Shown: in pieces, positions 1 to 31,565 of the stretch
How the letters are laid out: each line of letters starts with the position of its first letter
Position numbering within the stretch: the first letter of the stretch is position 1
Notes under the pieces: model-generated
Told to the model about the DNA's origin: nothing
Database searches by the model: none
The model's input: only the letters and a program-made list of their open reading frames with translations
Source: a virus
Length of the DNA: 31,565 nt
Virus record (IMG/VR): IMGVR_UViG_3300045125_000055
Coordinates: 1-31,565 of that record
Strand: one strand, 5' to 3'
Made by a program: the position numbers and the translations under genes

Positions 1-529
1 GTGACGGGGTTGAAGCACAGGACCATTCGCGAGCCCTTCGACGAGAGCAGGGTTTCGAGCGCGTCCCACATGGACTGGTGCACGCCCTCGGCCTCGTCGA
101 CGACGACGAGGTTCGCGCGGCCGTGGACACCTTGGATCGCCGTCGGGTCATCGACGGACAGCGCCTCGGCGAGTCGGTCCTTGAACCGCCACTTCGTTTC
201 CTTGAGGTCGCCGCCGATGATCACCTTCGACTGCTCGACGAGCTTGCGGATCTCCTGCCACAAGATCGAGTGCACCTGCTTGTTCGTCGAGGCGGTGCAG
301 ACGACGCGCGCGCCCGGCCGCATGGCCATCCACTCGATGATGAGGAGGCCAGCGTTCGGGTCTTGCCGACGGCGTGACCGGCCATGACGAGCGTTCGCCG
401 GTGATCTCGAACGGACCGCAGGATGCGGGCCTGCGCCTCCCACGGCTGCCAGCCTAGAACCTTCTGGGCGAACCGCGAATCACTCGATGCCGTCGATGTC
501 GCTGAGTTGATCGGTGACTCGGCCGACAT
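1..529 (-). CDS. terL: Terminase large subunit, N-terminal ATPase part (gene continues at 31565)
   Basis: This is the packaging motor ATPase that drives DNA into the prohead. It starts at ATG 529, overlapping the end of terS by 50 bases. The Walker A motif GHAVGKT is near residue 55 and a Walker B-like VVVDEAEG comes later in the repaired frame. The frame breaks near 345-350: one added base restores LLIIEWMAMRPGARVV and then an intact ATPase to base 1. There the codon for the second T of CFNPVTT is split across the window ends and the protein resumes at 31565. With the one-base repair the joined gene codes for 455 aa, a normal TerL length. The break is probably an assembly error. The family is certain from the motifs plus the C-terminal nuclease part. 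Confidence 0.93.
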
Positions 530-926
530 GCTCGGAGTTCTCCATCAGTTCCATGATCGAAATCTTTTGGGTCTGCTCGACGGCCTGCTTGAGTTTCCAA
601 GCCTCGGCACGTGCCTGCAGGATCTTGAGCGCGCGGTCCGGATTGACGAGCAGCTCGGGCTTATCGCCTGCCGGGCACTCGGGATTGACGTAGTCCTTGC
701 ACAGAACCGACCGCTCGAGGAGGTCATAGAACTCCTCTTCGGCGGCGACCATTTGTGCCGCAAGGTTGGCATTCTTAGCCCATCGGTGAACCGTCGACGG
801 CTCGATCATGCACCGCTTGGCGGCCTGCGTGCGGGTCGCACCCTGCCGCAGGTACCGGAGGAAATGATCCTTGACGGCGTCCCACTTGTACGGTTCTTGC
901 GGGATGTATTCGGGTTTCGAGATCAT
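480..926 (-). CDS. terS: Terminase small subunit-like protein (helix-turn-helix)
   Basis: The protein has 148 aa and lies directly before terL, where small terminase subunits recognise the packaging site on DNA. Residues about 17-55 form a helix-turn-helix typical of phage TerS (QGATRTQAAKRC followed by EPSTVHRWAKN). The remainder is helical and charged, fitting oligomerisation and TerL contact. The start is ATG 926, four bases after the stop of the VRR-NUC gene. Its last 50 bases overlap terL in another frame. The assignment rests on the HTH and on position; the sequence alone does not exclude another DNA-binding protein. Confidence 0.75.
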   Translation of the reverse strand: MISKPEYIPQEPYKWDAVKDHFLRYLRQGATRTQAAKRCMIEPSTVHRWAKNANLAAQMVAAEEEFYDLLERSVLCKDYVNPECPAGDKPELLVNPDRALKILQARAEAWKLKQAVEQTQKISIMELMENSEHVGRVTDQLSDIDGIE

Positions 927-930
927 GCCC

Positions 931-1251
931 CTAGTTTACCGGGGGCAGCATCTCGACGAACTGCGCGAGGCTCATGACGTAGTTGGCGACGACGCCGTTC
1001 GCTCGGGCCTTGACGATCCACTGAGTCTGCTCGGGCCGTCGGACGCCCTTCGGACCTTTGACCTCGACGGCGAGCATGCGGCCGTCCGGGAGGTAGCCGA
1101 TGAGGTCGGGCGTGCCCTTCGGAGCGCCGCGGACCGGGTTGCCCGTGTACGAGACGAACATGCCGCTGTTGCAACGAAAGAGGCAGGGCACCCGATCGGG
1201 GTGCTCTGCCGCCCAGTCGAGGATCTTTCGTTGGATGTCGGCCTCGGTCAC
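931..1251 (-). CDS. VRR-NUC domain nuclease
   Basis: This is a 106-aa single-domain nuclease of the VRR-NUC group (PD-(D/E)XK superfamily). The family pattern is clear: an N-terminal E-x-x-IQ helix (EADIQRKILDWAAEH), then GAPKGTPDLIGYLPDGR with the catalytic Asp, then LAVEVKGPKG with the E-x-K pair, then RPEQTQWI and an Ala/Gly-rich end. The family acts on structured or nicked DNA in repair, and stand-alone copies are common in phages. The start is GTG 1251, overlapping the glycosyltransferase stop as TAGTG. It sits immediately before terS, where many cos phages carry an HNH nuclease, so a role in packaging or genome maturation is possible but is an inference. Confidence 0.88.
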   Translation of the reverse strand: MTEADIQRKILDWAAEHPDRVPCLFRCNSGMFVSYTGNPVRGAPKGTPDLIGYLPDGRMLAVEVKGPKGVRRPEQTQWIVKARANGVVANYVMSLAQFVEMLPPVN

Positions 1252-2326
1252 TACTCCATTCTAGCGCCGAGGTAGCGCACGAGATCGGCCTTGTAGTGCT
1301 CCTGCACCGAGAGCATGCCGCGGGTGAGCATGGCGGGGTCTTTCACCCACGTCGAGTCGCCGATGTATTGAACGTAGAGCAGCTCGTCGATGCCGTGCAT
1401 GCGCGTCCTCGAGCGCAGCCGCCACCGGAGCATGAGGTCGTAGTCGTCGCACCACGGCAGGTCGCGGTAGCCGCCGATGGCGAAGTACTCGGAGCGCCGC
1501 CACGCTCGGACGTGGTTCGGGCATAGGCCCATGTGCATGATCGTCGGGTCTTCGTCGCCGTTGACGATCGCCTTGCCTTCGACGTCGTGCAGGTCGCCGA
1601 CCCTGAACGTGCGTCCGTCCTTTTCGACGGTCTGGTAGTTCCACAGGTACGAGTTGTATTCGTTGCACGTGCCGTCGGCCTTGACCTCGGCGAACTTCGA
1701 GTAGACGAACCCGACCCACGGCATGCGTTGGAACGTGTCGACGATCACCTGCAGGGCGTCGGGCATCAGCTCGTCATCGTGGTCGAGTTCGACGACGATG
1801 TCGGCACGGGCCGCGGCGACGGCCATGCCTTTCAAGTAGCCGATGCGGTTGACGTTCGGCATGCCGATCTCGGTGTCGACGCCTTTGATGCCGACAGGCG
1901 GGTGGCCGTCATAGACGACCACCACCTCGAAGTCTCGGAAGGTCTGCCGCCTGATCGACGGCATGGCGTGCACCTCCTCGAAGAGGGCAGGCTTGTGCGT
2001 CGACACGATGACCGAGACGGTCGGCGCGAAGAACTGCGGGTCGTGCAGTTCGGCCAGGCCGACCAACTCGGTGCACCGGGCGATGTCGGTCCACGTCGGC
2101 AGGGACTGCATGACGCGGAACCGGTTCTGCTCGAAGGGCCGGAACGATTCGCGTGCAGGAGCGCCGGCTCCGTAGACCATGACGCAGGTGGCGTTGCGGG
2201 GAACCCGTTCTGCCGCAGGTGGTCGATGGGCGCGATCTCGAGGCGCATGGCCCCGAGCACCTGATCGTCGTGGCCGAGCGTGTCCCATGCCTGCCGATCA
2301 TCGGTGAACAGGTAGCCGCGGTACAT
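1251..2326 (-). CDS. Family 2 (GT-A fold) glycosyltransferase, frame broken
   Basis: This is probably a sugar transferase using a nucleotide-sugar donor. The core carries SVIVSTHKP (donor-binding strand), FEVVVVYDG, the metal-binding acidic motif ELDHDDE and a late CDDYDLMLRWR that matches the acidic acceptor-side motif of GT2 enzymes. No signal peptide or membrane segment is seen, so it should act in the cytoplasm on DNA, protein or another soluble acceptor. The start is ATG 2326, overlapping the previous stop as TGATG. The frame breaks at a GGGG run at 2198-2201 (plus strand); one added base joins HLRQNGFP to RNATCVMVYG and gives 358 aa. The acceptor is unknown. The position between early genes and terminase offers no firm clue. 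Confidence 0.8.
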
Positions 2327-2493
2327 CAGCGCGGCTCCGTGCACATGGTGCAGATCGTCGCGGTCCCCGAAGACAGGAACTGCGGGAAGTGCTTCGCGCA
2401 CTTAGGGCAGTACCAGATGAGGATCTGTTCCTTCTTCGAGGCCACGACGGTGTTGATGATGTCCTTGAGGATGTAGACGTTCTTGTCGGTCAT
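2326..2493 (-). CDS. Small zinc-ribbon protein
   Basis: The protein has 55 aa. The N-terminal half (MTDKNVYILKDIINTVV) looks helical. The C-terminal half has two CxxC knuckles (CPKC and CTMC) about 24 residues apart, which would bind one zinc ion. The start ATG 2493 overlaps the previous stop as ATGA, and its own stop overlaps the glycosyltransferase start. The function is unknown; a small nucleic-acid or protein-binding accessory factor is the usual meaning of such ribbons. Confidence 0.7.
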   Translation of the reverse strand: MTDKNVYILKDIINTVVASKKEQILIWYCPKCAKHFPQFLSSGTATICTMCTEPR

Positions 2494-2977
2494 TTCAGCC
2501 TTTCGAGCCGCTCGCGGAACGTGCGGCTTGGGTGGATTTCGAGTTCGTGGTTGGTCACGCCGGATTCGGCGAGATGCCAAGAGGACAGCCGAAACACAAT
2601 CTCTTCGACGAAGTCGCAGATGTCGCGTTCGGTCTTGCACAGACGTCGAGTCCGCCCGGCCTTTGCCGAGCGTGCATCTTCGACGGCCTTGGGTAGCGCC
2701 GCGACGACGCTGGGCCAATGTGCCCGAGCACGCCGCCGAAGTCGGCGTGCTGCCAAACGGCGTTCGGGTCGAATGTTCGGTTGCCGTCAATCAACGGTGC
2801 GAAGAAGTTCTTGACGACGTCTTCGTGCTGCTTGCCGGGGACCACGAAGTGTTGGGACTGGCGCAAGTAGGCGTAGGCCACCCTGCCCACGTGGACGTCG
2901 AGTTCGACGGCCACGTAGGCGAGAGCCGGCGCTAGAAGCGTAGGCCAGTCGTCGGAGGTGAACGCCTTTTCAGGCAC
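2490..2977 (-). CDS. Hypothetical protein, frame broken
   Basis: I do not recognise this protein. GTG 2977 overlaps the end of the coiled-coil protein gene by 8 bases. The first part reads VPEKAFTSDDWPTLLAPALA through NRTFDPNAVWQHADFGGVLG. The frame then breaks at a CCC run at 2723-2725 (plus strand). Adding one base gives AHWPSVVAALPKAVEDARSA and a helical, charged C-terminus ending ERLERLK, for 162 aa in all. No membrane segment or catalytic motif is evident. The repaired reading is convincing because it ends in an ATGA overlap with the next gene. Confidence 0.6.
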
Positions 2978-3428
2978 CGAGCGCCTTCGGTTTGTAGACG
3001 TATTGCGCGTTTGCGTGGGGGCGTTTGCGCTCAATGTAGCCTTCTTTGCCGAGCCGAGTCAGTTGATGCAGAAGGCTTTCGCGCGTGATGTGGCAGGCCG
3101 GGTTTAGGTGCAACATGTGAATGGCCTTTGAGATGATTTCTTCGCTTGAGCGGAAGACGTTGGGTTCCGAGTCGAGCACCTGCATCAGCCCGTGGAGCCG
3201 ACGCCTGAACTCTTGGCGGTCCGCGCAGAATCGCTTCGGAACGCACAACGTCACGTTGTCGGATTTCGCGGGCACCATGCCGAGCGTCTTGGCGAGCGCG
3301 TCAAGCGCTTCTTCCTTCTTGGCTTTGAGCTCTTCGATTTCGTCGTTGAGTTTCAGCAGTTGCGCATTCTTTTCCTCAAGCTTCGCTTCGAGGTTAAACA
3401 GTTGACAGTAGAGATCACTGGTCTTCAT
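2970..3428 (-). CDS. Coiled-coil protein with C-terminal winged-helix domain
   Basis: The protein has 152 aa. Residues about 8-45 form a strong heptad coiled coil (NLEAKLEEKNAQLLKLNDEI). Residues about 95-145 look like a winged helix: IISKAIHMLHL, ITRESLLHQLTRLGKEGYIE, then a basic wing and KYVYK-like end. I chose ATG 3428 because AAGGA lies 7-8 bases upstream and the overlap with the previous gene is short. A dimeric DNA-binding regulator or replication accessory protein is the most natural reading, and the 11-bp repeat array about 130 bases upstream is a candidate site. Both points are inference. Confidence 0.65.
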   Translation of the reverse strand: MKTSDLYCQLFNLEAKLEEKNAQLLKLNDEIEELKAKKEEALDALAKTLGMVPAKSDNVTLCVPKRFCADRQEFRRRLHGLMQVLDSEPNVFRSSEEIISKAIHMLHLNPACHITRESLLHQLTRLGKEGYIERKRPHANAQYVYKPKALGA

Positions 3429-3621
3429 CTCGATTCCTTTCTTCTCCATCAACCCAAAAGATTTTTGCATCTTTCGGTAGGTTTTTGAGGTCTTCAACTC
3501 GGACTTCGATCCAAAATGCAGAACTTGGTAACGCATGGTGCAAGTCGACCAAGAGATCCTTCCGGACATCTGCCGGATATTTACCGGAGATCTTCCGGAG
3601 ATCTTCTGGAGATTTGCTCAC
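3415..3621 (-). CDS. Small hypothetical protein encoded over the 11-bp repeats
   Basis: The protein has 68 aa and starts at GTG 3621, overlapping the previous stop as GTGA. Its first 20 codons are written in the 11-bp repeat array, so that part (KSPEDLRKISGKYPADVRKD) is fixed by the DNA repeat. The rest (HHALPSSAFWIEVRVEDLKN) looks like a small mixed fold and the end is highly charged. No known family is recognised. It might exist mainly because the repeat region has to stay open for translation through the operon. Confidence 0.5.
   Translation of the reverse strand: MSKSPEDLRKISGKYPADVRKDLLVDLHHALPSSAFWIEVRVEDLKNLPKDAKIFWVDGEERNRDEDQ
3562..3616. repeat. Tandem array of five 11-bp iteron-like repeats
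   Basis: On the plus strand the unit is CCGGAGATCTT. CCGG (or CTGG) begins at 3562, 3573, 3584, 3595 and 3606, so the spacing is exactly 11 bases each time. Two neighbouring units at 3584 and 3595 are near identical and the others differ at two to four positions. Because 11 is not a multiple of three, the repeat is selected at DNA level and not as a protein repeat. Phased short repeats of this size are typical of protein-binding arrays such as origin iterons or operator clusters. Confidence 0.85.
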
Positions 3622-3989
3622 GTGTCCTTTCTCGCCGCTCTGAAGAGCTGGGCGGTTTCCTTGAGGGTCAGGCCGAACCGGCGACGGGCGACGGACGGCT
3701 TAAGGTCCTTGATGTCCTGCAGCGTGTAGCAGTTGTGCTGCTCGAACACGTGGTGCAGCCGCTTGGGCAGGCGGTTGCGTTTGATCATGCGGGCGAGGCT
3801 GACGGTGTTGTTGCCGTCGATGCGGCCGCACTTCATGTCCCACCACGATTCGAGCTCGTCGAGGTCGACGTCGGGCAAGAACTGAAACACGAACGTCTCG
3901 CACTCCCGGTTGCCACAGAAGAGCGCCACCATGTCCTCGACCTCGATGAGTTCGGGCAAACGGTTGCAGCAGATGGAGCGGTGAGTCAC
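3618..3989 (-). CDS. Hypothetical protein with cysteines and a helix-hairpin-helix-like end
   Basis: The protein has 123 aa from GTG 3989 (GTGA overlap with the previous stop). The N-terminal half contains CC, CGNREC and a later Cys, which could form a metal site. The middle is acidic (FLPDVDLDELESWWDMK). The end, YTLQDIKDLKPSVARRRFGL plus TLKETAQLFRAA, resembles the helix-hairpin-helix layout of RNA polymerase alpha C-terminal domains and similar DNA-binding modules. The likeness is by eye only. The function is unknown. Confidence 0.6.
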   Translation of the reverse strand: MTHRSICCNRLPELIEVEDMVALFCGNRECETFVFQFLPDVDLDELESWWDMKCGRIDGNNTVSLARMIKRNRLPKRLHHVFEQHNCYTLQDIKDLKPSVARRRFGLTLKETAQLFRAARKDT

Positions 3990-4306
3990 TGCACTTCCTC
4001 CTGTCCGGTGCGTTCGCGCTTCAGGTCCATGCCGTTGTTGTTGTCGACTTGAAACCCCGAGATCGAACCTTCCTTCCAGAACCCGGCAAGGAAGGCGGCG
4101 AACTCCGAGGTGTTCATGTCGGTGTACTCGCTCGTCGCGATGTCGACGACTTCGTAGCGCCCGGACGTCCAGCGGCGCACACGGTGGACGTTGCGGCCGT
4201 GCTGCAGCCACATCGTCGGCGACTCGTACGGGGTGTCGAGGCGCTCGCCCTCGATCCATTCTTTGATCCTGTCCTCGGGCCAGTAGAGCGGACGTTCCTT
4301 CGTCAT
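3986..4306 (-). CDS. Hypothetical protein
   Basis: This 106-aa soluble protein is not recognised. It begins MTKERPLYWPEDRIKEWIEG and is rich in aromatic and charged residues throughout, with no membrane segment. ATG 4306 overlaps the previous stop as ATGA, and its stop overlaps the next GTG as GTGA. Tight coupling on both sides and normal codon use support a real gene. Confidence 0.6.
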   Translation of the reverse strand: MTKERPLYWPEDRIKEWIEGERLDTPYESPTMWLQHGRNVHRVRRWTSGRYEVVDIATSEYTDMNTSEFAAFLAGFWKEGSISGFQVDNNNGMDLKRERTGQEEVQ

Positions 4307-4578
4307 GACTTCTTCTCCGTTGATGCGTCGCGGGCCTCGTCGACGGCATCTGATGCCGAGAAGACGGCCGCGAGCAGGGTGGCCATCATGTTCGTGGTCT
4401 CGGCGACGTTCTCCTTCATGACGACGACGAAGGGCTCGCCGTCCTTCGGGTTGTAGATCAGCTCGATCTCGACCGCCGTGGTCCTGCGATTCGTCGTGCA
4501 CTTGCGCACGGTGATGGCGAGGCCGGGCTGTCGATCCTCTCGGAACGAGACCCAGCTCTTTCGAAATTTGGTTTCCAT
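4303..4578 (-). CDS. Hypothetical protein
   Basis: The protein has 91 aa. The N-terminal two thirds look like a small beta-rich fold (SWVSFREDRQPGLAITVRK, then TTAVEIELIYNPKDGEPFVV), followed by an amphipathic helix and an acidic, lysine-tipped tail. The chosen start, ATG 4578, has AGGAGG only three bases upstream, which is a strong but unusually close ribosome site. The family is unknown. Confidence 0.6.
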   Translation of the reverse strand: METKFRKSWVSFREDRQPGLAITVRKCTTNRRTTAVEIELIYNPKDGEPFVVVMKENVAETTNMMATLLAAVFSASDAVDEARDASTEKKS

Positions 4579-4683
4579 GGTCCTCCTGACTTCCCGAAAA
4601 GTGAGCCGACGGCCCCGAGGCGATGCGGTTGGGGTGATGAAACCGCCTCGGTCGTCCCGGAACATCCGGAACCGGCCGCCGAC

Positions 4684-5483
4684 CTAGATGCGTTTCCTTT
4701 GTTTCAGCCGGTCGACAAGTTCGGCGGCGACGCGAGGGTCGGCGGCGGGCTCGTCGGGTGCTGAACTTATCTGTGGCGCTGCGACCACGTTTGAGGGACG
4801 AACCGCCCGTCCGACCACCTGTTCAAGGCGATCGAGAAGGGCTTTACCGTCGTACCCCTAGAAGCCACCCAGCGGTCGTCTAAGGCGAAGAAGACGGAAA
4901 TCGACCGCCGAGCCGTATCGAACGATCCGGCGATCTCTAAAAGCCTCTCAAGTGCCTTCTCGACCGTCCGTGCGTTCGGTGGCGTCGGGTCAAGTCGTCG
5001 GGCCGCTCGTTGCCGATCCCACTCAGCGCGCAGCAACGTTGCGCCCCCGGCAGGGGGCCTTGGGGGGGTCTGTTCTTCTCTTCTCTTCTCTGAGTTCCGT
5101 CCAAAAACATTCGATGGCCACTTTTCTGCGGGAGAAACATCAAGTTGGTTATTCGATGCTTGCAACAACTTGCAACCAACTTGCAGTAACTCGTCACCAA
5201 CTTGCACCAACTCGTTGCCAACTCGCAACGAATCGAGCACGACGGACCGAAACTCGGACGGGTTGCGTTGGTGGAACCACTCGCACACCCGTGCAAAGTC
5301 GGTAGCCGAGAGACCCTCGATCGGCGTGTTCGGGTGCGTGTACGCGTGGAACTTAACGCGCATCAGAATGCCCTCGGCGACGTAGTGAGCCGTCGAACGC
5401 GGCGACCATCGACGCTCGACCAGACGGTCGGCGAGCCTCGACGCGGCAAGGTCGCCGCCCGGTTTCCACTTGATGAATGCCAC
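4684..5483 (-). CDS. Replication initiator-like protein carrying phased repeats
   Basis: This is probably the origin-binding initiator, by position and architecture; no catalytic motif is expected. GTG 5483 has a strong GGGGAGG site four bases upstream. Residues about 1-80 look like a helical DNA-binding domain. Then come heptads VGNELVQ, VGDELLQ and VGCKLLQ encoded by phased DNA repeats, a low-complexity Pro/Arg/Glu linker, and a C-terminal helical domain ending in a W-containing motif, ALDDRWVAS, and ALNRWSDGRF, as seen in phage replication organisers. The frame breaks at the GGG run at 4795-4797; one added base replaces QTWSQRHR with SNVVAAPQISS and a natural end at 4684, giving 266 aa. 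Lambda O has the same layout, with the origin inside the gene. The initiator role is an inference. Confidence 0.65.
5167..5230. repeat. Six iteron-like repeats phased at 10.5 bp inside the initiator gene
   Basis: On the plus strand, units of consensus AACTTGCAACC start at 5167, 5178, 5188, 5199, 5209 and 5220. Spacings alternate 11, 10, 11, 10 and 11, which is exactly the helical pitch of B-DNA, so all units face the same side. The 21-bp composite also encodes a seven-residue protein repeat, so part of the period could come from the protein. A 10-bp inverted arm CAAGTTGGTT at 5141-5150 pairs with 5174-5183. An A/T-richer stretch and a polypyrimidine tract lie at about 5073-5160. This is a candidate replication origin. 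Confidence 0.8.
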
Positions 5484-5487
5484 GATG

Positions 5488-5494
5488 CCTCCCC
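5488..5494 (-). promoter_or_regulatory. Strong ribosome site of the initiator gene
   Basis: GGGGAGG lies four bases before GTG 5483, in the 18-base gap after the exonuclease gene. It fixes the GTG start and shows that this gene is loaded independently, unlike most neighbours that rely on stop/start overlaps. Confidence 0.75.
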
Positions 5495-5501
5495 ATTCCG
5501 A

Positions 5502-6212
5502 TCACCAACAGACGTAACTCTGCACCATCCTGCGACGTAGGTCAGCAGCCTGCCCGCCAGAGCGCATGCTGTCAACCTTCGCACGGAATCCGGCGATCCG
5601 ATCCTTGAGGGTCGCCTTTGTGTCCACCACGGGAACACCATCTTCGACGTGCCATGCCCACCACTGAACCGACCACGCGACGAGCATGTCGCACAGGGCT
5701 TGGTCCTTGTAAATGCGGGTCGTGACCAACTCGCCCGGCGGGTCGTCGTCCTCGGCGTGGCCCGGCCGCACGAGGTAGGCGCAGAGGTCCCACTTGTCCG
5801 CGCCGGTGATCTCCATCGAGATCTGCACCTGCAGAATGTAGTGCAGCGGAATCTCCCCGACGCGCCACTCGCCCTGGTGGGCCTCGCCGAAGACCGTCTT
5901 GATCTCAAGGCCGTGCACGCCCTTCTTGATCCACCCGTCAGGGGTGCACGAAAGCATGTGGACCTGCGGGTGCCGGATCGTCGTCTCCTGCGAAAGGACC
6001 ACGTGCCGGGTCTCTTTTTCGTAGAGCTGCTTCACAAGCCACTCGAGGTCGTTCCCTCGGCGGGTGAAGAAGGTGTCGCGCGAAATCTGCTGGCCGCACC
6101 GCTTGTGCACCCAAACGTCAGACGGCCTGCCCCACGGGCTGATGTCCATGACGGTGCCAAGTTCCGACGCGCCTATCGCCGAGCGCCGATCGAACCTGTA
6201 GTCGAAGGTCAT
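5502..6212 (-). CDS. YqaJ-family viral recombination exonuclease
   Basis: This 236-aa protein belongs to the lambda-exonuclease/YqaJ branch of PD-(D/E)XK nucleases, which resect double-stranded DNA ends for annealing-type recombination. Motifs in order: IGASELGTVMDISPWGRPSD (YqaJ N-terminal signature), RRGNDLEWLVKQLY (conserved Glu helix), LSCTPDGW (catalytic Asp), GLEIKTVFG (E-x-K pair) and HYILQVQISMEITGADKWDL (Gln motif). All catalytic residues are present. ATG 6212 overlaps the previous stop as ATGA. It works naturally with the Sak4-like ATPase and SSB-like protein of the same operon. Confidence 0.93.
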   Translation of the reverse strand: MTFDYRFDRRSAIGASELGTVMDISPWGRPSDVWVHKRCGQQISRDTFFTRRGNDLEWLVKQLYEKETRHVVLSQETTIRHPQVHMLSCTPDGWIKKGVHGLEIKTVFGEAHQGEWRVGEIPLHYILQVQISMEITGADKWDLCAYLVRPGHAEDDDPPGELVTTRIYKDQALCDMLVAWSVQWWAWHVEDGVPVVDTKATLKDRIAGFRAKVDSMRSGGQAADLRRRMVQSYVCW

Positions 6213-6448
6213 GGCCGGATCACCTCCAAGGCTTGGCGCACGACCAGCTCGACCGCGATCATCTCGCGAACCGCGTCGTCGATGCGCGTGGCGCTCTCGA
6301 TCTTGATCGTCGCGCGCTCGAGGACGGGCAGCACGATCTGCTGATAGGCCGAGAGCAGGTCGCCGGGTGCGCGCCCGATGCCGTCGGGCATGCGGGCGGG
6401 CAGTTCCATGGCGGCGCGCGTCCAGTCGCGGGGCTTACGCCTCCTCAC
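6209..6448 (-). CDS. Small hypothetical protein
   Basis: The protein has 79 aa from GTG 6448, overlapping the previous stop as GTGA and ending in an ATGA overlap with the exonuclease. The N-terminus is basic (RRRKPRDWTR). The rest is a helical segment, including LLSAYQQIVLPVLERATIKI and EMIAVELVVRQALEVIRP. No family is recognised. Its place directly before the exonuclease suggests an accessory recombination role, which is inference only. Confidence 0.6.
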   Translation of the reverse strand: MRRRKPRDWTRAAMELPARMPDGIGRAPGDLLSAYQQIVLPVLERATIKIESATRIDDAVREMIAVELVVRQALEVIRP

Positions 6449-6642
6449 GCCAGCCTCCACACCGAGCAGAGATTCCCCGCGGCGTTCCGGGTTTCGCCGT
6501 GCTCGACGACCCGCCCGGCGCGGCAAAGTTCCGCGCGCCTTGAGCGCACGCCCGACGGCGAGAACGCGATGCCCATGGACGCGAACCGGTTAACGATCTG
6601 CTCGTCAGTCATCGGCCCCCATTCCAAGATCTTCAAGATCAT
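6445..6642 (-). CDS. Small winged-helix protein
   Basis: The protein has 65 aa and is almost entirely one winged helix: ILKILEWGPMTDEQIVNRF (helix 1-2), SPSGVRSRRAELCRAGRVV (recognition helix), then a short wing ending VWRL. The SPSGxRxRRxEL pattern is common in small phage DNA-binding proteins. I prefer ATG 6642 because helix 1 would be lost from the alternative ATG 6612, but 6612 overlaps the previous gene by only 8 bases and cannot be excluded. A regulatory or replication role is likely. Confidence 0.65.
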   Translation of the reverse strand: MILKILEWGPMTDEQIVNRFASMGIAFSPSGVRSRRAELCRAGRVVEHGETRNAAGNLCSVWRLA

Positions 6643-6994
6643 CGTCGACGTCCTCGATGCGGCCTTCTCGAAAGGCGGCAACGGACTCGATGACACGACC
6701 GTGCTGCTCGATGTGAGCATGCGGGTATTTCCCAAGTGACTCATCCCCCACCCCTTTCCGCACCAAGTCGATGCGGGTCTCTATGTCCTTGAACCGTCCA
6801 CGCAAAAACTCAAGCGTGCGCTCGGCGTGGGCGAGCATGCGCTTCTGTATGCCTTCAGGTCGGCCGTCGCAACTCGCCACGTAGGCGTCGAGCCTACGTG
6901 CGAGCAGCAGGCAGTCCCCCATCAGGTCGCACTCGTAGCCCGCCCTCGGAGAGTTCGGGCTGAGGTGGTCGCGACGCTGGCGTGGGTCAGCCAT
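6605..6994 (-). CDS. Hypothetical helical protein
   Basis: This 129-aa protein is mostly helical and charged (RMLAHAERTLEFLRGRFKDI; IESVAAFREGRIEDVDDD), with a very acidic end. TAATG overlap with the SSB-like gene gives ATG 6994. No known family is recognised. Confidence 0.6.
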   Translation of the reverse strand: MADPRQRRDHLSPNSPRAGYECDLMGDCLLLARRLDAYVASCDGRPEGIQKRMLAHAERTLEFLRGRFKDIETRIDLVRKGVGDESLGKYPHAHIEQHGRVIESVAAFREGRIEDVDDDLEDLGMGADD

Positions 6995-7458
6995 TAGAAC
7001 GGCACGTCGTCGACTTCGTCCTTCAGATCCTTAGGAGGAACCGGAGGGAGGTTGTGCGGAATCGCCGGATCGTAGAAGCCGATCTCGAAGTTGACGTACT
7101 GCCCATTCTGGACACCGCGAGCGGTGACCGTGCGGCCGAGCAGGTGCGTCTGCGCGAAGGCGTCGTCGAGGAACTGCATAGGCTCGATGCCGTTCTCCTT
7201 CAGCTCGGCGATCTCCGGCCCGGTCAGGGCCGCCGCGATCACCGCGCGAAGCTTCCACAGCATCTTGCCCGAGACCGGAGCCCACCAGTCGAGTTCGCCC
7301 TGAGCGTTCGACATGGTGATGACGACCTGCGGGTTGCCCTGCTTGTCGACGATCTGCGAGCCGTCCTTCTTCTTCGACGTCACGCGGACGATGTCCACGA
7401 CGTGCGTGCCGAGGCCGAGCTTGGCGGTCTTGCCGCCGGTGTCGTCAAGCCATCCCAC
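6994..7458 (-). CDS. ssb: Single-stranded DNA-binding-like protein
   Basis: The 154-aa protein ends in PPVPPKDLKDEVDDVPF, an acidic, proline-preceded tip like the SSB C-terminal peptide (DDIPF) that recruits partner proteins. The body is beta-rich: THVVDIVRVTSKKKDGSQIV, PQVVITMSNAQGELDWW and LLGRTVTARGVQNGQYVNF, consistent with an OB fold. ATG 7458 overlaps the ATPase gene by 14 bases. Sak4-type annealases are known to work with a cognate phage SSB, so the neighbourhood supports the call. The fold itself is inferred, and another early protein with an acidic tail is the alternative. Confidence 0.65.
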   Translation of the reverse strand: MGWLDDTGGKTAKLGLGTHVVDIVRVTSKKKDGSQIVDKQGNPQVVITMSNAQGELDWWAPVSGKMLWKLRAVIAAALTGPEIAELKENGIEPMQFLDDAFAQTHLLGRTVTARGVQNGQYVNFEIGFYDPAIPHNLPPVPPKDLKDEVDDVPF

Positions 7459-8317
7459 GGTCGGCCTCCATCTGCTTCATGCGTTCGATGGCCTGCGCGA
7501 GGTTCTTGCCGTTCGCCAAGTTGTCCTCGATGTACTTGACGATCTTCTTCTGCGTCTCGAGGTCCGGAACGTTGACGACCATGCTTTGGGCGATGGCTGC
7601 CAGTTCCTTCGTCGACTTCGCCCCGGCCTTCGAGCGCGCCGCGGCGTACGCCTCGTAGGAGTTTTCGAGCACAGCAGGCGTCCCGCGGTAGCGGCACTTG
7701 GCCTCCCATGCCCCCGGCGCTGCGCGCAGGATGCGGCGTCCGGTCACCAAGATCTTCTCGTTCTCGGTCACCGTGTGGTCGATGTCGGCGAACAGGATGG
7801 TGTCGGCCCACGCGGTGATGAGAACCGACCGACTTCTGGTGCACCGACAACTCCCACTTCGTGTAATCCGACCCGCTCGGGTTCGTCATCGTCCGGACCG
7901 TCGAGTGCGCGATCAGGATGACCTCGATGCCGCGCGAAAGGCGCAGCCCGTCGAGGAGCCCGAGCAGCTCCATCCAACGGTCGACGGCGCGGGCGTAGCC
8001 CTTGCCGTAGCCGATGTCCTCGATCGTGCGGACGTCGGCCTCGGCGCAGACGTCGGCGAAGATGTACTTCTCCAAGGCGTCGAGCGTGTCGATGACGATC
8101 GTCGTGTAACCCGCCGGGAAGTCGGTGATGGTTTCCTTGACGGCCTTCCAGTTGCACGGCGTGCAACGGTCGACCTCGAGGGCACCCGACCCGCGTTCGA
8201 TGTCCAAGAACAGGGGTTCGAGCTCCCGGCCGCGAACGTCGATTTCCCGACGCCGGGGCGGCCGTAGACGAGGATGCGGTCCGGAGCGAATGACCGTCCT
8301 TTGATGATCTCAACCAT
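7445..8317 (-). CDS. Sak4-like RecA/AAA ATPase (single-strand annealing), frame broken twice
   Basis: This P-loop ATPase is of the phage AAA_24/Sak4 type, a shortened RecA relative that promotes annealing. Walker A is GRPGVGKST (about residues 20-28) and Walker B is TTIVIDTLDALE. A Ser/His strand LIAHSTVRTMTNP and a W-containing KWELSVHQK follow, then a C-terminal helical domain. The frame breaks at GGGG 8213-8216 (one added base gives NPLFLDIERGSG) and again at about 7822-7832 (restoring LITAWADTILFADID). The repaired length is about 290 aa. ATG 8317 overlaps the XRE gene by 8 bases. It should act with the SSB-like protein and YqaJ exonuclease. Confidence 0.85.
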
Positions 8318-8522
8318 CGAAAGTCTCCTTCAAACTCTTCTGCTGCAGACCAAGCAGTTCCTGCTCGGTCAGTTCCAACGAAATCAGGACAAGCATGCGG
8401 TGACGACGCGAAACCGCCTGCCCCTGACACCACAACGAAACCGTGCTTTGAGCGACCTTCAGCACCGAGGCGAAGGCCGTGATCGAGCCGAACTTCTCGT
8501 TGATCTTGTCGCGAAGGGTCAC
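8310..8522 (-). CDS. Cro/XRE-type helix-turn-helix regulator
   Basis: This 70-aa protein begins at GTG 8522. A helix-turn-helix spans about residues 15-40: AFASVLKVAQSTVSLWCQGQ, followed by HRMLVLISLELTEQELL. This matches YdaS/Cro-like regulators. It lies in the first early transcript and no divergent repressor, operator pair or integrase is seen, so it more likely times early expression than maintains lysogeny. No effector domain is present. Confidence 0.8.
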   Translation of the reverse strand: MTLRDKINEKFGSITAFASVLKVAQSTVSLWCQGQAVSRRHRMLVLISLELTEQELLGLQQKSLKETFDG

Positions 8523-8528
8523 GACTGG

Positions 8529-8783
8529 TCACCCCGCGGCGACCCCTCGGTGATTACGACGTCGTCCATGAAGGACGTCGAGAAGTTCAGCTTTTTCTTC
8601 ATGATCGGCCAGCTGCTGCCGGATGGCCTGCTCGGTGCGGCCGGTGATGACCGCGAGGTCGGCGAGCGGGGCCCCGGTCGACTCAAGCCTGTAGAGGGCT
8701 TCGAGTTGCTGTTGGTTCCAACGCTTGCACATGCGGTCGAGGTGCGGCTTGCGCACGACGGTGCGGGGTTTGCGGTGGCTCAT
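8529..8783 (-). CDS. Small helix-turn-helix DNA-binding protein
   Basis: The read-through frame gives 84 aa. A basic N-terminus (HRKPRTVVRKPHLDRM) is followed by a three-helix domain: WNQQQLEALYRLESTGAP, LADLAVITGRTEQAIRQQLA, similar to SANT/GcrA-like folds. ATG 8783 overlaps the tiny membrane gene as ATGA. The C-terminus is doubtful: at an A run near 8590-8600 a shift would replace a basic tail with LNFSTSFMDDVVITEGSPRG and end in a GTGA overlap with the XRE gene. That ending fits the coupling seen everywhere else and may be the true one. DNA binding is likely; the target is unknown. Confidence 0.65.
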   Translation of the reverse strand: MSHRKPRTVVRKPHLDRMCKRWNQQQLEALYRLESTGAPLADLAVITGRTEQAIRQQLADHEEKAELLDVLHGRRRNHRGVAAG

Positions 8784-8899
8784 TCTTCACCTCCGAGGGC
8801 CTTGTAGATCAGAAGGCCGATCCCGAAGAACCCGATGATCAGCATCATGCCGACACCGAAGTCGATAAAACAATCCAGAAGGGTCAACTCTTCGTGCAT
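8780..8899 (-). CDS. Tiny single-pass membrane protein
   Basis: A 39-aa protein begins at ATG 8899 with GGAG eight bases upstream and ends in an ATGA overlap with the next gene. After an acidic start (MHEELTLLDC) residues about 11-32 form one hydrophobic helix (FGVGMMLIIGFFGIGLLIYK). It is the first gene after the promoter. Early phage membrane peptides of this kind often interfere with host membrane functions or superinfection, but no family is recognised. Confidence 0.65.
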   Translation of the reverse strand: MHEELTLLDCFIDFGVGMMLIIGFFGIGLLIYKALGGEE

Positions 8900-8910
8900 C
8901 TAAGTGCTCC

Positions 8911-8935
8911 AAACGCCCTAGGTTGGGCGCGGTTT
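8911..8935 (-). promoter_or_regulatory. Leader hairpin before the first early gene
   Basis: The stem GCCC/GGGC has a six-base loop (CGCCC at 8914-8918 with GGGCG at 8925-8929) and flanking AAAC/GTTT. It lies in the 5' leader just before the ribosome site of the gene at 8899. There is no U run, so it is not a classical terminator; it may stabilise the leader or affect early translation. Confidence 0.45.
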
Positions 8936-8955
8936 CCATGATGCCGCCATGCGAT

Positions 8956-8964
8956 ATTATAACA
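8956..8964 (-). promoter_or_regulatory. Extended -10 promoter for the early operon
   Basis: On the minus strand TGTTATAAT reads TG-N-TATAAT, a perfect extended -10 element (TATAAT at 8961-8956). No TTGACA-like box is seen at the usual distance, which is acceptable for extended -10 promoters. Transcription would start near 8949 and run left into the early genes. It sits in the largest intergenic gap of the genome (8900-9004), which is clearly richer in A/T than its surroundings. Confidence 0.65.
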
Positions 8965-9004
8965 AGACCCACCCCTAAAGATTTCTTCGGAAGTTGTGAA
9001 ACGC

Positions 9005-9418
9005 TTACGATTTACGGGGAATCCTGCGCCTATTTTTTTCAGATAAAGCGCGGAGGAGGCCCTTCAGGTCGGCCTCGTGCACGAGGAAGTACCCGGCGGC
9101 AGGCTTCACCACCCCGATCTTGTCGGTCCCGTCGAGGATGACGGTGACCTCATCCTGCGCCACGCGCGGCCATCCGGCCGTCGCGGGCTCCACGGGATGC
9201 AGCGTGGCCACGACCACCTTCGTGGTGCCGCAGCCGCAAAGAAACACCAACAGGCAAAGTAGACCAGAACGTCGAGCCTTCTCTTTGAGTTCATCGACGG
9301 GGGTGGCTGTCAGCTCGGTGTTGCCGTGCGTGACTTCGCCGGTGGTCTTCTGCTTCTCGAACGCGATGCCGAGCACCTTGGCGAGCAGGTCCGTGATGAG
9401 GCCGACCAGCCACGTCAT
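9005..9418 (-). CDS. Membrane protein with buried lipobox, possible spanin locus
   Basis: One open frame of 137 aa from ATG 9418 (ATGA overlap). The N-terminus is hydrophobic (MTWLVGLITDLLAKVLGIAF), followed by a polar stretch. About residue 50 onward reads KARRSGLLCLLVFLCGCGTT, a textbook lipoprotein signal with n-region, hydrophobic core and LCGC lipobox. A lipobox should be at an N-terminus, so two genes are probably collapsed: an inner-membrane protein and a small lipoprotein starting at ATG 9294 in the neighbouring frame, after a one-base repair near 9285. That arrangement would resemble nested Rz/Rz1 spanins. The end carries KPAAGYFLVHEADLKGLLRA. Confidence 0.55.
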   Translation of the reverse strand: MTWLVGLITDLLAKVLGIAFEKQKTTGEVTHGNTELTATPVDELKEKARRSGLLCLLVFLCGCGTTKVVVATLHPVEPATAGWPRVAQDEVTVILDGTDKIGVVKPAAGYFLVHEADLKGLLRALSEKNRRRIPRKS

Positions 9419-9570
9419 GAGATGTGACCCTCGACCACGTCGGCCTTCGAGAACGGAATCGACTCGCGGTACTTCACGACGAACAGCCGCCAGTGGTACC
9501 AAGCGGTCCACGGGAACAAGAAGCCCAGACCGCAGGCCAAGATGACCTCGCCGATTGTCGGTGTGCCCAT
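9415..9570 (-). CDS. Small membrane protein
   Basis: A 51-aa protein from ATG 9570 to a stop at 9417-9415. It has one hydrophobic helix (VILACGLGFLFPWTAWYHW) followed by a basic, polar tail. It ends in an ATGA overlap with the next gene. Its place among holin-like genes suggests a lysis accessory role. Confidence 0.6.
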   Translation of the reverse strand: MGTPTIGEVILACGLGFLFPWTAWYHWRLFVVKYRESIPFSKADVVEGHIS

Positions 9571-9576
9571 GTCGAC

Positions 9577-9748
9577 TCACGCAGTAAGCATGGCCGACGA
9601 TGACGGCAACCATTGAAGATCGCAGGGACACGGCCTGCCATCTGGGCCATCTGTACACGCGCGAGTTCTCGCGGCCGAACATGCCGACGATCATGATTGC
9701 CATGCCGACCAGACCGCAGAGGTTGGCGATCCAGTACAGCACGGTCAT
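9577..9748 (-). CDS. Small membrane protein, end uncertain
   Basis: ATG 9748 overlaps the holin-like stop as ATGA. The protein has an N-terminal helix (LYWIANLCGLVGMAIMIVGM) and a second hydrophobic segment near SSMVAVIVGHAYC, with a basic loop between (two-pass topology). In the assembled frame it runs on without a sensible stop. A shift near 9590-9600 would end it at 9577, seven bases before the next start, giving about 57 aa. A membrane or lysis accessory role is likely; the family is unknown. Confidence 0.5.
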
Positions 9749-10041
9749 GGGACGGGCTTCTTTCGCAGGGAATCCTCGACGCGCTGTCCGAGGATCTCGA
9801 CCGTCTTCAGGCCGATGGTGCCGAGAATGAACGCAAGGCCCGTCGACCACTTCGGATCGTTCAGGTTGAGCATGGCGAGGATCACCGGCGTCAGGTAGTT
9901 CGCGCACCCGACGCCCGCCGCGATCGACGAGACGGTGACGCCGATGTTCTCGAGCGCGCGCTTGCCGAGCGTGATGAGCGCGCCAACCGTCCCGGCGATG
10001 CAGAGGGTCAGGTCGATGCCGAGAGTCTTGAGGGAGTCCAT
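9745..10041 (-). CDS. Putative holin (three hydrophobic segments)
   Basis: A 98-aa protein from ATG 10041 (TAATG overlap). Hydrophobic segments are LTLCIAGTVGALITL, VSSIAAGVGCANYLTPVILA and WSTGLAFILGTIGLKTVEIL, with a charged end (RVEDSLRKK). The size, topology and position after the tail fibres fit a holin that forms the membrane lesion for lysis. No family-specific motif is seen. Confidence 0.6.
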   Translation of the reverse strand: MDSLKTLGIDLTLCIAGTVGALITLGKRALENIGVTVSSIAAGVGCANYLTPVILAMLNLNDPKWSTGLAFILGTIGLKTVEILGQRVEDSLRKKPVP

Positions 10042-10406
10042 TAGTCCGGCTTCTTGACTTTGTCGAGGGCCAGCTGAATCAGGCCGCGCAGCCGCTCTTC
10101 GCTCCACGAGAGCACGACCTTCTTGGCCTCGGGTCCGACGCGCGCGAGGAGCAGGGCTTTGGCCAACTCGATCGCCTTCTTCTTTTCCTCTTCGGTCACG
10201 ACGCCGTCCTCGTTGGCTTGGCGAAGTGCTTCGACGTAGGAGCTCCGAACGTCCTGCGTGGCAAGCAGGATCTGTTCCATGGCTTCGGTCTGCGCCTCGT
10301 TGAACTTGGCCTTTTTTGCCAACCAACGAAGGCCGAGTGCCACGAGCGTGAGCAGCAGCCCGAGTAGCAGGTCGGTGAGATCGGCGTTTTCGAGGAGTTT
10401 GCTCAT
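10041..10406 (-). CDS. Single-pass membrane protein, LLH-holin-like
   Basis: A 121-aa protein with one N-terminal membrane helix (DLLLGLLLTLVALGLRWLAKK) followed by a long charged helical region. It contains NEDGVVTEEEKKKA, an acidic loop like an EF-hand. Phage LLH-type holins share this one-helix plus coiled cytoplasmic tail plan. No strong ribosome site is visible at ATG 10406. The neighbouring three-helix protein may be the true holin and this one a partner. Confidence 0.6.
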   Translation of the reverse strand: MSKLLENADLTDLLLGLLLTLVALGLRWLAKKAKFNEAQTEAMEQILLATQDVRSSYVEALRQANEDGVVTEEEKKKAIELAKALLLARVGPEAKKVVLSWSEERLRGLIQLALDKVKKPD

Positions 10407-10496
10407 GGTTGTAAGGTCGGCTGGCGCGAAGGGAAAAGTGTCGTCTCAGGAGGAAATGGAGAAGAGTTGGAAGGAATCGAGGTTCGCGGCAGCCGA

Positions 10497-11228
10497 TTAG
10501 GTGGTGACCTTGTACCGGATGACGATGACGGCGTCCGCAGCGAACGCAGTCGGCGATCCGGTCGCGGTGAATGTGACGTTCAGAACGTCGAGCGCCGTGG
10601 GCGTCAGGTTCTGATTGAGGAGCAGGCTCGTCGCGGTGTTGGCCGTGATGGCGCTGCCGCCGGTTGAGTTGGTCGTGAAGGCCGTCGACGCCATGTTGAA
10701 ACCTTGGGTTTGGTTCGCAACTTGGATTGACCAGTAGTTCGTCGCGCTCGTCGAGATGGTGGTCGGATTGACCACGTAGGCGTTGACGATCGTCATGCCG
10801 GACGGGGCGACGGCGAGCAGCTTAGTGGCCGTGCCTGAGACCGCCCCGGTCGTGACGGTGACGAGGTGTTCGCGCGCGTCGACCTGCGACTTGTTTACGG
10901 CATGGGTCGAGGCAGATCCGGCCGCGAGGGCTGTGATCTGCTGCGAGCCCATGTTGATCGCGCCGGTCATCGTGCCGCCGCTCAGCGGCAGCGAGCCGCC
11001 GCCCGCCGACTCGGTGTTTGAGAGCAGCGAGACCCACGCCGAGTTGGCGGCGTTGCGGATCTTCAGGACGTTGCCCGACGAGGTGTCGAGCCACAGTTGC
11101 CCGGCGACCGGGGAGGCCGGGGCGGTCGCCGACCTGAACAGGTTCTGCAGGTTGGCGAAGTTCGTGTTGATGGTCGACTGAGACGCCGCGAGCGTGTCAG
11201 ACGAGTTGATCGTAATGATGTCGGCCAT
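10497..11228 (-). CDS. Tail fibre protein
   Basis: A 243-aa protein. The N-terminus (INSSDTLAASQSTINTNFAN) is the short attachment helix seen at the start of many phage fibres. It is followed by APASPVAGQLWLDTSSGN and LPLSGGTMTGAINMGSQQIT, both common fibre modules, and a Thr/Ser/Ala-rich beta C-terminus likely to form a receptor-binding head. It is the last gene of the fibre block. No chaperone-type autoproteolytic domain is seen. Confidence 0.8.
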   Translation of the reverse strand: MADIITINSSDTLAASQSTINTNFANLQNLFRSATAPASPVAGQLWLDTSSGNVLKIRNAANSAWVSLLSNTESAGGGSLPLSGGTMTGAINMGSQQITALAAGSASTHAVNKSQVDAREHLVTVTTGAVSGTATKLLAVAPSGMTIVNAYVVNPTTISTSATNYWSIQVANQTQGFNMASTAFTTNSTGGSAITANTATSLLLNQNLTPTALDVLNVTFTATGSPTAFAADAVIVIRYKVTT

Positions 11229-11238
11229 GGCTTAAATC

Positions 11239-11431
11239 CTACTCTGTCGGTGGGGTCGGCTCGATGAAGCGCGGCGTGGCGTTCGCGTCGTACGTCCACC
11301 CGGGCGCGCAGCGTTCGTCGGCGTCGAGTTGGACTGGTAGTCATGTCGGGCCAGAGCGATTCGCCGCCGCCCCAAATGATGACGTTGGAAACGATGCCGT
11401 CGGCATCGACGAGTGCCCATCGGTCGTTCAT
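11239..11431 (-). CDS. Small fibre-associated protein, frame broken
   Basis: ATG 11431 overlaps the glycine-rich gene as ATGA. It begins MNDRWALVDADGIVSNVIIW, with SLWPDM following. A shift near 11335-11342 joins this to VQLDADERCAPGWTYD and FIEPTPPTE, ending at 11239, for about 63 aa. The order (ENGxVxNxxVW, then GWxY, then PxP) is that of small proteins found beside phage fibres and of fibre-assembly N-termini. An assembly or attachment role is likely, but is inference. Confidence 0.6.
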
Positions 11432-12403
11432 TCAAACTCCCAACAAATCAGGATCGCACCGTTGCCACCTTTGCCGCCTCCTCCGCCTGCAGTTGATGCG
11501 GCTCCGCCGCCGCCACCACCACCAGTGCCACGGAAGCCCGCGCCGCCTGCTCCGCCTGCACCGCTCGTCGCGGTCTCGCCGCCGGAACCACCGCCACCGC
11601 CGCCGTAGGCGTACCACGGTGTCCACGGATCAGGAGGCGTTTTCTGTTTAAGAACCCAGTCCCAAAACTTTTGGCCGATCACTTGCGAGGCGATGCCGTC
11701 GCGTCCATAGCCAAGATTAATGGACGAAGCCGAAACATCGCCCATGATCTGACCGGGATTTATTTCGACGTGCTGCTGTGAGTTTTTCCGGATCCACCAG
11801 CCCCACCGCTCATTCCATTGTTGGCAGGAAACGTGCCAAATCCATACGATGACGTTGCACCTGAACCTGTAGTCCCAGTTCCTCCGACGGCTCCTGCATA
11901 TCCGTTTAGCCCATTTCCAGGATTTCCACCGCTCACGTTGCCTGTGCCTCCGGCACTGCCACCGCCGCTGCTACCCGCATAGATCGATGAGTTGTAGGTT
12001 TGGTTTGCGCTGATAATGACGAACGGGTTGAACGATATTTGACTAGTGCCACCGCCCGTTCCGGCGTTTGATGTTCCATCGGTTGTTGGAGCGGTGCCAC
12101 CTGTGCCGCCTGCTCCGACCGTGCAGATCATGCGATTGGCCCCCTGCAAATGGAGCAACTCAACGGGTAGACGATAGTAGACTTTAAAGCCACCTCCCGA
12201 ACCACCCCGCCTCCTCCGGCATTTGTTCCACTTGCGATTCGACCGCTTCCACCTCCGCCGCCTGCACCCACGACGAAAAAAGTTACATATTTCGCGTGAT
12301 GCAGGAACGGAATCGTCTGCGTCACTTCGATCAACTGCCACTGGCACGGGATGCGAAGACCCTTGGCGTTTGCTCCCGTTCCTCTCATGACTCCGTCGTT
12401 CAT
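11428..12403 (-). CDS. Glycine-rich tail fibre protein, frame broken twice
   Basis: After repair this is a 325-aa protein of the phage glycine-rich domain group, which fold as sheets of polyglycine helices and serve as fibre tips or adhesins. It starts MNDGVMRGTGANAKGLRIPC at ATG 12403 (TGATG overlap). It runs through KYVTFFVVGAGGGGG, ICTVGAGGTGGTAP and several poly-Gly segments to GNGAILICWEFE. Two one-base repairs restore it: at CCCC 12205-12208 (gives GGSGGGFKVYYRLPV) and at TTTTT 11783-11787 (gives GKNSQQHVEINPGQI). Both are homopolymers on the assembled strand. Confidence 0.8.
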
Positions 12404-12826
12404 CAGTAGGTGCTTCCGAAAACGTGGATGTTGAACGTCTCGGCCTTCTCCGTCGATGCGTATAACTTGCACGAAGCCGATGAGACTTGACCTTGCAGTA
12501 CAAGATCGGCAAGCACGGGAACGTTTACGGCATACGCCGCTGCCGTCGCCGAAGCCGTCACGGAGGGAATGATGGTCTCAGCGATGAGCCGCTTCGTTGT
12601 TCCTCCGTCGGTCGAAAGGAAGAACCGAATCATGCCTGCGGTCGTCGTTCCCGTTGCCTGCACGAAGACTGCCATTATGCGCTTGCCGACGCCGCTCCCT
12701 TGAGCCGTCGAAGGCCCCGCCGCGATTTCGACCGTCGTCCCGCTTCCGTCGCGGTTCGCGTTTGCCGTTGAGACGCTGAGAGATCTCGACCGTCGGTGCG
12801 ACGCTGTATTGTGCGCTCGTTGCCAT
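12403..12826 (-). CDS. Fibre-region structural protein, frame broken
   Basis: ATG 12826 overlaps the collagen fibre stop as TGATG. It starts [15 protein letters not shown] and, after a shift in a CT repeat near 12778-12786, continues LSVSTANANRDGSGTTVEIA to AETFNIHVFGSTY (about 141 aa). The protein is beta-rich and Thr/Ala/Gly-rich (FLSTDGGTTKRLIAETIIP). Similar small proteins accompany phage fibres and may form trimeric beta domains. No catalytic motif is seen. Confidence 0.6.
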
Positions 12827-14040
12827 CAGATAATCCCGTTGAAGAAGAACATGTAATCAGGCGCGGACGTTCCACCGCCGCCGCCGCTGTTCGCGATCCA
12901 CTTCAGACCCGTTGTCTCCGCCGAGTCAGCCGAGAGGATATACCCGTCCGTGCCGATCGCGAGCCGCGAGTCTGCCGAAGCGGTGCGCGTGAAGATGTCG
13001 CCCTTCGTCGTGAGAGGCGAGGTGAACGTCGCCGCCGCCCACACGAGGCCCGTAGTCTGACCGCTGTCAGCCTTGAGATAGTAGCCGTCGGTGCCGACGC
13101 CGAGGCGAGCGAGCGCGGAAGCGTTGCGCGTGAGGATGTCGCCTTTTGTCGTCAGCGTCGAAGTGCCGCCTTCCGGCCCTTGTGGCCCGGTCGCGCCCGT
13201 CGAACCCTGCGGGCCAGTTGCGCCTTGTGGCCCGGTGTCACCCTTTGCGCCTTGCGGGCCAGTTGCACCCGTCGAACCCTGCGGGCCAGTTGCGCCCTGA
13301 GGCCCTGTGTCGCCCTTTGCGCCTTGCGGGCCAGTTGCACCCGTCGAACCCTGCGGGCCAGTTGCGCCCTGAGGCCCTGTGTCGCCCTTTGCTCCTTGGG
13401 GACCTTGTGCGCCTGCCGCACCTTGAGCACCCTGCGCGCCGTCGGCACCCTTTGCTCCCTGAGGACCTTGCGCTCCTTGAGCGCCGTCGGCACCCTGCGG
13501 TCCCGCCGCGCCTGTATCGCCCTTCGCGCCCTGGGGTCCCTGAGCACCGTCCGCACCCTTAGCACCCTGCGGTCCCTGCGAGCCCTGAGCACCTTGTGCG
13601 CCTTGAGGTCCTTGTGAACCTTGCACGCCTTGCGCGCCTTGAGCACCCGTCGCACCGATGCCCTTGCGCGCGCCAGTGTTGTCGATGACGTACCAGCCGT
13701 CGTCGTCGTAGGCAGCCGTGTCGCCGACCGAGAGAGTCGCCTTGAACAGGGTGCGGTACACCGTCGAGCCACTCGTGTCTTTCAGGCGCACCGTCAATGT
13801 GATCGCGGCCGTGTCGACGTTCGAGATCGTCAGCCCACGAACCACGTGCTCGGTCGACGAGGCCGGGGCGGCGAGCACCGTCACGGCCGTCGTGCCGTTC
13901 AGGTCGGTGTGCTGCACCTTCGCCACGTACGTCGTGGTCGTGTGCTCGGCGTACGAGACGACCGCAGCGGGCTGCGTCGTGGCGACGGCACCGCCGAGCA
14001 GTGCTTCGAGCGTCTGGGTTGTGGCCGCGATGGTGAGCAT
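12826..14040 (-). CDS. Collagen-like tail fibre protein
   Basis: A 404-aa protein from ATG 14040 (TAATG overlap). Residues about 1-125 form a beta domain ([39 protein letters not shown]). About 128-290 is uninterrupted Gly-X-Y collagen repeat rich in GPQGA, GAKGD and GSTGA, predicted to make a triple helix. The rest has two copies of a TTKGDI-TR-AS-RL-GTDGY-ADS-TTGL-W module of about 50 residues and a glycine-rich end, FFFNGII. A trimeric adhesin or fibre shaft is the likely role. The collagen block contains a 72-bp tandem repeat. Confidence 0.85.
13177..13392. repeat. Three tandem 72-bp repeats in the collagen coding region
   Basis: Units begin at 13177, 13249 and 13321. The last two are almost identical over 72 bases and the first is diverged at several positions. 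Each encodes 24 residues, eight Gly-X-Y triplets, so the repeat can gain or lose copies without breaking frame or the collagen helix. Copy number in this assembly is uncertain. Confidence 0.85.
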
Positions 14041-15206
14041 TAGATCCCTATCGTAACCGTCTTCAGAATATCGTAGAGAGCCGTCGTGCCGCTGCCAGAA
14101 CCCGCAGGGCCTTGCGGGCCTTGAGGACCGATTGCGCCTTGCGGTCCGGTGATCGAGTCTCCTTGAGGGCCTTGAGGTCCGATGTCACCTTGCGGTCCCG
14201 TGTCACCCTTCGCGCCCTGCGGACCGATTGATCCTGTGTCACCTTTTGCACCTTGTGGCCCGGTCGCGCCTTGCGGTCCTTGGCTGCCGACTGCACCCTG
14301 TGGACCGTCGGATCCTTGAGGCCCGGTATCGCCCTTTGCACCTTGTGGTCCGGTGGCTCCGGTGTCGCCTTTCGCGCCCTGAGGTCCCGTGTCTCCCTTT
14401 GCGCCCTGAGGTCCTGTATCGCCTTTCGCGCCCTGTGGACCCTGACCTTGGGCACCTTGGGCACCCGTGGCTCCCTGAGCTCCTTGCGCGCCCGTAGCGC
14501 CCTGAGGACCCGTCGCTCCTGACGGTCCTTCCTTGCCCTCGTCGCCCTGCGGTCCTTGCGCTCCGGTATCTCCCTGAGCTCCTTGAGCGCCTTGAGGTCC
14601 GGTATCGCCCTTGGCCCCCTGCGGCCCTTGGCTTCCCGTCAACCCGGTCGCGCCCTGCGGACCCGTGAGGAAGTTGGCGACGGGCGTGACCGTCACGATC
14701 ACCGACGGAGTCAGCGGTCGCGTCGGCGTCGTGCCCGTGGCGAAGGTTTCGATCGTCACGCCCGTGTCGGTCGTCGACCACTTCAGCTCGAAGTAGTCGC
14801 CTGCGTCGGCCGTGACGACGAAGTTCCACGCCTGAACGGACTCGTGCCCACCTTTGATCGTGAACTTCGAGTTCGTGTCGGCGACGTTCGTGCCGTTCTT
14901 CGACAGCCAAAGGTCGATGTCCGCATCTGACCCGCCGGAGTGCGCGAACTGCGCGCTGAACTGAATGTCGTACGTGCCGTCGTTGTCGACCTCGATGTGC
15001 GAACTCGACACCACCGAGACGCCCGTCGAGCCGGGGTCGGTGTTGTTGAGAGTGATCGCGTAGGCCGTGTTGGCCGAGGTTGCCGACTGATCCTGCGTCG
15101 ACCAGAACGAACCCCAGTACGCCGTGCCCGAGCCGGGATCAGCAGCGCCACCCCCATTCCGAAAGGCGGCCGTCGATCGCCGTGACCTTCGGCTCGTACC
15201 GATCAT
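14040..15206 (-). CDS. C1q-like and collagen-like fibre protein
   Basis: The open frame gives 388 aa from ATG 15206, overlapping the tip gene by 68 bases. Residues about 20-165 resemble a C1q/TNF-type jelly roll ([55 protein letters not shown]). This is followed by about 190 residues of Gly-X-Y collagen repeat and a short tail, [11 protein letters not shown]. The order is head first, collagen second, the reverse of animal C1q. No good ribosome site supports the start, and a shift at GGGGG near 15152 could fuse it to the C-terminus of the J-like tip protein, so it may be the tip protein's own fibre arm. Confidence 0.75.
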
Positions 15207-18200
15207 GAGGTCGCCGCAGCGTGACGCGCACGTCGCCGCTCGTGATCGAGCTGGCCTCGAGCGTCACCATCTCGGTGTACGAGCCGCCGTTGATGCGGGT
15301 CTCGACGGTCGGCGTCAGCGCGTCGATGACGTCCGGCCAGCCGGACCACTTCATCACCGAGCCGATCGTCCCGCCCCATTCCCAACCCGCCTCGGCCCAC
15401 GTCGGATTCGGGCCGACCTCTTCGCCGGTCAGGTAGGCCGTCGCCCACGTCTCGTCGCAGTCGGCCCACGCGCGGCCGGATTCGTCCCACGTGCGCTCGA
15501 CGAGGTCAAGCGTCGACGAGACGAGCCACCACGCGCGGTTGCCCGTCGACGTAAACGCTGTCGAGACGTACGTGCCGGACAGGTTCGATCCCGACAGGAA
15601 CAGACTTCCCGATGTGACGGCCGTGTTCGACTTGCTGCCGGGGAACCCCGTGTCGGCGATGTTCTGCTTTGTCGTGTAGATCGAGGTCGGCGCTGTCGGG
15701 TCGACCCGCAGCGTCGTCGAAGATTCCGACAGGACGCCGCGCGCCGTCCTCGAGCGCACGTGCAGATAGAAAGTAGAGGTCGACGGGCACGCAACCGTGA
15801 ACGTATCGGAGCGCGTAAAGCCCAGCCTAGGTTCGCCGCCAAAGATTGAACCCGAACCCGATGCGTAACGGATCTCGTACCCGTCGACTGTTTGACCGGA
15901 CGGCGGCTTGATGAGCACGTGCAGCACCTGATTCGCGACGGTCGCGTAGACGGCCGCAGGCGGGCTAGGGGCGTTCGGTCGCCGCGCGGGTAGACGAATG
16001 CCTCGACGGCGTTGTCGGGCCGTCTGCGCGTCTCCTGAGCCGAGACGGGCACGACCCTGACGTTGTAGGTCTGGTCGGGCTCGACGTCGAACGTCGCCGA
16101 CTCTTGGAACCGACCGACGTACTCCCAGTCCTGGCCGTCGCCGCCGACCACCCCGTACCAGACGTCGGCCTTCTGCCACGCCGTTTCGAGCCGCCATTCC
16201 GCGCGGACGCGCGCTGAGGCCGCACGCTCCGGCGCAGCCCTCGGGGAACTCCTCGTAGACGCGCAGCCCGGTGACCTGCGCAGGCATCGCCCGAGGGTCG
16301 GGCATGATGTCCGTAAACGTCTCGATCTCGCCGGGGTCGTCGGTGTAAACCGTCGAGTTGTATTCGGTCGCCGTGATCCGGCGGGTGAAGTCCTCGTTGT
16401 GCGTGACGGACTGCACCTGAAAGAGCTTCGGCCAACCCGTCGCGCCGACAGCGCCGTAGCCGTACGGGTCACCTACCGTCGGCGTCACTCCGAGCGGCGT
16501 CGAGAACGTGATCGTCGAATGCTCGGCCTGATCGGTTCCGGTCGGCGTGCCGCTGATAACGGTGTCGACGCCGTTCGACACGACGCGAATGTAGACCGTC
16601 GCGCCGGACAGGTCGGCCGTCAGCACCTGCGTGTCGATCTGAATCGACGAAGCCGAGTTCACCGCGAGGATGCGGCCGCCCTTGCCCTTGTTCGAGGCGT
16701 CGTGCTGAATCCGCACCACGTCCATCGGCATCACCGCGATACCCTCGATGCCGACACTAAACTCGACGGTGCGGCTCACGTTCGAGGCAATGAGGATGCG
16801 GCGCTTGGCGAGTCGGTTGGCTTGAATCGCGCGCGTGATTCCGGTGCCGGAAATCGACTCCTTGCGGACGGCCTCACCGGCGACGAGCGCCGCCGACTCG
16901 ACCTGCAGGGCCTGCTCGGCCTCGTAGTTCGTGGCGGCGTTGTAGTACTGCACCTCGACGGCGTTCGGCCTCGAGCGGTTGCCGAGGTACTGCACGGCGA
17001 AGTCACGCACGTTCCCCATCGAGAACACGCCCGTGACGGTCTTGGCGTTGTCCGGGATGGCCGTGACCTTCGACCCGACGAACAGCAGCCGGGCAAAGTG
17101 CGACGTCGCGAGCGAGGAGACGAGATCCCACCCCGACGTCGCCGAGTCGACGAGCAGGTCGCATTGGGCACGGACGCCGTTGCCGACCTCGGGGATCGTG
17201 TCGGCGTAGTCCGCCCAGTCCTTGAAGGACTGCAGGTCGATGTTGTCGAGCGTGAGTTGGCCGTTGCGGCCGAGCCCGTAGTTCTTGTCGAGGAGGATGT
17301 CGAGGACCACCCAAGCCGGGTTCTGCGTCCACTGCTGGGTGAAGTTCGGGTTGGTCGTCGAGACGCCGTCCCAGACGTAGACGCGGCGACCCTTGACGAC
17401 CGACGTGACGTTCGGAATCGAGGTGCCGATCGTGTCGCTGCCCGTTGCGATCAGGCCGAGCAGCGCCTTGCCCGGATAGGTCAGGCGGTCGCCGGTGATC
17501 TCGTTGACCTCGTACAGCGTCGACTGAGTCGTGGTGTTCGCGCCGTCGGGATAGCCGGGGTAGAGGCGCTCGACCTCAATCTCGTAGGTCTTCTCGGCCG
17601 GGAAGTCAATGCGATACAGCGCCGACACCTCGGCTCGGCTGTTCTTGATGACCGCGAGCGTGGCGTTGTTGATCGCCGTCTGCGCGCCCGCGCTGACCGG
17701 GATGCCGCCGCCGACGATCTTCTGCGGCAGCGATGTCCACGACGTCGTCCCCTGCTCGCGGAATCGAATCTTGAACGTCGCGACCGTCGAGGACGAGTTG
17801 ACCGTGTAGAGGCCCTGCGGGAAGAGGATTAGAACCTCCGCCGCGGTGACCGCATCCGAAGTCGTGTAGACGTAGGGCTGCGACTGATACAGCGTGGCGT
17901 TCACGCCGATGCTGCTGATCGTCTCGTCGAAGCCGGGGATGTGCTCTTGATTCGACGACCCTAAGCGCGTCGAAACCGAGACCGTGTAGTTCGACGCCGG
18001 GTTCCCGTTTATCTGTATCGAGTCGGGAATCGCAGCGCCGACGAGATCATCCTGATCCGAGTCGAGACCGCCGATGGATTGGACTGGCCCACGCGAGAGC
18101 ATGAGCAGCATGTACAGCTGCCGACGCCCGTCGGCGTCCACCCTCTGAAATGCCGAGACAATGTTTCCTGCAACCTTGTGCTCGCCGTAAACGACAGGCT

Positions 18201-18294
18201 GCGGAATGCCAACCGTCGACGTGTTGCGAAACCCTTCGAGGTCGAACCCTGGCCTCCCCTCTTCTTGGGGCTCGGCCTGACCTTGCGCCGACAA
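15139..18294 (-). CDS. J: Tail tip protein, J-like (central fibre), frame broken
   Basis: About 1,050 aa, the host-range tip protein of a lambda-like tail. The start reads [20 protein letters not shown] with the PVVYG motif typical of this family; [17 protein letters not shown] and the [20 protein letters not shown] region match the conserved J core. Fibronectin-type domains follow. From about 16245 to 15970 the assembled frame is wrong: the true reading there is [19 protein letters not shown] through EAFVYPRGD, recovered by two opposite shifts. The first codon is TTG 18294, but a fusion with the upstream I-like domain is equally possible. The C-terminus is rich in Trp ([11 protein letters not shown]-like segments). 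Confidence 0.85.
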
Positions 18295-18955
18295 CCTTCT
18301 GCAGGACCATGCCTGCGACCATCAGCCCGAAGCCGATGAAGATGTCGGTCATGACCGTCGCGACGGTGAGTCCCGGCCCGGCCGGGGTCGCGAAGAACAG
18401 CAGCAGTTCGCCGCGCTCGGCGACGCGGTCCCAGTCCTTCGACGGCCCGTGCAGGTCTAGGAAGCCCTCGGCCCACGTGGGCGCGTAGTCGCGGACGCGC
18501 ATGCCGGGGCGGCTCTGCCGTACGGTGCGCTGCGACGGGCTGAGCACGTCGGGCACCTCCACCACCGTGATGCCGTCGAGATCCATCGGCAACATCGGCG
18601 CGTCGCCCACGTCGCCTGGCCTGCCGACCCACATGACGTTGCCCGTCTTGCGGATCGACTCGTAGGAGTCGACGCGCACGCACGAACCCTCGACCGAGTG
18701 CAGCACCTTGTTCTTGCCGATGAACAGGGCCACGTGATTGATCACCCCGTCCTTGCCGAGCACCACGATGTCGAGAGGCTCGGGGTTGTCGACGTCGACG
18801 CGCGTCCAGCCGTTGCCTCCGAGATACGCCGCGGGGTGTGCGGCGATGATCTTGCCATGGCGACGGTACATCTCGGCGACGAGCAGCCAACAGCCGAGCG
18901 GTTCGTGCGGCTGACCGAGCAGGTCGTGCCACTTTTCGTGCGCGATTTCAGACAC
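18291..18955 (-). CDS. NlpC/P60 tail peptidase fused to I-like membrane domain (K-I)
   Basis: GTG 18955 overlaps the L-like gene by 8 bases. Residues about 5-115 are an NlpC/P60 cysteine peptidase: EPLGCWLLVAEMYRRHG (catalytic Cys), PLDIVVLGKDGVINHVALFI (His). Such tail peptidases cut peptidoglycan stems during DNA entry. It continues in frame with an I-like part: DGITVVEVPDVLSP, an RVAERGELLLFFATPAGPG strand and a Gly-rich membrane helix, [20 protein letters not shown]. In lambda these are separate genes K and I; here no stop separates them, but ATG 18595 or 18586 could start a separate I. The frame has no stop before the J-like region, so the 3' end is approximate. Confidence 0.7.
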
Positions 18956-19627
18956 GGGCAGGCCCCTTCGGAATGCCGGGGAACCCGCCGAAGCGGGCCG
19001 GGTGTGCTTGAACTGACCGTTCGCGGCCTCATTCAGGCCGTGCGCGCGGCAGCCGTTGTCGCCGCCGATCGTGTAGTCGCAGGTCGAGCCGTCGAAGTTC
19101 GGGTTCGTCGACGAGATCAGGTTCGGCAGCGAGATCTGGTAGGCGCATTCCGTGCCACCGTACTGGTAGTCGCAGCGGCTCCGGAACTGCCGACGAGCCG
19201 GGAACGGCGCGTCGAACAACTGGTACACGCCGATGCGGAACGTCGCGACGTCGAGGTTGATGGTGGCCTCGATGACGCGCCACTCGCCGAACTCGAGCAC
19301 CGCCGTGCTGCCAAGGTTCTTGGCGTAGATGCGCACGCGGCGGTCGAGCAGGCCGCCCGCCTCGAGATAGTTGGCCATCTCGCGCGAGAGGTTCGACACC
19401 GTCACCACGGGCTGCGACAGGTTGCCGTCGACGTCGCGGTTCCAGCTGCCTAGCGAGATCGGGAACGCCTGATAGGTGATTCCTGCATGCACAACGGTCG
19501 TGTCGTGACCGACGAGCGCGGCCTTGTTCGAGCCGTCCAAGTCGATCAGGAAGAGGTAGACCCAACCGTTCTGCGAGTGCAGGAGATTCTTAAGGGAGAC
19601 GAGCGAGGAGTCGATGTTCTGCGGCAT
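18948..19627 (-). CDS. L: Tail tip protein, L-like, frame broken near the end
   Basis: A 226-aa protein after repair. ATG 19627 overlaps the previous stop as TAATG. The C-terminal half has four spaced cysteines (CDYQ, ECAY, CDYT, GCRA), as in lambda gpL, which holds an iron-sulfur cluster. The end repairs cleanly: a GGG run at 18995-18997 needs one base, giving FGGFPGIPKGPARV and a stop at 18948, the usual family ending. The N-terminal half (NLLHSQNGWVYLFLIDLDGS) forms the ring domain below the tube. Confidence 0.8.
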
Positions 19628-20079
19628 TAGCCCAAGACCTCCTCGACCGTAGCCGAGCAGTTGTACACGGCGTACTGCACGCGCTCGACGCGCATGTCGG
19701 TCGTGAACCGGACGTTCAGGCTTTCGAGCGTGTCCGGGTCCGACCATCCGAACGACCGGAACCGCGACTGCACCGAGGTCGTGAGCGCCACAAGCGTGTC
19801 CTTCTCCGACGACGGAATCGCCACCCAGTTCAGAACCCACCGACGGCGGCGGCGCGTCGTCGCCGAGAAGGTCGTCGTGTAGCCTCCGTCGCTGTTGAAC
19901 TCGTTGACCTCCCACTGGTCGTCGATCGGTTGGCTGTACGACGGCGCAACCGTCAGCGTGTCGGAGGTCGTGTTGTTCTCGATGGCCGTCGAGATCTGCG
20001 TGTACCCGGCGAAGTCGGCCGCGAGAACCGGCTCCGAATCGAGCGGCGGCAGCAGCGTGGCGGGGTTGATGTCGCGCAC
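19627..20079 (-). CDS. M: Tail tip protein, M-like
   Basis: A 150-aa protein. I use GTG 20079; no ATG is available between it and the upstream TAG at 20104, and the ribosome site is weak. Its features match the gpM/distal-tail type: SDGGYTTTFSATTRRRRRW, WVLNWVAIPSSEKDTLVALT (the W-hydrophobic-W strand of this family), FGWSDPDTLESLNVRFTTD and a YNCSATVEEVLG end. It lies between the tape-measure block and the L-like gene, where lambda has M. Confidence 0.65.
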   Translation of the reverse strand: MRDINPATLLPPLDSEPVLAADFAGYTQISTAIENNTTSDTLTVAPSYSQPIDDQWEVNEFNSDGGYTTTFSATTRRRRRWVLNWVAIPSSEKDTLVALTTSVQSRFRSFGWSDPDTLESLNVRFTTDMRVERVQYAVYNCSATVEEVLG

Positions 20080-20103
20080 GATGAACTTGTCGAAGGCGAT
20101 GTT

Positions 20104-20955
20104 CTATCCTGCCGTAGTGCCATCGATACGACGAAGGATAGGCAAAAGATATTTGACGTAGGGATCGAGGTAGGTGGTCCACGCCGCCGGAGTCGGATCT
20201 GAGCTCCCTGCAACCGTATCCGAATCGGTGAAGTTCCGGCAGACCAGTCCCTGATAGAAGTTCTTCGACGCGAACGAAGAGATTTGCACGCCGAACAGGT
20301 AGTTGTAAAGCGGCGCGCTGACGGCCGCGAAGGTGAGCTGCGGCACGTCGTCGATGAACAGGGTCGAGTCGACGACGTCGCCCGCAACGGACAGGTGCAC
20401 CTCGGTTTTCATCGTGTGAGTCGACCCGGCCGCCCACGTCGCGATCGACACCGACGGACCGAACTGCGTCGGCACGGCAGTGGTGCCAGTGACGTAGGCG
20501 TGCGTCAGCCGCACCGTGCCGCCGTCGTTCAGGTTCTGAAACAGCCAACAGAAGCCCTTGCCTGTCGACTCGCCGAGGTACATAAGTCCGACGTGCATGT
20601 CGTCGTCGACGGCGGTGGTCGTGAGAGGGAACGTCGACGGCATCGTGATGTCGACCTGCACCGTGATGCGGCGTCCACCGTTCGGCTTGCCCGGAAGGTG
20701 AAACGCCTGAGTCCAGATCGAAGACTTCAATCGGCAGATCGAGGTGCGCGCAAGGTAGGGGCTGAATGCGCCGTTGTATGGTGGCGCAATGATGGCCGTC
20801 GCCATGAGAGGCGTGCGGCACTCAAGCCGTTCAGCGTTGACCTTCCAGTAGCCCGTGATCGAGGTGAACGGGAACTCCTGATCGACTGGCCAGAACTCGC
20901 CCGAGTACGGTGCCGTCTGCCCCGTGAACGTGATGTTCGACAGGATCGACGTCAT
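20104..20955 (-). CDS. Minor tail protein of unknown type, jelly-roll-like
   Basis: A 283-aa protein from ATG 20955 (ATGA overlap with the tape-measure stop). It is beta-rich with repeating strand patterns (GRRITVQVDITMPSTFPL; HTMKTEVHLSVAGDVVDSTL; FIDDVPQLTFAAVSAP) that look like a concanavalin/LamG-like sandwich. No known family is identified. Its place directly after the tape measure suggests a tail-tip or side-fibre part, possibly carbohydrate binding. Confidence 0.6.
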   Translation of the reverse strand: MTSILSNITFTGQTAPYSGEFWPVDQEFPFTSITGYWKVNAERLECRTPLMATAIIAPPYNGAFSPYLARTSICRLKSSIWTQAFHLPGKPNGGRRITVQVDITMPSTFPLTTTAVDDDMHVGLMYLGESTGKGFCWLFQNLNDGGTVRLTHAYVTGTTAVPTQFGPSVSIATWAAGSTHTMKTEVHLSVAGDVVDSTLFIDDVPQLTFAAVSAPLYNYLFGVQISSFASKNFYQGLVCRNFTDSDTVAGSSDPTPAAWTTYLDPYVKYLLPILRRIDGTTAG

Positions 20956-22448
20956 GTGATCTGCAACCGGCGACGCACGCCTGCGTCCGACGAGGCAAGG
21001 TTCATGACCGCCGTGCGGACTTCGCGTGCCACAGCGCCGGGGTCGCGTGCGCCGTTCACGTTGATCACGACAGCGCCCGTCCGACGGCCAGCCGAACCGC
21101 TCGGAATGTACGACGGTATGTCTCCCGCCTGATTGACCGTGCGTTCGGGCGTGCCGCCTGCCGAACCTAGGGCGCTGCCGATCAGGCTCTTGAACAATCC
21201 GGTCAGGGCCTCGGACGCCATCATGCGGCCCGTGTCGTACAGGATCGATCCGACCATGTCGGTGAACGCCTTGGCCACTGACTTCGTGCCGTCGATGACG
21301 GCCTCAAAGTTCGTGATGAAGGCATCGGACATCATCTGCGCTGAAGCGGTGATCGAGGCATCGAGCTCGTCGACCCGCTTCTTGTAGGCTTGGAAGGCTT
21401 CCTCGTTGCGCTGACGGTCGCGCTCAAGGGCTTCCTTGAGCAGGTCGCTGCGCTCCTGCAATCGCCGCGCTTGATCTTCGGCCGCTTTGGCTTCGCGCGC
21501 GTCGATCTCGTCCCACATCGAATCCCATGAGTCGGTCCAGTATTCACGCTCGAAGTCGGCAATCTCTTTGAAGACCGACTTCAAACCGCGCAGGCCCTCG
21601 CCGACTTCTCTGTCCAACGCCTTGCGTCGTTCGAGTTGTTGGTTCGCCCATTCTTCTTGGCGTCCGACGGCGGCCCAAGCGTTTGCAAGATCCTCGAGGA
21701 GGATGGTGTCCTCGATCTCCTGCGAGAGCCTGTAATACTCGCGCAGACCCTTCAGAGCGTCTTTGACCTGCGGGTCGCGGGCCGCCTGCGCCGCGGCTGC
21801 AAGCTGCTCCTTCTGAACATCGAGGATCTGTTTCTCGACGGCGTATCTCTGCTCGGCCAACTTGACGCGCTCTTCGGCCTTCCTGATTGCCTCATCCTCG
21901 GCACGAAGCATGCCTTGGTAGTAGGGCGAGTTCAGCTGCGCCTCGGTCGTTGGCTTGCCTTGGAAGGTGCGGTATTGGTCCCGCAACTTCTGCAGCTCGG
22001 CCTGCGCCGCGCCCACCTCTGTCAACTGCGGCCCGTCGGTGACCTGCTTGAACCGTCGCGTCAGGTCGTCGAAGAAGCTGACGAGCAGGCCGCCCTTCGA
22101 CAGCAGCTGGCCGACGAACTTATCCCACGCCGCGCCGAGCCTGTTGAACGCCTCCGCGCCTTCGCGCAGGGCCATGGCCTCCTTGACGCTGAAGGTTGCC
22201 TGATACTTCTTAGCGTCCGGTGCGAACTCGTTGAACTTCTGCCCCGCCCACTGGAACGCCTCGCCGACCTTTTTGATGCCGTCGACGACGCCCTTGAACG
22301 CCTGCATCGAGAAGCTCGTGAAGAACTTCTTCGCTAGACCCACCGCATCGTTGATAAAGGACGTGAACCCCCGGCCGATCTTCGTGATCACCGGGGTCAT
22401 CTCGTCTTTTACTTTGATGACGACTTGGAGGATTGAGTCATTTCCCAT
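20952..22448 (-). CDS. Tail tape-measure protein
   Basis: A 498-aa protein from ATG 22448, overlapping the chaperone gene by 40 bases. The N-terminal region (ILQVVIKVKDEMTPVITKIG) is the usual tape-measure opening. A long coiled-coil middle follows (AEERVKLAEQRYAVEKQILD; ARRLQERSDLLKEALERDRQ). The C-terminal hydrophobic part, SILYDTGRMMASEALTGLFK through SLIGSALGSAGG, matches the tape-measure tail. By the rule of about 0.15 nm per residue it predicts a tail near 75 nm, a short siphovirus tail. Confidence 0.85.
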   Translation of the reverse strand: MGNDSILQVVIKVKDEMTPVITKIGRGFTSFINDAVGLAKKFFTSFSMQAFKGVVDGIKKVGEAFQWAGQKFNEFAPDAKKYQATFSVKEAMALREGAEAFNRLGAAWDKFVGQLLSKGGLLVSFFDDLTRRFKQVTDGPQLTEVGAAQAELQKLRDQYRTFQGKPTTEAQLNSPYYQGMLRAEDEAIRKAEERVKLAEQRYAVEKQILDVQKEQLAAAAQAARDPQVKDALKGLREYYRLSQEIEDTILLEDLANAWAAVGRQEEWANQQLERRKALDREVGEGLRGLKSVFKEIADFEREYWTDSWDSMWDEIDAREAKAAEDQARRLQERSDLLKEALERDRQRNEEAFQAYKKRVDELDASITASAQMMSDAFITNFEAVIDGTKSVAKAFTDMVGSILYDTGRMMASEALTGLFKSLIGSALGSAGGTPERTVNQAGDIPSYIPSGSAGRRTGAVVINVNGARDPGAVAREVRTAVMNLASSDAGVRRRLQIT

Positions 22449-23203
22449 TCGGATTCTCGGTGCTTGGCCTGCTCGCTGCCGATGATCTGCATCGACACCA
22501 ACCACGCCTGCGTCTGATCCATTATGCCGCCTTCGACGGGTAGAAGACCCGCCTCAAGCAGAGCGTGCGACGAGATTGCAAGCCCGATCGAATGGTTGCG
22601 GTTCTTGTTCGGGCAGACGGTATGCGGTCGTCCTTTGGGGTTGCCCTTGCACAGGTCGCACTTGCGGTCGCGCCCGAAGCACCGCTCGCATGTGAGGTAC
22701 GCGAACGGGACGGACGCAGGGCCGTCGCAGCCCCACTGCTTGCGGAGCTGCTCGGAATGGACGCACCTGCGGCAGTCCTGCTCGAGCGCGCCAGCCGCTA
22801 CTGCTGCGCCGAGGATAAGCCCCCCAAGTCGGACTCCGACGGGGTGCTCCAGATCCTTGATCGCCGTGGCGATCTCGTAGCGGTGCTCCGGCGAAAGGCG
22901 CTCAAGGAAGTCGTCGGCGACGACGTGGTTCTTCATGCTGAACCGAACCTCGCGTCCCTCGGAGTCGAAGAAGTCGTTGCAGCCGATCAGGCCGAACCGC
23001 AGCAGCGTGAGGATGTTGCTGTAGTAGTTCGTCTTGACCTCTTTGGTCTCGGCGTCGTAGCCCATGATCGAGTCCTGCCACTCGGCATGTTGACGGATCG
23101 TGAGAGGACGGATGACGAACTTGGTCTGCTTTTCAGCAGGCAACGCACGGTCGCACGCGAGAACATATTTTGTCTCGCGGCGCGGATCTAAGGCGATGGG
23201 CAC
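22409..23203 (-). CDS. Tail assembly chaperone with cysteine-rich insert
   Basis: A 264-aa protein between tail tube and tape measure, where tail assembly chaperones are encoded. GTG 23203 has a strong AAAGGAGG site. Residues 1 to about 125 (KFVIRPLTIRQHAEWQDSIM; LERLSPEHRYEIATAIKDLE) resemble a G-type chaperone. The rest is T-like and ends MDQTQAWLVSMQIIGSEQAK. Between them sits a cysteine-rich region with nine Cys, including CRRC, CERC, CDLC and CP, likely one or two zinc knuckles. A six-G run lies at the boundary of the two halves. The G and T parts are in one frame as assembled, so no programmed frameshift is needed for a fusion. Confidence 0.7.
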   Translation of the reverse strand: MPIALDPRRETKYVLACDRALPAEKQTKFVIRPLTIRQHAEWQDSIMGYDAETKEVKTNYYSNILTLLRFGLIGCNDFFDSEGREVRFSMKNHVVADDFLERLSPEHRYEIATAIKDLEHPVGVRLGGLILGAAVAAGALEQDCRRCVHSEQLRKQWGCDGPASVPFAYLTCERCFGRDRKCDLCKGNPKGRPHTVCPNKNRNHSIGLAISSHALLEAGLLPVEGGIMDQTQAWLVSMQIIGSEQAKHRESEWEMTQSSKSSSK

Positions 23204-23210
23204 GGCGATG

Positions 23211-23219
23211 CCCTCCTTT
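23211..23219 (-). promoter_or_regulatory. Strong ribosome site of the tail chaperone gene
   Basis: AAAGGAGGG lies about seven bases before GTG 23203, in the short gap after the tail tube gene. It decides the GTG start. Confidence 0.75.
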
Positions 23220-23221
23220 CA

Positions 23222-24196
23222 TCAATCGAACGCGATGCTGGCTTCGGAGTCGGTGGTCGTGTGGACCACCTCGAAGGTCAGGTTGGCGGTCAGGATTCCG
23301 TTTCGGTTTCCGTGCGTGAGCGCAGTGATGTGCGTCTTCGGGAACGTAAACACTGCGACGCCCGTGAGGTCGAACGTCTGCGCGATCTCGGTGTTGTTGA
23401 CGAAAAGGTCGTGCAGGTTGTTGGAGTCGTCGGCCTCTAGGCCGAGGTCAGGATCGATCGTTCCGGTCGGGCGGCGGTCGGTGATCACGTAATGGAGGCA
23501 TCCCGTGGCCGCGTTGACCGACTCGCGTTCGGCGAGCACATTCCCCGTGTCGAAGGAGAACGTCGTCAGCGCCATGTTGGTGGCACTTCCTTGGAACGAG
23601 TAGGCGATGCCTTGGAAGATCGGAGGCACGCCGGACTCGTGGGTCACGTTCTGCATGGTCGCGTCAGCCACGGCCTCGAGAACGCCTTGGAACGTGAAGT
23701 TCGCCATCAGCACCGAGCCGACGGACCCCGTGAAGGTCACGTTGCCCATCGCACCCTTGACGCTGACGGCCAAACCGTTCGCGCCGATGCCGCGGCCGCC
23801 GATGATGATTTCCATCGAGAGGCACTTCATGTCGGCGTAGAGGGAGGTCGGCTTGTATTCGATGGCACCCGATCCCACGTCCTTCCAGCCGCAGCCCTGA
23901 AGGAGCGTGAACCAAGCATTGGCCGTCGTCGTCGTGCCCGTTCGGCGGCACTCGACCGAGAAGGAGACGGTCACCGGCTGCTTGCCGACGATGCCTTTGT
24001 ACTTGGTGAGGCTCTGCCACTGCGGGTCGCGGTCGTACCGGGTCTGATTGAGGGTGACCGAGATGTTCTGCGCGAGGAACTTGTAGTCATTCGTCGTCGC
24101 GTTCGTGTAGGTCGGAGCGGCGTACGTGCCACGGGTGCTCTCGGCGACCACGCCGATCTGACAAAGGCGAGCGAGGAGGACGTTGTTCAGTGCCAT
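23222..24196 (-). CDS. Major tail tube protein
   Basis: A 324-aa protein. The N-terminus (MALNNVLLARLCQIGVVAES) and the repeated Gly/Thr beta strands (PVTVSFSVECRRTGTTTTAN; GAMGNVTFTGSVGSVLMANF; GVAVFTFPKTHITALTHGN) are those of phage tail-tube proteins. It polymerises into the tail tube. The start ATG 24196 has GAGG upstream. It lies between the tail terminator and chaperone, the standard order. Confidence 0.85.
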   Translation of the reverse strand: MALNNVLLARLCQIGVVAESTRGTYAAPTYTNATTNDYKFLAQNISVTLNQTRYDRDPQWQSLTKYKGIVGKQPVTVSFSVECRRTGTTTTANAWFTLLQGCGWKDVGSGAIEYKPTSLYADMKCLSMEIIIGGRGIGANGLAVSVKGAMGNVTFTGSVGSVLMANFTFQGVLEAVADATMQNVTHESGVPPIFQGIAYSFQGSATNMALTTFSFDTGNVLAERESVNAATGCLHYVITDRRPTGTIDPDLGLEADDSNNLHDLFVNNTEIAQTFDLTGVAVFTFPKTHITALTHGNRNGILTANLTFEVVHTTTDSEASIAFD

Positions 24197-24206
24197 GTGT
24201 GGTGCC

Positions 24207-24676
24207 TCAGAGCCTCGTAGACGGGCTCGCGGATGACGTTCGATATCTTACGACCACCGTAAACTCGACCCCGCAGAGCGGCTGTCCCGGCTCGCCCATC
24301 AGCGTCCGCTCGGCCGTGATCGCCATGTCGTCGACAGCGCCGCCGAGCCGCCAGTCGGCCAACGCCAGCTCGACGTCGTGCACGATGTCCGAGCACGCGA
24401 GGTCGACGTCCCATGCCTGCACGTAGTACTCGAGCAGGACGGTCAGGACGTGCGGTTGTAGAGGAGGTAGTTCGAGGTGGCCTCGCGGCGGTCGATCGCC
24501 TCGTCCTTCGTGCCCATGTAGCAGGTCGGGACGAGCGGCAGAGCCTCGGCGTTCTGCTTCACCCGGACCACCCGCGGCGCGACCGTCTGCGCCCACGAGC
24601 GCGTGTTGTCCGTCACGATGTCGTCGAGCTTGCCCGCGAGCGCGGCAAGGACGGTCTCACGGTAAGCGGTCGTCAT
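24207..24676 (-). CDS. Tail terminator protein, frame broken
   Basis: ATG 24676 overlaps the previous stop as ATGA. The first part (ETVLAALAGKLDDIVTDNTR; ALPLVPTCYMGTKDEAIDRR) runs to YLLYNRT. A one-base repair at about 24444-24456 joins it to VLTVLLEYYVQAWDVDLACS, ADWRLGGAVDDMAITAERTL and CGVEFTVVVRYRTS. The repaired protein has 156 aa, the usual size of tail terminators, which cap the tube and join it to the neck. The typical end, a strand with V-x-V-x-Y-R, is present. Confidence 0.75.
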
Positions 24677-25389
24677 AGCGGAACCTTCTGAATCACGAGG
24701 CACGCCTTGTAGGACAGGCGGGCGTCCTGAACGGCCCGTAGGCTGTTCGGCTGCGTCCGGTACGTTCCTGCCTCAAGCCACGGCACGGCCGCCTCTGTAA
24801 ACGTCCCAGAGCCGCCGCCGTAGGCGTGGTTGAAGGCGCGGATCTCACAGAACTCTTCGGGCGCGATCGCGGCCCACGCGCAGTCGATGACCGTCATGGG
24901 GTTCGTGTTGCGCACCGCCCGACGGGTCGTCGGGAACTGCGGGTAGGTCAGCTCGTCGACGTTGTCCATTCGGGTGAACGAGTAGGGGTATCCGGGCACC
25001 GGGAGCGTTACGGCCGGGATCGACCACGACGCCGTCAGGGTGACGCCGCGGCTCGTGACCGTCGACCCCGCCGTGGCGGTCGCCGGGTTGAGGACGCGCG
25101 ACAGGTCGGTGAACTCGACCGTGTAGACCGTCGAACCGCCGCTCGCAGCGAGCGCCTTCGTGAGGTTGAAGATCAGGCGGCAGGCCGACGTGTTCACCGC
25201 GGCGATCGACGACAGCCCGGCGACGGTGCCGTCGGAGTCGAGCACCCGGATGTCGTAGCCGTTCCACTTCGAGCGCAGGGCCGCGACCAGCGCGACGTGG
25301 CTGAATGAAGTCGGCTGCAAAACGTCGACGGAATAGCCCGCAGGCACCGAGGTGCCCGTGTTGTTCGTGAGGGTGAGCGTCGCCTTCAT
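24673..25389 (-). CDS. Hypothetical structural protein, DUF2341-like start
   Basis: A 238-aa protein from ATG 25389 (ATGA overlap). The N-terminus (YSVDVLQPTSFSHVALVAAL, then RSKWNGYDIRVLDSDGTV) resembles DUF2341 modules, which are beta-rich and often extracellular. The rest is beta-rich with no catalytic motif. It sits between the neck gene and the tail terminator, where head-tail adaptor proteins are common. The function is unknown. Confidence 0.55.
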   Translation of the reverse strand: MKATLTLTNNTGTSVPAGYSVDVLQPTSFSHVALVAALRSKWNGYDIRVLDSDGTVAGLSSIAAVNTSACRLIFNLTKALAASGGSTVYTVEFTDLSRVLNPATATAGSTVTSRGVTLTASWSIPAVTLPVPGYPYSFTRMDNVDELTYPQFPTTRRAVRNTNPMTVIDCAWAAIAPEEFCEIRAFNHAYGGGSGTFTEAAVPWLEAGTYRTQPNSLRAVQDARLSYKACLVIQKVPL

Positions 25390-25949
25390 TTGCGCACCGA
25401 CTCGTCGATCAGGTCGTTGGCCATGCGCTCAAGATACTTCGGCACGTCGGTCTTGGTGAACCGCGCCCACGTCGCGAAGAAGCCGAGGCGGGGTTCGATC
25501 TTGACCTTCTTCGTGCTGACCCACGCCACGATGTTCGACGACCGCGCCTTCGGGCGGGTCGCCGTGCCGGGGTCGCGGATCGGGAACCGCAGGAACTTGG
25601 CCTTCCGCGGCACGATGTCCGGGAGCCGGCCGCCAGCGCCGACCGTGCCGAACTCGTGCACGCGCGCGTACTGCACCGTCTTGCGGTCGTAGACGCCGAT
25701 CGTCGTGCGCAGTTCCGCGAGCGCGTTGCCCGACTCCTTCACCGCGGTGCGTTGGTCGAACTGGCGGGTCAGGTTGCCCGAGCGGCGCACGAGACCCGGA
25801 CGACCGCGGAGGCGGGTGGTCTTGAAGACCAACAGGAACTCGCCCGATATGCGCATAAACCCGCGGCGCATGATCGGCGTGGCGCGCTCGCCGAGCCGTC
25901 GGATGACGTTGCCGATCTCGGTCGAGTTTTGGAACTCGATCCGAATCAC
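25386..25949 (-). CDS. HK97 gp10-like neck protein
   Basis: A 187-aa protein from GTG 25949 (GTGA overlap). It is basic and starts VIRIEFQNSTEIGNVIRRLG. VYDRKTVQYARVHEFGTVGA is the conserved A-x-x-HEFG motif of the HK97 gp10 family, which joins the connector and tail. The end is helical and charged. Confidence 0.85.
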   Translation of the reverse strand: MIRIEFQNSTEIGNVIRRLGERATPIMRRGFMRISGEFLLVFKTTRLRGRPGLVRRSGNLTRQFDQRTAVKESGNALAELRTTIGVYDRKTVQYARVHEFGTVGAGGRLPDIVPRKAKFLRFPIRDPGTATRPKARSSNIVAWVSTKKVKIEPRLGFFATWARFTKTDVPKYLERMANDLIDESVRK

Positions 25950-26544
25950 AGCGCTCGGACCCGATAGCGGTCGAGCGTGGCCTTCACCTCGGGCAACCAG
26001 TCGACCGTCTGGATCGACACCGAGCCGCTGTCGCCGCTCTGCGAGAGCGTGCCCGCGTAGTTCCGAGTGTGGTAGATGTGCGCGCACTGCAGGTCGATGG
26101 CGTGCGCGATGTCAGGGTAGCCGCTGATGAAGTTGGCGGTGGTCGTCCCCATGCCCCCGGTGTAGGTCACCTTGAGGGCGCTAGGCGCGTCGACCTCGCC
26201 GACGGCAGGCCACAACTTCAGCGCGAAGATGCCGTCGTTCGAGAGCGTCGGGTTGAAGTAGTCGTCCGACGTGAGTGCCGTGTCGGCCCCGAAGGCTTGG
26301 TCGACGTCGAGGTAAACCGACGTCAACGTGGTCACCGGGAAGGCGCGCATGCGGTACACGCGCTTCCCCGGCGACACCGTGAAGTACTCGGTGCGAGAGG
26401 TGGTTTGCGCCCACCTCCCCAAGTACCGCTCGGCCGCGGCGGACACGGCCGTGATGACCTGACCGATGACAGTGTTGAATGCCGAGGAGCGGTCTCCCCC
26501 GGCACAACCAACGTCGCAACCCGTGCTGCCGTGGTCAGGTCCAT
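25946..26544 (-). CDS. Head-tail connector (gp6-like), frame broken
   Basis: ATG 26544 starts MDLTTAARVATLVVPG. A C run at 26496-26500 (plus strand) needs one base, after which it reads DRSSAFNTVIGQVITAVSAA and ERYLGRWAQTTSRTEYFTVS, the gp6-like adaptor pattern with the V-x-x-FPV-x-x-VTSVYLD strand (FPVTTLTSVYLDVDQAFG). The repaired protein has 199 aa. It forms the connector ring below the portal. The order capsid, connector, gp10 is standard. Confidence 0.85.
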
Positions 26545-26547
26545 GAA

Positions 26548-27747
26548 TCACTCGTCGCCAGCGGTCATGCCGGTGATCTTGACGACCTGAGCGGCGATGC
26601 GCGCGTTGAAGTCGACTTCCTGCACGACGCGCACGAGGGTCTGATCGGCGAGGCCGAGCGTCGAACCCGCGTTCGTGACGAGCAGTTCCATCGGGCCGAA
26701 CTCGGCGAAGATCGTGTTCGACGGTTGGTAGAGGAGAACCGTGCCGGTGTCTTGCGTACCAGCCGAGTTGTTCGTGATCGTCATTGCGGTCGTCAGGTAG
26801 ACGGGGATGCCCATGATCGTCTTCTGGCCGACTTGGTTCAGACCGAACACCGCCGAGGAGAACCCGACCGGGAGTTGGTTCGTCAACACAGCCGTGTTGG
26901 CCTGCGTGCCGATCGCCGGTTGGTAGAGCGCCGAAAGCAGGTAGTACCACACGCGCGGGTGCATCACGAAGATGCACTGGCCGAGGTCGCCCTGGTTCTC
27001 TTCGATCTTCTGCATGCCGCGGATGAGCGCCTGAAGGGCGGTTGCCGCGTTCGCCGACGAGCCCGTCACCGAGGTCGTATTGGACATGACGGTCAACCCG
27101 GACGGTTGATTCGACGAGCCCGAACCGACGAGGTAGCCCTTGAGCAGCGTTTCCGAGACGGCCGCTTCGAGGTCGGCACGCACCACCGTTTCGGCCGAGG
27201 CCGCGTCGCGACGGATGAGCGTGTTCGACATGAGGGTCGCCGCGAAGGCGCGGTAGGGCGTCAGGGCGACTTCGGCGTAGGTCTGGTCAGCCGCCGAGTT
27301 CGAGCCGTTTTCCGCGATCCAGCCGCCAGCGTGCCCGGCCGAGATCTTCGGAATGCGGATCGGCGCACCGCCCTGCGACGTCACGCGGAGCACGTTCGTC
27401 GAGAAGAGGACGTTGTTCGCGCGGGTCGCACCGACGAACAGGTCCGAACGAACTTCGTCCGGAACCAAGTAACCGCCGGACGCCGCGGTGCCGAACGAGA
27501 GAGCCTTCTTGCTCATCTCGCCGAACACTTCGGCTTCGTACCCGGCGTTCGAGAAGTCGCCCGTCTTGATGGCGTGGATCGCCTTGGCGAACGAGAACTT
27601 CTTCGGCTCGACGCCCGGCAACGAGCTGCGCGAACGCATCTGGTTGCTGAGGTCGTCGACGCGGGCCTCGAGGGCCTTGGCCTTCGCGTCGACCACTTCG
27701 ATCATCGGACGGACGCCGTCCACGATCGCTTTCACGTGATCAGTCAT
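26548..27747 (-). CDS. Major capsid protein, HK97 fold
   Basis: A 399-aa protein from ATG 27747, with AGGGAG six bases upstream. A short N-terminal helical arm (about residues 1-60, AKALEARVDDLSNQM) may be removed by the protease. The core has TAASGGYLVPDEVRSDLF, ISAGHAGGWIAENGSN (the conserved G-x-W-x-x-E), LEAAVSETLLKGYLVGSGS and IFVMHPRVWYYLLSAL, all typical of HK97-type capsids. It builds the icosahedral shell. Confidence 0.93.
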   Translation of the reverse strand: MTDHVKAIVDGVRPMIEVVDAKAKALEARVDDLSNQMRSRSSLPGVEPKKFSFAKAIHAIKTGDFSNAGYEAEVFGEMSKKALSFGTAASGGYLVPDEVRSDLFVGATRANNVLFSTNVLRVTSQGGAPIRIPKISAGHAGGWIAENGSNSAADQTYAEVALTPYRAFAATLMSNTLIRRDAASAETVVRADLEAAVSETLLKGYLVGSGSSNQPSGLTVMSNTTSVTGSSANAATALQALIRGMQKIEENQGDLGQCIFVMHPRVWYYLLSALYQPAIGTQANTAVLTNQLPVGFSSAVFGLNQVGQKTIMGIPVYLTTAMTITNNSAGTQDTGTVLLYQPSNTIFAEFGPMELLVTNAGSTLGLADQTLVRVVQEVDFNARIAAQVVKITGMTAGDE

Positions 27748-27748
27748 G

Positions 27749-28672
27749 TCAAACTCCCTTTTCTTTCGGAGTTCCGATGGCCTTGAGAATCGCCGACACT
27801 GCGTCGGAATCCGCCAAGACCGATTCGATCGAGTGCGCCGCAGGCGCACCGAGCTGTTTGAGTACGAGGTCGGCGAAGGACTTGCCACCTTCACCAACGT
27901 CTTCACCCGCACCGGGGTCGCCTTCAACGACATCGCCTTCGGGCGTGATGACGTCCTCGGGCGTGCTCTCGTCGATCATGATCTGGATCATCGCGGAGAT
28001 CGCGGCGAGGTCGCTGCGCACCGATTCGACGTCGCCCTCCTCGAGATCGCTGATCGCCTCGAGCACGAGCGTCAGGAGGTCGGGCAGGCTCTTCTTCTTC
28101 GGCTTCTCGTCTTCGTCGTTCATCGCCTTCTCCACGAGCACGGCAAAGAACTGATCGAAGGCGTCGCGGTTGGCGATCGTCTTGACCAGTTCGGCATGAT
28201 CGAACGCACGGAACACGGGCATCATCTTGCGCGCACCGCGCTGCATGAGTGCCTCATGGTTGGCGGGCACGGGCACCGCCGAGAGTTCAAGTAGTTCGGC
28301 AGCCTTGATCGTGTTGCCGTCGATGTCGGTGGGGATGAATCCGACCGAGACGGCGTTCAGGAACCCGTCGCGGTACATCGCCTCGACGGTGCCTGCGAAC
28401 GGGTACACCTCGGCCGGAACGAACTTGACGTCGAAGGTCAGAGCGCCGTTCTCGACCGCGACGTTGACGGCCTTGCCGATCGGCAGGCCCGTCTGGTCGT
28501 GGCCGTACAAGATGACCGGGTTCTTCTTGTAGTTCTCGAGGTTCCAGTTCTGCTCGACCACTTCGCCGACGCGATCGACCGCAGCCGTCGAGCCGATAAA
28601 GCGGTAGATGCCGTCGGCCTTAGCCGAGACCGACGCCTTCAGTCGGAGCGTGCGCTTGTCCATGGGATTCAT
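27749..28672 (-). CDS. Prohead protease with long acidic C-terminal (scaffold-like) region
   Basis: A 307-aa protein. Residues about 1-150 are an HK97-type U35 protease: NPVILYGHDQTGLPIGKAV (catalytic His), RDGFLNAVSVGFIP (catalytic Ser), then LLELSAVPVPANHEALMQR. Residues about 165-300 are acidic and helical (LTLVLEAISDLEEGDVESVR), then a Glu/Asp/Gly linker and a final helix. No separate scaffold gene is seen, so this tail probably acts as scaffold and is cut during maturation. ATG 28672 is used; the second ATG at 28663 is equally possible. Confidence 0.88.
   Translation of the reverse strand: MNPMDKRTLRLKASVSAKADGIYRFIGSTAAVDRVGEVVEQNWNLENYKKNPVILYGHDQTGLPIGKAVNVAVENGALTFDVKFVPAEVYPFAGTVEAMYRDGFLNAVSVGFIPTDIDGNTIKAAELLELSAVPVPANHEALMQRGARKMMPVFRAFDHAELVKTIANRDAFDQFFAVLVEKAMNDEDEKPKKKSLPDLLTLVLEAISDLEEGDVESVRSDLAAISAMIQIMIDESTPEDVITPEGDVVEGDPGAGEDVGEGGKSFADLVLKQLGAPAAHSIESVLADSDAVSAILKAIGTPKEKGV
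27754..27759 (-). promoter_or_regulatory. Ribosome site of the capsid gene
   Basis: AGGGAG lies six bases before ATG 27747 and inside the last codons of the protease gene. It fixes the start at 27747 and fits the high demand for capsid protein. Confidence 0.7.
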
Positions 28673-28689
28673 TATGGAGGCCTTCGGAA

Positions 28690-29400
28690 CTAGTCGATCA
28701 CCCTGTAGACCACGTCACAGCGGCAGTTGATCACCTCCTCCGGCGGGCCACCCATCTGAGACGGGTACATGAGGCCGTTCGAGAACTTGTCGGAGATCGC
28801 CACGGTCTCGTTGTCGATCGCAGCATGCGACGCCCTGACGGACAGGTCGCCTGCGGTGGTCCACGTCTTGTGCGTGAACCCCTCGTCAGACGCTGCGGTT
28901 TCCTTGACGTTTTGGATCAGCATGGCCGACTCGGTGCGCGCAACGGTGTCGGAGTTCGACGGGATCTCGGCACCGAACTTGGCCTCGAGCGTGCGGCTGA
29001 TCTCGGTGATGTCGCCAGCGCCGGCCGTCCTGAACACCTCGAGGATCGACTTCCGGAACGACTCGCGGCGGGCCGTCTCGACCTGCACCATCGAGGCCGT
29101 CTGATTCGCGGCCTTTTGGTACCACTTGGGGTCGGTGATGTCGACGATCTCGAAGCCGCCGAACTGCGCCTTCGCGCTGTTCAGGGCGTAGGTGGCGACG
29201 GGATCCATCGCGTTCTTCAGGTAGTCGCGCGCGTCCGCCGCCCACTGCACCGGAGTGCCGAGCACGTATTCGAGTTCCGCGCCGGTCAGCTCGGGCAGGT
29301 CGCCGACCGCTCGGAATCGAGGCAGGGCGCGGAGCCGCTCGATGATGCCGCGGGCGTTGTGCTCCTGCAGTTGACGCACGCGGCGACGTACGCCGCGCAC
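28690..29400 (-). CDS. MuF-type head morphogenesis protein (probably the C-terminal part of the portal polypeptide)
   Basis: The stand-alone reading from GTG 29400 is 236 aa. The end is a MuF domain: DTVARTESAMLIQNVKETAA, TWTTAGDLSVRASHAAIDNE and GPPEEVINCRCDVVYRVID with the E-x-x-NCRC signature. The N-terminus (RQLQEHNARGIIERLRAL) is helical and lacks a ribosome site. The portal reading overlaps it by 115 bases. Adding one base at the GGGGG run 29406-29410 makes one continuous portal-MuF protein of 680 aa, ending at 28690. I prefer that single-protein reading. Confidence 0.8.
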   Translation of the reverse strand: MRGVRRRVRQLQEHNARGIIERLRALPRFRAVGDLPELTGAELEYVLGTPVQWAADARDYLKNAMDPVATYALNSAKAQFGGFEIVDITDPKWYQKAANQTASMVQVETARRESFRKSILEVFRTAGAGDITEISRTLEAKFGAEIPSNSDTVARTESAMLIQNVKETAASDEGFTHKTWTTAGDLSVRASHAAIDNETVAISDKFSNGLMYPSQMGGPPEEVINCRCDVVYRVID

Positions 29401-30731
29401 CTGCCGGGGGTCTGCTTCGGGTACGCCTTCGCGCAGGCGTGGAAGTCGCGCTGTTCGACCAGGGCGTCGGCCTCGACTGGCGGGGCCGGAGGCGCGGCGG
29501 GAGGCTCAGGAGGCGGCGCTGCGGGTTCCTCGGGGGCTGGTCCCATCCCAAGGTCGAGCCGCTCGTTCACCTGATCGAGGGAGTAGCCCATCATGACGAG
29601 CGCGTTGGCCTGATTGACCTTCTCGGTCATGTTCGGCTGCAGGGCCTCGATGCCCGTCAGGTCGAAGGTCAGCCACGTGTCGCGCGGCTGCTTCACCGAG
29701 TAGGACTCGAACAGCCACGACCACATCGCGTCTTCGATCTGACGCAAACGCGGGACGACGGTGTTCTCCCACGTCTGCGCTCGAGCGGCGAGCGCCGACG
29801 CGCGGTTGTAGTCAGGCGTCTGCGCGACGTCGAACGGGTTCACGCCGAGGGCGGCGAGGATTTCCTGACGGTGCATGTCCATCAGTTCCTTGAACGCCAT
29901 GTCCTTCGGGGTGGTCTTCGACTGCTCGTACTTCAGACCGCCGGACAGGATCGCGAGCCGGGCCGCGCGGATCGACCCCTTGTGGCGGTCCTCCCACTGC
30001 GACCGCAGGGCCTCAACCTCGGTGACGTCGAGCGGTTGGTCGGAGTAGAGGATGCCGCCCGGGTCAGCGCCGTTCGACAGGAGGGCCGAGTTGTAGGCGT
30101 TCGCCTTGACGTCGAAGCCGAGCGAGATGAGCACGCTCTGAATCGGCGACAGGCCGCGCGTCGGGTCGGTCGGGTTGAACGTCTTGATGTGGCCGATCGA
30201 GTCGGCCGCGAAGGCGACCACGCCGCCGCGGGGCTGCGAATACTTGTAGCCGAGCACCAGTCCGCTGCGCGGGTCGACGTCGACCTGCATGGCGGCGGGG
30301 TTGAGGAGCATGAGTTCGCGCGGCACCTGACCGCGCTTGAACGGCGCAGCGCCTTCGCCGAACGCCACGATGAAGCACTCGCCGTGGATGTCCATCCATG
30401 ACGAGATGCCTTCGAGGAGGCCGTAAGTCGACATGAGCGGCGACGGCTTATCGAAGAGCCGCTGCCACGGGTCGGAGTCGGCGACAGGCTCGCCCTCGCC
30501 GCCGCGCTTCGATCCATTCTTGATGACGATCGGCACCGACGCGGTGTAGCGGCCGAGGGCTCGGATCGCCGCGTAGACCCACGGGCTCTGCGCGTAGGGG
30601 TTGGTGACGTTCGCGTCGCCCTGCGCCTGCTGATTGAAGAAGGTGAACGACGGGATCGGGTACGACTTCTCCGACGTCGCCGGTGCCACTGCCGTCCGAA
30701 CGCCAAGCGCGATTCGTTGGAATATGTTCAT
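29286..30731 (-). CDS. Portal protein, HK97 family
   Basis: The assembled frame gives 481 aa. It is an HK97-type portal, the dodecameric ring for DNA passage: NPYAQSPWVYAAIRALGRYT, ISSWMDIHGECFIVAFGEG, ELMLLNPAAMQVDVDPRSGL, IGHIKTFNPTDPTRGLSPIQ and the helical stem QEILAALGVNPFDVAQTPDY are all conserved. A Pro/Ala/Glu linker follows about residue 400. The last 40 residues (from about RCAAYV) look out of frame and are probably replaced by the MuF domain. ATG 30731 overlaps terL as ATGA. Confidence 0.92.
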   Translation of the reverse strand: MNIFQRIALGVRTAVAPATSEKSYPIPSFTFFNQQAQGDANVTNPYAQSPWVYAAIRALGRYTASVPIVIKNGSKRGGEGEPVADSDPWQRLFDKPSPLMSTYGLLEGISSWMDIHGECFIVAFGEGAAPFKRGQVPRELMLLNPAAMQVDVDPRSGLVLGYKYSQPRGGVVAFAADSIGHIKTFNPTDPTRGLSPIQSVLISLGFDVKANAYNSALLSNGADPGGILYSDQPLDVTEVEALRSQWEDRHKGSIRAARLAILSGGLKYEQSKTTPKDMAFKELMDMHRQEILAALGVNPFDVAQTPDYNRASALAARAQTWENTVVPRLRQIEDAMWSWLFESYSVKQPRDTWLTFDLTGIEALQPNMTEKVNQANALVMMGYSLDQVNERLDLGMGPAPEEPAAPPPEPPAAPPAPPVEADALVEQRDFHACAKAYPKQTPGRCAAYVAACVNCRSTTPAASSSGSAPCLDSERSATCPS

Positions 30732-31565
30732 TGAATCATCGGGCGTCTGGTGCCCGAGGCACCGAGCGCAATGAGCACGGCGTCGGCGAAGTCGGGGCTG
30801 CGCTTGATCCGTGCCTTGAGTTCATCTTTGCTCTCGACCGCGATGCGACCGCGACCGTCGAACCAGTACGACGGGGCTGCAAGGTCGGCCCAGATCTCCT
30901 TCCATTGTGGCCCGATCCGGAGCTGCCGCGCCCGTATGAGCGACCGCGCCACCCAGTGGAGTTCGGAGCGCCGGTTCGTGAAGGCGGCCTCGCGGCCGAC
31001 CACCGAGCCCCAGTCGCCGAGGCACCCCGCCCCAAAGTCGACGGGCACCACGCGCACGCCGTCCTCGGCGAGGCGGTCGACGACCCCCGCGCCCATGCCG
31101 CAGACGTCGACGCCGACGCGCCCCGGACGGACGCCATGGCGGCGCATGGCCTCGCGCAGCCGCCCGGCGGTCTGCATCAGGTCGGCGTGCGACCACGACT
31201 GGCACTCGATGACCGTGCGAGTCTTGTCCATCACGACGAGCACCGAGCGGTCGTCTCCGAACCGGGCAACGTCGAGACCGATGCGCATCTCCTCGTCGAC
31301 GCCCGTCGGGGTGTCGGCCTCGAGCAGCTCGGTGACCGTGACGAGGCTGTTCGTCGAGGTCTTCGGGAATCGGCCGAGGACGCGCGACGACCAGAACGGC
31401 GAGTCCTCGCCGTGCCGCTTCCGCATCTCGTCGACCCACTCGAGGGTGACAGCGCCCTCGATGACGTCGCGGCCCTCGACGACGTTCGGGTGGTCGAGGC
31501 AGGAGACCGAGATCACGTTGAACATATCGGGTCGCTGTGCCGCCTCGTAGCAGTACCCCGACGTC
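30728..31565 (-). CDS. terL: Terminase large subunit, C-terminal nuclease part (gene begins at 529)
   Basis: This is the rest of terL, read from base 31565, which follows base 1 directly. The joined reading is CFNPVTTSGYCYEAAQRPDM then FNVISVSCLDHPNVVEG, with no gap or stop. The RNase H-like nuclease that cuts packaged DNA is complete: RIGLDVARFGDDRSVLVV (first Asp), VGVDVCGMGAGVVDRLAEDG (second Asp) and SPDFADAVLIALGA (last Asp). The stop overlaps the portal start as ATGA. Confidence 0.93.
   Translation of the reverse strand, partial: TSGYCYEAAQRPDMFNVISVSCLDHPNVVEGRDVIEGAVTLEWVDEMRKRHGEDSPFWSSRVLGRFPKTSTNSLVTVTELLEADTPTGVDEEMRIGLDVARFGDDRSVLVVMDKTRTVIECQSWSHADLMQTAGRLREAMRRHGVRPGRVGVDVCGMGAGVVDRLAEDGVRVVPVDFGAGCLGDWGSVVGREAAFTNRRSELHWVARSLIRARQLRIGPQWKEIWADLAAPSYWFDGRGRIAVESKDELKARIKRSPDFADAVLIALGASGTRRPMIQ

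Follow-up and report, generated by a model that had tools for sequence, protein, structure and literature searches.

A probable replication origin with phased iterons and a pentamer array inside a phage initiator-like gene

An initiator-like gene beside recombination genes

The window analyzed here is the whole of IMG/VR virus record IMGVR_UViG_3300045125_000055 (31,565 bases), the first 25 kb of which matched none of 50,697 phage records at the DNA level. Its minus strand carries, in this order, genes for portal, head and tail proteins, collagen-like fibres, a Sak4-like AAA protein, a RecE/YqaJ exonuclease (5502-6212) and, directly downstream of the exonuclease gene, an initiator-like gene with a GTG start at 5483 and the sequence GGGGAGG ahead of the start. 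Related contigs were collected by scanning with the portal protein, and in two of them, L006 and L008, this replication and recombination setting, in which RecE/YqaJ and Sak4-like genes adjoin the initiator-like gene, is kept. No DnaB-type helicase domain was found in the record and no helicase loader among the ORFs covered by profile scans. The gene and its predicted domains are as follows.

4767-5483, minus strand: phage replication-initiator-like gene, 238 aa (ORF; relative in the same slot of L006 and L008; N-domain profile match)
5214-5465, minus strand: N-terminal helical domain, residues about 7-90, putatively iteron-binding (AF2 pLDDT about 90; profile match)
4869-5045, minus strand: C-terminal helical domain, residues about 147-205, putative helicase-loader or host interaction part (AF2 pLDDT 82-92)

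Further observations concern the record as a whole. It is listed as linear; as contigs L003 and L004 span the junction of window positions 1 and 31565 and so read across both record ends, the genome map is probably circular or circularly permuted. Matches of L008 to the Sak4-like AAA gene (7380-8317) fall in two overlapping ORFs and end at residue 128 of one of them, a possible frameshift or sequencing error that would split the gene over two frames. Two neighbouring collagen-like tail fibre genes (12826-15206) contain repeats of 9, 18, 27, 36, 45 and 72 bp.

When used alone, the window protein gave no significant match in profile searches, PHROG families included, and a single-protein scan of viral contigs, tblastn in phages and a genome alignment scan yielded no new close relatives. 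A fold search of PDB and viral structures with the AF2 model gave no Foldseek match at E<=0.001 and none that was confident; in the fold comparison the best VIA-align Z was 4.6, and the DnaD C-domain, at Z 4.2, was level with unrelated rows. L006 and L008, in the same slot after RecE, possess a gene with 30% amino acid identity (E 6e-15), and the L006 copy matched phrog_2509 (1.7e-8), phrog_9474 (5.7e-7) and phrog_2447 (1.4e-4), all of them designated 'replication initiation protein'. Weak tblastn matches led to orf46 of Roseburia phage Shimadzu and to HARRISON_65 of Paenibacillus phage Harrison, both annotated as replication initiation proteins, and Shimadzu as query led to 32 further loci. 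In an hhalign comparison with 14 annotated initiators, all of which match phrog_9474 (replication initiation protein), the profile built from the window protein and the L006 copy matched at 96.9% (E 1.7e-10) in the N-domain. By these sequence comparisons the initiator-like gene is related, through its N-domain, to phage replication-initiation families. Some relatives (Shimadzu, L067) also match the O-like PHROG 345, and the window protein does not.

With Shimadzu orf46 and HARRISON_65, and the PHROG 2509/9474/2447 families to which they belong, the window gene shares not only the N-domain but also the order of N-domain, repeats, period-5 array and C-domain described below. In contrast, its C-domain is not detectably related to those of the Shimadzu and Harrison proteins, and its neighbours are RecE and Sak4-like genes whereas theirs encode an SSB and a DnaC-like loader. 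A preliminary description of the locus, made from the bare sequence, had proposed a protein with an N-domain, a linker and a C-domain, and the AF2 model bears this out with confident N- and C-domains on either side of a low-confidence middle (residues 92-132, pLDDT mostly <50).

Phased iterons and pentamers within the gene

The part of the gene that encodes the middle of the protein and its borders contains the following elements.

5167-5230, plus strand: six phased iterons, consensus AACTYGNNNCC, spacing 11/10/11/10/11 (read from the sequence)
5167-5177, plus strand: iteron 1, AACTTGCAACC (read directly)
5178-5187, plus strand: iteron 2, AACTTGCAGT (read directly)
5188-5198, plus strand: iteron 3, AACTCGTCACC (read directly)
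5199-5208, plus strand: iteron 4, AACTTGCACC (read directly)
5209-5219, plus strand: iteron 5, AACTCGTTGCC (read directly)
5220-5230, plus strand: iteron 6, AACTCGCAACG (read directly)
5156-5166, plus strand: seventh iteron, degenerate, in phase, TGCTTGCAACA (read directly)
5139-5149, minus strand: inverted iteron copy, ACCAACTTG on this strand (sequence comparison within the window)
5069-5168, no strand assigned: AT-richer stretch, possible unwinding region (57% AT vs a mean of 36%)
5067-5091, minus strand: five consecutive AGANN pentamers, AGAGA AGAGA AGAGA AGAAC AGACC (synonymous permutation; recurrent in relatives)
5043-5068, minus strand: C7 run and, after it, the inverted repeat GCCCCC-TGCC-GGGGGC, together a candidate for a third element (enrichment across the family; p 0.07 when the window is taken by itself)

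The spacing of the six units places them on one face of the helix, as the preliminary description had claimed, with a mean resultant of 0.98 at both 10.5 and 10.67 bp per turn. The lag-10/11 count of the array is 16, and the maximum reached in 100 Markov-1 sequences of window length, generated with the dinucleotide frequencies of the window, was 10. In a lag-10/11 scan of the whole window only one other site, at 3553-3613, was comparable, and no second copy of the AACTYG array was found in the window. An inverted arm and an A/T-richer neighbour had likewise been noted beforehand; the former corresponds to the inverted iteron copy and the latter to a 100-bp peak that ranks third in AT content within the record.

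The phasing lies at the level of the DNA. Successive units fall in different reading frames, with gag-ttg in one half of the repeat and caa-gtt-ggt in the other. When synonymous codons were drawn at genome usage, the mean number of 8-mer matches at lag 10/11 was 0.85 as compared to the 16 observed, and when they were drawn at the usage of the rest of the gene it was 1.25; under either usage none of 5000 draws reached 16 (p<2e-4). Several codons of the array are rare in core genes (GTT 9%, CAA 21%, TTG 6%, TTA 1%). Permutation of the array's own codons gave p 0.13, which indicates that the signal lies in the choice of codons and not in their order. The protein sequence thus does not account for the 10/11-bp half-repeat; conversely, the repeated peptide would be a tolerated by-product in a disordered linker. 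A peptide-pattern scan of viral contigs for the heptad that the repeat encodes returned one match, which was irrelevant.

About 65 bp beyond the iterons follows the AGANN array, the only such array in the window, and then the C-run and the inverted repeat. The array was reached in 0 of 300 synonymous permutations, its 4-pentamer core is expected 0.08 times by chance, and its complement reads TnnT every 5 nt. A pyrimidine tract had been pointed out here before; it is present at 5074-5091 (TCTTC x3.6 according to TRF) and turns out to be the AGANN array seen from the other strand. The window hairpin is graded as weak because its single-stranded DNA fold was not better than that of shuffled sequences. 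Over the initiator family, stems in the 60 bp after the array were modestly enriched (mean score 13.3 vs 11.1), as were stems around array and iterons (13.4 vs 10.6), with hardly any enrichment elsewhere. The C-run was rejected as a general downstream element, being present in 13 of 54 genes with a mean not above the null.

Recurrence of the layout in other phages

At the same place in its gene, L006 contains different repeats, GCACGCACGC, which are not cleanly 10/11-phased (spacings of about 20 and 14) and are followed by AGAAG AGAGG AGAAT AGAGG AGAAC and next by a C-run with an inverted repeat. As it was the window, L006 and Shimadzu that first suggested the AGANN idea, these three are not independent of it. 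In 19 of 27 non-redundant genes, a set that includes the window gene with its own p of 0.047, DNA repeats were in excess of those under synonymous permutation (p<=0.02); most of them lay in mid-gene, and their lags were 10-11 and multiples thereof or multiples of 5. Of the periods 4-16, period 5 was the conspicuous one in the initiator set, with AGA as the strongest trinucleotide at that period and with ACC, AGG or ACA in its place in other members.

A scan of viral contigs with a pattern of seven AGANN pentamers plus AGA detected at least 120 contigs. Among the matches listed, the longest ORF over the array was on the array's strand in 60 of 80 loci, and in 42 non-redundant genes the array mostly started at nt 372-455; in the 40 of these analyzed further below, the usual start was 370-510 nt into the gene. 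Genes with the array matched PHROGs for replication initiation, replisome organizer, DnaD-like, primosomal and O-like proteins, most of them replication initiators. After removal of two outliers, the lag spectrum of the 180 bp before the array was obtained for the remaining 40 genes, which had been picked by the array alone without any part played by the spectrum. Repeats at lag 11 numbered 123 vs 5.0 expected (in 19 genes) and at lag 10 they numbered 13 vs 1.3; further peaks occurred at lag 21 (64 vs 12.7), lag 22 (43 vs 2.0), lag 33 (40 vs 12.5), lag 42 (45 vs 12) and lag 55 (16 vs 0.6). Lags 13-20 and 25-28 were nearly empty, the earlier part of the same genes had almost no repeats at the peak lags, and 25 of the 40 genes individually showed upstream repeats at p<=0.05. 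The recurrence of iterons followed by pentamers is thus directly visible in genes selected for the pentamers only. When lambda O, TP901-1 rep and 80alpha gp20 were examined for AGANN, none was significant, and the pentamer rule is therefore not universal.

In L053 and L111 the pair of iterons and AGANN array lies in noncoding DNA. In four further contigs (L059, L073, L082 and L126) no long ORF covers the array, which directly follows GTCACATGTGACA..GTGAC palindromes (GTGACA-type), with a thioredoxin-like gene about 1 kb downstream in all four and a DNA-methyltransferase-like gene upstream in L059 and L126; these sites are candidate origins of an uncultured phage group. The linker is hypervariable across the initiator family. 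The initiators L020:2001-2885 and L028:2001-2927 have different N-domains and an almost identical C-domain, with the similarity beginning just past the repeat and pentamer region, a pattern resembling a recombinational exchange of domains at the origin. In other family members similar N-domains are joined to two unrelated C-domains (LYNEIC vs FWKAYPKK types).

Several known systems resemble the window. The lambda origin lies inside gene O and consists of iterons and a strand-asymmetric purine AT region (PMC7466680, PMC5043065), and like the elements of the window it is situated in mid-gene between the N- and C-domains, with the iterons first and the purine-rich AT region after them. However, it has four iterons of 18 bp, annotated at distances of 20-24 bp and described as inverted repeats, whereas those of the window are short direct units at 10/11 bp, and lambda O is without the significant AGANN array that the window has. 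Helical phasing is known from plasmid iterons (PMC5043065). In SPP1 the initiator gene, gene 38, contains oriL, where gp38 binds to direct repeats and an AT-rich element serves for unwinding (PMC6316719), an arrangement that by its published description is like that of the window; in SPP1, gp38 also binds oriR, a further origin (PMC6316719), whereas no second copy of the iteron array was found in the window. In 80alpha a putative rep_origin is annotated inside gp20. With the DnaA-trio/DRE of B. subtilis oriC the window shares a short periodic motif beside duplex sites, and TnnT occurs repeatedly both in the DRE and in the AGANN complement; on single-stranded DNA, a pair of TnnT motifs is required by DnaD of B. 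subtilis (PMC10201434). As DnaA-trios have period 3 and the window array has period 5, this is an analogy only, and the connection to DnaD and TnnT is no more than a lead because the ACCNN and AGGNN arrays of some relatives give no TnnT.

Alternative readings and the proposed origin

The comparable array mentioned above needs to be considered together with the alternatives to an origin in the initiator-like gene.

3553-3613, no strand assigned: second array in helical phase, 5.5 units of 11 bp with TCCGGA as core, unit ATCTCCGGAAG (rival or companion site outside the main origin)

This array lies in the gap upstream of a minus-strand gene (2970 to about 3428) whose product has a coiled coil and weakly matches a leucine-zipper DNA-binding family. 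No other 100 bp of the record are as AT-rich as those beside the array, which has the look of either an operator or another origin. Phased direct repeats are also typical of operator arrays, and the position of the 3553-3613 array ahead of a leucine-zipper/winged-helix-like gene resembles an operator. The in-gene iterons might likewise be a regulatory binding site, for autorepression or with a partition-like or packaging function, for the encoded protein or another factor, and not an origin. This we consider unlikely, as mid-gene position, AGANN array and 3' hairpin recur jointly and specifically in replication initiator genes, and as in lambda, SPP1 and 80alpha the origin, whether proven or annotated, lies at this mid-gene position too.

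Alternatively, the true origin might be at 3387-3613, comprising the second array and its AT-rich neighbour, with the in-gene array being secondary, or there might be two origins like oriL and oriR of SPP1, which provides a precedent (PMC6316719). The second array has 5.5 units at a regular 11 bp and a lag count of 18 as compared to 16 for the in-gene array, and besides the AT-rich neighbour a detrended skew extremum lies near 3.8 kb. GC skew, which the preliminary description had named as a check, proved uninformative (cumulative minimum at 16.8 kb, detrended maximum at 3.8 kb) and was set aside because its range was only marginally above that of a random walk; at face value the minimum falls away from the in-gene array, an outcome that the preliminary description had listed as refuting, and skew gives the in-gene origin no support. 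TCCGGA is unrelated to AACTTG, and therefore the second array is not a site of the same protein; moreover, its gene slot is absent from L006 and L008, which retain the initiator gene, and the weak leucine-zipper match of the downstream gene suits an operator. An origin at the second array is accordingly an improbable reading.

It is very unlikely that selection acted on the repeat as protein, as an oligomerising coiled coil with a leucine heptad of which the DNA repeat would be a consequence. The 21-bp period does write the heptad VGNELVQ-VGDELLQ-VGCKLLQ, to which the preliminary description had ascribed a protein function; this part of it did not hold and the coiled coil was rejected, since the half-repeat does not keep the codon register and far exceeds what synonymous codon choice yields, L006 has no leucine heptad in register there, residues 92-132 are modelled with the low confidence given above, and the peptides vary across the initiator family while the 11-bp lag persists. 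A neutral minisatellite, generated by slippage in a tolerant linker, would fit a linker that is predicted to be disordered and is hypervariable across the family, and an array known from one sequence, but it is just as hard to credit, as slippage alone predicts neither the 10/11 alternation nor a partner AGANN array, nor the enrichment at 11, 22 and 33 bp with near-absence at 13-20 and 25-28 in 40 diverse genes.

The region 5043-5230 is thus probably a phage replication origin embedded in its own initiator gene, to which the initiator would bind and from which replication would start. This reading, an origin with phased iterons inside the initiator gene on the plan of lambda O, had been put forward in the preliminary description and is supported by the relationship of the gene to initiator families, by repeats that exceed codon needs and by a layout that recurs in many unrelated phage initiator genes and at times in noncoding DNA. 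Its parts are best read as phased iterons for duplex binding, followed by a period-5 array for opening or single-strand loading and often by a hairpin. In such an origin the N-domain of the initiator would bind along one face of the helix to the phased iterons, which it would wrap or bend, and the strain would open the adjoining AT-richer stretch with the AGANN array. By analogy with the systems described above, the initiator or a DnaD/DnaC-like loader might then capture one strand of the pentamer array, upon which the host helicase and subsequently the replisome would be loaded.

With about even confidence we propose, more generally, that phage origins within initiator genes share a two-part code of iterons phased at 10-11 bp and then pentamers with a fixed trinucleotide (mostly AGANN, in others ACCNN, AGGNN or ACANN), often with a hairpin, that the pentamers are a single-strand helicase-loading site and the phage counterpart of DnaA-trios/DRE, and that such origins can be found by pattern alone. 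In titles and abstracts of a largely open-access literature, no mention was found of phage origins with a period-5 array. The origin is unmapped in most uncultured phages. Should the proposal be true, the layout of iterons plus pentamers would place origins to the base in many phage genomes from sequence alone, it would become directly testable what a period-5 single-strand motif does when helicase is loaded, and odd repeated peptides in the middle of phage replication proteins (RVDKSRVDKSR, KIRLDKIRLDK) would be DNA elements that are read through.
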